A stretch of DNA of 64,000 nt from an uncultured Alphaproteobacteria bacterium (GTDB taxonomy: Bacteria; Pseudomonadota; Alphaproteobacteria; UBA11222), in the NCBI GenBank assembly GCA_947258435.1, contig CAMYID010000013.1, forward strand, positions 124,001 through 188,000, in the 5' to 3' direction. Position 1 is the first letter of the stretch. Every line of letters starts with the position of its first letter. Below, in pieces: positions 1 to 64,000 of this stretch. Made by a program: the position numbers and the translations under genes. The notes beneath the pieces were generated by a model, which saw only the letters and a list, made by a program, of their open reading frames with translations, made no database searches and was not told where the DNA came from.

Positions 1-441
1 CTTGAACCTGTCTCGCGATTGATTGTGCATGCGGGTGGCCCGGGCAACGGGCAGGCGGCAAAGGCGTGCAACAACATGCTGCTTGGCATCACGATGATCG
101 GCGCGTGTGAAGCATTTGTGCTGGGCGAAAAGCTTGGCCTTGATCATGAAAAACTGTTTGAGGTCACCGCGAATGCTTCGGGGCAATGCTGGTCGATTTC
201 AAGCTATTGTCCCGTAGCCGGGCCCGTGCCTGGCTCACCGGCGAATAATGACTATAAAGCGGGCTTTACCGCCGCGATGATGCTGAAAGACCTCCGTCTT
301 GCGCAGGAGGCAGCGCAGCATAATGATGCGGCTACCCCGCTGGGCGCTCAGGCGCAGGCGATCTACAGCATGTTCAATGCCGCAGGCAATGGGGATCTTG
401 ATTTTTCAGCGATTATCCGCTTTTTGCGGGGCGGTGGCTGA
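1..441 (+). CDS. mmsB: 3-hydroxyisobutyrate dehydrogenase, C-terminal part (cut by window edge)
   Basis: The reading frame is open from base 1, so the gene begins upstream of the window. About 146 C-terminal residues remain. The piece contains GGPGNGQAAKACNN, which carries the conserved catalytic lysine segment of beta-hydroxyacid dehydrogenases (GxGxxxKxxNN), followed by the all-helical C-terminal domain with YKAGFTAAMMLKDL. The family oxidises 3-hydroxyisobutyrate to methylmalonate semialdehyde with NAD+ in valine breakdown. The N-terminal Rossmann domain lies outside the window. Another member of the same superfamily, such as tartronate semialdehyde reductase, is possible, but the C-terminal motifs fit MmsB best. 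Confidence 0.88.
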   Translation, partial: LEPVSRLIVHAGGPGNGQAAKACNNMLLGITMIGACEAFVLGEKLGLDHEKLFEVTANASGQCWSISSYCPVAGPVPGSPANNDYKAGFTAAMMLKDLRLAQEAAQHNDAATPLGAQAQAIYSMFNAAGNGDLDFSAIIRFLRGGG

Positions 442-505
442 CTGGGGCAGGGCACCTGTCACCCGCGGGTCCGGTTGCATCCATGCGAAGCGCAATCACA
501 CGGCA

Positions 506-1114
506 TCAGCCGTCATCGGATGGCGTGGGCGAGGTGCCGCCGCCGATATTGATGAACCGGAAATTCTCGATACGGTAAAAGGCGGTTGCAAGTATCGGCT
601 GTGGCCAGCCTTGATCCTCTTGCTCGGCAACAGCTAGGGCACCGAACAGAATGGTTGTCTGGCCCGTTCCCATCCGCACCGGAAACAGCGACAGCTCCGA
701 TTGCAGACTTCTGCCATCTGTATAAAGATCATCAGAGCGGATGATGACGCCGCAGGGATGCTGTGCGGCGGCGTCGAGTAATTCACGCACCTTGTTGCGA
801 CTTTGCGGCGCCGCCTGCGCCAGAAAACGCCTGCCGGTCGGTTCAAACCCCCAAAGTTCGGTTATGCCCGTACCGCTGAGCCGGACGGTGAAATGGCCGG
901 TTTCATCACGTTCGAGCATGATAATCTGTGGCAGAATCGACCGCAAATTGCGCGGATTGATGGCATTTCTGTCCGGCAATAAGCCGGTTTTCTTCAGATT
1001 GAACCAGTAGTTGGAGATTTGCTCAGTGATGCTGAACAATTGCGGCGACTGCGCCGAGCGCCTGAATTGTTCGATCGCCTGTTGTCTGCGGCCGAGCGTT
1101 TCCTTTTCAATCAT
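506..1114 (-). CDS. PAS_5-type PAS domain protein
   Basis: This 202-residue cytoplasmic protein has no signal peptide, no membrane segment and no output domain. Residues ~30-170 read like the single-domain PAS_5 family (formerly DUF1300) common in Alphaproteobacteria: a WFNLKKTGLLPDRNAINPRNL opening, then a LPQIIMLERDETGHFTVRLSGTGITELWG core, then a strand with LFGALAV. Such proteins are usually stand-alone sensors or adaptors with unknown ligands. The start codon ATG faces the long AT-rich divergent region shared with the MarR gene. Its partner cannot be told from the context. Confidence 0.72.
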   Translation of the reverse strand: MIEKETLGRRQQAIEQFRRSAQSPQLFSITEQISNYWFNLKKTGLLPDRNAINPRNLRSILPQIIMLERDETGHFTVRLSGTGITELWGFEPTGRRFLAQAAPQSRNKVRELLDAAAQHPCGVIIRSDDLYTDGRSLQSELSLFPVRMGTGQTTILFGALAVAEQEDQGWPQPILATAFYRIENFRFINIGGGTSPTPSDDG

Positions 1115-1220
1115 CTAATGCTCATCGACTGTGTCTGACTGCTGGTGACGGCATCGCTTCCGGGCCGGGTTTGAACATCACTTAAATACATAACTTCAGA
1201 TATTTGTCTTTATCAGATAG

Positions 1221-1236
1221 TTACAAGCGCATGTAA
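1221..1236. promoter_or_regulatory. 16-bp near-perfect palindrome, operator candidate
   Basis: TTACA-AGCGCA-TGTAA has five-base arms around a GCGC centre, with only the two bases flanking GCGC failing to pair. It sits between divergent genes, one of which encodes a MarR-family repressor, a class that binds such dyads. Assigning the MarR protein to this site is inference. Confidence 0.3.
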
Positions 1237-1352
1237 AACACGATCAATCGGCATGAATAGTGACATTCACTACAGGTTGAGAGAAATGCAGTAAGGCTAA
1301 AGGCTGAAGAATGGTTGTTTCTTAATGCTATGTTATTAATAGGGGAGATATT

Positions 1353-1376
1353 ATCCCGGAAAATCCGGAATTTTTT
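1353..1376 (+). terminator. Weak intrinsic-terminator-like hairpin in the intergenic region
   Basis: CCGGA-AAA-TCCGG forms a 5-bp stem, extendable by two pairs across a mismatch, and is followed by TTTTTT. It lies on the plus strand about 130 bases upstream of the MarR gene, where no plus-strand gene is seen to end. It could end a small RNA, act as a leader attenuator, or be chance. Confidence 0.3.
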
Positions 1377-1502
1377 GAAGGGTGCCACTTTATTACCTTA
1401 TTTGCAGAATAGGGAAAATAGTAACAGGTGAAAATTCTCAAAGATAATCCAAATGGTTAGTTAATTTTGATTATCGACGAAGACGGAATCTACGCTGTTG
1501 TT

Positions 1503-2012
1503 ATGAATAGCCCAGATGCAGAAGAAACAGGTATGGCGCAGCCAGATAATCGCGAACAGCAGATAATCTTCGAATTCGGCGAGTTGTTGTCGATCATCGA
1601 ACGGTTGCATCGGCGTTTGCTTGATGTATTGAAAGCCGAGCTTGATCGTAGATTTCCCGCAAAGCTCAACGCGGTGCAGGCATTATTGCTTTACAATATC
1701 GGTGATTCAGTCATGACCGCCGGGGAGCTTCGCTCCCGTGGCCATTATCTGGGGTCAAATGTTTCCTACAATCTGAAGAAGCTGGTTAATCAGGGGTTTA
1801 TTCACTATTCCCGCTCGCTTGAGGATCGCCGCTCTGTCACCGTCAGGTTGACCGATGAGGGCCATCATGTCCGGCAGATGGTTGAGCAGATTTTATTGGC
1901 GCAATGCCGGACGCTGGAGGCGGAGCGTTGGCTGGGCGTGGGCGATCTTAACCAGGTCAATGAAGTCCTGCATACGCTCGAACGGTTCTGGGCTGCGCGA
2001 TTAAGCCTGTAG
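1503..2012 (+). CDS. MarR-family winged-helix regulator, LdtR-like
   Basis: The protein has 169 residues from the ATG at 1503; an in-frame ATG at 1533 follows a purine-rich GAAGAAAC stretch and is also plausible. The winged-helix core is clear: a helix rich in Leu and Arg (IIERLHRRLLDVLKAEL), the recognition segment GELRSRGHYLGSNVSYNLKKL, and the wing DRRSVTVRLTDEG. The GHYLGSNVSYNLKKLV signature is typical of the LdtR subgroup of alphaproteobacterial MarR proteins. In relatives this subgroup has been tied to cell-envelope and stress genes. No target gene lies beside it, so its regulon is unknown; it converges on the next gene with a 29-base gap. Confidence 0.75.
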   Translation: MNSPDAEETGMAQPDNREQQIIFEFGELLSIIERLHRRLLDVLKAELDRRFPAKLNAVQALLLYNIGDSVMTAGELRSRGHYLGSNVSYNLKKLVNQGFIHYSRSLEDRRSVTVRLTDEGHHVRQMVEQILLAQCRTLEAERWLGVGDLNQVNEVLHTLERFWAARLSL

Positions 2013-2041
2013 TGGTGCTGCAGCCGATCTGTGCCCCCGGT

Positions 2042-2845
2042 TCAGTCTTGCGGTGGCGGGTTCTCCCGCCGCATGCCGAAACGCGGAATAAATGCCGGTG
2101 TGCGGCGTTGATATTCCGTATAGTCGGGTTTTCGCGCCGATAGTTGGTCTTCCAGCAGTTTCACCCCTGACACCCGCAGGATCAGAAAGGTCATCAGGAG
2201 CGGGGCCCAGATTGTCCATAGGCTTGGCCAGTGGGCCGCAGCCAGCAGGAAAAGCCCCCATTGAAAACATGTCTCGCCGAAATAATTGGGGTGGCGGCTT
2301 ATACGCCATAAACCTTCTGTGCACAGCGCGGTGGCCGCGGGATTTTGCCGTTTGAAGCGGGTGAGCTGAAAATCGGCGATTGTTTCAAAGACCAGCCCGA
2401 ACAGGGCCATCCCCGCACCGGCCAGGGACAGCAGGTTCAGCGGGTGCGGATTTGTCAGCCCGAATTGCATGGGAAATGACAGCAGCCAGATCAGCATGCC
2501 CTGCAACCCGAAGACAACATAAAGGCTTTGCCATTCAAACGCCTTGCCCCGCCCGGCCCGCATTGCGGCATAGCGGGGGTCTTCTGCTCCGTGATGGCGG
2601 GCGCGCCAGCCAAGATAAGCGGCCAGACGCACCGCCCAAAGGCTGATCAGCACGACAACAAGCCAGTGCCTTAAATTGATCTGCGCCTGTGCGCCCAGAA
2701 CGGTTACCCAGGCGATCACCGCAAAGCCCGGGCCCCAGTAAAGATCGACAATCGAGACGTCACTGCGCCGCAGCGAGATCAGCCACAAGCCAAACATGAT
2801 GCTGAGCGTGATGGCCAGATTGAAGGCAAGAAGGGAAAGCAGCAT
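2042..2845 (-). CDS. DUF1295 / steroid 5-alpha-reductase-like membrane protein
   Basis: This is a 267-residue integral membrane protein with about six hydrophobic segments. The C-terminal half carries the DUF1295 signature GLWRISRHPNYFGE, followed by FLLAAAH and a basic C-terminus (RRTPAFIPRFG). The RHPNY motif is shared with isoprenylcysteine carboxyl methyltransferases and 5-alpha reductases, where it lies near the cofactor site. The natural substrate of bacterial DUF1295 proteins is generally not known. The ATG at 2845 is preceded on its strand by an AAGG-type ribosome site. It faces the broken GDPD gene across ~90 bases. Confidence 0.8.
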   Translation of the reverse strand: MLLSLLAFNLAITLSIMFGLWLISLRRSDVSIVDLYWGPGFAVIAWVTVLGAQAQINLRHWLVVVLISLWAVRLAAYLGWRARHHGAEDPRYAAMRAGRGKAFEWQSLYVVFGLQGMLIWLLSFPMQFGLTNPHPLNLLSLAGAGMALFGLVFETIADFQLTRFKRQNPAATALCTEGLWRISRHPNYFGETCFQWGLFLLAAAHWPSLWTIWAPLLMTFLILRVSGVKLLEDQLSARKPDYTEYQRRTPAFIPRFGMRRENPPPQD

Positions 2846-2932
2846 GGTTGTTATCCATGCCGATGAGACGGTAGCCCGTCAATAGAAGATCACTTATCCT
2901 GCGTTGTCTGTCTGCACCCCACAAGCTTGAGT

Positions 2933-3728
2933 ATGATGACCAGAGTCGCGCCCAAATTCTCCTATCTTGAACATGAAGGCTGCCTTGCTTTTGCGCATCG
3001 TGGCGGCGCGGGGGAACAGCTTGAAAACACGATGGCGGCTTTTGCGCATGCGGTTGCGCTGGGCTATCGCTATATCGAGACCGATGTGCATGCCACGGCC
3101 GACGGCGTATTGCTGGCCTTTCACGATGACAGGCTGGACCGCGTGACCGACAGCAGCGGCATGATTGCCCGGATGCCCTACCAGGATGTGCGGCAGGCAA
3201 GGGTGGGGGGGGGCTGCGCCCATACCGCTTTTGCAGGAGGTGCTGTCAAGCTGGCCGGAAATCCGGCTCAACATCGATCCGAAATCCGATCAGGCTGTGC
3301 GCCCGCTGATGGATGCACTCAAAGATCTGGATGCGGTCGGGCGGGTCTGCATTACCTCATTTTCAGATCGCCGCAATCGCCGGATCCGCCGTGAACTGGG
3401 GGCCGACATTTGTACCGGTATGGGGCCGGGCGAGGTGTGGCGGCTGGCCGGGCACAGCATTGGGCTGCCGCTTGGCGGCTTCCCGGCAGGCTGCGCACAG
3501 GTGCCGCTCAGCTATCGCGGCATTCCGATTGTGACACGGCGGTTTGTCGAGGCGGCGCATCGCCACAATCTGCATGTACATGTCTGGACCATCGATTGTC
3601 CCGATGAGATGGCGCGGCTGCTCGATCTCGGGGTTGATGGCCTGATGACCGATGCGGCAGGTGTTCTGAAGCAGGTGCTGTCCGCGCGGGGCGAGTGGCA
3701 TGAGGGCACACCGGCCGGACAGGGCTGA
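2933..3728 (+). pseudogene. Glycerophosphodiester phosphodiesterase, broken by a frameshift in a G9 run
   Basis: Two overlapping frames together make a normal-length GDPD protein of about 264 residues. The first (to about 3205) has the catalytic FAHRGG, YIETDVH and AFHDDRLDRVTD motifs. The second (from about 3213 to 3728) has PIPLLQEVL, LNIDPKSD, ITSFSDRR and the closing VHVWTID and GVDGLMTD motifs. The join falls in a run of nine G at 3205-3213; eight G would give one continuous protein. The enzyme normally cleaves glycerophosphodiesters to sn-glycerol 3-phosphate and an alcohol. The break may be a sequencing error, a true pseudogene, or a slippage-switched gene. The earlier TTG at 2927 is in frame; I chose the ATG at 2933. 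Confidence 0.8.
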
Positions 3729-3789
3729 TGCCGGCAATGTCCGGGCCGCAAGCGGTTGTGGCCATCTACTTCCGCGACAGATCGGCGGT

Positions 3790-5016
3790 TCATGAAAATG
3801 CGGCAATGCCTGTCATGGCCCGGCCCAGAATCAGGGCGTGGACGTCATGGGTGCCTTCATAGGTATTCACCGCTTCGAGATTCATGGCATGCCGGATCAC
3901 GTGATATTCGTCCGAAACGCCGTTCCCGCCATGCATATCGCGGGCAATCCGCGCGATCTCCAGCGCTTTGCCGCAACTGTTGCGCTTGATCAGCGAAATC
4001 ATCTCAGGCGTTGCACGACCGTCATCCTTCAGCCGGCCGACCCGCAGGCACGTCTGCAACCCGATGGAAATCTCCGTCTGCATATCCGCGAGCTTTTTCT
4101 GAACAAGCTGATTGGCGGCAAGCGGACGGTTGAACTGTTTCCGGTCGAGCGTGTATTGCAGCGCTGCTTTCCAGCAGAATTCCGCAGCGCCCAATGCACC
4201 CCAGGCAATTCCGTAGCGCGCATTGTTAAGGCAGCCGAACGGCCCCTTGAGGCCCGCCACATTCGGCAGCAGATTTTCCTCGGGCACGAAGACATCGTCC
4301 AGGGCGATCGAACCGGTGGGCGAGGCGCGCAGGGAAAACTTCCCTTCGATTTTCGCGGTGCTCAGCCCTTCCATCCCGCGTTCGAGGATGAAGCCCTTTA
4401 TATCGCCATTATGCGCCTCGGACTTTGCCCAGATGACGAAGACATCTGCGATGGGGGCGCTTGTGATCCACATTTTGGCGCCGGTCAGACGGAAACCGCC
4501 ATCAACTTTCTTCGCATGGGTGATCATGCTGCCCGGATCTGAACCATGGTCCGGTTCAGTGAGCCCGAAGCAACCGATCCATTCGCCGCTGGCGAGTTTG
4601 GGCAGGTATGTCTCCCGCTGCTCTTCCGTGCCATATGCGTGGATCGGATGCATGACAAGGCTTGATTGTACGCTCATGCAGGAACGGTAGGCGCTGTCCA
4701 CCGCCTCGACCTCGCGCGCGACGATCCCGTAGGAAACATAACCGACCCCGGCGCAGCCATACCCGTCAATCGTGGGGCCAAGCAGCCCCGCATTCCCCAT
4801 TTCGCGAAAAATCTCGCGATCGAAGGTTTCATGCCGGTTGGCTTCGACGATGCCGGGCATCAGGGTGGTCTGGGCGAACGCGCGCGCACTGTCGCGGATG
4901 ATGCGTTCTTCTTCGGTCAGCTCATCCGCCAGCAGGAACGGGTCGTCCCATTGAAATCCGGATTTGGCAGCCGCTGTGGCGGTTGAATGTTTGGATCCTG
5001 ATTCCGGTTGGGTCAT
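3790..5016 (-). CDS. gcdH: Glutaryl-CoA dehydrogenase
   Basis: A 408-residue acyl-CoA dehydrogenase, full length for GcdH. It shows the FAD-contact segment [16 protein letters not shown], the [18 protein letters not shown] region, and the C-terminal [20 protein letters not shown], where Glu387 is the expected catalytic base. This ending is more typical of glutaryl-CoA dehydrogenases than of short-chain acyl-CoA dehydrogenases. The enzyme oxidises and decarboxylates glutaryl-CoA to crotonyl-CoA in lysine and tryptophan breakdown. The start at 5016 is supported by AAAGGAA 8-14 bases upstream. No CoA-transferase or ETF gene is adjacent. Confidence 0.9.
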
Positions 5017-5424
5017 TGCTGGGGGTTCCTTTTGTGGGCAAGCAGAGGCCGGGTCAATTCCTGTTCGCTATCTGTTAGCGCGGGAATCAGGCGGGAGCAA
5101 TGCTGTAGCGGGCGAAATCGCCTGCCCATATATGCCAATGGGGCGATGCGGTCGCCGGGAAAGGCCGCCGGACACTTGTCTGGCAGGTAAAATCAGCATC
5201 GGGGATGTTTGGCGAGGCGTTTGGGAAGGCGCGACAAAAGGTGTATTTGTGCGGCGCGGCTGAAAGCGTTACTGTCTGGCGGCTGAGCGGGGCCGCCTCC
5301 GGTCGGGTGGCCAGGTTATTCGGTCACGCGAATTTGCGAGAGTACTAAAGATTGCGCAAGATTATTGTGCTAATACACTTTCCCGGTTGCGGAACACGGA
5401 TTGGAATAAGTTGCGGAACATTTG
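5017..5424. other. Divergent intergenic region gcdH / hemA
   Basis: These 408 bases separate two divergent genes and show no convincing coding sequence. The half next to hemA turns AT-rich (about 5336-5385) and includes TTGCGCAA followed by TTGTGC at 5353-5372, a loose inverted repeat, and TGCTAATAC at about 5370, which could be an extended -10 element. I could not build a confident promoter pair. No canonical FNR box (TTGAT-N4-ATCAA) was seen. Confidence 0.5.
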
Positions 5425-6636
5425 ATGGATTACGACAGTTATTTTTCGCAGGCGCTTGAGCAGATCAAGTCAGAAGGGCGGTATCGGGTTTTTGCCGATA
5501 TTTCCCGCCGTCGCGGCGAATTTCCGCGTGCATGGCATCATGTTCAGGGCGGTCAGCGGGAAGTCACCGTCTGGTGCAGCAATGATTATCTGGGCATGGG
5601 GCAGAACCCGACCGTCGTCAAGGCGATGGAAAAGGCGCTGCATGATGTTGGCGCGGGCTCGGGCGGTACGCGCAATATTTCAGGCACGAACCATTATCAT
5701 ACCCTGCTTGAGACGGAACTGGCCGGGCTGCATGGCAAGGAAGCCGCGCTTCTGTTTACTTCGGGCTATATCTCCAATGAAGCAACGCTGAGCACGCTGG
5801 CCAAGGTTCTGCCCGGCGTGACGATTGTCTCTGATGAGCTCAATCATGCGTCGATGATTGCGGGCATTCGCCATGGCGGCGGCCCGAAAAGGGTTTTCAG
5901 ACATAACGATCTTGCGGACCTCGATGCGGTGTTAGGGGCGCTGGATCCCGATGCGCCGAAGATCGTGGCATTTGAATCGGTCTATTCGATGGATGGCGAT
6001 ATCGCGCCGCTGCACGATATCTGCGACATCGCCCAGAAACATGGTGCGATGACCTATCTTGATGAAGTGCATGCGGTCGGCATGTATGGGGAGACGGGCG
6101 GCGGCGTATCCGAACGTGATCAGGCGGCTGAGCGGATCGATATTATCGAGGGAACGCTGGCCAAGGCATTCGGTATTATGGGCGGCTATATCACCGGTAA
6201 TGAGAATATTATCGATGTTGTCCGCTCATTCGCGCCAAGCTTCATCTTCACAACCTCGCTGTCCCCGGTACTTGCGGCCGGTGCGCTCGCCAGTGTGCGG
6301 TATCTCAAGCAGAACCAGGAACTGCGTGATTGCCATCAGGAACGTGCGGCGCGGCTGAAGACGCTGCTGCGCGAGGCCGGGCTGCCGGTTATGCCATCAG
6401 TCAGCCATATCGTGCCGGTGTTTGTGGGAAATGCAGCGCTTTGCAAGCAGATTTCGGACGAATTATTGTATGATCACGGCATCTATGTGCAGCCGATCAA
6501 TTATCCGACCGTTCCGCGCGGGACGGAGCGGCTTCGCTTCACACCGACCCCGCTGCATAGCGATCAGATGATGGCGCAGCTTGTGCAGGCACTGGATCAA
6601 GTCTGGATCAAATATCAGCTGGAGCGTGCCGCCTGA
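5425..6636 (+). CDS. hemA: 5-aminolevulinate synthase
   Basis: A 403-residue PLP enzyme of the alpha-oxoamine synthase family that joins glycine and succinyl-CoA to make 5-aminolevulinate, the first step of heme synthesis in Alphaproteobacteria. Diagnostic stretches are [37 protein letters not shown] and [15 protein letters not shown], with Lys247 as the Schiff-base lysine, and the C-terminal [13 protein letters not shown]. The ATG at 5425 gives the usual MDYDSYF start; a TTG lies directly before it. The presence of this gene argues strongly for an alphaproteobacterial host. A small conserved gene follows after 27 bases. Confidence 0.97.
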
Positions 6637-6663
6637 CCGGCGGCGAGGGCGGCGGGAGCAGTC

Positions 6664-6861
6664 ATGCCCGCGGGGAAGCAGTCGGAATATCTGATTGAGT
6701 TTATTGCCCTGGGCAATAGCGTGAAGGTATCCGCGCTTGATCCTGTGACAGGGATTGAAGTTTCGATTGTCGGGCCGGTTTCCGCAAGCAGGCATATCCT
6801 GACCACCCATGCTGTGAACAAGCTTGAACGCCGGCTTGCCCGGGAAAAAGGCGGTCGCTAG
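6664..6861 (+). CDS. Small conserved protein, DUF6898-like
   Basis: A 65-residue soluble protein. Its core, EYLIEFIALGNSVKVSALDP followed by VTGIEVSIVGP, resembles the short alphaproteobacterial family I recall as DUF6898, which has the same order: a strand, G-N-x-V-K-V-x-A-x-D-P, then a second strand and a basic C-terminal helix. The family has no assigned function. It follows hemA by 27 bases on the same strand, so the two are probably cotranscribed. The length is normal for the family. The family name is from memory and should be checked. Confidence 0.62.
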   Translation: MPAGKQSEYLIEFIALGNSVKVSALDPVTGIEVSIVGPVSASRHILTTHAVNKLERRLAREKGGR

Positions 6862-7004
6862 GGGCCGGGAAACGCAGCTCCCGCAGGCATGCTGAGGTGA
6901 TGCTGGCGTAATTATCTCCCCTTTTTTGCCGGGCGGTGTCATAGTCAAGGGGCTGACGAACGCGGCATTTGGGGTGTCTGACAAGCTATCGGGAAGCAAT
7001 CAGG

Positions 7005-7760
7005 ATGAATGGAAAGCTGACGCGCGGCGACAGGCGCTATTCGGTTATGGCAGGGTTGGCCTTGGTCTTTGCGTTGATTGCCCTGCTGGTGATCGTTTCT
7101 GGTGTGTTCAGCGCACATATCGGTCTGGTCCCTGATCTGACGGGTTTCGGCATTTTCGCCATCGGGCAGGCGCTTGCAATTTTGGCGCTGCTTGTCAGCC
7201 TTGTGGGGCTTGTCCGGACGCGGCATAGCAAGCGGGCAGGACGGGGCAAGGCAACCGCAGCTTTGGTTTTATCGGCGCTGATGTTGCTGCCGCTTGTATT
7301 CTTCTTGCCGACAGCGCTTCAGGTGCCGCCTATTCACGATATTACGACCGATACGCAGAACCCGCCAGAATTCACGGCGATTGAGGCGCTGCGTACGGAA
7401 AATGACAATGATCTGACTTATGCAGGCGCGCCGGTCGCGAATTTGCAGCAAGAGGCTTATCCCCAAATCGTGCCGCTCATTCTGCCGCTGTCCCGGGCGC
7501 AGGCATTTGCGAAGGCCAAATCGGTCGCCACCGAACTGGGGTGGGAGATCGTCAGTGCGGACGCAGCGACGGGTCAGATCGAAGCTGTCGATGAAACAGC
7601 GCTTTTCGGCTTCAAGGATGATATCGCCATCCGCATCGGCACAGATGAAACCGGTGCGGCAAAGGTCGATATCCGCTCTGCCAGCCGGGTCGGGCAAAGC
7701 GATCTGGGCGCAAATGCCGCGCGCATCGAGCGTTTCATGCGGGCCCTGCAGGAAGGCTGA
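7005..7760 (+). CDS. DUF1499 domain membrane protein
   Basis: A 251-residue protein starting at the ATG at 7005. There are three N-terminal hydrophobic segments (about residues 17-39, 50-70 and 84-103). They are followed by an external or periplasmic DUF1499 domain with PPIHDITTDTQNPPEF, FAKAKSVATELGWEIVSAD, QIEAVDETALFGFKDDIAIRI and VDIRSASRVGQSDLG. The last two stretches are the family's hallmark. DUF1499 proteins have no established activity. The earlier in-frame TTG at 6969 has no ribosome site, whereas CAGG lies just before 7005. Confidence 0.82.
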   Translation: MNGKLTRGDRRYSVMAGLALVFALIALLVIVSGVFSAHIGLVPDLTGFGIFAIGQALAILALLVSLVGLVRTRHSKRAGRGKATAALVLSALMLLPLVFFLPTALQVPPIHDITTDTQNPPEFTAIEALRTENDNDLTYAGAPVANLQQEAYPQIVPLILPLSRAQAFAKAKSVATELGWEIVSADAATGQIEAVDETALFGFKDDIAIRIGTDETGAAKVDIRSASRVGQSDLGANAARIERFMRALQEG

Positions 7761-7830
7761 TATGTTAGGCATTTATGCCTGAACGATCGCCGCTGCCGTC
7801 GGTAACAACAGGCAGCGTGACAAAAAGGAC

Positions 7831-7854
7831 GTGCAGGAAGTGCAGGAAGTGCAG
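7831..7854. repeat. Short tandem repeat, 9-bp unit
   Basis: GTGCAGGAA occurs twice in tandem and is followed by a partial third copy (GTGCAG). It lies between the convergent ends of the DUF1499 gene and mucR and is not in a coding frame. Confidence 0.85.
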
Positions 7855-7878
7855 TGTGACGCGGCGTGCGGTCCGGGG

Positions 7879-8316
7879 CTAGCTGTCGTCCTGTCTTTTG
7901 TCGCCGGTCCGGCCCAGCCCGATTTTCTTGGCAAACGCTGAGCGCTGCGCCGCGTAATTAGGGGCAACCATCGGATAGTCAGGGTCAAGGTTCCATTTCA
8001 GGCGGTATTCTTCGGGTGTCATACCGTAATTTGTTCGCAAATATCGCTTGAGCATTTTCAGTTTTTTGCCATCTTCGAGACAGATCAAGTAATCAGGCGT
8101 TACGGATTTGCGGACCGAAACAGCCGGTTTCGGGGTCTCACTTTCGCTTGTCAGATCCTGTTGTGCGATGTTTGCCAAGGTTTTATGCACGGATTCAATA
8201 AAACTTCCCAGGTCTTCTGACGGAATTTTATTATTACTGACATAGGCCGATACAATTTCCACCGCCAAATGCAAAGCTTCATCTTCAGAAGGTTTGATGA
8301 TGTTTTCCTCTGACAT
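7879..8316 (-). CDS. mucR: MucR/Ros-family zinc-finger transcriptional regulator
   Basis: The protein has 145 residues from the ATG at 8316 (MSEENIIKPS). It has the MucR architecture: an acidic N-terminal helix region (LHLAVEIVSAYVSNN), the SVTPDYLICLEDGKKLKMLKRYL zinc-finger segment, and TNYGMTPEEYRLKWNL, then a basic tail with YAAQRSAFAKKIGLG. MucR proteins bind AT-rich DNA and act as global, often self-repressing, regulators of envelope, exopolysaccharide, motility and cell-cycle genes. Only one zinc-ligand cysteine (LICLEDG) is visible where Ros has two, which is common in the family. The longer frame upstream to 8403 has no family similarity. Confidence 0.9.
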   Translation of the reverse strand: MSEENIIKPSEDEALHLAVEIVSAYVSNNKIPSEDLGSFIESVHKTLANIAQQDLTSESETPKPAVSVRKSVTPDYLICLEDGKKLKMLKRYLRTNYGMTPEEYRLKWNLDPDYPMVAPNYAAQRSAFAKKIGLGRTGDKRQDDS

Positions 8317-8653
8317 ACCGAATGACCTATGAACGAGTTGGTTGATAAGGTGAACAGCCCCAATATGGGGTATCAAAACGTAAAGATGCAAATAATAAAT
8401 CATTTGCAGTTAAGTATACGTAAACCAATTCACACTCTTCGCAACTTTAAAATACTCAATTGTCTCTAAATTGATGTGTCGCGATGTCGGTCTGGTGTGC
8501 GGCGGGGGGCTGTGATAAGAACCGCCTGCCGGCAGAGAGACGGCGGCGCGCTGCGCGCGCCCGGCATCACCGAATTGTTGAAAATTTCCACGCGCGAAAA
8601 TTTGTAATTCCGATCGGCGATATGAACATTTTCTGTCTGAAGAGGACGCGTCA
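8317..8653. other. Divergent intergenic region mucR / glyA
   Basis: These 337 bases contain no credible gene. The mucR-proximal half is AT-rich, as expected for MucR autoregulation, and holds the inverted repeat at 8388-8407. The glyA-proximal half has a GC-rich hairpin, GGCGCG-CTGCG-CGCGCC at 8545-8561, then an AT-rich stretch with TTGAAA at 8578-8583 and TGTAAT at 8603-8608; the 19-base spacing is long for a promoter. I see no glycine riboswitch. Confidence 0.5.
8388..8407. promoter_or_regulatory. Inverted repeat upstream of mucR
   Basis: GCAAAT and ATTTGC are perfect six-base arms around an eight-base AT-only-but-one spacer, 72-91 bases upstream of the mucR start codon. AT-rich tracts with T-A steps are preferred MucR sites, so autoregulation is a reasonable inference. 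Confidence 0.35.
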
Positions 8654-9967
8654 ATGACACTTGCAGATGCAGGCAAAAAATCCATGGGTGCGAATATGGA
8701 ATCGGGCTTTTTCTCTGAAGATCTGGCGGCGCGGGATCCCGATATCGCCCGCGCGATTCAGGATGAGTTGGCGCGACAGCGTGGTCAGATCGAATTGATC
8801 GCTTCGGAAAATATTGTTTCGCGTGCGGTGCTGGAAGCACAGGGATCGATTCTCACCAACAAATATGCCGAAGGCTATTCCGGCAAACGTTACTATGGCG
8901 GCTGTGAGTTTGTCGATGTGGCTGAAACGCTGGCGATCGAACGCGCCTGCCAGCTTTTTAATTGCGGTTTCGCGAATGTGCAGCCCCATTCGGGGGCACA
9001 GGCCAATCAGGGTGTCTTTCAGGCACTGATCAAGCCCGGCGATACGATCATGGGGATGAGTCTTGCCGCGGGCGGACATCTGACGCATGGGGCACCGCCC
9101 AACCAGTCGGGCAAATGGTTCAATGCGGTTCAATATGGTGTCAGGCGGCAGGACCATCTGATTGATTTTGACGAGGTTGCCGCGCTGGCGGATCAGCACA
9201 AGCCGAAACTGATTATTGCCGGCGGTTCCGCCTATCCGCGCATTATCGATTTCGCGAAATTCCGCGAGATAGCCGATTCCGTGGGTGCCGTTCTGATGGT
9301 CGATATGGCGCATTTCGCGGGGCTTGTGGCGGGCGGTGTGCATCCCAACCCGATCGAATTCGCAGATGTGGTGACGACTACCACGCACAAGACCCTGCGC
9401 GGCCCGCGCGGCGGCATGATCCTGACCAATAACGAAGAGATTGCAAAGAAAATCAACTCCGCCGTTTTCCCCGGATTGCAGGGGGGGCCGCTGATGCATG
9501 TGATTGCAGCCAAGGCGGTGGCGTTTGGCGAAGCGCTGCGCCCGGAATTCAAGGATTATGCGGCAGCGGTGACCGCGAACGCGGCCAGCCTGGCGGAAAT
9601 GTTGGTCAAGGGCGGACTCGATATCGTATCCGGCGGGACGAGCACGCATCTGATGCTTGTTGATTTGCGGCCAAAAGGGGTTACCGGCCGCGACGCGGAA
9701 GCAAGCCTTGAGCGCGCCCATATCACCTGCAACAAGAACGGTATTCCCTTCGATCCGGAGAAGCCCGCGATAACCTCGGGCGTTCGGCTGGGCACACCTG
9801 CCGGTACCACCCGTGGTTTCGGGGTTGCTGAGTTCTGTCAGGTGGGCGAGCTGATTGTCGAGGTGCTGGATGGGCTGGGCAAGAACCCTGAAGATAACTC
9901 AGCTATCGAAGCCAAGGTGCGTGCCGAAGTCATCAAATTATGCGCGCAGTTTCCGATCTATGGCTAA
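8654..9967 (+). CDS. glyA: Serine hydroxymethyltransferase
   Basis: A full-length 437-residue PLP enzyme that interconverts serine and glycine with tetrahydrofolate, the main source of one-carbon units. Visible motifs are [62 protein letters not shown] and [19 protein letters not shown], where Lys246 binds PLP. The ATG at 8654 opens a usual short leader. It heads the run glyA-nrdR-ribD that is common in Alphaproteobacteria. glyA ends 76 bases before nrdR. Confidence 0.97.
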
Positions 9968-10043
9968 ACCTGATTTGCCTGTTCTAAGATGGGTTGGTGA
10001 ATCGTCGTTGCGTGTTACATCACCTTAGGGAGCAGCCAGGCGA

Positions 10044-10508
10044 ATGCGTTGCCCATTTTGCGGAAATGAAGAGACACAGGTAAAGGATTCGCGACCGACT
10101 GAAGATCAGTCGGCGATCCGCAGGCGGCGTTTATGTCTTGGTTGCGGCGCACGCTTCACGACATTTGAGCGTGTGCAGCTACGCGAGCTGACGGTCCTCA
10201 AGAAAAACGGGCGCCGCTCGCCATTCAGTCGCGACAAGCTGGTGCGTTCGGTTGAGATCGCCCTGCGCAAGCGGCCGGTCAGCGCGGATCAGGTCGACCG
10301 GATGGTCACCGGCATTGTCCGCCGGCTGGAAAGCATGGGCGAGGCGGAGGTGCAGTCAAGCTTTGTCGGGGAACTGGTGATGGAAGGGCTCGCAAATCTG
10401 GATCCGGTGGCCTATGTCCGCTTCGCTTCTGTTTACAAGAATTTCCGTGAAGCCCGCGATTTTGAAAACTTTATCGGCGAAATCGTACCGCACCCGGAAG
10501 AGGAATAA
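10044..10508 (+). CDS. nrdR: Transcriptional repressor NrdR
   Basis: At 154 residues this is standard length. It has an N-terminal zinc ribbon with Cys3, Cys6, Cys31 and Cys34 (MRCPFCG and LCLGCG), followed by [21 protein letters not shown], the opening of the ATP-cone domain that senses nucleotides. NrdR represses ribonucleotide reductase genes. No nrd gene or NrdR-box pair is visible nearby, so the targets lie elsewhere. It is cotranscribed with ribD, judging by the 40-base gap. Confidence 0.97.
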
Positions 10509-10548
10509 TGGCCGGGCGGTTGCTCGCCGCGGCTGCCGGCAATAGCTG

Positions 10549-11679
10549 ATGACCGGATCACTCGCCGCCTTTGACGAATATTTTATGACGGTTGCCCTGA
10601 ACCTTGCGCGTCGGGGGCTGGGCAATGTCGCGCCAAATCCCGCCGTTGGTTGCGTAGTCGTCGCGCCCGGTCCCGCCGCCCCGATTGTCGGACGTGGATG
10701 GACGCAGCCTGGCGGCAGGCCGCATGCGGAGACCGAGGCTTTGCGGCGCGCAGGTGCCGCGGCGCGCGGCGCTGTTGCCTATGTCACCCTTGAGCCCTGC
10801 GCGCATTACGGACAAACCCCTCCCTGCACCCAGGCCCTGATCGATGCGGGAATAAGCCGTGTGGTCGCCGCGATGCAGGATCCCGATGAACGCGTTGCGG
10901 GAAAAGGGTTCGCGCAGTTGCGTGCCGCCGGAATTGCGGTCGAGACAGGGGTTTGTACGCAGCAGGCGGAGCGGCTGAATGCAGGCTTTGTGTCGCGCTG
11001 TCTGCGGGGGCGCCCGGAGGTGACGTTGAAGGTGGCCACGACGCTTGATGGGCGGATTGCGACCCATAGCGGCGAAAGCCAGTGGATTACAGGGGCTGCC
11101 GCGCGGGCGCGGACGCATCTTCTCCGCGCGACCCATGATGCGATCATGATCGGCAGCAATACAGCTCTGCTTGACGATCCGGAACTGACCTGCCGGCTTG
11201 CCGGGCTTGAGGCCCGGTCTCCCTTGCGCGTTATCACCGATGGGCGGATGCGCCTGCCCTTGACATCAAAACTGGTGCGCAGCGCTGCCACGCAGCCGAC
11301 CCTGCTGTTTATTCGCGATGACGCAGATCCGTTGCGCGCCGGCGCTTATCGCGATGCGGGTATTGACGTGGCGGCCGTACCGATCGGTAAGAATGGCCAT
11401 ATGCGGCCTGATGCAATGCTAAGCGCGCTGGGCGCGCGCGGTGTCAATTCTGTTCTGGTCGAAGGGGGGGCGGTCTTGGCGGCCACATTGATCGGGGCAG
11501 ACCTCATCGACAGGCTGGTCTGGTTCCGTGCGGCGAAGCTGATCGGTGGCGATGGGATTGCGGCGATCGCCCCGCTGGGCTTGGCGCGCCTTGCGGATTC
11601 GCCGTCCTTTTTGCGCGAATCGCTGGCCTGGTTTGGCGAGGATATGCTGGAAACCTATCGGCGACGCCAGTACAACTAG
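10549..11679 (+). CDS. ribD: Bifunctional diaminohydroxyphosphoribosylaminopyrimidine deaminase / reductase
   Basis: A 376-residue two-domain enzyme carrying out the second and third steps of riboflavin synthesis. The N-terminal deaminase domain has the zinc motif PHAETEAL with EPCAHYGQTPPCTQALIDAG. The C-terminal reductase domain starts near residue 150 with VTLKVATTLDGRIATHSGESQW and includes LVEGGAVLAATLI. The gene stops four bases before ribE, a tight operon junction. Confidence 0.96.
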   Translation: MTGSLAAFDEYFMTVALNLARRGLGNVAPNPAVGCVVVAPGPAAPIVGRGWTQPGGRPHAETEALRRAGAAARGAVAYVTLEPCAHYGQTPPCTQALIDAGISRVVAAMQDPDERVAGKGFAQLRAAGIAVETGVCTQQAERLNAGFVSRCLRGRPEVTLKVATTLDGRIATHSGESQWITGAAARARTHLLRATHDAIMIGSNTALLDDPELTCRLAGLEARSPLRVITDGRMRLPLTSKLVRSAATQPTLLFIRDDADPLRAGAYRDAGIDVAAVPIGKNGHMRPDAMLSALGARGVNSVLVEGGAVLAATLIGADLIDRLVWFRAAKLIGGDGIAAIAPLGLARLADSPSFLRESLAWFGEDMLETYRRRQYN

Positions 11680-11683
11680 GGCC

Positions 11684-12289
11684 ATGTTTACAGGAATCAT
11701 AACCGATGTCGGGCTGCTGCGCGCGCGTGAGCAACGTGGCGATACCCGATTTGTGATCGATACCGCCTATGATGTGGCGCCTATTGATATTGGTGCCTCC
11801 ATCGCCTGTTCGGGGGTGTGCCTGACCGTTGTCGACAAGGGGTGCGAGGGCGGCCAGAACTGGTTTGCGGTGGACGCTTCGGCGGAAACGCTTGCGCGTA
11901 CCAATCTTGGCGACTGGCAGCCGGGGCGGCGGATCAATCTTGAACGGGCGCTGAAAGTCGGCGATGAGCTGGGCGGCCATATCGTCAGCGGCCATGTCGA
12001 CGGGATCGCGGTGATCGAGGATATCCGGCCTGAAGGGGATTCCCTGCGCTATCGCTTCCAGGCGCCCGGGGAACTGCGCGGTTTCATTGCGGAGAAAGGT
12101 TCCGTGGCGCTGGACGGGGCGTCTTTGACCGTGAATGAGGTGAGCGATGCGCGCTTTGGCGTCAATATCATTCCGCATACACAGTCGGAAACAACGTTTG
12201 GCGCCCTGAAAGCGGGCGATCGGGTCAATCTCGAGGTGGACACGCTGGCGCGTTATGTCGCGCGTCTTAAGCAAGTGGAGGGACTGTAA
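11684..12289 (+). CDS. ribE: Riboflavin synthase, alpha chain
   Basis: This 201-residue protein converts two 6,7-dimethyl-8-ribityllumazine molecules to riboflavin. The start MFTGIITDVG is the family hallmark. Two lumazine-binding repeats are seen, the first with SIACSGVCLTVV and the second with GSVALDGASLTVNEV. The upstream part of the same open frame overlaps ribD and is not used. Its TAA stop overlaps the ATG of the next gene (TAATG), which suggests translational coupling. The symbol ribC is used in some genomes. Confidence 0.96.
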   Translation: MFTGIITDVGLLRAREQRGDTRFVIDTAYDVAPIDIGASIACSGVCLTVVDKGCEGGQNWFAVDASAETLARTNLGDWQPGRRINLERALKVGDELGGHIVSGHVDGIAVIEDIRPEGDSLRYRFQAPGELRGFIAEKGSVALDGASLTVNEVSDARFGVNIIPHTQSETTFGALKAGDRVNLEVDTLARYVARLKQVEGL

Positions 12290-13431
12290 TGGCCGATATG
12301 ACAGCCGGGGGTGAGCTCACCCATGATGAATTGCAGGAGTTCCTGTCGCCCATCGAGGATGTAATCGAGGACGCGCGCAACGGGCGCATGTTCATTCTGG
12401 TCGATGACGAGGATCGCGAGAATGAGGGCGATCTTGTCATTCCGGCCCAGATGGCGACACCTGATGCCATTAATTTCATGGCGAAATATGGGCGCGGTCT
12501 GATCTGCCTGAGCATGACAGGCCGTCGTATCAAGGAACTGGGTTTACCCTTGATGGCGTCCAACAACCAGGATCGGCATAAGACGGCCTTTACCGTATCG
12601 ATTGAAGCGAAAGAGGGTGTCACAACCGGTATTTCCGCCCATGACAGGGCGCATACTGTGGCGGTTGCGACCGATCCCACCAAGGGCGCGGGCGATATTG
12701 TGACGCCGGGACATATCTTCCCGCTAATGGCGCGTGATGGCGGGGTTCTGGTGCGCGCGGGGCATACGGAAGCAGCCGTGGATGTCGCGCGTCTTGCCGG
12801 GCTTAATCCGGCCGGTGTGATCTGTGAAATCATGAATGAAGACGGCACCATGGCGCGTTTGCCCGATCTTGTCGCCTTTGCGCAGACGCATGGGCTGAAG
12901 GTTGCGACCATTGCCGATCTGATCGCTTATCGCCGTCGCCATGACAGGATTATCCATCAGGCTGTGGAGGCTGAACTCGACAGCATTTATGGCGGTAATT
13001 TCAAACTCTATGTCTATATCAACGTCGTGGAATATTCTGAGCATCTGGCGCTTGTCAAAGGCGATATCAGTGGGCCTGAGCCGGTGCCTGTGCGTATGCA
13101 TGCGATCAATGTCTTTGACGACCTGCTGGGGGCGAAAAGCGGCCATACCGGGCTGTTGCACGGGGCGATGAAGGCAATCGATGATCTTGACCGGGGCGTC
13201 ATTGTGCTGATCCGCGATACCAAGGCGACAATTGTGTCCGATATCCTGATGCGCGGTGCGGGCGGCGGCGGCCGTGAGCTGCGCGATTACGGTGTAGGTG
13301 CACAAATCCTTGTCGATCTGGGTGTCAAAGATATTAAGCTGCTGTCCAACAGCAGCAATCGGCATATTATCGGGCTTGAAGGTTACGGGTTGCGTATCGT
13401 CGATATGATGCCCATTACCCCGATGGATTAG
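12289..13431 (+). CDS. ribB: 3,4-dihydroxy-2-butanone 4-phosphate synthase with a degenerate GTP cyclohydrolase II domain
   Basis: A 380-residue protein. Residues ~20-225 are a canonical DHBP synthase: VDDEDRENEGDLVIPA, FMAKYGRGLICLSM, KTAFTVSIEA and VLVRAGHTEAAVDVARLAG. Residues ~230-380 align in layout with GTP cyclohydrolase II, but the zinc-binding stretch (normally SECLTGD followed by RCDCG) is replaced by HAINVFDDLLGAKSGHTG, with no cysteine, and the following catalytic GRG segment reads RDTKAT. GTP cyclohydrolase activity is therefore unlikely; this matches the RibBX type of RibB hybrids. It lies inside the rib operon, so a separate ribA should exist elsewhere. Confidence 0.92.
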   Translation: MADMTAGGELTHDELQEFLSPIEDVIEDARNGRMFILVDDEDRENEGDLVIPAQMATPDAINFMAKYGRGLICLSMTGRRIKELGLPLMASNNQDRHKTAFTVSIEAKEGVTTGISAHDRAHTVAVATDPTKGAGDIVTPGHIFPLMARDGGVLVRAGHTEAAVDVARLAGLNPAGVICEIMNEDGTMARLPDLVAFAQTHGLKVATIADLIAYRRRHDRIIHQAVEAELDSIYGGNFKLYVYINVVEYSEHLALVKGDISGPEPVPVRMHAINVFDDLLGAKSGHTGLLHGAMKAIDDLDRGVIVLIRDTKATIVSDILMRGAGGGGRELRDYGVGAQILVDLGVKDIKLLSNSSNRHIIGLEGYGLRIVDMMPITPMD

Positions 13432-13550
13432 GGTGACAGGCCCGGGCATGGCCGGTCGCGGGCAAGAAGTATCCGTCCGCGCTGGTGCGGTGCCGGTCAG
13501 GGGCGCGCGCTGCATGAATGCGGCCGCGCCGGTTCAAAAGGAAATTTCAC

Positions 13551-14009
13551 ATGCAGACACCGCCCCGCATCATGATCGTGGAAGCGCGGTTTTATGAAGA
13601 TCTCGCCGACGCGCTGGCAGCCGGTGTGCTGGCCGAACTTGACGCGGTTGGCGCGACATATGACCGTTATGAAGTCGCCGGCGCGTTTGAACTTCCCGGT
13701 GCCATCAGGATTGCAGTCGGCGCGCGCAGCAATGCGGGTATCGCGCCGCAATATGACGGCTATATCGCGCTTGGTTGCGTGATCAGGGGTGAAACGACCC
13801 ATTATGAAACGATTTGCGCAGAGTCTGCGCGGGGGCTGATGGATTTATCAATCGAACATGGCATTGCGCTGGCCAATGGCATCCTGACCGTTGAGAACAG
13901 GGATCAGGCCTGGGCGCGCGCCTCTGTCGATGACAAGAATAAGGGGCGTGATTTTGCCCTTGCATGTTTGGGGATGATTGAATTACGGCGACAGTTCGGC
14001 GCGGATTAG
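13551..14009 (+). CDS. ribH: 6,7-dimethyl-8-ribityllumazine synthase
   Basis: A 152-residue lumazine synthase that condenses the RibB product with the RibD pathway product. Motifs are IMIVEARFYEDL, YEVAGAFELPGAIRIA, GYIALGCVIRGETTHYE and the C-terminal IANGILTVENRDQAWARA region. The ATG at 13551 has AAAGGA upstream and gives the normal N-terminus; the longer frame from 13518 does not. It follows ribB by 119 bases in which no FMN riboswitch is recognisable. Confidence 0.95.
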   Translation: MQTPPRIMIVEARFYEDLADALAAGVLAELDAVGATYDRYEVAGAFELPGAIRIAVGARSNAGIAPQYDGYIALGCVIRGETTHYETICAESARGLMDLSIEHGIALANGILTVENRDQAWARASVDDKNKGRDFALACLGMIELRRQFGAD

Positions 14010-14014
14010 CAATA

Positions 14015-14533
14015 ATGACAACTCCTTCAGAAGGCTCCGAACCGATTGCGGAATTTGCGGTCAAACCGCCCCGGTCTGTCGCGCGACTGGCGGCTGTGCA
14101 GGCACTGTACCAGATGGAAATGGGCGGTGCGAATGCAAATCGGGTGATCAGAGAATTCAATACCGTCCGGTTCGATCAGGAGGTTGACGGTATCAGCTAT
14201 CCACCCATCGACAGGGACTGGTTCGGGCTGCTTGTGCGCGGGGTTGTCGGACAGCAGGACGCGATTGACGATCTGATTGCCGCAACGGTCAGCCAGGATT
14301 GGTCCCTGCCCCGAATTGATGCCACTTTGCGTGCTTTGATCCGTGCGGGCACCTTTGAACTGCTGTCGCGTTCCGATGTGCCGCTGAAGGTCGTTATCAG
14401 TGAATATGTCGATGTCGCGCATGCCTTTTTCTCGGGCAGCGAGCCGGGCTTTGCCAACAGTGTGCTGGACCGGCTGGCGCGTGCGGCGCGACCGGAGTTT
14501 TTTGCATCCAATGACACACGGAAAAAAAGCTGA
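14015..14533 (+). CDS. nusB: Transcription antitermination protein NusB
   Basis: A 172-residue all-helical RNA-binding factor for rRNA antitermination. Family stretches are RSVARLAAVQALYQMEMGG near residue 25, IDATLRALIRAGTFELLSRSDVPLKVVISEYVDVAHAFF across residues ~105-145, and FANSVLDRLAR near the end. It starts five bases after ribH, the usual ribH-nusB pairing, and overlaps thiL by 23 bases. Confidence 0.95.
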   Translation: MTTPSEGSEPIAEFAVKPPRSVARLAAVQALYQMEMGGANANRVIREFNTVRFDQEVDGISYPPIDRDWFGLLVRGVVGQQDAIDDLIAATVSQDWSLPRIDATLRALIRAGTFELLSRSDVPLKVVISEYVDVAHAFFSGSEPGFANSVLDRLARAARPEFFASNDTRKKS

Positions 14534-15509
14534 GGGCGGCGAGTTCGGCCTGATTGCGCGCTACTTTGCCCCGCTGGCGGCAAAAGACCCCAACAGCTTT
14601 GGTCTGACCGACGATGCCGCCATTATCGCGCCACGGTCCGGTTATGAGCTGGTGGTGACGGCCGATATGATGGTTGCCGGCCGGCATTTCTTTGCCGATG
14701 ATCCCGCAGACGCCGTTGCCCGGAAATTGCTGCGGGTAAATTTATCGGATCTGGCAGCCAAAGGCGCGCTGCCACATGGCTATATCCTTACCATTGCGCT
14801 GCCGCAGCCCGTTTCGGAAGACTGGGTGGCGGCATTTGCGCGCGGGCTTGCGGATGACCAGCGCCGCTTTGATATCACACTGATCGGCGGAGATACGGTT
14901 TCGACTGAAGGGCCGCTTTGTGTGTCGCTGACCGCGACGGGGTGGGTGCCGTGCGGGCAGATGTTGCGCCGGAACGGCGCGCGCGCGGGCGATCTTGTCT
15001 TTGTTTCAGGGACGCTCGGGGATGGTGCGCTCGGGCTTAAATTGCGGCAGGGAGAAAACGTCTCGGGGTTGAGTGAGGCGCAGGCCGCTCATCTGCGGGA
15101 GCGCTACCTTCTGCCGCGGCCGCGTGCGACGCTGGGGCCGCGCCTGGTCGGTCATGCAAGCGCAGCCATTGATATCTCGGACGGGCTGGTCGCCGATCTT
15201 GGCCATATCTGCCAACAATCCCGTTGCGGTGCGGCCATCAACCGCGATGCATTGCCGCTTTCTGATGCCGTGCAGGCAATGCGACGCTCTGGTATGGCAG
15301 CCTGGTCCGATATCATTGCAGGTGGTGATGATTATGAGCTGGCCTTCACTCTACCGCCCGATGCCGAGGGTGAAGTTATACAAATTGCTGAAGAGGTTGG
15401 CGTAACCATTTCCAGAATAGGGATAATTTCCGAAGGTGAATCGCTGGTCCTTCTGGATGAGGAGGGGGCGGAACTGCCCCTGTCTCACACCGGGTACCAG
15501 CATTTCTGA
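14511..15509 (+). CDS. thiL: Thiamine-monophosphate kinase
   Basis: A 332-residue enzyme that phosphorylates thiamine monophosphate to the active diphosphate. Motifs are GEFGLIARYFAPLA, LTDDAAIIAPRSGYELVVTADMMVAGRHF, RVNLSDLAAKGALPHGYILTIALP, LIGGDTVSTEG and AGGDDYELAFTLP near the end. The ATG at 14511 gives MTHGKKAEGGEFG and lies inside the end of nusB, which suggests coupling. The open frame extends further upstream but only as antisense-free overlap with nusB. Confidence 0.95.
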   Translation: MTHGKKAEGGEFGLIARYFAPLAAKDPNSFGLTDDAAIIAPRSGYELVVTADMMVAGRHFFADDPADAVARKLLRVNLSDLAAKGALPHGYILTIALPQPVSEDWVAAFARGLADDQRRFDITLIGGDTVSTEGPLCVSLTATGWVPCGQMLRRNGARAGDLVFVSGTLGDGALGLKLRQGENVSGLSEAQAAHLRERYLLPRPRATLGPRLVGHASAAIDISDGLVADLGHICQQSRCGAAINRDALPLSDAVQAMRRSGMAAWSDIIAGGDDYELAFTLPPDAEGEVIQIAEEVGVTISRIGIISEGESLVLLDEEGAELPLSHTGYQHF

Positions 15510-15643
15510 CCCGGCAGATTCACATCTTCGACCCGAGACCTGTCCTGCGCCGGATAGGACGATGTATCTGTTTTTGTTTTCCGGGGCTGGTTTTTCTGCG
15601 TGAATACACCGCATCTTAAGATCGTTCGGGCAGTGTGTTCCAC

Positions 15644-16069
15644 ATGATGACGCAACCAGAAAATCACCTGATTGCACTTTGCCTTATGGCGGTGCTCGGT
15701 CTTGTATCTGCCATTTCACCTGTGCATGCCGAAGAGGCGGAGGAAGCGGCGCCCGCGCCGGTTTATATTGATTTGCCCAGTCTTGCGGCGCCGGTGATGA
15801 AAGGGCGCAGGGTCACCGAATATCTGCTGCTGACCCTTAAAATGGAGCTTGCGCCCGACGCGGATCCAGAAGCGGCAAGCGGCAAGATACCCAGATTGCA
15901 GGATGCTTTCTTGCGCGAGACCTATCTGGTTGCGCGTGAAAACAAGGCCTCCGGTCAGGTCGATGTTCTGGCCCTGCGTGAGCGATTGCTGAAAGTTGCG
16001 CAGGGCATGTTCGGTGATGATGTCGTCACCGGACTGCTGTTCGTCCGCACGCAGTCGGTTCGCGCCTGA
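15644..16069 (+). CDS. Small secreted protein, weakly FliL-like
   Basis: A 141-residue protein with an N-terminal hydrophobic stretch (about residues 8-26) ending in SPVHA before an acidic EEAEEAAP segment, so it looks like a Sec signal peptide with cleavage after VHA. The mature part, with YIDLPSLAAPVM, VTEYLLLTLKMELA, IPRLQDAFLRETY and VVTGLLFVRTQS, has the strand-helix pattern of the FliL/stomatin-like fold, in which a membrane-anchored domain shows the same ordered blocks. No flagellar gene is nearby. GTG at 15635 and ATG at 15647 are alternative starts. Confidence 0.5.
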   Translation: MMTQPENHLIALCLMAVLGLVSAISPVHAEEAEEAAPAPVYIDLPSLAAPVMKGRRVTEYLLLTLKMELAPDADPEAASGKIPRLQDAFLRETYLVARENKASGQVDVLALRERLLKVAQGMFGDDVVTGLLFVRTQSVRA

Positions 16070-16071
16070 AT

Positions 16072-17247
16072 TTATCTGCCCACAGGCGTTTCAGGTCCGT
16101 CGCGTTCAAAGGATATGTTGGCCGGATCCATAAAGAAGCTGGTCACACGCCTCTCGGCATTTTCGCGGATATTCATATAGAACAGATTATAGTCGTAATT
16201 GTGATAGTTGCCCTCGGGCATGCGCAGGATCCGGAATTCGTCGCCCGGATCGGTCACATACAGAAAGCCGCCCTCGCACCAGGCATCGAGCAGTTGCGCG
16301 CGGGGGTCGGAAATGCCGCTATCGGCATCACGGCTGAAGGGAATAGCGCCAAGATGAAACTCCCGCCCGGCGCGATCGTTATCTGCACGCCAGCTTAACG
16401 GATTGACACAAGCGATCTGCGCGTCCGGCCCCGGTTTCGGCAGCATTTGCAAAGCGCCATTCGTTGCCGCGCCATTGCGGAACTGTGTCGGATCTCCCCC
16501 TTCAAGCATCGTATTCCAGCTTACGATGCAGCCGGTTTGCGCCGCATCGCCACAGACCGGCCATCGGCCAAGCATGCTGCCGTCATCCGCGATCGGATGC
16601 GGAAAACCGATCAGATAGGCTGCGACAAGCTGCCCGGCCAGGGGGGTGCCGTTGATCATCTCGCTGATCAGCTTGTAGGCATGCCGGGTGCCCTGACTGT
16701 GGCTTGCGATGATAAAGGGCCGACCGTCATTTTCGTGACGCAGAAAATAGTCGAATGCCATCGCCACATCCTGATAGGCCAGCGTCAGCGCCTGCTGGCC
16801 ATTTTCACCGGCCTCAGCCATAAATGCGGCCAGCGTTGCCTGCCGGTAGCGTGGCGCGAAAATACGGCAACAGCCGTTAAATGCGCTTGCCTGATGTTTG
16901 ATAGTGCCCTGATCGGTTATCTGATTGACGCGCGGGTCGCCGAGCGCCGCGTTCCATCCATTGCCGCGATAGTTGGTTGTCGGGTGGATGTAAAAGACAT
17001 CGACCTGTGCAAATGCCTGCCGGTTTTCCGCGCCGCTGCCGGAGGGCACAAGGTCCGCATTATCTGCACGGTCCGGATGTGCGGCCCATGCGGCCGGATC
17101 CGCATAATCGGGGGCGGGCGGTGGCTGATAGGCCGCGAAATCATCCCCGGGGGTAATCATATACATCAGGATTTCGCGACGAAAGCCGAAGGCGACCGTG
17201 CCGATGATGGCAAGGCTGATCAGCCCGTACATTAGATAGCGTTTCAT
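16072..17247 (-). CDS. DUF3089 alpha/beta-hydrolase-like protein, membrane anchored
   Basis: A 391-residue protein. Residues ~1-22 (MKRYLMYGLISLAIIGTVAFGF) are a single hydrophobic anchor or signal. The remainder matches DUF3089: VDVFYIHPTTNYRGNGWNAAL, an AFNGCCRIFAPRYRQAT stretch, RPFIIASHSQGTRHAYKLI with the putative nucleophile serine in SHSQG, and a cysteine-containing LVAAYLIGFPHPI region. No substrate is known for the family. I preferred the ATG at 17247 because it directly precedes the anchor and has ACAGG upstream; the frame extends to 17292. It sits just downstream of the enoyl-CoA hydratase on the same strand. Confidence 0.8.
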   Translation of the reverse strand: MKRYLMYGLISLAIIGTVAFGFRREILMYMITPGDDFAAYQPPPAPDYADPAAWAAHPDRADNADLVPSGSGAENRQAFAQVDVFYIHPTTNYRGNGWNAALGDPRVNQITDQGTIKHQASAFNGCCRIFAPRYRQATLAAFMAEAGENGQQALTLAYQDVAMAFDYFLRHENDGRPFIIASHSQGTRHAYKLISEMINGTPLAGQLVAAYLIGFPHPIADDGSMLGRWPVCGDAAQTGCIVSWNTMLEGGDPTQFRNGAATNGALQMLPKPGPDAQIACVNPLSWRADNDRAGREFHLGAIPFSRDADSGISDPRAQLLDAWCEGGFLYVTDPGDEFRILRMPEGNYHNYDYNLFYMNIRENAERRVTSFFMDPANISFERDGPETPVGR

Positions 17248-17288
17248 GAAAAACCTGTTCAGTGGCAGATCGGATGACGATCTGCGGA

Positions 17289-18110
17289 TCACATGCCCCC
17301 GGCCGGGCGGCGGTTGATATCTTCCCCATTATCGAGGAACCACCGCATCGCATCAATGGCCGTGTCGTCTTCAAGCAATATTCTGTTAAACAACTCCCGC
17401 TCTTCCAGCACGCCGGCTGCTAACGGGCGGTCGAGCGCGGATTTGACAAGCTGTTTCGCCATGCCGACAGCCAGGGGTGGGCGCTCAGCAATCTCTTTTG
17501 CGATGTCGTGTGCCCGGGCAAGCGCGCCGCCTTGCCCCGTAAGTTCGTGAACAAGGCCAATTTGCGCGGCCTCTTCAGGGTCCACCGTCCGGCCGCGCAG
17601 GATCATTTCAAGCGCGCGTGCCATACCGATAACACGGGGCAGCCTTTGCGTGCCGCCTGCGCCGGGAAAGATGCCGATATTGGTTTCAGGCAAGCCGATC
17701 CGGTAGTCGCCCGCTTCCGCAATTCTGATATCGCAGGCAAGCGCTGTTTCGAACCCGCCACCCTGGGCAAAACCGTTGATCGCGGCGATAACGGGCTTGC
17801 TCATGCTGTCGATCAGGCTGATGGCCTGATGCACGGCGGCGACGGCTGCGGGTGTTTCGCCGGGTGGCGATTGTGGTGTCCGGCGTGCCACTTTTGCCAT
17901 GGCAACGATTTCCCCCACATCATAATGGCGAATGAAAACGCCCGGTACCCCGCCGGTCAGGATGATCACCCGTGTCGCGGCATCATCGGCCAGCCGCTCC
18001 AGCGCGGCCAGTAATTCGGTGGCATTTTCATTGTTGAGATAGCCGCGCGGTGGGTTTGTCAGCGTGATTTCCGCAATATGGTTGCTGCTTTCGACTGTAA
18101 TTTGTGGCAT
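17289..18110 (-). CDS. Enoyl-CoA hydratase/isomerase family protein
   Basis: A 273-residue crotonase-fold protein. It shows AEITLTNPPRGYLNNENATELLAALE, VIILTGGVPGVFIRHYDVGEI, the oxyanion-hole region KPVIAAINGFAQGGGFETALACDIRIA, and LPETNIGIFPGAGGTQRLPRVIG, where the glutamate of LPET is the likely catalytic residue. The exact acyl-CoA substrate cannot be told. HYD in place of the usual GAD in the first oxyanion loop is a modest deviation. The start at 18110 gives MPQITVESS; the frame runs up to 18128. Confidence 0.82.
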   Translation of the reverse strand: MPQITVESSNHIAEITLTNPPRGYLNNENATELLAALERLADDAATRVIILTGGVPGVFIRHYDVGEIVAMAKVARRTPQSPPGETPAAVAAVHQAISLIDSMSKPVIAAINGFAQGGGFETALACDIRIAEAGDYRIGLPETNIGIFPGAGGTQRLPRVIGMARALEMILRGRTVDPEEAAQIGLVHELTGQGGALARAHDIAKEIAERPPLAVGMAKQLVKSALDRPLAAGVLEERELFNRILLEDDTAIDAMRWFLDNGEDINRRPAGGM

Positions 18111-18161
18111 TCCCTGACTTCCCCGCAATGATTGTTTCGCCGCTGCGATGATCGCTTTCGG

Positions 18162-18173
18162 TGTAATATTACA
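18162..18173. promoter_or_regulatory. 12-bp perfect palindrome between divergent genes
   Basis: TGTAATATTACA reads the same on both strands. It lies between the divergent enoyl-CoA hydratase and DUF502 genes, just upstream of CTATATAAGG at 18182-18191, which could be a -10 region for the DUF502 gene. No regulator can be assigned. Confidence 0.35.
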
Positions 18174-18256
18174 GCGCGCGCCCTATATAAGGAAATCGCT
18201 TGCGCTTTGGCGAAGCCCTCGAACCCGATGCATCCTTGCCCTGGAACTGAATACTG

Positions 18257-19033
18257 ATGACTGACCAGAAAGATTTCGACCCTGCCGCCGATCAACCGGC
18301 AAATCCGGATGCTGAGCAAGAGGCCGACAACGACGGCGTGCAGCTTCTGACACCGGCACCAAAGCGGGGGATCGCCAAACGGTTGCGCGATTACTTTCTG
18401 ACCGGTGTCGTGGTGTCGGCACCGATTGGCATCACGATCTACCTTACCTGGGCGCTGATCTCATTTGTCGATGAGACAATCAAGCCGCTCATCCCGGCAC
18501 GATATAATCCTGAAACCTATTTCAGTCTGAGCTTTCCGGGGCTTGGGCTGTTGATCATGCTTGTCCTGCTGACATTGCTTGGTGCGTTGACGGCGAATTT
18601 CTTCGGCCGGACATTGCTTGGCTATGGCGAGCGGGTCGTGGCGCGCATGCCGGTGGTGCGCAACATCTATAAGGCGCTGAAACAGATTTTCGAGACCGTG
18701 GCGACGCAGTCCGCCGGCAGCTTCCGTCAGGCGGGGCTGATTGAATATCCGCGCCAGGGCATATGGTCGATTTGCTTCGTAACCGCCAATACCAATGGCG
18801 AGGTGCAGGCGCGGTCGGAAGTCGATCTGGTAAGTGTTTTCGTGCCGACCACACCAAATCCGACTTCAGGCTTTCTGCTGTTTCTGCCACGCAGGGATAT
18901 CGTGATCCTCGATATGACGGTCGAGGAAGCTGCGAAACTTGTAATCTCGGCGGGGATGGTCGTGCCAGAATGGCAGCACAACCCGCAAAAGCCATTCCGG
19001 AAACTGCGGTCCGGGGAGGTGGAGCGGTCTTAG
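18257..19033 (+). CDS. DUF502 family membrane protein
   Basis: A 258-residue protein with an acidic, disordered N-terminus (to about residue 45), two transmembrane helices (around residues 52-72 and 95-118) and a cytoplasmic or periplasmic C-terminal domain. The block GYGERVVARMPVVRNIYKALKQIFETV is the DUF502 signature, followed by VSVFVPTTPNPTSGFLLFLPRRDI. Function is unknown; the family is widespread in Proteobacteria and plant chloroplasts. Its stop codon overlaps that of recG on the other strand (19030-19033). Confidence 0.85.
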   Translation: MTDQKDFDPAADQPANPDAEQEADNDGVQLLTPAPKRGIAKRLRDYFLTGVVVSAPIGITIYLTWALISFVDETIKPLIPARYNPETYFSLSFPGLGLLIMLVLLTLLGALTANFFGRTLLGYGERVVARMPVVRNIYKALKQIFETVATQSAGSFRQAGLIEYPRQGIWSICFVTANTNGEVQARSEVDLVSVFVPTTPNPTSGFLLFLPRRDIVILDMTVEEAAKLVISAGMVVPEWQHNPQKPFRKLRSGEVERS

Positions 19034-21123
19034 CCCGCCCGCGCATATTGCACGGCTGCATCCCGTTCAAACAGATAAAGCAGGATGCGCAATGCCTCGC
19101 CCCGCGCGCCACTTAATTCAGGGTTCTGATCGACGATCATCCGTGCATCGTCGCGTGCCGCGGCGAGCAGTGCATCATGTATTTGCAGATCGGCAATACG
19201 AAATTCTGGCAACCCGCTTTGCCGGACGCCCAGAACTTCGCCTGCGCCGCGCAGGCGTAAATCTTCTTCCGCGATGCGAAAACCGTCTTCGGTTTCGCGC
19301 AGAATTCTAAGGCGTGCACGCGCCATTTCCCCAAGTGGTGCCTGATAGAGCAGCAGGCATGTGGACTTTGCGCTGCCCCGACCGACGCGGCCGCGTAGCT
19401 GATGAAGCTGTGCCAGTCCGAAACGCTGCGCATGTTCGATGACCATGATGGTCGCATTGGGGACATCGACACCGACTTCGATCACGGTGGTGGCGACCAG
19501 AATATCGGTCCGGCGTTCCTGAAACGCCTGCATGGCGCTTTCTTTCTCCGCTGCTTTCATCCGTCCGTGTACAAGCCCCACCCGGTCGCCGAAAATATGG
19601 CGCAGGGCGGTGTGGCGTTCTTCGGCCGCCGCCGCATCCACCGCCTCCGACTCCTCGACAAGCGGGCAGACCCAGTAAATCTGTGCGCCCGCCGCGACCG
19701 CGCGTTTGAGCCCGTCGATCACTGTATCCATCCGGTCAATCGGCATCACGCGGGTATCAACCGGGCTGCGGCCCGGTGGCTTTTCAAGCAGGCGGGAAAC
19801 ATCCATATCCCCATACGCCGTCAGCGTCAGGGTGCGCGGAATAGGTGTTGCGGTCATCACCAGCGTATCGACCGCGCGAATTCCCTTTTCTGACAGCAGC
19901 ATGCGCTGATGCACCCCGAAGCGATGCTGCTCGTCAATGACGGCAAGTTGCAGATCGCGGAATTGGACATCTTCCTGAAACAGGGCATGGGTGCCCATCG
20001 CAATCTGAATGCTGCCATCTGCCAGGCCAGTTAGGATCCGATCGCGCTGTTTGCCTTTATCGCGGCCGGTTAGCAGCGCAATCGTAACCCCCGTGGCGGC
20101 GCAAAGCGGGGCGATCGTCGCATGATGCTGCTGCGCCAGGATTTCGGTCGGCGCCATCATCGCCGCCTGTCCGTCATTTTCGACCGCGATCAGCATCGAC
20201 AGCAGCGCGACGATTGTCTTGCCGCTGCCGACATCGCCTTGCAGCAGGCGCAGCATGCGGCCGCCGCTGCCCATATCGCCGGCAATTTCGGCAAGCGCCA
20301 TCTCCTGTGACGGGGTCAGGCGGAAGGGCAGGGCAGTAACGACCTGGTCGCGTAAATGCCCGTTGACCCGGATTGCCCGGCCTGACTGGCGCCGCATACT
20401 CTGCCTGACAAGCATGAGGGCAAGCTGATTGGCAAGCAGCTCGTCATAGGCAAGCCTGCTGCGCGCCGGATTGTCGCCGCTGACGTCTTCGGCGGATTGC
20501 GGCGCATGGGCCGCAAGCAGGGATGTTTTCCAGTCGGACCAGCCCTGCCGCTCGCGCCACGGCCCGTCCTGCCATTCCGGCAGATCGGGAAGCTTGTCGA
20601 GGGCCGCGCGGATCGCTTTCGCAAGCGGTTTGGGGTTCAGCCCGCCTGTCAGCGGATAGACCGGTTCGACCATCGGCAGTGCGGAAAATTCGGCTTCTGT
20701 CACAATATGATCGGGGTGCGTCATCTGAAAAACGCCGCGATAGAGTTCAAGCTTGCCGCTGACGATCCGCATTTCGCCCGGCGGTAAGGCGCGCATCAGA
20801 TAATCTTCCCGCCCGTGAAAGAAAATGAGATCGATTTGCCCGCTTCCGTCATGGCAGGCGATACGATAGGGCCCCCGCCGTCCCGGCGGCGGGCGATGCG
20901 CCTCGACCGTCAGACGCAATGTTGCCACCTGACCGTCCTGCGCCGGTGTCAGCTCACCGAGCCGCGGCTGATAGCGCCGGTCGATCACGCCGCTTGGCAA
21001 GTGCCAGCACAGATCGATGATATGACCCCCGGCAAGCTTTTCGATCAGCTTGCCAATCCGTGGCCCGATGCCCGGCAGCCGCGTCACAGGGGCAAAAAGC
21101 GGGAAGAGTATTTCCGGGCGCAT
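19030..21123 (-). CDS. recG: ATP-dependent DNA helicase RecG
   Basis: At 697 residues from the ATG at 21123, this is the usual length. The order is the N-terminal wedge (OB) domain (GIGPRIGKLIEKLAG, YRIACHDGSGQIDLIFF), then helicase motor 1 with Walker A LLQGDVGSGKTIVALL and the DEQH box IDEQHRFGVHQR, then motor 2 with VATTVIEVGVDVPNATIMV and HQLRGRVGRG. RecG reverses stalled replication forks. The frame extends to a TTG at 21165 but the ATG fits the family. It converges with the DUF502 gene and diverges from sdhE-mfd. Confidence 0.97.
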   Translation of the reverse strand: MRPEILFPLFAPVTRLPGIGPRIGKLIEKLAGGHIIDLCWHLPSGVIDRRYQPRLGELTPAQDGQVATLRLTVEAHRPPPGRRGPYRIACHDGSGQIDLIFFHGREDYLMRALPPGEMRIVSGKLELYRGVFQMTHPDHIVTEAEFSALPMVEPVYPLTGGLNPKPLAKAIRAALDKLPDLPEWQDGPWRERQGWSDWKTSLLAAHAPQSAEDVSGDNPARSRLAYDELLANQLALMLVRQSMRRQSGRAIRVNGHLRDQVVTALPFRLTPSQEMALAEIAGDMGSGGRMLRLLQGDVGSGKTIVALLSMLIAVENDGQAAMMAPTEILAQQHHATIAPLCAATGVTIALLTGRDKGKQRDRILTGLADGSIQIAMGTHALFQEDVQFRDLQLAVIDEQHRFGVHQRMLLSEKGIRAVDTLVMTATPIPRTLTLTAYGDMDVSRLLEKPPGRSPVDTRVMPIDRMDTVIDGLKRAVAAGAQIYWVCPLVEESEAVDAAAAEERHTALRHIFGDRVGLVHGRMKAAEKESAMQAFQERRTDILVATTVIEVGVDVPNATIMVIEHAQRFGLAQLHQLRGRVGRGSAKSTCLLLYQAPLGEMARARLRILRETEDGFRIAEEDLRLRGAGEVLGVRQSGLPEFRIADLQIHDALLAAARDDARMIVDQNPELSGARGEALRILLYLFERDAAVQYARAG

Positions 21124-21307
21124 GATGGTGAGCAGGTCCTCTGGCTTAACAGGGTCGAGTGTCAATCGCGCGCGATTGGGGGTGGCGCGACCTCCCCGCT
21201 ACAGACTATATCAAGCTGCATCGGTTACTGGGAACCAGGCGCTTGCAAGAACGCCGGGGCGTTTGTCTATTGGCAATACCCGAACCGACCCGGATGAGCG
21301 AGACAGG

Positions 21308-21586
21308 ATGAACAGGATGACGGAAGAAAACGAAATCGAACTTCACCGCAAACGCCTGCGCTACCGGTCATGGCATCGCGGCATGCGGGAGATGGATCTG
21401 ATCATGGGGCGTTTCGCCGATACCCATCTGGCAGAATTCGGTGCGGCGGAGCTTGCGGAATATGAAGCCATACTCGAATTGGAAGACCCCATGCTCTATG
21501 GCTGGATCTCCGGGCGCGAACCGCTGCCCGACGATCGGGGCGGACCGGTCATGAACCTCATAATGAAATTTAAATATACAAGCTAA
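21308..21586 (+). CDS. sdhE: Succinate dehydrogenase assembly factor SdhE
   Basis: A 92-residue protein of the SdhE/DUF339 family, which helps flavinylate SdhA. The key stretch is RLRYRSWHRGMREMDLIMGRFAD, carrying the RGxxExD motif (here RGMREMD), followed by YEAILELEDPMLYGWISG. The start is at 21308; a second ATG three codons later (21317) is also possible. It is followed by mfd after four bases. No succinate dehydrogenase genes are in the window, as is common for this gene. The location between recG and mfd is a known alphaproteobacterial order. Confidence 0.93.
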   Translation: MNRMTEENEIELHRKRLRYRSWHRGMREMDLIMGRFADTHLAEFGAAELAEYEAILELEDPMLYGWISGREPLPDDRGGPVMNLIMKFKYTS

Positions 21587-21590
21587 TAAA

Positions 21591-24500
21591 TTGAAATTTA
21601 AAAAAGAAATTTTTACCGATAGCGGTGCATTCACGGTTGCCGGCGCGCCGGAGGGATTTGATGCGCTGGTGTTGGCCGCGCTGGCGGAAAACACGGTCGG
21701 GCCGGTGTTGCATATCGCGCGTGATGCGCCGCGCGCCGCTGCCACGGCCGAAGCGCTTGGCTATTTCGCGCCGGAGATCGAGACGATCCGGTTCCCTGCC
21801 TGGGATTGTCTGCCTTACGACCGGGTATCCCCCAATGCAGAAATTTGCGGTCAGCGCATGGCGGCGCTGAACCGGCTTGTCGATCCCGATGAAGACAACA
21901 GCAGACTGATCGTCATTGCGACAGTGAATGCGGCGGTGCAACGGGTGCCGGCCCGCGCGATGGTCGAGGCGGACCGTTTCATTGCCCGGGTGGGCGAGGC
22001 AGTGGATATCGATGCGCTGACGGCTTATCTGGGGCGCAACGGGTATGCGCGGGCCAGTACGGTGGTCGAGCCTGGCGACTTTGCGGTACGGGGCGGGCTT
22101 GTGGATATTTTTCCGCCCGGGGCCGATTTACCTCGTCGGCTGGATTTTTTTGGTGATGTGCTTGAAAGCATTCGGGTCTTTGATTCAGAAACCCAGCGCA
22201 GTATCGGCAAACTGCCCGGTCTTACCCTTATGCCGGTATCTGAAATCCTGCTCGATGATGCGGCAATCCACCGTTTCCGTACAGGTTATGTTGCACGTTT
22301 CGGGGCGGTGACCGATGGCGATCCGCTTTATGAATCGATCAGTGCCGGGCGCAAATATCAGGGCATGGAACACTGGCTGCCGCTATTTCATGACACGCTC
22401 GACAGCCTGTTCGATTATCTGCCCGGGGCGACGATGGTTACCCTCGACCATATGGCACAGGAAGCGCTAACAAGCCGGCTTGAACAGATTACCGATTATT
22501 ACGGCGCGCGAAAGGATGTGCCGGCGGGGGCGGCGGGCGGCGCGCCGGGTTACAAGCCCCTGCCGCCCGAGGCGCTCTATCTCACGCAGGATGAATGGCA
22601 CAATCTTTTGGCCGGGTTTGCGACCCGTGCTTTCACCCCTTATCAGGTGCCCGAGGGGCGTGCGGGAATTGACGCGGGCGGTCGCCACTGCCGTGAGTTC
22701 GGGCCCGAGCGCAAACAGGAAAATGTCAATCTTTACGAGGCTGTACGCGATCATCTTGTGGCGCGTCAGAAGGAAGGCAAGAAAACCCTGATCGCCGCTT
22801 ACAGTGCCGGCTCGCGGGAACGGCTGGGGGCGGTGCTTGCCGATCACGGGGTTAGGGCGATTGTATATCCCGATAGCTGGGCAGAAGCGGAAGCCGCGCC
22901 CGCAGGCACCGTGGCGCTTGTTGTTCTGGGTATTGAGAACGGGTTCGAGACCGATACGCTGCTGCTACTGGGGGAGCAGGACATTCTGGGCGACCGGCTT
23001 GTCCGTCGTCACAAGCGCGCGCGGCGGGCGGAAAACTTCCTGACCGAAGCCGCAAGTCTGACCATGGGCGATCTTGTCGTGCATGTGGACCATGGTATTG
23101 GCCGTTATCGCGGCCTTGAGACGCTTGATATCAATGGCGCCCCCCATGACTGCCTGCTCATCCTGTATCACGGGGATGACAAGCTTTACCTGCCGGTCGA
23201 GAATATCGAGCTTTTGTCGCGTTACGGTTCTGACGAGCTGAATGTACAGCTTGATCGGCTGGGCGGCACCGCGTGGCAGGCGCGCCGGGCGCGAATGAAG
23301 CAGCGCATTCGCGAAATCGCGGCAGAGCTGATCAAGATCGCGGCGGCCCGCGCCCTGCGCGATACGGTCCCCGTGCATCCGCCCGAAGGCGCTTATGAGG
23401 AATTCTGCGCGCGCTTCCCCTATCATGAAACCGAGGATCAGATGGCCGCGATCGAAGCGGTCACGGAAGATCTGGCAAGCGGCCGGCCGATGGACCGGCT
23501 GATCTGCGGTGATGTCGGTTTCGGCAAGACGGAAGTTGCCCTGCGCAGCGCATTTGTTGCGGCAATGAATGGGGAACAGGTCGCCGTTATCGTGCCGACC
23601 ACGCTCTTGAGCCGGCAGCATTTTCGTGGTTTCAGGGAACGGTTTGCGGGGTTGCCCGTCCGGATTGCGCAGTTATCGCGCATGGTTCCCGCAAAAGAGG
23701 CGAGCCAGACCAGAAAGGATCTGGCGGAGGGGCAGGTCGATATCGTAATCGGTACCCACGCCTTGCTTGCCAGGAATGTGAAATTCAGGAATCTCGGCCT
23801 TGTCATCGTCGATGAGGAGCAGCATTTCGGCGTTGCCCATAAAGAGCGGCTTAAACAGTTGCGCGCCGATGTGCATGTGCTGACCCTGACGGCAACTCCC
23901 ATCCCGCGCACCTTGCAGCTTGCCCTGACCGGTGTGCGTGAAATGTCGCTGATTGCGACCCCGCCCATTGATCGGCTGGCGGTGCGTACCTTTGTCATGC
24001 CGTTCGATCCGGTTGTTTTGCGTGAAGCGATCCTGCGCGAACATTATCGCGGCGGGCAGAGCTTTTATGTCTGTCCGCGTATCGCCGACCTGCCCGAGGC
24101 GGAAGCGTATCTCAAGGAGTATGTGCCTGAGGTGAAATATGTCGTTGCCCACGGGCAGATGCCGCCTGGCCAGCTCGACGATATCATGACAGCCTTTTAT
24201 GACGGGCAATATGATGTGCTGATCAGCACCACGATTATTGAATCGGGCCTTGATATCCCGACCGCGAATACGATGCTTGTACATCGTGCGGACATGTTCG
24301 GTCTGGCGCAGCTTTACCAGTTGCGCGGCCGGATTGGACGCTCGAAAATCCGGGCTTTCTGCTATCTTACCCTGCCGCCCAAAAAGCCGATTACGGCGAA
24401 TGCGGAAAAGCGGCTTAAGGTGTTGCAGACCCTCGATACGCTGGGGGCGGGCTTCAGCCTTGCCAGTCATGATCTCGATATTCGCGGCGCAGGGAACCTG

Positions 24501-25097
24501 TTGGGGGATGAGCAGTCCGGCCATATCAGGGAAGTCGGTTTCGAACTTTATCAGGAAATGCTGGAGGAAGCGGTTGCCGCCCTGCGCAGCGGGGAAGCGG
24601 GTGCGCAGTCTGAGGAAGGGGGCGGTGGGCAATGGTCGCCGCAGATCAATCTGGGCACCGCCGTTCTGATCCCCGACAGCTATGTCGAGGATCTGAATGT
24701 CCGGTTGTCGCTTTATCGGCGCCTGTCACATATCGAGGATGCGACTGAAATTGACGGTGTCGCGGCAGAGCTGATCGACAGGTTCGGCCCGTTGCCCGAG
24801 GAGGTTGAACATCTTTTGCAGATCGTCGCTATCAAGCAGCAATGCCGTCTTGCCGGTGTCGAAAAGCTTGATGTCGGGCCGAAAGGGGCAATCCTGACAT
24901 TCCGCAATGATCAATTTGCCAATCCCGCCGGACTTGTGGATTTCATCGCCAGTCAGCCGCGCACGACAAAGCTCCGGCCCGATCATAAGCTCGTTTTCCA
25001 GCGTAAATGGGACACTGCGGATGCCCGGCTTTCAGGTGCGCGTCAATTGGTGCGTGCGCTTGCCAAGATCGCGCAGAAGATGAAAGCTGCCGCCTAG
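21591..25097 (+). CDS. mfd: Transcription-repair coupling factor
   Basis: A 1168-residue, full-length Mfd that releases stalled RNA polymerase and recruits UvrA. The order is: a UvrB-like N-terminal module (RFPAWDCLPYDRVSPNAEICGQR), the RNA polymerase interaction domain (GDLVVHVDHGIGRYRGLE, KLYLPVENIELLSRYG), and the translocase motors with GDVGFGKTEVALR, VDEEQHFGVAHKERLK, STTIIESGLDIPTANTM and QLRGRIGRS. The only plausible start is TTG at 21591, four bases after the sdhE stop. No ATG occurs in the expected N-terminal region and no strong ribosome site is seen, so translation may depend on coupling to sdhE. Confidence 0.96.
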   Translation: MKFKKEIFTDSGAFTVAGAPEGFDALVLAALAENTVGPVLHIARDAPRAAATAEALGYFAPEIETIRFPAWDCLPYDRVSPNAEICGQRMAALNRLVDPDEDNSRLIVIATVNAAVQRVPARAMVEADRFIARVGEAVDIDALTAYLGRNGYARASTVVEPGDFAVRGGLVDIFPPGADLPRRLDFFGDVLESIRVFDSETQRSIGKLPGLTLMPVSEILLDDAAIHRFRTGYVARFGAVTDGDPLYESISAGRKYQGMEHWLPLFHDTLDSLFDYLPGATMVTLDHMAQEALTSRLEQITDYYGARKDVPAGAAGGAPGYKPLPPEALYLTQDEWHNLLAGFATRAFTPYQVPEGRAGIDAGGRHCREFGPERKQENVNLYEAVRDHLVARQKEGKKTLIAAYSAGSRERLGAVLADHGVRAIVYPDSWAEAEAAPAGTVALVVLGIENGFETDTLLLLGEQDILGDRLVRRHKRARRAENFLTEAASLTMGDLVVHVDHGIGRYRGLETLDINGAPHDCLLILYHGDDKLYLPVENIELLSRYGSDELNVQLDRLGGTAWQARRARMKQRIREIAAELIKIAAARALRDTVPVHPPEGAYEEFCARFPYHETEDQMAAIEAVTEDLASGRPMDRLICGDVGFGKTEVALRSAFVAAMNGEQVAVIVPTTLLSRQHFRGFRERFAGLPVRIAQLSRMVPAKEASQTRKDLAEGQVDIVIGTHALLARNVKFRNLGLVIVDEEQHFGVAHKERLKQLRADVHVLTLTATPIPRTLQLALTGVREMSLIATPPIDRLAVRTFVMPFDPVVLREAILREHYRGGQSFYVCPRIADLPEAEAYLKEYVPEVKYVVAHGQMPPGQLDDIMTAFYDGQYDVLISTTIIESGLDIPTANTMLVHRADMFGLAQLYQLRGRIGRSKIRAFCYLTLPPKKPITANAEKRLKVLQTLDTLGAGFSLASHDLDIRGAGNLLGDEQSGHIREVGFELYQEMLEEAVAALRSGEAGAQSEEGGGGQWSPQINLGTAVLIPDSYVEDLNVRLSLYRRLSHIEDATEIDGVAAELIDRFGPLPEEVEHLLQIVAIKQQCRLAGVEKLDVGPKGAILTFRNDQFANPAGLVDFIASQPRTTKLRPDHKLVFQRKWDTADARLSGARQLVRALAKIAQKMKAAA

Positions 25098-25107
25098 CGC
25101 CTGACAG

Positions 25108-26529
25108 CTAGACACCGGGAATTTCGCCCTGTGGTTGTTCGTTCAGAAGTGAGGCAATCGTGTCAAGCGCAGTGTCAAGTTCGGCGCGGCTTTGCGGTGC
25201 GCCAAGCGCCAGCCGCACGCAATGGGGCACCTGCGCCTGACCCACAGCAAAATCATCCGCCTGACCGATATGCACCCCTTGGGCAAGGCAGGCCTGTGTA
25301 AAGCTGTGGGTGCGCCATTGCGGTGGTAGCTGTAACCAGAAATGCAGTGCCGCCGGATGATGACGGAAGCTGTGGTCGGCAAGCCGTTGCGCCGCCATTT
25401 CCTGCCTTGCCGCCATTTCCTGCGCTTGCTTCGCCGCGAACCGGGCGGCTTCCCCGCTTTCGATCAGCCAGCTTGCAATCCCGCCCATCAGAAGCGGCAC
25501 GTCCATGGCAAAGCTGTTCAATATGCCCTGACAGCGGCGCGTTAGCGTTGTGGTGGAGGCTTCGGGGCAGAGCAGATAGCCGATGCGGATGCCCGGCGTC
25601 ACCGATTTTGACAGGCTCGTCACATAGAAGCTCGCTTCGGGATAGTAATGCGCAAGCGGCAAGGCGCGCGCGTCAGATGGCAGAAGATCGGCATATAAAT
25701 CATCTTCGATAAGGGCCAGCGCGTAACGCCGGGCAATCGCGGCAAGTTCGATACGGCGTTCGCCAGGCATCAGCGCCGTTGTCGGGTTCTGAAATGTTGG
25801 CACGATCAGTAACGCAGCGGGTTTTTCCGGCCCCTCGCAAGCGCGCGCCAGCGCATCGGGGCAGATGCCGTATGCGTCCATCTTCACCCCTTTCAGCCTT
25901 ATGCCGAGCGTTGCGGCCGTATCCTTAAACCCGACATTGATCAGCGGTTCACACAGAATGAGGGGATCGCATCCGGGTCTGCGGATGGCGGCAGCAAAAG
26001 CGGTTGCCACAGCCTGACTTGCACCGGCAGTAACAAGCACGCGCTCGGGCGGGGGGGAAAGTCCCGCGCGTGCGATCCATTGTGCGCCAGCCGCCCGATG
26101 CGCCGGTGCGCCGCCTGTCGGGCTGTAGCCTGTATAGTCACGCAGATCCTGCTGTGCCAGTACATCAAGCGCTTGCCGCAGTGCGGCCTCCTGACCGACA
26201 GGCGCGGGCAGATTGCGGCGCAGATCGATCCGGCTGCTGTCATATTCGGTATAGGGGGCGGGGCTTAATGCGAAGTCCTGCGGCGGCGCGGCCGGATCGC
26301 GCACATAGGTGCCGCGCCCGACTTCACCCCCGATCAGGCCCTGCTTTCGCGCGCGCGCATAGGCTCGACCGACGGTCCCGACCGAAATCTCCAGTGCATA
26401 GGCAAGCTCACGTTGTGGCGGCAGGCGATCCCCAGGCGCGAAATCACCCTGTGCGATGGCATCGGCGATAGCGTCACACAAGGCCTGATAGGCGCGTCCG
26501 GGGCGGTTCGACAGATCGGGAATCCACAT
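25108..26529 (-). CDS. MocR/PdxR-type GntR regulator with aminotransferase domain
   Basis: A 473-residue fusion. Residues ~1-80 form a GntR winged helix (YQALCDAIADAIAQGDFAPGDRLPPQRELAYAL, VSVGTVGRAYARARKQGLI). Residues ~100-460 form a fold-type I PLP domain, including VLVTAGASQAVATAF, a LIVPTFQNPTTALMPGERR stretch, ALIEDDLYADL and YVTSLSKSVTPGIRIGYLL, where the lysine of SLSKS should bind PLP. MocR proteins sense amino acids or vitamin B6. The divergent partner, reached over 89 bases, is a DUF1127 gene overlapping a damaged phzF, and it may be the regulated unit. Confidence 0.9.
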   Translation of the reverse strand: MWIPDLSNRPGRAYQALCDAIADAIAQGDFAPGDRLPPQRELAYALEISVGTVGRAYARARKQGLIGGEVGRGTYVRDPAAPPQDFALSPAPYTEYDSSRIDLRRNLPAPVGQEAALRQALDVLAQQDLRDYTGYSPTGGAPAHRAAGAQWIARAGLSPPPERVLVTAGASQAVATAFAAAIRRPGCDPLILCEPLINVGFKDTAATLGIRLKGVKMDAYGICPDALARACEGPEKPAALLIVPTFQNPTTALMPGERRIELAAIARRYALALIEDDLYADLLPSDARALPLAHYYPEASFYVTSLSKSVTPGIRIGYLLCPEASTTTLTRRCQGILNSFAMDVPLLMGGIASWLIESGEAARFAAKQAQEMAARQEMAAQRLADHSFRHHPAALHFWLQLPPQWRTHSFTQACLAQGVHIGQADDFAVGQAQVPHCVRLALGAPQSRAELDTALDTIASLLNEQPQGEIPGV

Positions 26530-26618
26530 TGTATCGGTAACAATATTCTCATTGAATCAGGTTTTGGCGCAGAATATACAGAATTGCCTCTGAAATCTAG
26601 TCAGTATGGTTATAAATC

Positions 26619-26855
26619 ATGGAAAAAACAGGTACAATATCAAAATTGTCACCATTTTTGGCAGGGTGCAATCGCGTCGTGCGGACAGTCATGCAGACGG
26701 ATATCACCGTGCGGATGTGGCGGCACCGTAGCCTGTACCGGCATCATCTGCGCGGGCTTGATGATCATCTGTTGAGCGATCTCGGTCTGACACGGGCAGA
26801 GGCGGAGCGGGAGGCCGCGCGCCCTTTCTGGCAGCGCGGTTGGTGCGATGACTGA
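26619..26855 (+). CDS. Small DUF1127 protein
   Basis: A 78-residue protein. The C-terminal half, RMWRHRSLYRHHLRGLDDHLLSDLGLTRAEAEREAARPFW, contains the DUF1127 core pattern, in which R-x-L-x-x-L-x-D-x-x-L-x-D-(I/L)-G-(I/L) is followed by an acidic-basic helix and a PFW ending. Such small arginine-rich proteins are RNA binders or act in phosphate and carbon regulation in some Alphaproteobacteria. The N-terminal ~30 residues are not family-like, so translation may begin at ATG 26691 (MQTDITVRM). The stop overlaps the phzF start by eight bases. Confidence 0.75.
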   Translation: MEKTGTISKLSPFLAGCNRVVRTVMQTDITVRMWRHRSLYRHHLRGLDDHLLSDLGLTRAEAEREAARPFWQRGWCDD

Positions 26856-27282
26856 GAAGGTGACGGTTCCGATCTATCAGATCGATGCGTTTGCCGACCA
26901 GCTGTTTGCGGGTAATCCGGCCGCAGTCTGCCCGCTTGCTACATGGTTGCCCGATGAGGCGTTGCAGAAAATCGCGGCAGAAAACAATCTTGCGGAAACC
27001 GCTTTTTTTGTAGCAGAAGGTGGGGCTTATCATCTGCGATGGTTCACGCCGCTGGTTGAAGTGCCTTTGTGTGGGCATGCGACGCTTGCGTCGGCATGTG
27101 TGATATTCACCTATTTGCAGCCTGGATCGACCAGGGTCCGGTTCCGGACAGCCAGCGGTACGCTGACGGTGACGCGCATGGATGATGACGGGATACTCGC
27201 CATGCAATTGCCTGTACGGCCGTGTGAACTTTTTGAGGGCGATGCGGGGCCGCTTGTCTCGGCGCTCGGGCGTGATCCGGAT
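26848..27282 (+). pseudogene. Truncated PhzF-family isomerase (N-terminal half only)
   Basis: The first ~145 residues are a clear PhzF N-terminal domain: IYQIDAFADQLFAGNPAAVCPL, NNLAETAFFV (Glu50 is the expected catalytic residue), LRWFTPLVEVPLCGHATLASA and SGTLTVTR. PhzF proteins normally have a second, similar domain and about 260-300 residues. Here the similarity stops near LGRDPD (27279), exactly where the end of the convergent transporter gene begins. The frame stays open to 27747 but only as antisense of that gene. The C-terminal half has apparently been lost, so activity is unlikely. It overlaps the DUF1127 gene. Confidence 0.75.
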
Positions 27283-28209
27283 CTAGCGCGGTCGTTCGTC
27301 GGGCTGGCTTGTCTCGGGCTTGTGTCTGTGTGTCTGGAACTGGCTGAGGCCAATGCCGAGCAGGATCAGGGCAAGGGCTGCATAGGCATTCCAGTCAAGC
27401 CGTTCATCAAGAAAGACCGCACCGATCATAACAGCCCAGACCGGGATCAGATAGTTGTTGAGCGACAGAAAAGCGGGGCCTGCACTGTCGATCAGCTTGA
27501 AGAATATAAGTGTCGCAAGCGCTGTGCCCAGCATGCCGAGCGCCGTCGCCGCAAGCGCCGGCCCAAGGCCGATCTCAAGGCCGGTAACCGGGTCGTGCCA
27601 GAGTGCGGCCGGCACCATGACAAAGGTCGCGGCCAGCATCACGCCGGCGGAGGTGACGATGGGGCGGTTTTCCCTGTTGAAGCGGGCCAGCACCGCATTC
27701 ACCGCATAACAGACCGCCCCCGCAAGCACCGCCAGCTGCGCCACTAGCGTATCGCCGCCAAGCCGGCTCAGCGCATCTGGGCCAACAAGCAGCACAATTC
27801 CCGCAAACCCAAGTGCGAATCCGATGCCATCACCCGCGCTCAGCGCCTCGTCCCGCAGGAAGAAATGCGACAAGAGCAGCGTCATCAGCGGCATGATCGC
27901 CATCAGAATGCCCGCAAGGGCGCTGTCGATGGCAAGCTGCCCCCAGCTGATGAGAAAGAAGGGGATACAATTGCCGATCAGCGCAAGCAGCAGAAAAAAC
28001 CACCATTGCCGCCAGGGCAGGCGTAGCGACTGGCGTAAACAGGCCGCAACAGCGACAAGCAGCAGCGCAGCCAGCCCCAACCGGTAGGCAACAAGGCTTA
28101 CAGGCGGAATTGCAGTCAGCGCGATCTTGTTAAGGGCAAAAGACGACCCCCACAAAACGACCAGCGCGATCAGCAGCACCCAATCCTTTAGCGGATGTTT
28201 TGCGTGCAT
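27283..28209 (-). CDS. DMT-superfamily transporter, EamA domains
   Basis: A 308-residue integral membrane protein with ten predicted helices arranged as two EamA repeats. The first begins WVLLIALVVLWGSSFALNKIAL with the family motif GSSF; the second includes ALAATALGMLGTALATLIFF and FLSLNNYLIPVWAVMIGAVFLDERL, the usual ninth-helix signature. The tail after helix ten is short and polar. Family members export metabolites or amino acids; the substrate is unknown. Its 3' end abuts the truncated phzF, with no intergenic space left. Confidence 0.9.
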   Translation of the reverse strand: MHAKHPLKDWVLLIALVVLWGSSFALNKIALTAIPPVSLVAYRLGLAALLLVAVAACLRQSLRLPWRQWWFFLLLALIGNCIPFFLISWGQLAIDSALAGILMAIMPLMTLLLSHFFLRDEALSAGDGIGFALGFAGIVLLVGPDALSRLGGDTLVAQLAVLAGAVCYAVNAVLARFNRENRPIVTSAGVMLAATFVMVPAALWHDPVTGLEIGLGPALAATALGMLGTALATLIFFKLIDSAGPAFLSLNNYLIPVWAVMIGAVFLDERLDWNAYAALALILLGIGLSQFQTHRHKPETSQPDERPR

Positions 28210-28230
28210 CTTGAAAAAGGATGTTGTCGA

Positions 28231-28258
28231 TTGGCAGGGATAGGGCGCTCGCTATACA
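28231..28258 (+). promoter_or_regulatory. Putative sigma-70 promoter
   Basis: TTGGCA and TATACA are separated by 16 bases. This would drive the TauD-like gene with a leader of about 175 bases. The leader (to 28440) contains no gene that I can support. Confidence 0.4.
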
Positions 28259-28440
28259 GGGTTGGCCGGAAGGTGGGGGTGGGAGTTGAACGGCTTGCGG
28301 ATCAGGTCACTATATCGCATGGCGTGCGGGCAGGAAATTCGTTAGTGATGGGAAATGGCTGGCGACACAAGCAGCCGATCGGGTGTGTGGCCGACAAGAA
28401 CTTGCCGGGCAGGCAACAGCAGGGAGGATGAAAGCGCGGA

Positions 28441-29268
28441 ATGATGACCGTATCGCCCGTATCGGGGGCACTGGGGGCGGAGATTGGCAATGTCGATCTG
28501 TCCCGGCCTCTGAGCGAAGAACAGATAGCCGGGATACGCGCGGCGCTGCTTGAATATCTTGTGATTTTCTTTCGCGATCAGGACATTACGCCTGCCGATC
28601 ATTTCCGCTTCGCAAGTTACTTCTCCGAGCCCGAGGATTATCCCATGATCCGGGGGCTGGCGGAGTTTCCCAAGATTGTACCGGTCGTCAAATTACCCGA
28701 TGAGCGGGTAAATTTCGGCGGTTTATGGCATAGCGATACAGCCTATACCGACATTCCGCCGATGGGGGCGGTGCTGGTTGCGCGTGAATTGCCGCCTTTT
28801 GGCGGGGATACGCTGTTTGCCAATATGTATCTGGCCTATGAGACATTGTCTGAGGGAATGAAACGGTTGCTGTCGGGAGTGCGTGCGATCAACAGTTCCG
28901 CCAAGGCGGAGGTGACAGCCACCCGCGAAGACCGGCTTGTAACCGATGCCAAGCTGGGCCCCGGTGAAGAGCTGATTGGCATTCATCCGGTAGTTCGCAC
29001 CCATCCTGAAACCGGGCGCAAACTGCTTTATGTGAATTACGGCCATACGGTACGCTTTGAAGATATGACCGAAGCGGAAAGCAAACCGCTGCTGGATTAT
29101 CTGTTTGCGCATCTTTGTCGGCCCGAATTCACCTGCTGCTTCCGTTGGCAGCCCGGCTCGGTAGCATTTTGGGATAACCGCGCGGTGCAGCATAATCCGA
29201 TAAATGACTATCACGGCTATAAGCGGGTGATGCATCGCATCTCCCTGCGCGGCAGCCGCCCTTATTAG
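28441..29268 (+). CDS. TauD/TfdA-family 2-oxoglutarate-dependent dioxygenase
   Basis: A 275-residue enzyme. The opening VSPVSGALGAEIGNVDLSRP and VIFFRDQDITPADHFRFAS are typical of TauD. The iron triad is His97-x-Asp99 (LWHSDTAYTD) and His251 (DNRAVQHNPIND), followed by the 2-oxoglutarate-binding arginine region HRISLRG at 265-271. The family hydroxylates sulfonates, phenoxyacids and related compounds, so the substrate is open; no sulfonate transport gene is adjacent. AGGGAGG at 28421-28427 is slightly far from the ATG at 28441; the second ATG at 28444 is equally possible. Confidence 0.88.
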   Translation: MMTVSPVSGALGAEIGNVDLSRPLSEEQIAGIRAALLEYLVIFFRDQDITPADHFRFASYFSEPEDYPMIRGLAEFPKIVPVVKLPDERVNFGGLWHSDTAYTDIPPMGAVLVARELPPFGGDTLFANMYLAYETLSEGMKRLLSGVRAINSSAKAEVTATREDRLVTDAKLGPGEELIGIHPVVRTHPETGRKLLYVNYGHTVRFEDMTEAESKPLLDYLFAHLCRPEFTCCFRWQPGSVAFWDNRAVQHNPINDYHGYKRVMHRISLRGSRPY

Positions 29269-29328
29269 CGGCGGTCTGTTCGACTATACCGGGCCGTTTT
29301 GTCCCTGTGCGAAAGCAGCGCTCATCTG

Positions 29329-30219
29329 TCAGACGCCGCACAAGACCTTGGCAATGCGGTAATTATCGATCAACGCAAACCCGGTTTCGCCGAATTTTTC
29401 TGGCGCGATGGGCGTGCCGGGCGCACCGGATTCCGGCAGTGTGATGGCCGCGATTTTTGCAATCTCTGACAGTCGCTGGGGCATGCTGGTCATAATTCTG
29501 CCGCGGCGGCGCGATTCCGCCTGCACGACCCCGAGGATACGACCTTCGGGGGTGAGAACGGCCCCGCCGCTCAGCCCGCCGAGCGACCCCTGCCAATGCG
29601 GGTAGCGCAGCTTTTCAGCCCAGACATACACCCGCTCATGGTAGTTGTGGCGGCCCTTGTGCCGCATCGTCATCTCACCCAGAAATCCGCTGGCAACAAC
29701 ACCGGGGCGCCCCCTTGGAAACCCGATATGGTAAGCGGTTTCGTGTGGATAGGATCGCGTGGACAACGGAAATGGCGTGACCTTTGCACGTGTTCTCAGA
29801 ACGGCAATATCCGCGCCGGGATGCAGGATACGATGCGATACCCGCAGAACATACTCCCCCAACCGCAATCTGATTTGCCGGCAATTCTGCGCGACATGTC
29901 TGGCGGTAAGCCAGGTGCCGTCCGCCAGAATTGGAAATGCCGACCCTGTTGAGGGGTTGCCTGAATATTCTTCTCTGACGACACCCAGTCCAAGATAGGG
30001 TGCGGCATGTTGCTGTTCCGGGGGGCGGGCGGGCCGGGTTTCTGTTTCCGCAGCGCCGGACCGCTCATTATTTGGTTCGGCGAATTGCTGTGGGGCCGGC
30101 CTGCGCGGCGAGTCAAATGGCGCTGGCGGTGGCGGGGCTGTGCCATCTCCGCCGGACAGGAACTGCGTGGTCGCAGCGACAATGATCGCGATCAGGGCCA
30201 GATAGTCGAACCAGCGCAA
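29329..30219 (-). CDS. Membrane-anchored trypsin-like serine protease
   Basis: A 296-residue protein. Residues ~5-22 form a single N-terminal membrane anchor, followed by a long proline/glutamate-rich linker to about residue 75, then a trypsin-like (S1/S64-type) domain. The triad is readable: His108 in LTARHVAQNC, Asp137 in HPGADIAVLRT and Ser217 in GGLSGGAVLTPEG. No PDZ domain is present, unlike DegP. It probably faces the periplasm. It lies 11 bases downstream of the DUF350 gene on the same strand, so they may be cotranscribed. The target is unknown. Confidence 0.8.
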   Translation of the reverse strand: MRWFDYLALIAIIVAATTQFLSGGDGTAPPPPAPFDSPRRPAPQQFAEPNNERSGAAETETRPARPPEQQHAAPYLGLGVVREEYSGNPSTGSAFPILADGTWLTARHVAQNCRQIRLRLGEYVLRVSHRILHPGADIAVLRTRAKVTPFPLSTRSYPHETAYHIGFPRGRPGVVASGFLGEMTMRHKGRHNYHERVYVWAEKLRYPHWQGSLGGLSGGAVLTPEGRILGVVQAESRRRGRIMTSMPQRLSEIAKIAAITLPESGAPGTPIAPEKFGETGFALIDNYRIAKVLCGV

Positions 30220-30230
30220 GGCAGCCCTAC

Positions 30231-30644
30231 CTAGCCGGTGAGCGCGGCGGCGTTGACTACCGCGATCGACAGCTTAACCGAAACAAGCAGGATTGCGGCA
30301 CTCAGCTCGCCATTGATAATGCGTGCGGGCAAATCCCGCATAAGCAGATCGGTCAGCCGAAACCCCAATATCTGGAGGATAAGCGCGACCGAGCCCCAGA
30401 TCACCACTTCAAGCAGGCTGACACTGCTCGCCATGCTGAAAGCGAGCGGTATGCCGATACCGAGCGAGGCGCCCGACAGCGACACAGCCGCCGCAACATT
30501 GCCGCTGCGGATCAGCGCAAGATCGTCATAAGGAGTGATCTTCATATAGATGAAAAGCCCTGCCGCAAGTAGGCAAAGCGTTGCCCCCAAATGCAGCAGC
30601 ATGACCGGAAAACCCGCCAGAAACGCCTGAAATACCGCATCCAT
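30231..30644 (-). CDS. DUF350 membrane protein
   Basis: A 137-residue protein with four predicted membrane helices and the DUF350 pattern: YMKITPYDDLALIRSGNVAAAVSLSGASLGIGIPLA in the first repeat and a second half with LLMRDLPARIINGELSAAILLVSVKLSIAVVNAAALTG. DUF350 proteins (YjfL group) are small membrane proteins of unknown role. It precedes the trypsin-like protease gene by 11 bases, suggesting a shared operon in the cell envelope. Confidence 0.85.
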   Translation of the reverse strand: MDAVFQAFLAGFPVMLLHLGATLCLLAAGLFIYMKITPYDDLALIRSGNVAAAVSLSGASLGIGIPLAFSMASSVSLLEVVIWGSVALILQILGFRLTDLLMRDLPARIINGELSAAILLVSVKLSIAVVNAAALTG

Positions 30645-30796
30645 TGGCCTGCCCCCAACTTGTTATCCGCGCAAATTTCCTTCAAGAAAGGTTCTTCAGG
30701 CAGCGGTTACGGCATAATCACAAGCTGTTGGTATGACAGCCCATCCATCGCATGGCCTGAATGCGTGGTCCTGCCTCCGGCGATCACACCTGCCGG

Positions 30797-31270
30797 TCAG
30801 ATATATTTGACTTCAAGGATTTCGTAGGATTTGCCGCCGCCGGGTGTGTTGACTTCAATACTGTCACCGACGGTCTTGCCGATCAGCGCCTTGGCCAGCG
30901 GCGAACCGATGGAAATGCGGCCTGATTTAACGTCGGCCTCGACCTCGCCCACGATCTGATAAACGGTTTCTTCGTCCGTATCCTCGTCAACCAGCTTGAC
31001 CGTGGCGCCGAACTTCACGTCTTCGCCCGATAGTGTGCTGATATCGATAACTTGCGCACGGCTGATCTTGTCCTCAAGTTCCATGACGCGGGACTCGATA
31101 AAGGACTGACGTTCTTTTGCGGCGTGATATTCGGCGTTTTCCGACAAATCGCCATGTTCTCGTGCTGTTGAGATCGCCTTGATCACAGAGGGGCGTTCCA
31201 CCGTTTTAAGCTGTTTCAGTTCCGCCTCGATACTTTCGAAACCAGCGGCGGTCATGGGGATCTTTTCCAT
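30797..31270 (-). CDS. greA: Transcription elongation factor GreA
   Basis: A 157-residue protein of standard length. The N-terminal coiled coil ([22 protein letters not shown], then [17 protein letters not shown] with the acidic tip) reaches into the RNA polymerase channel to stimulate cleavage of backtracked RNA. The C-terminal FKBP-like domain reads [21 protein letters not shown]. The gene is 78 bases downstream of carB on the same strand, the classic carAB-greA order. Confidence 0.97.
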
Positions 31271-31348
31271 CGGGAACCGTTTATCCGTAAGTCAGTGATA
31301 TGCCACATCGCAGCTTGCCGACAAAGATTCGGTAACCTGCTGCGTAAC

Positions 31349-34300
31349 TTATTGAGTGTAGGATTGCAGCGGATAGACTTCAAGCGCGCCAGAGCGATTA
31401 GCTGCAACACCCTTGACCGCGGCACGGATGCCCGCGACGGTCGTATAATAGGGAACTTTGTAAATCAGGGCATTGCGGCGGATAGGAAAAGAGTCCGCAA
31501 TGGCCTGCATGCCTTCGGTTGTATTGAATACAAGCTGTACTTCGCCGTTTTTGATCGCATCCACAATATGCGGACGGCCCTGCAGTACCTTGTTGATACG
31601 GGTGACCGTAAGACCGGCCTGCTCCAGAAACTCGGCTGTACCGCGTGTGGCGATCAGTTGAAAGCCCATTGCCTGCAATTCGCGTGCGGGGGCGATCATG
31701 GCCTGCTTGTCGCGATCCTTTACCGAGAAAAATGCCGTGCCCGATTGCGGAATGCGTGTGCCGCCGGCCAACTGGCTTTTCGCAAAAGCGGTTTCAAAGT
31801 TGCGGTCAAGTCCCATCACCTCGCCCGTGGACTTCATTTCCGGCCCAAGCAGCGTATCCACGCCCGGAAAACGCGCAAACGGGAAAACAGCTTCCTTGAC
31901 AGCAACATGCGATAGTCTTCTGTCAGAAAGATTGAATTTCTTCAATGTTTCCCCCGCCATGATACGCGAGGCGATTTTGGCAAGAGGCTGGCCAATTGTC
32001 TTGGCAACAAAGGGCACAGTCCGGCTGGCCCGGGGATTAACCTCCAAAATGTAGATCTCGCCGTCCTTCACCGCGAACTGCACATTCATCAGCCCCACAA
32101 CGCCCAGCGCGTGCGCCAGTGTCTCGGTCTGCACCTTCAGCGCATCCAGTGTTTCGGGCGCAAGTGAATAGGCGGGCAGGGAGCAGGCGCTGTCACCTGA
32201 ATGCACGCCTGCTTCCTCGATATGTTCCATGATGCCGGCGACAAAGACCTGCGTACCATCGGACAGCGCATCGACATCGACTTCGATTGCGTCCTGCAGA
32301 TAGCTGTCAAGCAGGACGGGATTGTCCCCCGACGCAATCACCGCCTGGGACATATAGCGTTCCAGCTGTGCCTGGTCGCGGACGATTTCCATTGCCCGGC
32401 CGCCCAGCACATAGGATGGCCGGATCACCAGCGGATATCCGATCCGGTCTGCCGCGGCAATCGCGCCGTCAAGGTCATGCGCGATACCGTTATCGGGCTG
32501 ACGCAAATCCACCTGTTTGAGCAATTGCTGAAAACGCTCCCGATCTTCGGCAAGGTCAATAGCATCGGGCGATGTGCCCAGGATCGGGACATTGGCGGCT
32601 TCAAGCGCGGCGGCGAGCTTAAGCGGGGTTTGCCCGCCAAATTGCACGATCACGCCCTTTAAGGTCCCCTTGGACTGTTCCACGCCGATCAGCTCCAGAA
32701 CATCTTCGGCCGTCAGCGGTTCGAAATAGAGCCGGTCGCTTGTATCGTAGTCGGTCGATACCGTTTCGGGGTTGCAATTGACCATGATCGTTTCATAGCC
32801 CGCATCGGCAAGCGCAAACGCGGCATGGCAGCAGCAATAGTCGAATTCGATCCCCTGACCGATACGGTTCGGCCCGCCACCGAGAATAAGGATTTTTTCG
32901 CGCCCGCTCGGCACAGCCTCACAATCGGCGGCAAGCCCTGTGACAGGCGGGCGTTCATAGGTCGAATACATATAGGGGGTGCGTGCCTCGAATTCGGCGG
33001 CACATGTGTCGATCCGTTTATAGACCGGCCTGACCTGCAATTGATGGCGCAGCCTGCGGATTTCCGCCTCTGACTTGCCGGACAGGGTCGCAAGCCGGGC
33101 ATCCGAAAAACCTTTGGATTTCAGCATCCGGAAATTTGCCGCATCGTCGGGCAGCCCATGCGCAAGAATGCGGCTTTCGGTTGCGATCAGCTCTTCGATC
33201 TGACGCAGGAACCATCTGTCGAAATGACTGCTCGACTGGATATCTTCGAGGGGCAGACCGTGGCGGAATGCCTGCGCCACACGCAGCAGGCGGTCGCATG
33301 TGGGTTCGGCAAGTGCTGCGCGCACCACATTACGGTCATCGCCTTCGCCAAGCCCGTCAAAGACGATATCATCAAGACCATTCAGGCCGGTTTCCATGGA
33401 CCGCAGCGCCTTTTGCAGCGATTCCTGAAAATTGCGGCCGATTGCCATCGCCTCACCGACCGACTTCATGGCGGTATTGAGATGGGTGTCGGTGCCGGGA
33501 AACTTTTCGAAGGTAAAGCGCGGGATTTTGGTCACGACATAATCGATCGCCGGCTCGAAGGATGCCGGTGTGACGCCGGTAATATCGTTGTCCAGCTCGT
33601 CAAGCGTATAGCCGACGGCAAGTTTTGCGGCGACTTTCGCAATCGGGAAACCGGTTGCTTTCGACGCCAGTGCCGAGGACCGGGATACCCGGGGGTTCAT
33701 TTCGATTACCACAAGCCGGCCGTCAGCGGGATTGATGGCGAATTGCACATTCGAGCCGCCGGTTTCGACGCCGATCTCGCGCAATACCGCAATCGAGGCA
33801 TCGCGCATGATCTGATATTCCTTGTCGGTCAGGGTCAGTGCCGGCGCGACAGTGATGGAATCGCCTGTATGAATGCCCATCGGGTCGACATTCTCGATGG
33901 AGCAGATGATGATGCAGTTATCCGCCTTGTCGCGCACCACCTCCATCTCGAATTCTTTCCAACCGATGACAGATTCCTCAATCAGCACTTCGGTAACAGG
34001 CGATGCGTCGAGCCCGCGCTCGACGATCTGGAAGAATTCCTCCCGATTATAGGCAATGCCGCCGCCGGTTCCTCCCAATGTGAATGACGGACGGATAATT
34101 GCCGGCAGCCCGACCATTTCCAGCCCGCTTTCGGCTTCTTCCCTGTTATGGGCGATTGCGGAGAGGGGGGTGGCAAGGCCGATGCGGGTCATCGCATCGC
34201 GAAACTTCATCCGGTCCTCGGCCATGTCGATCGCCTCGCGATCCGCGCCGATCAACTCAACTCCGTATTTTTCAAGCGTGCCGTCTTCGGCCAGGGCGAT

Positions 34301-34597
34301 TGCAGTGTTGAGTGCGGTTTGCCCGCCCATCGTCGGCAGCAGCGCATCGGGCTTTTCGCGGGCAATGATCTTTGCCACCATTTCAGGGGTAATCGGCTCA
34401 ATATAGGTCGCGTCCGCCAGTTCCGGATCGGTCATGATCGTGGCGGGATTGGAATTGACGAGGATTAATCGATATCCCTCTTCCTTCAGCGCCTTGCAGG
34501 CCTGCGTGCCGGAATAGTCAAACTCGCAGGCCTGACCGATGACGATCGGACCTGCGCCGATAAGCAGAATTGATTTGATATCGTTACGTTTGGGCAT
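31349..34597 (-). CDS. carB: Carbamoyl-phosphate synthase, large subunit
   Basis: A 1082-residue, full-length enzyme with two homologous halves. The first half has [22 protein letters not shown] and the ATP-grasp [14 protein letters not shown] and [17 protein letters not shown]. The second half repeats these as [19 protein letters not shown] and [15 protein letters not shown]. The C-terminal MGS-like allosteric domain begins near residue 950. It makes carbamoyl phosphate for arginine and pyrimidine synthesis. It is 102 bases downstream of carA, with both on the minus strand. Confidence 0.97.
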
Positions 34598-34699
34598 GCG
34601 TTACCGAACTATTGCATGGAAATTGGCAAAGTCTGCGAAACTGGAATGTCTGCATATCCTGACACTGGGTATTCTGATGACGTGTGCAGCGGGCATCGA

Positions 34700-35878
34700 C
34701 TAGTCCAGTAACTCCACAAAACGGTCGAACAGGTAATGGCTGTCCTGCGGGCCGGGGCTGGCCTCGGGGTGATACTGGACAGAGAAAATCGGTTTGCCCG
34801 TCACCGCGATCCCGCAATTGGTCCCGTCAAAAAGCGAAATATGCGTTTCGACGACACCGGCGGGCAGATCGTCGCGATCGACGGTAAAGCCGTGATTCAT
34901 GCTGGTGATTTCAACTTTGCCGGTTTGCAGGTCCTTGACCGGATGGTTGGCCCCATGATGGCCCTGCCGCATCTTGCGGGTCGGTATGCCCAACGCATGT
35001 GCCAGCAGCTGATGGCCAAGACAGATGCCGAAAACCGGTTTTCCCGCATCGATCAGCGCGCTGATCACCGGCACCGCATGGCGGGCGGTGGCGGCCGGAT
35101 CGCCGGGGCCGTTCGACAGAAAGATACCGGCGGGATCAAGCGCCAGAATATCCTGTGCGGTTGCAGTGGCCGGGACCACCGTCACGCGGCAGCCGCTATT
35201 GGCAAAGCAGCGCAGGATGTTCCGCTTTACCCCATAATCGATAGCGACAATATGATGCTGCGGCGCGGTCTGCTGACGATATCCCTTGTCCCATTCCCAG
35301 CGCAGCGCATCCCATTCCGTTTTCTCACTGCGGCTGACTTCTGTCGCCAGATCCGCATTTTCAAGCCCTGGCCAGGCCGCGGCTTTTGCCGCCAGTGCCT
35401 CGATATTGAATTCGCCGTCCGGATGGTGACTGATCACCCCGTGCGGCATTCCCTTGTCCCGGATCAGCCGGGTCAGCGCGCGCGTGTCGATACCGCTGAT
35501 GCCAACAATTCCCTGCCGGGCAAGCCAGGCATCCAGATCCGCCTGCGCACGGTAGTTTGAGGGGTCGGTAATGGCCTCGCGCAAAATAATGCCTCTTGCC
35601 ACTGGCCTGTCGGCTTCCTGATCCTCGTCATTGACCCCTACATTGCCAATATGGGGAAAGGTAAAGGTAATGATCTGATCCGCATAAGAGGGATCGGTCA
35701 GGATTTCCTCATAGCCCGTCATGGCCGTATTGAAGCAGACCTCGCCGACGGTATCGCCTGTTGCGCCGATGCCATGGCCTTCGAAAACTGTGCCGTCAGC
35801 AAGGACTAAAACGGCCGTGACTCGGGTTTCCGAGCCTTGCGACCAAGGTTCGGGGGCAAATTTTTCCTTTAGCGACAT
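34700..35878 (-). CDS. carA: Carbamoyl-phosphate synthase, small subunit
   Basis: A 392-residue glutaminase subunit. The N-terminal domain has VLVLADGTVFEGHGIGATGD, GEVCFNTAMTGYEEILTDPSYA and ITFTFPHIGNVGVNDED. The class I amidotransferase domain has GVKRNILRCFA, FLSNGPGDP, VFGICLGHQLLAHALG with the nucleophile cysteine, and VQYHPEASPGPQDS with the His and Glu. It supplies ammonia to CarB. The start is at 35878, facing yqeY across a 246-base gap. Confidence 0.97.
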   Translation of the reverse strand: MSLKEKFAPEPWSQGSETRVTAVLVLADGTVFEGHGIGATGDTVGEVCFNTAMTGYEEILTDPSYADQIITFTFPHIGNVGVNDEDQEADRPVARGIILREAITDPSNYRAQADLDAWLARQGIVGISGIDTRALTRLIRDKGMPHGVISHHPDGEFNIEALAAKAAAWPGLENADLATEVSRSEKTEWDALRWEWDKGYRQQTAPQHHIVAIDYGVKRNILRCFANSGCRVTVVPATATAQDILALDPAGIFLSNGPGDPAATARHAVPVISALIDAGKPVFGICLGHQLLAHALGIPTRKMRQGHHGANHPVKDLQTGKVEITSMNHGFTVDRDDLPAGVVETHISLFDGTNCGIAVTGKPIFSVQYHPEASPGPQDSHYLFDRFVELLD

Positions 35879-35961
35879 TTAATCTGAATGCTCCGACGCG
35901 GCGATCAAGGGACTGCGCACCAGCAAACCCGCGTGATGTGGGCAAAGTTGCGGGACAATAA

Positions 35962-35976
35962 GCCAATCGAATTGGC
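35962..35976. promoter_or_regulatory. Inverted repeat GCCAAT-CGA-ATTGGC
   Basis: Perfect six-base arms around three bases, 84-98 bases upstream of the carA start in the carA/yqeY divergent region. This is the right place for an operator of the carAB operon, but the sequence is not an ARG or PurR box I recognise. Confidence 0.35.
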
Positions 35977-36043
35977 GTCGTCAACGCCCTATGCAATAAA
36001 TTTTTTCCGATGTTTTTCAAATAGTTATCTATGGTTAGGGGAT

Positions 36044-36072
36044 TTGCAATCAAATAGGGGTTTGGATAGAGT
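36044..36072 (+). promoter_or_regulatory. Putative promoter of yqeY
   Basis: TTGCAA and TAGAGT are separated by 17 bases, with a leader of about 46 bases to the ATG at 36125. Each hexamer matches the sigma-70 consensus at four of six positions. Confidence 0.4.
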
Positions 36073-36124
36073 GCCGGGACGGGTCGTTTGCGGCCGGTTT
36101 TTTTCGACTCTGACAGGAAGTCTC

Positions 36125-36571
36125 ATGGCTGACAGATTTGGTGATGCGCTGAAAGAGGCCATCCGGGCAAAGGATACGCACCGTATTTCGACGCTCCGTC
36201 TAATCATTGCCGCGATAAAGGACCGGGAGATTGCATTGCGCGCCGAGGACAAGAGCCTGTCCGATCAGGATGTGCTGCAGATCCTTCAGAAAATGGTGCG
36301 GCAGCGTCAGGAATCGGCGGAAACATACGAACAGGCCGCGCGGCTTGAGCTGGCGGAGCAGGAGCGCAAGGAAATTGAAATTATCGACGCTTTCCTGCCG
36401 CGCCAGATGGATGAGGCTGAGATCTGCGAAGCCTGCGAAATGGCAATTGCCGCAGTGGGCGCCGAAGGGCTTAAGGATATGGGAAAAGTCATGGCGCAGC
36501 TGAAGGGGCAGCATACTGGTGAGATGGACTTCAAACTCGCCAGCGCCCGGGTCAAGGAACTGCTGAAATAG
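36125..36571 (+). CDS. GatB/YqeY domain protein
   Basis: A 148-residue soluble protein. It matches the YqeY family: FGDALKEAIRAKDTHRISTLRLIIAAIKDREIALR at the start, DVLQILQKMVRQRQESAETYEQA in the middle, and IIDAFLPRQMDEAEI with the closing MAQLKGQHTGEMDFKLASARVKELL. The domain resembles the tail of the amidotransferase subunit GatB, but these stand-alone proteins are not essential for amidation and their role is unclear. The gene position between carA and dnaG is common in Alphaproteobacteria. The frame extends upstream to 35888, but the ATG at 36125 follows a purine-rich GACAGGAAG. Confidence 0.92.
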   Translation: MADRFGDALKEAIRAKDTHRISTLRLIIAAIKDREIALRAEDKSLSDQDVLQILQKMVRQRQESAETYEQAARLELAEQERKEIEIIDAFLPRQMDEAEICEACEMAIAAVGAEGLKDMGKVMAQLKGQHTGEMDFKLASARVKELLK

Positions 36572-36717
36572 CGGGGCAATTATCGGTAGTGAGTGCCGCT
36601 TGCGGATCCGTCGATCGGCATCGCCTCCAGCCCCTGCATGGTGTATAGTCGCGCCCACCTTTCAATCGAACTGACGTGCCGGGCCTGCGCCGATCCGGCC
36701 GGGCCCTGGTGATGTGA

Positions 36718-38643
36718 ATGCGCTTTTCACCTGCCTTTCTGGATGAATTGAAGTCGCGGCTGCGCGTATCGGATGTTGTCGGGCGCCGGGTAAAGCTGCA
36801 AAAGCGCGGCCGTGAATATGTCGGCCTCAGCCCGTTCAAAAGCGAAAAGACCCCCTCCTTCACTGTCAATGACGACAAGGGCTTTTATCACTGCTTTTCA
36901 AGTGGCGAGCATGGGGATGTCATCAGCTTCCTTATGGATGTGGAGGGGCTGTCTTTTACCGAGGCGATTGAGAAACTGGCCGGTGAAGCGGGGATGGAGC
37001 TGCCGAAACCGGATCGGTTCGATCAGGCGAAGGAAGAAAAAAGAAACAGCCTTTACGATGTCGTTCAGGCAGCGGCGGATTGGTTTGCGGCGCAACTGCG
37101 CAATAGTGCGGCGGCGGAACAGGCGCGGGACTATCTGCTGCGGCGCGGGCTTGATGCAGCGGCGATCGACGCGTTCGGCCTTGGTTTTGCGCCGGGCGAG
37201 CGGGCGGCATTGAAAACCGCCCTGATGCAGCAGGGATTTGAGGAAAAGATGCTGGTAGAGGCCGGCCTGGTCATCCGGCCTGACGATGGCCGGCCCGGCT
37301 ATGACAGGTTTCGCAATCGCATCATCTTCCCGATCACCGATATGCGCGGGCGGGTGATTGCATTTGGCGGACGGGCCCTTGATGCGGATGCGCAGGCCAA
37401 ATATCTCAATTCGCCCGAAACGCCGCTGTTCCACAAGGGGTCGGTGCTGTTCAACTTCCCCCGGGCGCGCGAAGCCGCGCGCAAATTCGCGCCGGTTATC
37501 GTTGTAGAAGGCTATATGGATGTCATTGCGCTGCATCAGGCGGGCTTTGAGGGGGCTGTCGCTCCACTCGGCACGGCTATGACGGAGGCACAGCTTGGCC
37601 TGCTATGGCGGGTAAGCGCTGAACCTGTTCTTGCATTTGACGGGGATGAAGCAGGAAGCCGCGCCGCCATGCGGGTTGTCGATCGGGCATTGCCAATTCT
37701 GAAACCGGGGAAATCGGTGCGTTTTTGTTTTCTGCCCGATGGCCTTGACCCTGATGATTTTATCCGCGACCGCGGTGCGGTGGGGTTTCGCGATCTGCTG
37801 AACCGCTCGCAGGGACTTGCCGACCTGCTGTGGCAGAAGGAGATTATCGGCCGCAGACTATCGACGCCGGAACAGAAGGCGGCTCTCGCGCAGCAATTCG
37901 AAACCGCTATTGAGCAGATCGAGGATAAGGTCGTTCGAGATTATTATCGTTTCGATTTCAAGGTGCGGCTGAGCGAATTTTTCTGGCGGACCGCGCGCCG
38001 CAAGGACAGCGCGTCGCCGCCGATTGCCACGACAGCGGGCAGTGAAGAGCTTGATGATCTGAATTATGAGCGCATGGTGCTGGGCCTGCTTGTCGAATAT
38101 CCCGATCTTGGCAATGCGCATATCGAGACGATAGAGCCTGACTGGTTTTCAAGCGACTGGCACGCGGAATTCTGCAATGCGTTGCATACGATCTATCTGG
38201 CGGGGGAAGTGGCCGACGTCATCGACATTTACGATAGGCTGCCGCCACGTTTCTACATGCTGCTCAATCAGGTGCATGGCGAGGAACGCGGTGGCGATGC
38301 GCCGGCCGCGCGGCGTGCCCGTGGCCATCGTCTGCATGCCCGTTTCCCGATGGTCGTGCAGCGTCCGCCCCATGCGGTGATTGAACGCTGCTTCCTGCAT
38401 TTCATGAATGGATTGCATATCAGAACATTGGAGAAGGAAAAAAATCAGACGCTGATACAGGCCGGAGACTGTCTGGCGCAGCCCGACAGACAGGAAGAAG
38501 CTGAAAAGCTGTATGCCCATGCAACAGAGCTGGAGCAGCTGCTTCTGGGGGAGCGTAAGAAATACACGGATGAAGAAATCAATATTCTTTACCTGATAGA
38601 AGAGTTTTCGCCGCACATTAAGGGCAGGCAGGCATCTTCATAA
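36718..38643 (+). CDS. dnaG: DNA primase
   Basis: A 641-residue primase that makes RNA primers at the replication fork. The N-terminal zinc-finger region (residues ~30-65) reads GLSPFKSEKTPSFTVNDDKGFYHCFSSGEHGD: two or three of the usual Cys/His ligands of the CHC2 motif are replaced, a change I associate with Alphaproteobacteria. The catalytic TOPRIM domain has VIVVEGYMDVIALHQAG with the metal-binding glutamate and LAFDGDEAGSRAAMR. The C-terminal helicase-binding region is less conserved. Its neighbours are yqeY upstream and rpoD downstream. Confidence 0.95.
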   Translation: MRFSPAFLDELKSRLRVSDVVGRRVKLQKRGREYVGLSPFKSEKTPSFTVNDDKGFYHCFSSGEHGDVISFLMDVEGLSFTEAIEKLAGEAGMELPKPDRFDQAKEEKRNSLYDVVQAAADWFAAQLRNSAAAEQARDYLLRRGLDAAAIDAFGLGFAPGERAALKTALMQQGFEEKMLVEAGLVIRPDDGRPGYDRFRNRIIFPITDMRGRVIAFGGRALDADAQAKYLNSPETPLFHKGSVLFNFPRAREAARKFAPVIVVEGYMDVIALHQAGFEGAVAPLGTAMTEAQLGLLWRVSAEPVLAFDGDEAGSRAAMRVVDRALPILKPGKSVRFCFLPDGLDPDDFIRDRGAVGFRDLLNRSQGLADLLWQKEIIGRRLSTPEQKAALAQQFETAIEQIEDKVVRDYYRFDFKVRLSEFFWRTARRKDSASPPIATTAGSEELDDLNYERMVLGLLVEYPDLGNAHIETIEPDWFSSDWHAEFCNALHTIYLAGEVADVIDIYDRLPPRFYMLLNQVHGEERGGDAPAARRARGHRLHARFPMVVQRPPHAVIERCFLHFMNGLHIRTLEKEKNQTLIQAGDCLAQPDRQEEAEKLYAHATELEQLLLGERKKYTDEEINILYLIEEFSPHIKGRQASS

Positions 38644-39136
38644 ACCGGGGCGGCGCATCGAAAATCCGCTAGCGGGGTGATTCGCGGGACTTGACACTGG
38701 TGGACCCGCGATCTTAGAGGTTACTGCTTGCCCATAGTCACTTGACTTCCCCGTGTGCGATCACCAATTCGACGTGTGGGGAAAAGGGGTATTACGGGCA
38801 ACTGAAGCAGGGGCAGTTGAATTGCGGAACCGGTGTCGACTGTGGGTCGCGGCTGACGTGATGCGGTGATGTTGATATTGCGCCCGTATCTGGCAGAAGC
38901 GCAGGGCCCGGTGGCCTGTATTCCGGAAGTTCAGGCCGCGCGATGACGGTGGTTCGGAGTTCAGAGGATCCTCTCAAGGGGTTGGGATCTGACATACATT
39001 TGGTTCGCTGCATCGCGCATGTACGGCAAGCTATCGGGTGGCGGCCGGCAGAATTAGCGGTGGCATGAAAAGTTGAAGCATTTACCGGTACGGTTTTTCA
39101 CCGTTATCGGAAACGTATTCGGGAGATATCGGGCAA
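38644..39136. other. Long non-coding interval dnaG / rpoD
   Basis: These 493 bases are the largest gap in the window. No convincing open frame is seen; the frames that do occur lack ribosome sites and known motifs. There is a candidate promoter at 38691-38719 and an inverted repeat TTCCCC/GGGGAA at 38746-38784 with a long loop. It is probably the regulatory leader of rpoD. Confidence 0.5.
38691..38719 (+). promoter_or_regulatory. Candidate promoter for rpoD
   Basis: CTTGACA (TTGACA at 38691-38696) is a perfect -35 box. A weak TTAGAG follows after 17 bases. A CTTG start with a CTTA downstream also recalls an RpoH-type (heat-shock) promoter, common ahead of rpoD, but the match is partial. Confidence 0.3.
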
Positions 39137-41161
39137 ATGGCATCAAAGTCTGTTCAGGCAAAGAAGAAAAAGGAAAAAGCGGAAGTGGCGGCTCAGGACG
39201 CGCCGCTGCTCGATTTGTCTGATCAGGCTGTAAAGCAGATGATTAAGAATGCCAAGAAGCGCGGCTATGTCACCTATGAAGAGGTCAATCAGGTGCTGCC
39301 GTCCGAGGAAGTTTCGCCGGAGCAGATCGAAGACACCATGGCGATGTTGTCTGAAATGGGCATCAATGTGGTCGATTCCGAAGACGGTGAAGAAAGCACC
39401 GACAACAAGGAGCTTGTTGCAACCGCTGCCAACGGTAATGCCGTTGCCAAGAAGGAAGGCAAATCTTCCGAGCTTGAACGGACAGATGATCCGGTGCGGA
39501 TGTATCTGCGTGAAATGGGCAGTGTCGAGCTGCTCTCCCGCGAGGGCGAAATCGCCATCGCCAAACGCATCGAGGCCGGTCGGGAGACAATGATCGCAGG
39601 GCTTTGTGAAAGCCCTGTTACCTTTCAGGCCATCATCGTCTGGCGTGAAGAGCTGAATGAAGAGCGGGTCCTGCTGCGCGATATCATTGATCTTGATGCG
39701 ACGCTTGGCAAAGGACCGGGCCAGCCCGGCAATGAAGCCGCCAATGTTCAAAATAACGCAACCCCTGGTGGCGCGGCAAAGGCGGAAACACCTGTAGCAG
39801 AAGCACCGGTAAAAGAGGAAAACAGCGCGGAAGGCGCAGCGTCTGAATCCGGCGCGTCCGATGATGACGATGAGGATGATGACGCCGACAACAATATGTC
39901 GCTGGCGGCGATGGAAGCATTGCTGCGTCCGCAGGTGCTTGAGATTTTTGACAAAATTGCCGCCAATTACAAGAAGCTGCACAAGCTTGAAGAAGCCCGC
40001 ATCGAAGGTAAGGTCAGCAATGATCCGCTAAGCACACAGCAGGAAAAACGTTATCTGAAGCTGCGCGATGATACCGTTACCCTGGTTAAGAGCCTGCATC
40101 TGAACAATAACCGGATCGAAGCGCTGGTTGATCTTATGTATTCGATTAACAAGCGTCTGATCGGGTTCGAGGGGCGTTTGCTGCGTCTTGCGGATTATCA
40201 TGGTGTGGACCGGGCGGAATTTCTTGATCAGTATCGCGGTCACGAGCTTGATGCGAACTGGACCCGCCGTGTCAGCCGTCTGAAAAGCAAAGGCTGGTCG
40301 GAATTCACCAAGAAAGAACGGGCGCAGATTAAGGAAATTCGCGAGGAAATTGCACAGATCAGCCAGGAAACCGGTCTGGAAATCAGCGAATTCCGCCGTA
40401 TCGTTCACACCGTGCAGAAGGGTGAGAAAGAAGCCCGCCTGGCAAAGAAGGAAATGGTCGAGGCGAATTTGCGTCTCGTGATCTCCATTGCCAAGAAATA
40501 CACCAATCGCGGTTTGCAGTTCCTCGATCTTATTCAGGAAGGCAATATCGGCCTGATGAAAGCGGTCGATAAATTCGAGTATCGCCGTGGTTACAAATTC
40601 TCGACCTATGCGACATGGTGGATCCGGCAGGCGATTACCCGCTCGATCGCCGATCAGGCGCGCACGATCCGAATTCCTGTGCATATGATCGAAACGATCA
40701 ACAAGCTGGTGCGCACATCGCGTCAGATGCTGCATGAAATCGGTCGCGAACCGACCCCGGAAGAACTTTCCGAAAAACTCTCCATGCCGCTTGAGAAGGT
40801 ACGTAAGGTTCTCAAGATCGCAAAAGAGCCTGTCAGCCTTGAAACACCCATCGGTGATGAAGAAGACAGCCATCTTGGCGACTTCATCGAGGACAAGAAT
40901 GCCGTTCTGCCGATTGATGCGGCTATTCAGTCGAATCTGCGTGAGACGACAACCCGGGTTCTGGCCTCTCTCACCCCGCGTGAGGAGCGTGTTCTGCGTA
41001 TGCGGTTCGGCATTGGTATGAATACAGACCATACGCTGGAAGAAGTCGGGCAGCAATTTTCCGTCACCCGCGAGCGTATTCGCCAGATCGAGGCGAAAGC
41101 CCTGCGCAAGCTCAAGCATCCCAGCCGTTCACGTAAACTGCGCAGCTTCCTCGACAACTGA
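39137..41161 (+). CDS. rpoD: RNA polymerase primary sigma factor RpoD
   Basis: A 674-residue sigma-70 of group 1. Region 1.1 ([24 protein letters not shown]) is present, as is 1.2 ([30 protein letters not shown]). The long non-conserved insert carries an acidic low-complexity block ([12 protein letters not shown]) and an Ala/Glu/Pro-rich stretch. Region 2 reads [59 protein letters not shown], region 3 [22 protein letters not shown], and region 4 [36 protein letters not shown]. It follows dnaG, as in the classic rpsU-dnaG-rpoD block, without rpsU here. Confidence 0.98.
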
Positions 41162-41303
41162 GCGGCGCCGTTTGTCCCGTTCGCACCCACCCCCGTTAAC
41201 ATCTTTGTAAACCCCGTTTGACTAACCTGCCGGCATGTTGTGCCGGCTGGCAGGGCCGCCACAGTTGGGCAAGTTGTTGTGTTGCGTAACGTGGAGACGG
41301 GGT

Positions 41304-43364
41304 ATGTGGGGATTTCTTGACAATCTGAAGATTCAGACGCGAATTTACCTGGTTGCATTGCTGCCGCTATTGGGCCTTGCAATGTTTTCCGGCATTGTAG
41401 TTTATAATCAATATGACACGCGCGCCAGAATATCGCGGTTTCAGGAGGTTGCGCCCGCGATCCCCGAAATTTCCGGTCTGGTACACGAACTGCAGAAAGA
41501 GCGCGGCAATTCCGCAGGTTTTATTGGCGCACGCGGCAACGGGCAGTTTGGCGATATGCTGGCAGCGCAGCGGCAGGCGACAGACACCGCGCTATCGCGT
41601 TTCAGCACACATATCGCGCATCTACAGATCGCCGATGGTGGCGAAAAATTCGTCGATTATGTCGGCCAGTCGCAGGCAATGCTTGCCAAATTAACCGATC
41701 GCCGCGGTCAGGTTGATGAGCTTGGCATTTCGGTCGGCGAGATGGCACGTTTCTATACAGCCACCATTGCGCGGTTATTGGACAGTATTGCCGCGACCAC
41801 CGCGTTTAATTCCGATCCCGCCATGGTCAAGATGATCGACGGCTATATTGCCTTCCTGCAAGCCAAGGAGCGTGCAGGGCTTGAGCGCGCAATGGGATCC
41901 AATGGTTTTGGCAGCGGAGCTTTTGCGCCGGCAGTTCATCGCCGTTTTATCTCCCTGATTGCCGAGCAGGAGGCGTTTTTGTCCGTGTTCCGCGCGAATG
42001 CAACGGCGGCGCAGCTTGCCCATTACAAGCAGATTGTCACCGGGCCGGATGTGGCGGCTGTTGTACAGATGCGTCAGCGTGCGATCGACAGCAAATATGG
42101 TGGCGATACGGGTGCGATAACCGGGCCGCAATGGTTTGAAACAATTACGGCCAAGATCAATTTGCTGAAGCAGGTTGAAGATCGGCTTGCGGAAGATATT
42201 CTGTCGACTTCCGAAGCGACCGGGCGTGCAAACACGCGGTTTCTGGCGATGACGGCGGGCTTCATCGTGCTTCTGCTCAGCATGATCTTTGTTGCATGCC
42301 GTATGATGGGCGCAAGGCTGACTGAACCGCTTGCCATCTTGCGGCAGAATATGCGTGCGCTCGCCGATGGCGATAATAGCGTGGATGTTGCGGGCGCCGA
42401 CCGGCGTGATGAAATCGGCGAGATGGCGCGTTCTGTCGTCATTTTTCAGGAAGCTGCAATCGAGAATGAACAGCTTGCGGCTGCCCGCGCGAAAGAGCAG
42501 GAAATCAGGAATCAGCGTACTGAACGGATTGCAACGCTTTGCAGCACGTTTGAGCGGAACGCGGAAGAAAGTCTTGGTTCCTTCGTCCATGCGTCATCAG
42601 AACTACGGACAAGCGCGGACAGGATGCGTGTTTCCGCCGACCGCAGTCAGGGTAAGTCGGCGGCGGTTGCATCCGCGGCGCAGCAGGCCTCTTCCAATGT
42701 GCAGTCTGTCGCGCAGGCATCGGAGGATCTGGCCCGCTCTATAGGCGCGGTTGGTCATCACGTCGATCAGTCGACGGAGATTTCTGGCAGCGCGATCACC
42801 CAGGCCAAGCGGGCAAGCGACACGATCACCAAACTGTCCGATGCGGCGCAGAAAATCGGTGCTGTTCTTGCGCTTATCCAGGACATTGCGGAGCAGACAA
42901 ACCTGCTTGCGCTGAACGCGACGATTGAGGCGGCGCGTGCGGGCGAAGCGGGTAAGGGGTTTGCCGTGGTTGCGACAGAAGTCAAAAATCTGGCGACCCA
43001 GACAGCGAATGCGACCGAGGAAATTTCGCATCAGATGGACAGCATGCAGTCGGTGACCGCAGAAACCGTCACGGTGATCAGTGCGATACATGAAACCATC
43101 GATCAGGTGGGTGAAAACGCGCAGTCAATTGCGGATGCGGTCAGCATGCAACGAAGCTCGACACTTGAAATCTCCGAAAATGCGCGACAGGTGGCTGCCG
43201 GTACCAGCCAGGTAACGGAAAATATTTCCGATGTCAGCGAAGCCGTGCTTGAAACAGGCGCGGTTGCCGAGCAGGTGTTCGGCGCGGCCGATGAACTGAG
43301 CAGCCAGTCCGAAAAGCTGCGTGCCGAGGTGGCAAGTTTCCTGCGCGATCTGAAAGCGGCTTGA
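41304..43364 (+). CDS. Methyl-accepting chemotaxis protein with NIT sensor
   Basis: A 686-residue transmembrane receptor. Order: N-terminal TM1 ([20 protein letters not shown]), a nitrate/nitrite-sensing (NIT) domain with [17 protein letters not shown] and [13 protein letters not shown]2 ([17 protein letters not shown]), a HAMP segment ([19 protein letters not shown]), and the cytoplasmic signalling hairpin with [32 protein letters not shown]. No CheR-docking pentapeptide ends the protein. The NIT domain suggests nitrate, nitrite or related ligands, but this is family inference. The ATG at 41304 has GGAGACGGGG upstream. No che operon is adjacent. Confidence 0.88.
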
Positions 43365-43432
43365 CGGGGTTGCTTCCGGCCAGCGGCATTGCGATGCTGC
43401 TCCTTTCGTTGAATGGCAGATGAAAGATCGCG

Positions 43433-43891
43433 GTGGAAATCTATATTGACGGTGATGCCTGTCCGGTGAAGGACGAAGTGTTTCGGGTGGCGGGCCGGCA
43501 TGGCCTGAAAACCTATCTGGTCAGCAATCAATGGCTGCGCGGTATGGCCTCGCCCCTGATCGAACGGGTGGTGGTTGCCGAAGGGGCCGATGCCGCCGAT
43601 GACTGGATTGCCACCCATATCGGGGCGGGCGATATTTGTATCACCGCCGATATTCCGCTTGCCTCACGTTGCATTGACCAGGCGGTGGCAGTACTTGGAC
43701 CGAATGGCAAACCCTTTACCGAATCCGGAATCGGCATGGCGCTTGCCACCCGCGATCTGATGGCGGATCTGCGCGAACGCGGTGAAGTCAGCTCCTCTGC
43801 GCCGGCATTTACCAGGCAGGACAGATCCCGTTTCCTGCAGGCGCTGGAGCAGATGATACAGGTGCAAAAGCGTCGTGCGGCGGCAGGATAG
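43433..43891 (+). CDS. YaiI/YqxD family (DUF188) protein
   Basis: A 152-residue protein with the family signature IYIDGDACPVKDEVFRVAGRHG, the NYN/PIN-like IERVVVAEGADAADDWIATHIGAGDICITADIPLASRC and NGKPFTESGIGMALATRDLMADLR. The conserved Asp residues resemble a metal-dependent nuclease site, but no activity is established. The start is GTG at 43433, the only good choice for the VEIYIDGDACP opening. The stop is immediately followed by the ATG of the flavodoxin-like gene. Confidence 0.9.
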   Translation: MEIYIDGDACPVKDEVFRVAGRHGLKTYLVSNQWLRGMASPLIERVVVAEGADAADDWIATHIGAGDICITADIPLASRCIDQAVAVLGPNGKPFTESGIGMALATRDLMADLRERGEVSSSAPAFTRQDRSRFLQALEQMIQVQKRRAAAG

Positions 43892-44365
43892 ATGGGAGAT
43901 ATACCGAAACAGCTCCTGATTGTGGCGCATGCCCCGTCCGAGAATACGCGCCGGCTGCGCGATGCGGTGGCTGCAGGCGCGCGGCATCCCGATATTTCAG
44001 GGGTCGCTGTGAGTGTGCAATCCCCCTTTGATACGGAGCCTGAGCATGTGCTGGCCGCCGACGGCATCATATTGGGGACAACCGAGAATCTGGGCTATAT
44101 GAGCGGCGCGCTGAAAGATTTCTTCGACAGGATTTACTATCCGTGTCTGGAGGAAAAGCAGGGATTGGCCTACGCGCTTTATATTCGTGCCGGGCATGAT
44201 GGCACGGGCACCCGGCGCGGGGTTGAGACAATCGTCACGGGGCTGCGCTGGCGTGCGGTGCAGGAACCGCTCATTTGCCGGGGCGATTTCCAGGAACAGT
44301 TTGCCGAAGATTGCGAAACGCTGGGCATGGCGATGGCAGCCGGGCTTGAGGCCGGCATCTTCTGA
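43892..44365 (+). CDS. Flavodoxin-like NADPH-dependent FMN reductase family protein
   Basis: A 157-residue protein with the flavodoxin fold: a phosphate-binding loop IVAHAPSENTRRLRDAV, an acidic-aromatic loop TTENLGYMSGALKDFFDRIYYP that normally stacks on the flavin ring, and a C-terminal strand with GLRWRAVQEPLICRGDF. The small size suggests an FMN-binding electron carrier or a related oxidoreductase; substrate is unknown. It abuts the DUF188 gene with no gap, so both belong to one transcript. A weak hairpin follows at about 44397-44409. Confidence 0.8.
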   Translation: MGDIPKQLLIVAHAPSENTRRLRDAVAAGARHPDISGVAVSVQSPFDTEPEHVLAADGIILGTTENLGYMSGALKDFFDRIYYPCLEEKQGLAYALYIRAGHDGTGTRRGVETIVTGLRWRAVQEPLICRGDFQEQFAEDCETLGMAMAAGLEAGIF

Positions 44366-44465
44366 ATCCACGCCATTTCCGGGGATATGCCATCGCCCCG
44401 TTTTACGGGTTTGGAAAATGCGATAGCATAGGGGCTGTATCAAAAAATTCCGGCAGGAGAGAATA

Positions 44466-45671
44466 ATGAGTACAGGGCAGGGTAGCGATCCGATTGTCAT
44501 CGTCGGGGCAGCGCGCACACCGATGGGCGGATTTCAGGGCGAATTGGCGGGAATGACCGCCCCGGAACTGGGCAGTGCGGCAATTGGTGCGGCCCTGAAC
44601 CGTGCCGGTGTACCGACGACCGATGTTGACGAGGTGCTGATGGGCTGCGTTCTGCCGCACGGGCTGAAACAGGCGCCCGCCCGCCAGGCGGCGATCGGTG
44701 CGGGGCTGCCGACCTCGGTCCCCTGTACAACGGTGAACAAGATGTGTGGCTCGGGTATGAAAACCGTCATGCAGGGCTATGACGCGCTGGCGGCGGGAAC
44801 CCTTGGTGAAGACGGGATCGTTGTCGCAGGCGGTATGGAAAGCATGACCAACACCCCCTATGTGCTGCCACGGGTGCGCGACGGTTTGCGTATGGGGCAT
44901 GGCGATGTGAAGGACGCCATGTTCCTCGACGGGCTTGAGAATGCTTATGACGGGCGGTTGATGGGGTCGTTTGCCGAAGATACCGCGCGCAAACTGCAAT
45001 TCACACGCGAGGCGCAGGACGCCTATGCCATTGAATCGCTGCGCCGCGCCAATCAGGCAATCGCCGATGGCAGCTTCGAGGAGGAAGTCGTTCCCGTCAC
45101 CGTGAAGTCGCGTAAAGGGGATACGGTGGTTGCGGTCGATGAGCAGCCGGGTAATGCCGCGCCTGACAAAATTCCGTCGCTGAAACCCGCCTTTGCCCCT
45201 GATGGCAGTGTGACGGCGGCCAATTCGAGCTCGATATCCGATGGCGGGTCGGCGCTTGTTCTGATGAATCAGTCGACCGCTGCGGCGCGCGGGCTGACAC
45301 CGCTTGCCCGGATCGTCGGGCATGCGACCCATGCGCGCGACCCTGAATGGTTCACGACCGCACCGATCGGGGCGATTGAAAGTCTGATGGCGCGCACCGG
45401 CTGGAATCTCGCCGATGTCGATTTATTCGAAATTAACGAGGCATTCGCCGTGGTTACCCTGGCCGCCATGCGCGAACTCGATCTGCCCCATGAAAAGGTG
45501 AATGTCCATGGCGGGGCCTGCGCGCTGGGCCATCCGGTCGGCTCCTCCGGTTCGCGCATCATCGTTACCCTGATTTCTGCGCTGCGCAAATATGGCGGCA
45601 GGAAAGGGGTTGCCGCCTTGTGTATCGGTGGCGGGGAGGCCACTGCTGTCGCGGTTGAGCTGATCGACTGA
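44466..45671 (+). CDS. Acetyl-CoA acetyltransferase (thiolase)
   Basis: A 401-residue thiolase. The active-site cysteine is Cys94 in KMCGSGMKTVM; the second-half motifs are NEAFAVVTLAAMRELD, NVHGGACALGHPVGSSGSR with the catalytic His, and the closing CIGGGEATAVAVEL with the second Cys. It is strongest as a type II (acetoacetyl-CoA) thiolase, and at the head of the leucine-degradation operon it would split acetoacetyl-CoA. CAGGAGAG precedes the start. It is followed after 111 bases by mccB. Confidence 0.9.
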   Translation: MSTGQGSDPIVIVGAARTPMGGFQGELAGMTAPELGSAAIGAALNRAGVPTTDVDEVLMGCVLPHGLKQAPARQAAIGAGLPTSVPCTTVNKMCGSGMKTVMQGYDALAAGTLGEDGIVVAGGMESMTNTPYVLPRVRDGLRMGHGDVKDAMFLDGLENAYDGRLMGSFAEDTARKLQFTREAQDAYAIESLRRANQAIADGSFEEEVVPVTVKSRKGDTVVAVDEQPGNAAPDKIPSLKPAFAPDGSVTAANSSSISDGGSALVLMNQSTAAARGLTPLARIVGHATHARDPEWFTTAPIGAIESLMARTGWNLADVDLFEINEAFAVVTLAAMRELDLPHEKVNVHGGACALGHPVGSSGSRIIVTLISALRKYGGRKGVAALCIGGGEATAVAVELID

Positions 45672-45782
45672 ACCCGTTCACCGGCGGTTTGCCGAATTCC
45701 GGGCTTGGGGCGGCCCGGCGTTCGGCCTATGCTGCCCAAAACGGGTGGAATCACCAGCAGGTAAATTCAGGCGGCGGGGTTT

Positions 45783-47390
45783 ATGGCGGTCCTGGCAACG
45801 GCAGTAAACAGGCGCAGTGATGCGTTTAAGGATAATGCGGCGCATATGGCGGAACTTGTGGCGCAGTTGCGCGCCGATGTTGCGACCGCGAGCCTTGGTG
45901 GCAGTCAGAAATCACGTGAGCGGCATGTTGCGCGCGGCAAGTTGCTACCACGTGAGCGTATCGAAAAGCTGATTGACCCGGGCTCCCCCTTTCTTGAATT
46001 CAGTCAGCTTGCGGCCTGGAATATGTATGACGAGCCGATCCACGCATCAGGCATTCTGACCGGTATCGGCCGGGTATCGGGGCAGGAATGCGTGATTGTC
46101 TGCAATGATGCGACGATCAAGGGCGGCACCTACTATCCGATCACGGTGAAGAAGCATTTGCGCGCGCAGGAAGTGGCGATGGAGAATCATCTGCCATGTA
46201 TCTATCTGGTGGATTCCGGTGGTGCAAATCTGCCCAATCAGGCGGAAATTTTTCCCGACCGTAACCATTTCGGCCAGATTTTCTATAATCAGGCGAATAT
46301 GTCGGCAATGGGCATTCCCCAGATCGCGGCGGTGATGGGTTCCTGCACCGCGGGTGGTGCCTATGTGCCGGCGATGAGCGATGAATCCATCATTGTGCGC
46401 CAGCAGGGGACGATTTTTCTGGGTGGTCCGCCGCTTGTGAAGGCGGCGACCGGCGAAGTTGTCTCGGCGGAGGAGCTGGGCGGTGCGGATGTACACGCGC
46501 GGACAAGCGGTGTGAGCGATCATTATGCGATGGATGACGCGCATGCGCTTGGGATCGTGCGGCGGATTGTCGCCCATCTCAACCGCCCCAAGCGGACCGC
46601 CTTGGCGGTGCAGCCGTCGCGCGCGCCGCTTTACGATCCGGCGGAACTTGGTGGCGTGATCCCGCTCAAAGCCGGTGTTCAATATGATGTGCGGGAAGTA
46701 ATCGCCCGGCTTGTCGACGGCAGCGAATTTGACGAGTTCAAGAAGCTTTATGGGACGACGCTTGTTACAGGCTTTGCTCATATACACGGGTATCCGGTCG
46801 GCATTCTGGCCAATAACGGCATTCTGTTTTCTGAATCCGCGTTAAAGGGCGCGCATTTCATCGAGTTATGCGCGCAGCGAAACATCCCGCTGCTGTTCCT
46901 TCAGAATATTTCGGGCTTCATGGTCGGCGCGAAATATGAGGCGGGCGGCATCGCCAAGGACGGTGCGAAGCTTGTCACCGCGGTGGCGACGGCGGCGGTC
47001 CCCAAATTTACTGTTGTGATCGGCGGTTCCTACGGGGCGGGCAATTACGGCATGTGCGGGCGCGCCTACCGCCCGCGTTTTCTGTTCATGTGGCCCAATG
47101 CACGGATTTCGGTGATGGGCGGGGAACAGGCGGCAAGCGTGCTTGCCACCGTCCGGCGCGACGGGCTGGAGGAGCAGGGGGAAAGCTGGCCCGCGGAAGA
47201 GGAAGAGGCGTTCAAGGCGCCGATCCGCGCGCAATATGACGCGGAAGGCCATCCCTATTACGCGACTGCACGGCTATGGGACGATGGCATCATCGCCCCC
47301 GAGGACACGCGCATGGTGCTGGGGCTGTCCTTGTCGGCGGCGCAGAACGCACCATTGCAAGACACGAAGTTCGGCGTATTCCGGATGTAA
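45783..47390 (+). CDS. mccB: Methylcrotonoyl-CoA carboxylase, carboxyltransferase (beta) subunit
   Basis: A 535-residue carboxyltransferase that moves CO2 from biotin to 3-methylcrotonyl-CoA in leucine breakdown. Characteristic stretches: [78 protein letters not shown] and the C-terminal [34 protein letters not shown]. That last block separates MccB from propionyl-CoA carboxylase beta subunits. It is paired with mccA downstream. The GTG/ATG choice at 45783 follows GGCGGGG, a usable ribosome site. Confidence 0.95.
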
Positions 47391-47416
47391 TTTCATGCGT
47401 TGAGGGAGAAAAGCAG

Positions 47417-48211
47417 ATGGCGCAGGACGAAGTCGTCACACTTAATACCACCCGTGAAGGGGTTGCGGTCGTCACCCTGAACAGGCCCGATGTTCACAAT
47501 GCCTTCAACCCGGAAGTGATCGAACGTCTGAGCGATGTATTTGAGACGCTGCGTGTGGCGGACGGGGTGCGTGTCGTATTGCTTGAAGGCAATGGCAAGA
47601 GCTTTTCGGCTGGTGCCGATCTGTCCTGGATGCGGGCGGCAGCCGAGTATGACAAGGAAACAAATGAGGCGGAGGCAAACGCACTTGGTCAAATGCTGAA
47701 CAGCATTTACACCCTGCCCAAGCCGACCATTGCGGTGGTGCATGGTCCCGCTCTTGCCGGGGGGATGGGGCTTGTATCGGTCTGCGATATCGCCATTGCC
47801 GCCAAATCAGCCTTTTTTGCGCTGACCGAGGTGCGCATCGGGCTGACGCCGGCAACGATCTCACCCTATGTGGTCGAGGCGATCGGGCCACGCAATGCGC
47901 GCCGCTATTTTCTGACAGGCGAACGTTTCAGTGCCGAGGAAGCGTTCCGCATGGGGCTTGTCCATGGGGTGTATGAGGATCGCAACGCGCTTGCCGATGC
48001 GGCGGAGCAGCTGGTCGATGATTTTTTCCAGACAGCGCCTGGCGCGGTCGATGTGACCAAGAAACTTGTGCGCGATGTGTCCTTTGCGGAAATCGACAAG
48101 AAGCTCGTTCAGATGACGGCTGACCTTATCGCCTCGCAGCGCCAGACCGATGAGGGCCGTGAGGGAACAACCGCTTTTCTCGAAAAGCGCAAACCCTGGT
48201 GGCAGGAATAG
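47417..48211 (+). CDS. Methylglutaconyl-CoA hydratase, enoyl-CoA hydratase family
   Basis: A 264-residue crotonase-fold protein. GVAVVTLNRPDVHNAFNPEVIE opens it, KSFSAGADLSWMR is the first oxyanion loop and VHGPALAGGMGLVSVCDIAIAAKSAFFALTEVRIGLTPA is the second loop, with the glutamate of LTEVRIG a likely acid-base residue. SAGADLSWMR and placement between mccB and mccA strongly favour 3-methylglutaconyl-CoA hydratase (LiuC) over a fatty-acid enzyme. The ATG at 47417 follows GAGGGAGAAAAG; the longer frame overlaps mccB. Confidence 0.85.
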   Translation: MAQDEVVTLNTTREGVAVVTLNRPDVHNAFNPEVIERLSDVFETLRVADGVRVVLLEGNGKSFSAGADLSWMRAAAEYDKETNEAEANALGQMLNSIYTLPKPTIAVVHGPALAGGMGLVSVCDIAIAAKSAFFALTEVRIGLTPATISPYVVEAIGPRNARRYFLTGERFSAEEAFRMGLVHGVYEDRNALADAAEQLVDDFFQTAPGAVDVTKKLVRDVSFAEIDKKLVQMTADLIASQRQTDEGREGTTAFLEKRKPWWQE

Positions 48212-48265
48212 GCGTGCGCTTTGTGCAAAGTGCTTACATAGCAGGGTGGCGGGGCAGATAGCGGC

Positions 48266-50299
48266 ATGTTCAGCAAACTACTTATCGCAAATCGGGGGGA
48301 GATTGCCTGCCGGGTAATCCGTACTGCCCGCGATCTTGGAATCCGGACCGTTGCCGTATTCTCGGACGCCGATGCGGCGGCCATGCATGTCGCGCTTGCC
48401 GATGAGGCGGTGCATATCGGGCCTGCACCGGCGGCTGAAAGTTATCTTGATCAGGAGGCTATTCTGGCTGCCGCCGAACGCACCGGCGCTGTTGCGATCC
48501 ATCCCGGTTACGGCTTTCTGTCCGAAAATGCCGAATTTGCAGAGGCCTGTGCGGCGCGGGGTATTACATTTGTTGGCCCGCCGCCCGATGCAATGCGGGC
48601 AATGGGCGCAAAAGATGCTGCAAAGCGGTTGATGGAAGCGGCTCATGTGCCTGTCGTTCCGGGCTATCACGGCGAAGCGCAGGATCCGGATCTGCTTGCC
48701 CGGGAGGCTGAGCGGATCGGCTATCCGGTGCTGATCAAGGCTGTTGCGGGCGGTGGCGGCCGGGGTATGCGCCGGGTGGACGATGCGGATGAGTTCCAGA
48801 CAGCGCTTGCCGCTGCGCAGCGTGAGGCACAGGCGGCATTTGGCGATGACAGGGTGTTGGTCGAGCGTTATCTGGCCAAACCGCGCCATATTGAAATTCA
48901 GATATTTGCCGACAGCCATGGCAATGCGGTGCATCTGTTCGAACGCGATTGCACCATTCAGCGCCGGCACCAGAAAGTGATCGAGGAAGCGCCGGCTCCC
49001 GGCATGCCACCCGCCATGCGTGAACGGATGGGGGCGGCGGCGGTGCGCGCGGCAAAGGCTGTAAATTATGTCGGGGCGGGGACTGTCGAATTTATCGCCG
49101 ATGCGGAAGGCGGGTTGTCGGAAGACGGATTTTTCTTCATCGAGATGAACACAAGACTTCAGGTCGAACATCCGGTCACTGAAATGATCACCGGGCTTGA
49201 TCTTGTGGCGTGGCAGTTGCGGGTCGCCGCGGGTGATCCGCTACCCCTGCCGCAGGAAGCGTTGACGATCGACGGTCATGCGCTGGAAGCACGGCTCTAC
49301 GCTGAAAATCCGGCTGGCGGCAAGTTCCTGCCATCAACCGGCCTTTTGCGGCAGTTGCGCCTGCCTGCGGCCGATGCCGGGCATGTTCGTGTTGATACGG
49401 GTGTCCGGCCCGGGGATACGGTTTCGATGTTCTACGATCCGATGATTGCCAAGCTGATCGTGCATGGAGCCGATCGCGATCAGGCACGCTACCGGCTGCG
49501 GTCGGCGCTTGAAGCGGTGCGGGTGGCAGGCCCGGTCACCAATGCCGGATTCCTGCGTGCCATTGCCGATCATCCCGCCTTTGCGGCGGCTGATCTTGAT
49601 ACCGGTTTTATCGACCGGCATCTTGCCGCGCTATTGCCTGAAGATGGGGTCGTGGCCGAAGAAACCGTGTTGGCGATTGCGGCCACCGGCATTCTGTGCG
49701 CACGCCGCGCGGAAGCCGCCAGGCAGGCCGATGCGTCAGGCGATCCCTATTCGCCCTGGCATTCTGTTACTGCCTGGCGGCTGAACGGTGCCGGGCGCGA
49801 AACCCTGTATTTCGCGTTCAGGGGGGCGGTATGTGGGATCGAGGTCATTCATGCAGCAGACGGTATGCGGCTTATCCTGCCGTCGGAGGACGAAGGCTGT
49901 GATATACCGGTGTCCGGCACGCTGGAGGGGGGAGAGCTTGTCGCTGAAATCGATGGGCAACGTTTCAATGCAGGTTTTGATCTGCATGCGGGGCAGATTA
50001 CGGTGATGCTTGCCGGCGATGCCTTTGTGATCGATCTGCATGACCCGATGCAGGCCGCCGAGTTTGAGGACGGCAGTGCGGGTGATGTAAGCGCGCCGAT
50101 GCCGGGTAAGCTTGTTTCCGTACGGGTCGGCAAAGGGGATAAAGTGCGCAAGGGCGACCCGCTGGCGGTGCTGGAAGCGATGAAGATGGAGCATACGCTG
50201 ATCGCGCCGGCCGATGGGATAATCGCGACTATTCATTTTGCCGAAGGCGATCAGGTGGAAGAGGGGGTGACCGTCATCGCGTTCGAGGATGCGGAGTAA
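48266..50299 (+). CDS. mccA: Methylcrotonoyl-CoA carboxylase, biotin-containing (alpha) subunit
   Basis: A 677-residue biotin carboxylase with fused biotin carrier. The N-terminus reads LLIANRGEIACRVIRTARDLGIRTVAV; the ATP-grasp loop is AVAGGGGRGMRRV; EEAPAPGMPPAMRE and EMNTRLQVEHPVTEMITGLDLV complete the carboxylase core. The C-terminal biotinyl domain has EAMKMEHTLIAPADG with the biotinylated lysine, Lys640. Together with MccB it carboxylates 3-methylcrotonyl-CoA. AKTV-type variants occur in acetyl-CoA carboxylase; the operon context settles the assignment. Confidence 0.95.
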   Translation: MFSKLLIANRGEIACRVIRTARDLGIRTVAVFSDADAAAMHVALADEAVHIGPAPAAESYLDQEAILAAAERTGAVAIHPGYGFLSENAEFAEACAARGITFVGPPPDAMRAMGAKDAAKRLMEAAHVPVVPGYHGEAQDPDLLAREAERIGYPVLIKAVAGGGGRGMRRVDDADEFQTALAAAQREAQAAFGDDRVLVERYLAKPRHIEIQIFADSHGNAVHLFERDCTIQRRHQKVIEEAPAPGMPPAMRERMGAAAVRAAKAVNYVGAGTVEFIADAEGGLSEDGFFFIEMNTRLQVEHPVTEMITGLDLVAWQLRVAAGDPLPLPQEALTIDGHALEARLYAENPAGGKFLPSTGLLRQLRLPAADAGHVRVDTGVRPGDTVSMFYDPMIAKLIVHGADRDQARYRLRSALEAVRVAGPVTNAGFLRAIADHPAFAAADLDTGFIDRHLAALLPEDGVVAEETVLAIAATGILCARRAEAARQADASGDPYSPWHSVTAWRLNGAGRETLYFAFRGAVCGIEVIHAADGMRLILPSEDEGCDIPVSGTLEGGELVAEIDGQRFNAGFDLHAGQITVMLAGDAFVIDLHDPMQAAEFEDGSAGDVSAPMPGKLVSVRVGKGDKVRKGDPLAVLEAMKMEHTLIAPADGIIATIHFAEGDQVEEGVTVIAFEDAE

Positions 50300-50307
50300 T
50301 CCTTTCC

Positions 50308-50748
50308 ATGCCACTGCACCTTATCAAGCTTTGTGTCGGGATCGATCGGATTGCGCAGCTTGTGCAGTTGCAGGAGCGACGGCTGCAGGCGCTTGTTGCG
50401 GATGGTCAACCGCCGCTTCTGAGCCATATTACCCGTATGACGCCAAAACGCGCCGACGAACTGCTTGCGGGCGGCTCAATCTATTGGGTGATACGGGGGC
50501 AGATCCAGGCGCGGCAACGGCTTCGCGCGATTGAGCGTTTTACCGATACCGACGGGATCGGGCGTTGCGCCTTGATGTTTGAGGCCACCCTTGTCCGGAC
50601 AGTTGCGCAGCCACGCCGACCGTTTCAGGGATGGCGTTATCTCAAACCCGAAGATGCGCCTGCTGATCTGGATCAGGCCATGCAGGGCGAAGATTTGGAG
50701 ATGCCTCCTGAAATGCGTGCGGAGCTTGCAGCGCTTGGTCTGCTTTGA
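50308..50748 (+). CDS. DUF1489 family protein
   Basis: A 146-residue soluble protein. The family hallmarks are LHLIKLCVGIDRIAQLVQLQ near the start, TRMTPKRADELLAGGSIYWVIRGQIQARQRL in the middle, and QPRRPFQGWRYLKPEDAPADL near the end. DUF1489 is found in many Alphaproteobacteria, often as a small gene following unrelated metabolic genes, and has no known activity. It starts nine bases after mccA and is probably cotranscribed. Confidence 0.88.
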   Translation: MPLHLIKLCVGIDRIAQLVQLQERRLQALVADGQPPLLSHITRMTPKRADELLAGGSIYWVIRGQIQARQRLRAIERFTDTDGIGRCALMFEATLVRTVAQPRRPFQGWRYLKPEDAPADLDQAMQGEDLEMPPEMRAELAALGLL

Positions 50749-50773
50749 AACTGTGCGTAGCCAGCTAGTCGCG

Positions 50774-51100
50774 TCAGGTTTCAATCGATAATTGCAGAGC
50801 GACCATATTATCGGCGATTTTTACTGTTTTCTTTGCGTTTCGGGCCAGAACGATATGCGTTTTAAGACAGTAATTGACAAGCACGGCCCCAAGGTTGGCG
50901 ATTGATAATTCGCAAGTTGAGCGGTCGTCACGGTTGAAGTTCTGATACTCGATCCGCACTTTGGTGGGGTCTTCCTCGGCGGTCTGAAACGAAATAATTT
51001 CCCCGTCGGTGAATTTTGGCAAATCCCCCGATGTCATCATGTTAAAGGCGCGCTGGATCTCGGAATTTTTGAAAATGATGCGGCGGAGCTCGCGTGGCAT
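50774..51100 (-). CDS. Uncharacterised small soluble protein
   Basis: A 108-residue protein that I do not recognise. It has no signal peptide and no membrane segment. The start MPRELRRIIFKNSEIQRAFNMM is a basic amphipathic helix, then comes a mainly beta part with EIISFQTAEEDPTKVRIEYQ and LANLGAVLV-like hydrophobic stretches. There are two cysteines. The ATG at 51100 was chosen since the upstream frame to 51166 has a hydrophobic, unlikely extension. It faces mccA-DUF1489 convergently, and is preceded by a 252-base gap with no visible gene. Confidence 0.6.
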   Translation of the reverse strand: MPRELRRIIFKNSEIQRAFNMMTSGDLPKFTDGEIISFQTAEEDPTKVRIEYQNFNRDDRSTCELSIANLGAVLVNYCLKTHIVLARNAKKTVKIADNMVALQLSIET

Positions 51101-51352
51101 AACTACTTTTCCCCAAAAGGCGAACGCAGGACTATGACAGCAAAGTTGCCAGAAGAAACTTACCAACTGATTTACAATTGTTTAGGCAGTATTTACTAGT
51201 CATTTCGAATTGTACGGTTTCCGTCTCGTTCTATTTGCTTCGAATTGCGGTATGCGGGCGGAAAGCCGGCCCGCTGGGCGGACGGTTTTCAAAGGCTCGT
51301 CATTCTGTTTACGGCCGTGGCAAACAAGCGGTATTGCGCACTTTCATAGGCT

Positions 51353-52204
51353 TCAGCGATAAAGAAGTACCGGGATTTTTACCGTCCGGATCATTGCTGT
51401 GGTCGTCGAGCCTATGATGAGGCTTCTGATCCGGCTGTGGCCATATGCGCCCATGACGAGCAAGTCAAAGCCCTCTTCGCTCACCAGTTTGCCGAGTACC
51501 TCCTCAGGTTCTCCCGCCGCGCCGCGCGGTGTCGCCGACAAGTTGGCGTCATGAAGTCTTGCAACCGCTTTTTCGGCCGTGGCCGTTGCTTTGGCTTCGT
51601 TGGGTCCGGTACAGAGCACACAGATATCGAGATCGGTGAACACCGGACTTGAAGACATACGCTCAATTGCGACGTCGGCGCTGGCGCTTCCGTCATAGGC
51701 AACGAGCACCCTGGAAATGGGTCTGAATTCGCGTGACGCGACAAAGACCGGTACCGAGGAAATACGTATGATCCGTTCCAGATTCGACCCCAGATGCCCC
51801 GCAGCGAATTCCGCGCCTTCTCCTCGTTTACCCATAGTAATCGCGCGCATATCGGCCTCGACCTCGCGTACGGTATCCAGCAGATCGCCTTTGCGAAGCC
51901 TTAAGGTGACAGCCGAAACCCCGTCGCGTTCAAGCAGTGTCTTGGCATCCTCCAGAATGGCGTAGCCCTTTTCCTGCGCCAGTCTGGCCCGCTGTTCATC
52001 GAGTGTCGACAATTCTTCAAGCAGCGCCGAGCGTGCGCCCAGGCCCAAAGCGCCTGAAAGATCCGTTGACGCGGCGCCCTCGCGACGGCCCAGCACATGC
52101 ATGGCTTCCACGCTTGCATGAAGCTTTTGCGCAATCCAGGCGGTGTGGTGGCAGACGCTTTCGGAATAGGCTGAACCATCCAGCAATGTGAGTATCTTAT
52201 CCAT
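51353..52204 (-). CDS. Universal stress protein, tandem UspA domains
   Basis: A 283-residue protein with two UspA domains. The first (residues ~1-150) starts ILTLLDGSAYSESVCHHTAW; the second (about residues 160-283) begins RVLVAYDGSASADVAIERM and ends DLLVMGAYGHSRIRSLIIGSTTTAMI, the canonical ATP-binding G-2x-G-9x-G(S/T) pattern. The first domain has a related MGKRGEGAEFAAGHLGSNLERII segment. It is translated two bases after the sulP stop, with AGGAAAG just upstream, so it is tightly coupled to the SulP transporter gene and may bind ATP to regulate it. Confidence 0.9.
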   Translation of the reverse strand: MDKILTLLDGSAYSESVCHHTAWIAQKLHASVEAMHVLGRREGAASTDLSGALGLGARSALLEELSTLDEQRARLAQEKGYAILEDAKTLLERDGVSAVTLRLRKGDLLDTVREVEADMRAITMGKRGEGAEFAAGHLGSNLERIIRISSVPVFVASREFRPISRVLVAYDGSASADVAIERMSSSPVFTDLDICVLCTGPNEAKATATAEKAVARLHDANLSATPRGAAGEPEEVLGKLVSEEGFDLLVMGAYGHSRIRSLIIGSTTTAMIRTVKIPVLLYR

Positions 52205-52206
52205 GC

Positions 52207-53712
52207 TTACTTTCCTATATGTCCCATCAGCTGATCCGTCATGCCGGGCTTGTCATGGATGGCAAGCTTGTCGACGATCGTCTCGGAGGCTTCATTCATA
52301 CCGATAAGCTGAACTTCGGCCCCTTCGCGGCGGAATTTCAGAATTGCCATGTCCAGCGCCTGAACCGAGCTGATATCCCAGATATGGGCCCGACCGACAT
52401 CGATGATGACCCGGTCAAGCACCTCCCTGAAATCAAAGGCGTTCGCAAAATCCTCGGTGGAGCCGTAGAAAAGCTGACCTTCGAGCACATAGGTTCGTTC
52501 GCGCCCATCCGGTGACAATGTAGAGGAGATACGGAACAATTGTGCGATCTTGCCTGCAAAAAAGATCCCTGACAGCAATACGCCGACCAGTACGCCAATG
52601 GCGAGGTTATGTGTGTAAATCACCGTTACCACAGTCGCGATCATCACAATTGAGGATGAGCGTGGATGCACCTTGAGCGCCTTGACCGAAGACCATGAGA
52701 AGGTGCCGATGGAGACCATGATCATAATGGCGACGAGTGCGGGCATTGGGATGCGGGCGACCATGTCGCCAAGACCGACGACAAGGATCAGAAGCACGAT
52801 CCCCGCCGAAAAGGCCGACAAGCGTCCGCGTCCACCGGATTTTACATTGATGATCGACTGGCCGATCATTGCACAGCCCGCCATGCCGCCGATGAACCCG
52901 GTTGCTGTGTTGGCGATGCCCTGACCGATGCATTCCTGATTGCGGTTGGATTTTGTGTCGGTCAGATCGTCGACGATGTTCTGCGTCATGAGGCTTTCAA
53001 GCAAGCCGACAATAGCGACCGCAACCGAATAGGGAAAGATGATCACCAGCGTATCGATTGTCAGCGGTACATCCGGGAGAAGGAAGACCGGCAGCGTATC
53101 GGGCAATGCGCCCATATCACCCACGGTTCTGACATCCCAGCCGAATGCGACCACCAGCGCTGTCAGCACGATGATGGTAACCAGCGGCGAGGGTATGGCC
53201 GTGGTAATACGCGGAAAAAGGTAGATGATGGCCAGTCCCGCCGCCACCAGAACAAAGGTGAGCCATGTCACGCCGGGATTGGCGGGGTTCAGCTCGGGCA
53301 GTTGCGCGATGAAGATCAGGATGGCAAGCGCATTCACGAAGCCGGTCATCACGGATTTCGAGACATAGCGCATGAAACGCCCAAGCTTCAGCAGCCCCGC
53401 CCCGATCTGCAACACTCCCGCAAGAACGGTGGCCGCCAGCAAATATTGAAGTCCATACTCTTTCACGAGGGTAACCATCAGAACGGCGGTGGCCGCGGTA
53501 GCCGCTGAAATCATTCCCGGTCGACCGCCGGTAAAGGCGATCAGCACGGCGATGGAAAATGAGGCATACAGACCCACCTTGGGGTCCACGCCGGCAATGA
53601 TGGAAAAGGCGATCGCCTCGGGGATCAGCGCCAGTGCGACAACAATTCCGGCAAGCACATCGCCGCGGATATTGCCGAACCATTGCTGTCGGTAGTTGGA
53701 AGTCGGAATCAT
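52207..53712 (-). CDS. SulP-family anion transporter with STAS domain
   Basis: A 501-residue membrane protein from the ATG at 53712 ([14 protein letters not shown]). The transport domain has about 12 helices, including [55 protein letters not shown] and [34 protein letters not shown] short C-terminal STAS domain (from about residue 395) includes [23 protein letters not shown]. SulP proteins carry sulfate, bicarbonate or similar anions; the substrate is unknown. The frame starts at 53766 but the usual family start is MxxxxxxxQQWFxN. It is coupled to the universal stress gene downstream. Confidence 0.92.
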
Positions 53713-53947
53713 GAATTGTCCAAGGCCCGGCTCCGGAAGTCTTTCTGCAAGACACCCCGGCAGCATGATCTGGGCTTGATTTGGGATTATCCGGCGGATC
53801 AGCGGCCGGAAGAGCCACCCGGGGTTTCACCAGGTCCTTATGCTATCGATGCCGCATAGACGCGATTTCGTCGAAAATTGCAAGAACCGATGCACGCGCC
53901 GCGGATATTGTACAGGTCAAGACTCTGTTGATTGAATTTTGCCATAC

Positions 53948-53960
53948 TGTCACCGTGACA
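53948..53960. promoter_or_regulatory. 13-bp perfect palindrome upstream of putA
   Basis: TGTCAC-C-GTGACA is exactly palindromic around a single base and lies 30-42 bases before the putA ATG. This is a typical operator position. PutA here has no DNA-binding domain, so another factor would have to bind. Confidence 0.4.
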
Positions 53961-53989
53961 AGGCTGTTGATTTTGTCCCTGACGCGGAG

Positions 53990-56900
53990 ATGGTTATGTC
54001 GCCTGAAGTATTTTCCGCGGCGCTCATGCGCCCGGAAGAAGAGGCGCTTCAACCGCTGCTGAAACAGGCAGCGATGACAGCGGATGAACAGGGCCGCACG
54101 CAGGCTATCGCCACACAGATCGTCAGTCATATTCGGGCGCATCGCCGGCCCGCCGGAGGCATTGATGCATTTCTGCTTGAATATGATCTGTCGAGCGAGG
54201 AGGGCCTTGTTCTCATGTGTCTGGCGGAGGCATTGCTCCGGATACCCGATCATGAAACAGCCGATAGGCTGATTCGTGACAAGATCGCACCGGCTGATTG
54301 GGAACGGCATCTGGGCAAGTCTCAATCCTGGTTTGTCAACGCCTCCACCCTTGGGCTTATGCTGACTGGCCGGGTTGAACGGTTAGGACGCGATCAGGTC
54401 AACGATCTGCCGGGTTTTGTGAAACAGCTTGTGGCACGCACGGGCGAACCGGTGATCCGCCGGGCGCTTAACCATGCGACGCGGATTATGGGCAAGCAGT
54501 TCGTTCTCGGCCGCACGATAGAGGAGGGGATCAAGACCGCGCGCGAGGCTGGTATGCGTGGCTATCGCCATTCCTTCGATATGCTGGGTGAGGGCGCGCG
54601 TACGGCGGCTGACGCGGCGCGCTATTTTGCAGCCTATGCCAATGCGATCGAGGCGGTGGGCGCACCAGATAGCGCGCTTTTCGCGCCGGGGGTTTCGGTC
54701 AAGCTGTCCGCATTGCATCCCAGATTTGAATTTGCGCAGCGGGAGCGGGTGATGGCCGAGCTGGTGCCGCGTCTGCTCGATCTTGCGGCATTGGCGCATG
54801 AGCGTGAATTGTTGCTTACCGTCGATGCGGAAGAGGTGGCAAGGCTCGGCCTGAGCCTTGAGGTGTTTGAAGCGGTTTATTGCGCCCTCGGGCGGGGGCA
54901 GGGGTTCGGGCTTGCGGTGCAGGCCTACCAGAAACGCGCACCGGCTGTGCTGGAGCGGCTGGCGGCACTGGCAGAGTCGGGGGGACGCGCTGTTCCTGTA
55001 CGTCTCGTGAAGGGCGCCTATTGGGATAGTGAAATCAAATGGGCGCAAGAGCAGGGTTTTGCAGACTATCCCGTCTTTACACGCAAGGCCGGGACCGATG
55101 TCTCCTATCTTGCCTGCGCACGGCAGATGATTGCCGCGCAGCCGCATTTGCTGCCGCAATTCGCCACCCATAATGCACACACGGTTGCGGCAATCCTTGT
55201 TATGACCGGGGCAGATCGCGGCGCGGCGGAATGCGCGTTCGAGTTTCAGCGGCTGCATGGGATGGGCGAGCCGCTTTACGATCTGTTGCCCGAACTGGCA
55301 CATACGCAGGTGCCGTGCCGTATCTATGCGCCGGTCGGCAGTCATGAGGATCTGCTGGCGTATCTTGTCAGACGATTGCTTGAAAATGGCGCGAACAGTT
55401 CCTTTGTCAATCGGCTCAGCGATGATGCCGCCCCGATTGCGGAGGTAGTGCGCGACCCGGTCGAAACAGTACGCAGCTACAAATCCCTACCGCATCCGCA
55501 CATCCCGCTACCGGCCGATATTTTCGGGACGGAGCGGAAGAATTCCGATGGGATCGCGCTTTTCGATCCGGTGGCGCTTGATCCGTTGCTTGCGGCAATG
55601 AAGCAAAGCCTGGCCGGCGACGCGCCTGTTGCCGGCCCCGTGATCAGCGGTGCGGTGTTGGGCCGGAATGCCCACGCGGTTTGCGATCCGGCCTGTCAGG
55701 AGCGTCAGATCGGCCTCCTTGCTGAGGCCGAGGCTGCCCATGTCCGCATGGCGATTGCTACGGCGGAAAAAGCAGCGGGTGAATGGGATGCGCTTGGTGG
55801 CGCGGCGCGGGGGGCGATTTTACGCCGTGCGTCGATGCTGTTTGAGGCACATCGTCCCGCGTTGATGGCGCTTTGCGTGCGGGAGACGGGGAAAACAATT
55901 CCCGATGCGCTTGATGAATTGCGCGAGGCGGTGGACTTCCTGCGCTATTATGCGGCGCGGGCGGAGGCCGAATTCTCTGCTGCTGTGCCGCTGCCCGGCC
56001 CGACAGGGGAACAGAACAGCTTATCGATGCATGGTCGCGGGGTATTCGCCTGCATCAGCCCGTGGAATTTTCCGTTGGCGATCTTTACCGGGCAGGTTGC
56101 CGCAGCGCTTGCCGCGGGAAATGCGGTGATCGCCAAACCGGCGGAACAGGCAAGCCTTGTTGCATTTCGTGCGACGCAGTTGCTGCTTGAGGCAGGAGTG
56201 CCTGCCGAGGTTCTGCATCTGCTGCCGGGGCAGGGCACGCTATTGGGGGAGGTGATTACCGCTGAGCCGAGAGTTGCGGGGGTTGCCTTCACCGGGTCGA
56301 CCGGGACAGCACGGACCATAGCGCGCGGGCTTGCCAATCGCGAAGGGCCGATTGTGCCGCTGATCGCTGAAACCGGCGGGTTGAATGCGTTGATCGCCGA
56401 TTCGTCTGCGCTGGCGGAGCAGCTTGTGGATGACATTGTCGGTTCCGCATTCAACAGTGCGGGGCAGCGCTGCTCCGCCCTGCGGGTTTTGTTTTTGCAG
56501 GAAGATGGGGCGGAGCGGGTGTGCGACATGCTGGCGGGGGCGATGGCCGAACTGCGCCTCGGCGATCCGATGGAAATAGCAACCGATATCGGGCCGGTGA
56601 TCGATGATGGGGCGCAATCCATGTTGCGCGCGCATCAATCCTATCTCGACCGGGTCGGGCGTAAGCTTGCGCAGACGCCGCTACCCGAGGGGGCCGAGAT
56701 AGGGCATTTCTTTGCACCCTGCGCTTATGAGATTGACGGGATCGGGCGGTTGCAAGGGGAAAGGTTCGGCCCGATCCTGCATATTATCCGCTATGAGGGC
56801 GGACATCTGGACCGTGTCTGTGCGGCGATCAATGGTCTTGGTTTTGGGCTGACGGCAGGTGTTCATTCGCGCATTGACGACACCATTGCTGCGGTGGCCG

Positions 56901-57127
56901 CACAGCTTAAAGTGGGCAATCTGTATGTGAACCGCAATATGGTGGGGGCGGTTGTCGGCGCGCAGCCCTTCGGTGGTGAAGGGCTGTCGGGTACCGGTCC
57001 GAAAGCGGGCGGACCACGCTATCTGCACCGCTTTGCAACTGAACGGGCGGTTTCGCGGGATATAACCGCAGCAGGTGGCAATGCAGGCTTGCTGACCCTC
57101 GATACGCAGCAATCGTCTTCACAGTAA
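53990..57127 (+). CDS. putA: Bifunctional proline dehydrogenase / L-glutamate gamma-semialdehyde dehydrogenase
   Basis: A 1045-residue PutA that oxidises proline to glutamate with FAD and NAD+. The proline dehydrogenase half has GVSVKLSALHPRFEFAQRERVM, LLTVDAEEVARLGLSLEVFE, VRLVKGAYWDSEIKWAQ and FATHNAHTVAAILVM. The aldehyde dehydrogenase half starts near residue 560 and has NFPLAIFTGQVAAALAAGNAVIAKPAEQ, AETGGLNALIADSSALAEQ and the catalytic Cys828 in FNSAGQRCSALRVLF. No ribbon-helix-helix repressor domain precedes the dehydrogenase, and no extra C-terminal domain follows, so this is a short, non-regulatory PutA. Start ATG 53990 or 53996. Confidence 0.95.
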   Translation: MVMSPEVFSAALMRPEEEALQPLLKQAAMTADEQGRTQAIATQIVSHIRAHRRPAGGIDAFLLEYDLSSEEGLVLMCLAEALLRIPDHETADRLIRDKIAPADWERHLGKSQSWFVNASTLGLMLTGRVERLGRDQVNDLPGFVKQLVARTGEPVIRRALNHATRIMGKQFVLGRTIEEGIKTAREAGMRGYRHSFDMLGEGARTAADAARYFAAYANAIEAVGAPDSALFAPGVSVKLSALHPRFEFAQRERVMAELVPRLLDLAALAHERELLLTVDAEEVARLGLSLEVFEAVYCALGRGQGFGLAVQAYQKRAPAVLERLAALAESGGRAVPVRLVKGAYWDSEIKWAQEQGFADYPVFTRKAGTDVSYLACARQMIAAQPHLLPQFATHNAHTVAAILVMTGADRGAAECAFEFQRLHGMGEPLYDLLPELAHTQVPCRIYAPVGSHEDLLAYLVRRLLENGANSSFVNRLSDDAAPIAEVVRDPVETVRSYKSLPHPHIPLPADIFGTERKNSDGIALFDPVALDPLLAAMKQSLAGDAPVAGPVISGAVLGRNAHAVCDPACQERQIGLLAEAEAAHVRMAIATAEKAAGEWDALGGAARGAILRRASMLFEAHRPALMALCVRETGKTIPDALDELREAVDFLRYYAARAEAEFSAAVPLPGPTGEQNSLSMHGRGVFACISPWNFPLAIFTGQVAAALAAGNAVIAKPAEQASLVAFRATQLLLEAGVPAEVLHLLPGQGTLLGEVITAEPRVAGVAFTGSTGTARTIARGLANREGPIVPLIAETGGLNALIADSSALAEQLVDDIVGSAFNSAGQRCSALRVLFLQEDGAERVCDMLAGAMAELRLGDPMEIATDIGPVIDDGAQSMLRAHQSYLDRVGRKLAQTPLPEGAEIGHFFAPCAYEIDGIGRLQGERFGPILHIIRYEGGHLDRVCAAINGLGFGLTAGVHSRIDDTIAAVAAQLKVGNLYVNRNMVGAVVGAQPFGGEGLSGTGPKAGGPRYLHRFATERAVSRDITAAGGNAGLLTLDTQQSSSQ

Positions 57128-57143
57128 AGCCGGCATCGCGTGG

Positions 57144-58640
57144 TCAGGGCTTGTTCATCATCTCATGAAACTCCTGCAGGGCAGGGCAGGGCTGCGGAGT
57201 CGGGGTATCGATTGCTTTGCCGACAAGATCGCCGCTGACAAACATGATGCCGATTGACAGGGCGAGTTGCAGAACCTGATTGCTGTCGACCTGTTCGACA
57301 CAGGGGATCAGGCGCTGTCGCTTGCAGTGGTTGATCAGATAGTTCAGCCTTTCGCGCAACAGGGGTTTATTTGTTGCGTTATTGCGCGGCAGGATCAGGC
57401 AAAGCGCGGCCAGACCGGTTTGTTCAAGGTTGCGATAATCCTTGTTGGTCAGGTTGACGGATGCGAATACATACCGGCTGAACGGTTTCAATGTTTCGAC
57501 CACGGACTGGACCCGCGATGACGGAGCGCCCTCCGGCAGTCCATAAATCTGGAACACAAGCATATCGCGGATTTTCTCGGGAATTTCCTTGCATAAATTG
57601 AGATAGCGGGTGCGTGACTGTGAGGTGGCCAGCGTTTCGTAGCTGATCGGCAGGACCATAAGATTGTTACTGTGCATCGCCAGCAGATCGATTGCCGCAT
57701 CCACACTTTTGTCGAGAATCTGAAAATCAAAATCGAGATATTCATCAACCTCAAGCATGTCGCGGGTCTGCAGATAACCTGATTTGCTGCCCATCTGCGG
57801 ATGCACGAAAGTCGGAACGGTCATATAGGCGATGATGTGGTTACGCTGTGCTTGCCAGGCGGGGCGGAATTTGTAGCTGCAAAAAGGCAGGCGCCGGGTG
57901 TCGATATCATCGATGGATTTTGAGGCAAGCTTATCGTGCCAGGATTGCCGTTCGGTGCCATTGTCCCCCTTCCTGTTCCCTTTCCCGTCTGCTGGTTGCG
58001 TGCGGGGTGTGGGGGTCGCAGGCGGCCTATCGAGTTCAACGATGCTGATATCATCGAACTTTACCGTTTCGAATGAGACGCCGCGCCCGACTTTTGCAAT
58101 TGCGGTGCGGATTGTCAGCGCGGACAATTCGATATCACCGATAAAATAGCTGTGGATTTCGCGCGCGATCTGAAATGATTTGAAACGCGCCTGCTGATCG
58201 CTCAGGGCGGCATGGCAGACAAGATATTCCACATCCGAATGACGCAGAAAGACATCCTGCGGCCCCAGATGCCGCGCGATGATCTGGCTGACCTTTTCAT
58301 GCACGCGGGTTTGCGCCGCTTCCCATTTTGCGCCCAATGCGGTTTTGACGGCTTCAAGCCCGACCAGATTGAGGCGACCGACCATGCATTCAGGTTGATC
58401 GCTGAGAACAGACAGAAGTTTCTTTTCGAAGGTCTCAAAATTGCCGGCCCGCTGTGCAACTTGTTTTGGCGCGTCGGTGACAGGGGGTTTCGCTGTTGCG
58501 GACGCCATCGTTCTGGCCGCAGCACTCAAAGTAGAATTCCGACTGTGCGGCACCGGGTTTGCAAAGGCTGACGGCTTGCGTCCGGACTCTTTTTCAGAAC
58601 CAAACAATAAAGCCAATAGCTTTGTGCGGATGCCAGCCAT
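57144..58640 (-). CDS. Degenerate GGDEF-EAL-like protein, paralogue of the next gene
   Basis: A 498-residue cytoplasmic protein from the ATG at 58640 (MAGIRTKLLALLFGS). Residues ~70-200 look like a GGDEF fold: FEKKLLSVLSDQPECMVGRLN, then DVFLRHSDVEYLVCHAALSDQQARFK, in which HSDVEY (134-139) occupies the GG(D/E)EF position. Residues ~250-480 look EAL-like: FCSYKFRPAWQAQRNHIIAYMTVP, MLVFQIYGLPEGAPSSRVQSVVETLKPF, and QRLIPCVEQVDSNQVLQLALSIGIMFVSGDLVGK near the end. Catalytic motifs are absent in both halves. It follows its paralogue by 257 bases. Function is inferred only as nucleotide-independent signalling or scaffolding. Confidence 0.6.
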   Translation of the reverse strand: MAGIRTKLLALLFGSEKESGRKPSAFANPVPHSRNSTLSAAARTMASATAKPPVTDAPKQVAQRAGNFETFEKKLLSVLSDQPECMVGRLNLVGLEAVKTALGAKWEAAQTRVHEKVSQIIARHLGPQDVFLRHSDVEYLVCHAALSDQQARFKSFQIAREIHSYFIGDIELSALTIRTAIAKVGRGVSFETVKFDDISIVELDRPPATPTPRTQPADGKGNRKGDNGTERQSWHDKLASKSIDDIDTRRLPFCSYKFRPAWQAQRNHIIAYMTVPTFVHPQMGSKSGYLQTRDMLEVDEYLDFDFQILDKSVDAAIDLLAMHSNNLMVLPISYETLATSQSRTRYLNLCKEIPEKIRDMLVFQIYGLPEGAPSSRVQSVVETLKPFSRYVFASVNLTNKDYRNLEQTGLAALCLILPRNNATNKPLLRERLNYLINHCKRQRLIPCVEQVDSNQVLQLALSIGIMFVSGDLVGKAIDTPTPQPCPALQEFHEMMNKP

Positions 58641-58897
58641 TCCAGTCTCGCCGCAATTATCGTGCGCATTCAAAAATGCGCGTAAAAAGAGCAATATTAG
58701 TAAAATACAATTATTAATGATGTGTTGCCGAAGCGGCTGGGCTTGGGGTGCATCCAGAACGCGGCTAGCCCGAAACCATTCCGCAGCCTCAATGGGATGC
58801 CGCGGGCAGTTTCATGGGGCACACAAGCCTGGCGGCGGGGGTAGTGTGTCTGGAGGGGATCAGGTCAGGGCGGGGCTGGGCTGCCGTTGGCTCAGCC

Positions 58898-60442
58898 TTA
58901 CGCGGAAGCCGAAATATCTGAACTAGCGGTAGTATTTTGCGCCACAATGTCCTTGAAGGTGCAGCGCGCCATATGACCGGGTGCAAAGCTGGGTTTGCTG
59001 ATGACATCGCCGGCAATGAAGAATACGCCCGCGTCCACGCCCAGTTTCAGCATGGCAATATTTGAGACCTCTTCCAGGCAGGGAATCATTTCGGTCTTTT
59101 TGCATTGCATGACAAGTTGCAGCAGCCGCTTGGAGATAGCAGACGGGTCGAGTGCACTGAAATTTTTGGGTGGTATGAGGCAAATTGCGTCCAGACCGGT
59201 ATTTTCGAAGTTCCGGTAGTTCTGCTTTTCAATGCTGACGGTGACGAAAATATGCCGGCAGAAAGGCTTAAGTGTCTGGACAACGCTTTGTACGCGGCTG
59301 GAGGGGGCACCGTCGGGCAGATCGTAAATCTGAAATACAATCATTTCGCGGATTTTCGCCGGAACCTGCCGGCAGATCGCCAGATATTTTTCACGCAGGC
59401 GCGGTGAAGTCGCGGTCTCGAAGTCAAGCGGAATGACCACCAGCGTCATAAACAGATTTGAGATCAGTTCCGCGCAGACATCTACGGCTTCGGCAAGAAT
59501 CAGAAAATCAAGCGCATGCCGTTCATCTTCTTTCAGAATATTGCGCGTTTGCAGATAGCCGGTGCGCTCACCCAGTAATTCATGGCTGAAGCGTGGCAAA
59601 ATATGATGGGCAATCAGAACATTCTGTTTGCTGTGCCAGACGCTGCGGAACAGGAAGTCGCAGTAATCAAGTCGGTTGACCGCACTCAGTTCGGTAATTG
59701 TCGAGCTTAATCCGATATTTGCAATATCGATGCTGTTGGCGACAGGCTGTCTTGCCGACACCGGCTCCGCTTCTGCCTGCACGGCTTGTTGTAGTTGTTT
59801 CTTGAGCTCTTCCTCATGATTGATATCGTCAAATGTCAGCTCTTCGAATTTGACGCTGCCATCGGCGCTGGCGACGGCAGTCCGAATAGTGATTTTTTCC
59901 AGTTCCGCCGTGCCTAGGAAAAATGACAGAATTTCCTGTGCAATCTGAATTGACTTGAGACGTGCCTGCTGATCGCTGAGGTTTGCATGACATACCATGT
60001 ACTCCACTTCATTATGCCGGACAAAAATATCGTCCTTGGCCAGGTTCTTGCGCAGAATGCTTTGAACCTTTTCATGGACGCGTTCCTGCACATTTTCCCA
60101 GCGGGTGCCGAGCGCCTCTTTCAACTGATGTAATCCGATCAGGTTGAGCCGCCCGATCATGCAGGCCGGTTGCGTGGCCAGAAGCCCCAGAAGGTGTGTT
60201 TCAAATCCTTCTTTTGTTACCTGCTTATCGATGTTGTTGATGTCCGACGGCGGCGTTGCGGCGGTCTTTTGCGGCAGCTCGATAGATTGGGTGGCAGGCT
60301 GTGCAGCCTTCTGCGCCGGCGGTTTTTTTGCTGCTGAGCTGGTTTTGTCACGATGCCGGGTTACACTGTCAGGAAAAATTTCCTCTGCCTTGCTGTCATT
60401 GCCGAAAATATAGTCCAGCACTTTCGTACGTAGGTTGTTCAT
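58898..60442 (-). CDS. Degenerate GGDEF-EAL-like protein
   Basis: A 514-residue cytoplasmic protein, start MNNLRTKVLDYIFGND, which parallels the N-terminus of the neighbouring paralogue. Residues ~80-205 are GGDEF-like with HNEVEY (143-148) in place of the signature, within IFVRHNEVEYMVCHANLSDQQARLKSIQIAQEI. A charged, disordered linker (about 205-255) follows. Residues ~258-485 resemble an EAL domain whose EAL motif and metal ligands are missing; it keeps the EGVET-like EMIPCLEEVSNIAMLKLGVDAGVFFIAGDVISKP ending. It is probably the first gene of the pair. It cannot be assigned a cellular role. Confidence 0.6.
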   Translation of the reverse strand: MNNLRTKVLDYIFGNDSKAEEIFPDSVTRHRDKTSSAAKKPPAQKAAQPATQSIELPQKTAATPPSDINNIDKQVTKEGFETHLLGLLATQPACMIGRLNLIGLHQLKEALGTRWENVQERVHEKVQSILRKNLAKDDIFVRHNEVEYMVCHANLSDQQARLKSIQIAQEILSFFLGTAELEKITIRTAVASADGSVKFEELTFDDINHEEELKKQLQQAVQAEAEPVSARQPVANSIDIANIGLSSTITELSAVNRLDYCDFLFRSVWHSKQNVLIAHHILPRFSHELLGERTGYLQTRNILKEDERHALDFLILAEAVDVCAELISNLFMTLVVIPLDFETATSPRLREKYLAICRQVPAKIREMIVFQIYDLPDGAPSSRVQSVVQTLKPFCRHIFVTVSIEKQNYRNFENTGLDAICLIPPKNFSALDPSAISKRLLQLVMQCKKTEMIPCLEEVSNIAMLKLGVDAGVFFIAGDVISKPSFAPGHMARCTFKDIVAQNTTASSDISASA

Positions 60443-60579
60443 TTCAGGACCGGAAAACTTCTACCCAGCGGGATATGGGAACAAATTAAAGTTTGAGACT
60501 TGGCGAAATCGGATAGTCAATTATTACTGGGAAAGCGTAAAAAATTCCTTATAAGGCGTGAGATGTCACGGGGAATCCG

Positions 60580-60608
60580 TTGACTGGCAGGCGGGGGCCG
60601 GTCACAAT
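60580..60608 (+). promoter_or_regulatory. Sigma-70-type promoter of the first alcohol dehydrogenase
   Basis: TTGACT and CACAAT are separated by exactly 17 bases. The predicted transcript start would be near 60615, about 37 bases before the ATG at 60652, with GCAGGGAG as ribosome site. Confidence 0.55.
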
Positions 60609-60651
60609 CGAAACAACTAATTCAGATGCTTTACTGCAGGGAGAAATACCT

Positions 60652-61737
60652 ATGAAAGCGGCCGTTCTGCGCGAGGCGGGCAAGCCTCTTACCATTGAAA
60701 ATGTCAATATCAGCAAGCCCGGTCCCCGCGAAGTTCTGATCCGGACGGCCGCCGCTGGCGTTTGTCACAGTGATCTGCATTTTGCCGACGGGCTTTATCC
60801 TTACATGTTGCCAGCTGTGCTCGGTCACGAATCGGCCGGTGTGGTCGAACAGGTTGGCTCCGATGTGACCTATGTCCAGCCCGGCGACCATGTGATTACC
60901 TGCCTGTCGGTATTCTGCGGTCATTGCGAACATTGTCTGACCGGCCATATGAGCCGTTGCCAGAGCCCCGAAGTGCAGCGTGATCCGGAGGCGGAACCCC
61001 GTCTGAGCCAGACGGATAGCGCGATGTTCCAGTTTATCAATCTGTCCTCCTATGCCGAACAGATGCTGGTGCATGAGCATGCCATCGTGAAAATCCGCAA
61101 GGATATGCCGCTTGATCGGGCTGCGGTTATCGGCTGTGCGGTGACGACCGGCGTGGGTGCGGTGTTCCACACCGCCGCTGTTGAGCCTGGTTCGACAGTT
61201 GCGGTGATCGGCTGCGGCGGCATCGGCCTGAGTGCGGTCAATGGCGCGGCGATTGCAGGCGCAGGCCGGGTTATTGCGATCGATATGGTCGGTTCCAAGC
61301 TCAATCTGGCGAAAGAGTTCGGTGCGACCGATGTGATCGATGCAAGCGAAGGCAATGTGGTTGAGCAGGTGCGTGAGCTCACCGGTGGCGGCGTGCATTA
61401 CAGCTTTGAGGCTATCGGTCTCAAGCAGACGGCGGAGCAAGCCTTCCAGATGTGCAGAACCGGCGGCACCGCAACCGTTATCGGTATGATTCCGGTTGGC
61501 ACTATGGTCGAAATCCATGGCGCTGAATTGCTTCAGGAGAAGAAACTTCAGGGTTCCATGATGGGTTCGAACCGGTCGCGCGTCGATATGCCGCGCTTTG
61601 TGGATTTCTATATGGACGGCAAGCTGAAGCTGGACGAAATGATTTCAGACCGCATCGGTCTTGAGGATATTAACGGTGCGTTCGATAATCTGCGTTCGGG
61701 CAGTGTGGCGCGGCAGGTCATCACATTCGACCATTAA
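60652..61737 (+). CDS. Zinc-dependent alcohol dehydrogenase (copy 1)
   Basis: A 361-residue medium-chain dehydrogenase. The catalytic zinc site includes Cys38 (GVCHSD), His59 and Glu60 (GHESAG), and probably Cys162; structural zinc is held by Cys89, Cys92, Cys95 and Cys103 (FCGHCEHCLTGHMSRC). The NAD-binding loop is GCGGIG at 187-192. The pattern resembles the class III / NDMA-dependent alcohol dehydrogenase group. The start at 60652 was chosen by the family N-terminus MKAAVL and the ribosome site. A terminator follows, so it may be a single-gene transcript. The substrate is unknown. Confidence 0.92.
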   Translation: MKAAVLREAGKPLTIENVNISKPGPREVLIRTAAAGVCHSDLHFADGLYPYMLPAVLGHESAGVVEQVGSDVTYVQPGDHVITCLSVFCGHCEHCLTGHMSRCQSPEVQRDPEAEPRLSQTDSAMFQFINLSSYAEQMLVHEHAIVKIRKDMPLDRAAVIGCAVTTGVGAVFHTAAVEPGSTVAVIGCGGIGLSAVNGAAIAGAGRVIAIDMVGSKLNLAKEFGATDVIDASEGNVVEQVRELTGGGVHYSFEAIGLKQTAEQAFQMCRTGGTATVIGMIPVGTMVEIHGAELLQEKKLQGSMMGSNRSRVDMPRFVDFYMDGKLKLDEMISDRIGLEDINGAFDNLRSGSVARQVITFDH

Positions 61738-61800
61738 TGCGCCCCGAAAGCTGTCGGCGCGTGTTGCGCGATAGCTGAATGCGCAAAAATCTGATAATGA

Positions 61801-61827
61801 AAAGGTCGGGAATTGCCCGGCCTTTTT
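61801..61827 (+). terminator. Rho-independent terminator after the first alcohol dehydrogenase
   Basis: AGGTCGGG (61803-61810) pairs with CCCGGCCT (61816-61823), allowing one G-U pair, over a five-base loop, and is followed by TTTTT. A strong hairpin in the expected place. Confidence 0.85.
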
Positions 61828-61902
61828 ATTTCGGTGCAGTTTGCACGAATTTCCGGGGCAGGCAGCAAGCAAGAACGCTAACAGTGAGCAGGGAGGAACG
61901 GC

Positions 61903-62988
61903 ATGAAAGCCGCCGTATTGCATGAAGTAAAAACACCGCTTCAGATCGAGGATGTTCAAATTTCAAAACCCGGACCGCGCGAAGTGCTGGTACGGACTTC
62001 AGCTGTTGGTGTATGCCACAGTGATCTGCATATTGCTGACGGTCATTATCCGTTCCGGCTGCCTGCCGTGCTGGGCCATGAAGCGGCCGGTATTGTGGAG
62101 CAGGTGGGGTCTGACGTGACCTATGTGAAGCCGGGCGATCACGTGATCACCTGCCTGTCGGTATTTTGCGGCCATTGCGATCATTGCCTGACCGGCCATA
62201 TGGCCCGCTGCGGCAGCCGCGAAACCCAGCGGACAAAGGAAGAAGAGCCCCGGCTGATGCTGAACGGCAGATATATGACGCAGTTCGCAAGCCTTTCATC
62301 TTATGCCGAGCAGATGCTGGTGCATGAGCATGCTATCGTGAAAGTGCGTGAGGATATGCCGCTTGATCGGGCGGCACTGATCGGGTGCGGTGTGATGACC
62401 GGTGCTGGGGCTGCAATTAACACCGCAAAGGTTGAGCCGGGCTCGACGGTGGCAGTCATTGGCTGCGGCGGCATCGGGCTGAGCGCCATTAACGGTGCGG
62501 CAATTGCCGGCGCGGGCCGGATTATCGCGATCGATATGGTCGGTTCCAAACTCAACCTTGCAAAACAGTTCGGCGCAACCGATGTGATCAACGCAAAAGA
62601 CGGCAATGTGGTCGAGCAGGTGCGCGAGCTGACAGGCGGCGGCGTGCATTACAGCTTCGAGGCGATCGGTCTCAAGCAAACGGCCGAAGATGCATTCAAG
62701 ATGGTACGCACAGGTGGCGTTGCGACGGTCATCGGCATGATCCCGGTCGGCACGATGGTCGAAGTGCATGGCGCGGAACTGCTGCAGGAGAAAAAGCTGC
62801 AGGGTTCGATGATGGGGTCGAACCGTTTCCGCGTCGATATGCCCCGGCTGGTCGACTTCTATATGTCGGGCAAGCTCAAGCTTGACGAGATGATCTCCGA
62901 TCACATCAAGCTTGAGGACATCAATCAGGCATTTGATAATCTGCGTACCGGTGAAGTGGCCCGCCAGGTCATCATGATGGATAGCTGA
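61903..62988 (+). CDS. Zinc-dependent alcohol dehydrogenase (copy 2)
   Basis: A 361-residue close paralogue of the first copy, aligning without gaps through nearly the whole length. The zinc ligands (Cys38, His59, Glu60, Cys89, Cys92, Cys95, Cys103, Cys162) and the nucleotide loop GCGGIG are all kept. Differences cluster in the substrate-facing segment around residues 104-131. That suggests different substrate preference rather than a dead duplicate. It has its own ribosome site (CAGGGAGGAA). Substrate unknown. Confidence 0.92.
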   Translation: MKAAVLHEVKTPLQIEDVQISKPGPREVLVRTSAVGVCHSDLHIADGHYPFRLPAVLGHEAAGIVEQVGSDVTYVKPGDHVITCLSVFCGHCDHCLTGHMARCGSRETQRTKEEEPRLMLNGRYMTQFASLSSYAEQMLVHEHAIVKVREDMPLDRAALIGCGVMTGAGAAINTAKVEPGSTVAVIGCGGIGLSAINGAAIAGAGRIIAIDMVGSKLNLAKQFGATDVINAKDGNVVEQVRELTGGGVHYSFEAIGLKQTAEDAFKMVRTGGVATVIGMIPVGTMVEVHGAELLQEKKLQGSMMGSNRFRVDMPRLVDFYMSGKLKLDEMISDHIKLEDINQAFDNLRTGEVARQVIMMDS

Positions 62989-63024
62989 TCTTTCACTGCC
63001 GAACCGGCAACAACATATGCTGAA

Positions 63025-63057
63025 AAGCCGCCTCCCGCTCAGAGAGGCGGCTTTTTG
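63025..63057. terminator. Bidirectional rho-independent terminator
   Basis: AAGCCGCCTC (63025-63034) and GAGGCGGCTT (63044-63053) form a perfect 10-bp stem with T-runs on both sides (TTTTT on plus, TTTT on minus). It would end both the second dehydrogenase gene and the convergent hydrolase gene. Confidence 0.9.
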
Positions 63058-63072
63058 TTTTCCAACTGGTTG

Positions 63073-63801
63073 TCAGCTGTCGCCGTTTGCGATCTTGTCC
63101 AGAATCGCGGTCAGTTCGTCGGGCATGGCGAAGAAAGGCGAATGCCCGCAATCGAGCGGGAACACCTGTTCGCAGGGCGTGTGCGTATACATGCGTTTTT
63201 GCAGCGAGGGCGTGAGTACACGGTCGTTGCGGCATTCAACGTAATAGCGCGGGATGCGCCCGTAATTTTCAGCGCTAGTATGAAGTGCCGTGGCGAAGGG
63301 AGCCGCGGACTGCCGACACAGCAGTGAAGCGGCGCGCGCCGCATCCTCTGTCGGGCAGTCGTGATAGAATAATTCGGTGATCGCTTCGGAATTGAGCGTG
63401 ACTTCCGACCCATCGGGGGTGAATCCGATATTGCCGGCAAGTCGCGAATCCGGATCGGCATATTCGGCATCCTGCAATGTTTCCCCGTTACCCAGCAGTA
63501 CAGCGCAGATATATGCAAGCCCTTGAACCCTGTCAGGCATGGCCTCGGCCGCCTGGCTGATCACCATCCCGCCCATGCTGTGCCCGGCAAGCAGCGCGGG
63601 GCCATCCATCTCCTCCAGCACCGCGCAAACATAGGCGGCATATCTGTCTATCGTCATCGCAGACAAGGGTTTGGGATTGTCGCCATGTCCGGGAAGATCG
63701 AGCGCAAGCGGCACATGACCCAAATCGCGTAAGCGCTCGCTTACCTTGTTCCAGCACCAAGCACCGTGCCAGGCGCCGTGAATGAGTATGATAGTCGCCA
63801 T
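63073..63801 (-). CDS. Alpha/beta hydrolase family protein
   Basis: A 242-residue alpha/beta hydrolase. It starts MATIILIHGAWHGAWCWNKV, with the HGAW oxyanion loop, and has PALLAGHSMGGMVISQAAE, with the nucleophile serine in GHSMG. The catalytic Asp is probably in ECRNDRVLTPSLQ and the His in FPLDCGHSPFFAMPDEL. This subgroup includes plant-type methylesterases, hydroxynitrile lyases and pheromone-like esterases; it is typical of salicylate methylesterase-like proteins. It lies between two dehydrogenase paralogues on the opposite strand. Its substrate may be an ester of the alcohol the dehydrogenases use; this is a guess. Confidence 0.85.
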   Translation of the reverse strand: MATIILIHGAWHGAWCWNKVSERLRDLGHVPLALDLPGHGDNPKPLSAMTIDRYAAYVCAVLEEMDGPALLAGHSMGGMVISQAAEAMPDRVQGLAYICAVLLGNGETLQDAEYADPDSRLAGNIGFTPDGSEVTLNSEAITELFYHDCPTEDAARAASLLCRQSAAPFATALHTSAENYGRIPRYYVECRNDRVLTPSLQKRMYTHTPCEQVFPLDCGHSPFFAMPDELTAILDKIANGDS

Positions 63802-63897
63802 AATTCGTTCGGAGCCTTTCAGCTGTCCTGCGACCTGCCGTTAGCGGGATGGCCTGTTTTTTGTTGCCGTTGGTCGCAATAGTTGAAACCCTGTACC

Positions 63898-63903
63898 TAT
63901 AAT
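63898..63903 (+). promoter_or_regulatory. Possible -10 element of the third alcohol dehydrogenase
   Basis: A perfect TATAAT lies 25 bases upstream of the ATG at 63928. No good -35 box is found at 16-18 bases upstream of it, so the call is weak. Confidence 0.3.
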
Positions 63904-63927
63904 AAACGAAAAGGGGAGGGACAGGCC

Positions 63928-64000
63928 ATGAAAGCGGCAATATTACGCGAGGTCAAACAACCGCTGCAGATTGAACAGGCGGAGATTTCCAAACCCGGCC
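63928..64000 (+). CDS. Zinc-dependent alcohol dehydrogenase (copy 3), start only
   Basis: The last 73 bases encode MKAAILREVKQPLQIEQAEI and then SKPG, clearly the same N-terminus as the two copies upstream (MKAAVLREAGKPLTIENV, MKAAVLHEVKTPLQIEDV). A strong ribosome site, GGGGAGGGA, precedes the ATG by about seven bases. The remainder is cut by the window edge, so intactness is unknown. Confidence 0.88.
   Translation, partial: MKAAILREVKQPLQIEQAEISKPG

Follow-up and report, generated by a model that had tools for sequence, protein, structure and literature searches.

Genes A and B, adjacent on the minus strand of the window (the whole analysed stretch of 64,000 nucleotides from an uncultured alphaproteobacterium), encode paralogous proteins that combine a modelled GGDEF-EAL fold with the loss of the cyclase, phosphodiesterase and ExLxR motifs, and both copies have been kept by purifying selection. 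They belong to an alphaproteobacterial family for which we found no existing model or name and no description in the open-licence literature, and profile searches did not place them in an already characterised family, in line with the initial annotation, which had proposed an undescribed signalling module. Probably, A and B serve as cytoplasmic signalling adaptors that act through protein contacts.

The family largely escapes the two Pfam models, GGDEF and EAL, on which counts of c-di-GMP proteins rest: with E values up to 1, any EAL match was obtained for 14 of 42 members and any GGDEF match for 8 of 42. The family is therefore probably missing from published c-di-GMP inventories. If our reading is true, many alphaproteobacteria hold uncounted dead GGDEF-EAL adaptors, and the A/B pair would be a tractable test of how pseudoenzymes leave the messenger while retaining the fold.

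The gene pair, its setting and its history

The initial annotation had described two adjacent same-strand paralogues with shared sequence blocks. The open reading frames bear this out (Table 1); the quoted blocks are present, and the two proteins are 40% identical over 496 aligned columns (E 4e-134, pairwise alignment). On the minus strand B is transcribed first, followed by A. In the list of open reading frames, the A frame reaches TTG 58694 (57144-58694(-), 516 aa). We regard ATG 58640 (498 aa, 'MAGIRTKLLALLFG') as the likelier start because 'MAGIRTKLLALLFG' aligns with 'MNNLRTKVLDYIFG' of B, and the gap from B to A would therefore measure 257 nt. Promoter and terminator scans of this gap did not exceed the level of shuffled sequences and gave no match above chance.

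Table 1. Positions of the gene pair, its protein regions and the flanking genes in the window
Feature	Position	Strand	Description and basis
Gene B (upstream)	58898..60442	-	514-aa degenerate GGDEF-EAL protein; ORF, AlphaFold, Foldseek, dN/dS
Gene A (downstream)	57144..58640	-	498-aa paralogue of B; ORF, AlphaFold, Foldseek, dN/dS
Intergenic gap B to A	58641..58897	-	257 nt, poorly conserved
Pseudo-GGDEF half of B	59831..60205	-	Signature HNEVEY; profile A2 matches
Pseudo-GGDEF half of A	58056..58430	-	Signature HSDVEY; aligned region included in A2
Pseudo-EAL half of B	58901..59683	-	HILPR at ExLxR position; profile A3, structural Z
Pseudo-EAL half of A	57147..57902	-	MTVPT at ExLxR position; profile A3, weak Pfam EAL E 0.007
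N-terminal helix of B	60400..60442	-	Short, basic, hydrophobic (LRTKVLDYIFG); disordered linker follows
putA	53939-57127	+	Convergent to pair; named by sequence inspection
Two tandem zinc-type alcohol dehydrogenase (ADH) genes	60580-61737, 61903-62988	+	Divergent from pair; named by sequence inspection

The pair is flanked by metabolic genes (ADH, putA), without signalling genes alongside, a setting that speaks against the adaptor reading. The order ADH, ADH, pair, putA-like is also found in G001, an uncultured alphaproteobacterial MAG and the sole other genome of the genus. The two ADH genes are closely alike. Elsewhere in the window, 41235-43361 (+) encodes a methyl-accepting chemotaxis protein carrying a NIT domain (nitrate/nitrite sensing). 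It lies directly after the housekeeping sigma-70 gene (39137-41158) and dnaG (36718-38640).

Between the two congeneric species, dN/dS was 0.12 for A and 0.10 for B, figures that are approximate because dS is near saturation, and the folded cores are mostly 75-92% identical. Purifying selection acts on A as well as on B, and together with the conserved gene order and flanks this agrees with the earlier proposal that selection has kept both copies. The loss of the catalytic motifs might suggest that A, B or the pair of them is a non-functional relic in decay; in view of the low dN/dS, the similarity of the cores, the open frames and the conserved synteny, we consider this extremely improbable. 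A quick maximum-likelihood tree places the A copies of the two species together, and likewise the B copies; the duplication is therefore older than the species split. Further adjacent pairs occur head to tail in G314 and G381 and tail to tail in G215. As these fall in other clades of the tree, adjacent pairs arose several times independently. The initial annotation had suggested a genome survey for conservation of the tandem pair. The pair did not prove to be the conserved unit: in most genomes the gene occurs on its own, and the pairs represent repeated lineage-specific duplications.

Fold and detection

With A and B as single sequences, Pfam and NCBIfam gave nothing above cut-off; below it, A showed a Pfam EAL fragment (E 0.007), whereas B showed none. 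A single-sequence PDB search returned designed helical proteins only, which were discarded as chance matches, and a degenerate-pattern scan of genome contigs yielded one relative, in the congeneric MAG. The family profile was built from a 42-row alignment of homologues from other alphaproteobacterial genomes. Searched against the PDB, it matched FimX with an E value of 1e-17, as well as LapD, MorA and other GGDEF-EAL structures. The profile of the N-terminal half alone (A2) found the cyclases DosC (6.5e-5) and 3ign (5.5e-5), and that of the C-terminal half alone (A3) found the FimX EAL domain (E 3.7e-9). Since the whole profile finds FimX and each half by itself finds GGDEF or EAL structures, the resemblance is not due to chance.

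The AlphaFold check suggested in the initial annotation placed both halves of both proteins in the GGDEF-EAL fold; an unrelated fold did not turn up. The pLDDT was 82 for B and 80 for A; a pTM of 0.56 means that the modelling does not establish how the two halves are placed relative to each other. Foldseek matched the B model to LapD (top), MorA and FimX and the A model to MorA and LapD (rank 2), with E values of about 1e-12 to 1e-13 for both models against the LapD, MorA and PA0575 GGDEF-EAL structures. The full models align to GGDEF-EAL structures from residue 72 onward. In structural superposition, the EAL half of B matched FimX, LapD and PdeA at Z scores of about 21-22 over ~230 residues. 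Because of the matches to LapD, MorA and FimX, we assign A and B a degenerate GGDEF-EAL fold. Profile and model similarity support the GGDEF domain fold (PF00990), although single-sequence Pfam misses it; similarly, profile A3 and a Z score of about 22 support the EAL domain fold (PF00563), although Pfam stays below cut-off. Apart from a disordered N-terminal stretch, the models consist of the GGDEF, linker and EAL regions alone. Pfam found no HAMP domain in A or B, and transmembrane and periplasmic parts are absent from the models.

Catalytic and ligand-binding sites

Functional sites of 84 members were scored against FimX in a low-identity alignment, which underlies the site losses given below. 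None of the 84 members has GG[DE]EF; the window proteins read HSDVEY (A) and HNEVEY (B), the very signatures that had been reported for a GGDEF-like N-terminal half. Neither protein is thus expected to be an active diguanylate cyclase. The description of the C-terminal half as EAL-like without metal-binding motifs was equally accurate, as the EAL, NxxE, DDFG and K motifs are absent from A and B. Across the family, the EAL glutamate is kept in 5/81 members, the NxS asparagine in 6/84, the two DDFG aspartates in 0/84 and 1/84, the catalytic lysine in 2/83 and the QG glutamine in 6/76. No member retains more than three of the eight residues of the EAL catalytic set (EAL glutamate, N, E, DD, K, E, Q), and A and B retain one each. 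Judged by these residues, A, B and all 84 members would be inactive as EAL phosphodiesterases. The ending said to resemble the EGVET loop echoes it only weakly (CVEQVDS / CLEEVSN).

A dead EAL domain can still serve as a receptor that binds c-di-GMP and signals to a partner, as in FimX and LapD, and the initial annotation had named c-di-GMP binding among the possible roles. Among solved structures, FimX and LapD come nearest, and canonical GGDEF genes occur in all 65 genomes counted as family carriers. Moreover, B keeps the final arginine of the motif (HILPR), aligned with LapD R450, which lies at the centre of the c-di-GMP binding site (PMC3032553). However, ExLxR, which has been described as deciding whether an inactive EAL domain binds c-di-GMP (PMC10333796), is present in 0/84 members. 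The arginine at this position is lost in 71/81 members, A having a threonine there (MTVPT), and 74/80 lack the Q of FQP. The inhibitory RxxD site ahead of the signature, through which GGDEF domains of the PopA/PelD kind act as receptors, is found in only 7/84 members and in neither window protein (GPQD, AKDD; the arginine is missing in A and B), so that this type of binding is not predicted for the pair either. Because no member keeps ExLxR, c-di-GMP binding in the EAL pocket is disfavoured, and a receptor of the FimX/LapD kind appears unlikely. With its one arginine at the ExLxR position, B may nevertheless bind a nucleotide weakly or in an altered way.

Strongly conserved family positions (profile numbering) are G68, W71, D94, D257, R295, R328 and G421. 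Conservation of the family-specific W71, R295 and R328 at 67-92%, with different residues in FimX at R295 and R328, might indicate that the remodelled pockets hold a different small ligand. A protein interface would also account for this conservation, and we rate another ligand as rather improbable.

The genome of the pair (G000) encodes a second dead EAL protein of unrelated appearance (contig C5:18670-19185, L168). It matches Pfam EAL with E 1.6e-5, below cut-off, and a GGDEF-like stretch, MWNNDLIVTVKG, precedes. As the family profile does not detect it, this protein was ruled out as a family member.

Distribution, associations and known systems

Profile matches at 1e-15 were obtained in 82 of 385 alphaproteobacterial genomes. 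The weakest of these matches may represent ordinary GGDEF-EAL proteins; 65 genomes (about 17%) have strong ones, scoring about 100 bits or higher. In a phylum sample whose composition outside the class is not listed, all family matches were in Alphaproteobacteria. Members are usually single genes; among ten long members scanned, four carry fused receiver domains and five PAS domains. Response regulators were immediate neighbours in 8/93 cases compared with 2/90 for genes 2.5-6 kb away, and HATPase (histidine kinase ATPase) domains in 7/93 compared with at most 1/90, counts that are noisy because genes were called by simple longest ORF. Clustering of the neighbours revealed no fixed partner gene, the largest cluster reflecting chaining of PAS, kinase and receiver domains. 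On account of the receiver and PAS fusions and the neighbouring kinases, the family looks like an output module. Many relatives would serve as output for receiver or PAS inputs or act next to histidine kinases. In two related genomes, a stand-alone Aer-type PAS protein (L053:6531-7097 (-), L070:5614-6159 (-)) is encoded divergently from the family gene, then a methyl-accepting-type gene (judged by eye).

FliG is encoded in 59/65 genomes with the family and in 164/320 without it. When the comparison was limited to GGDEF-carrying genomes no smaller than 2.8 Mb, the figures were 58/64 and 68/104 (p 2e-4), and with one genome per taxonomic family the median p was 0.02. Both associations, with neighbouring genes and with flagella, are of modest size and could in part be an effect of lifestyle and lineage. 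From association, the proteins are probably active in motility or surface behaviour. In G112, a complete fliG-like gene (L085:7843-8880 (+)) lies divergent from a family member, with a second FliG elsewhere in that genome.

The N-terminal helix of B has a counterpart in A (IRTKLLALLFG). As an amphipathic motif of the whole family it was rejected: for most members the hydrophobic moments were no better than those of shuffled sequences, and a regular expression that recovered 20/34 members of its set of origin (5.8 expected) recovered 9/28 held-out members (5.3 expected). Given this weak held-out recovery, we claim the helix for the core subfamily only. Conceivably, the helix and the flexible linker tether A and B to the membrane or to a partner, while the folded halves would bind partner proteins, by analogy with YdiV or FimX. 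After the duplication, A and B might also have come to form a hetero-oligomer. A broader model, which we put forward tentatively and hold to be possible at best, is that this class-wide, doubly dead family forms a messenger-independent branch of signalling, in which two-component or PAS inputs would pass through the pseudoenzyme to protein contacts on the motility or surface machinery, and duplications would give rise to interacting pairs.

Homologues in Azospirillum lipoferum 4B and Azospirillum sp. B510 (L126:6926-8218, L127:6932-8221) adjoin [NiFe]-hydrogenase and maturation genes. The products AZOLI_RS21860 and AZL_RS25540, annotated 'hypothetical protein', are matched by a family member with 31-33% identity over 85%; these differ from the window pair in being single genes beside hydrogenase genes. 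In a published Azospirillum GGDEF/EAL survey, the passages located by term search concern only hybrids whose EAL sites are intact (PMC5845226).

Among the known systems, E. coli CsrD reportedly fails to bind c-di-GMP (PMC10333796). Like A and B, it joins a dead GGDEF to a dead EAL domain, and an RNA-linked regulator of this kind, controlling RNA turnover, would have the same architecture. The CsrD signature is HRSDF, which HSDVEY and HNEVEY superficially recall. On the other hand, CsrD is bound to the membrane, has GAPES4 and HAMP parts and acts on CsrB/CsrC RNA, A and B are without a HAMP or transmembrane part, and we found nothing in the sequences to link them to CsrD; we judge a CsrD-like role very unlikely. 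Both domains of LapD are dead as well; it is a transmembrane protein with HAMP and periplasmic domains that binds c-di-GMP (PMC3032553), and A and B differ in that such parts are not seen in them. YdiV and STM1697 have an EAL fold but neither catalyse a reaction nor bind c-di-GMP, and act on flagellar regulators through protein contacts (PMC10333796). They share the non-catalytic EAL fold with A and B and differ in being EAL only and gammaproteobacterial, with no close sequence relation seen. Degenerate GGDEF-EAL signalling proteins are already known as a kind; what is new is a family without even ExLxR, which domain libraries have missed. The best PDB profile match and a close structural match is FimX of Pseudomonas and Xanthomonas, likewise a non-enzymatic protein of degenerate GGDEF and degenerate EAL domains. 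FimX is listed as a c-di-GMP binder through ExLxR (PMC10333796), a motif that no A/B family member has, and it serves type IV pili.
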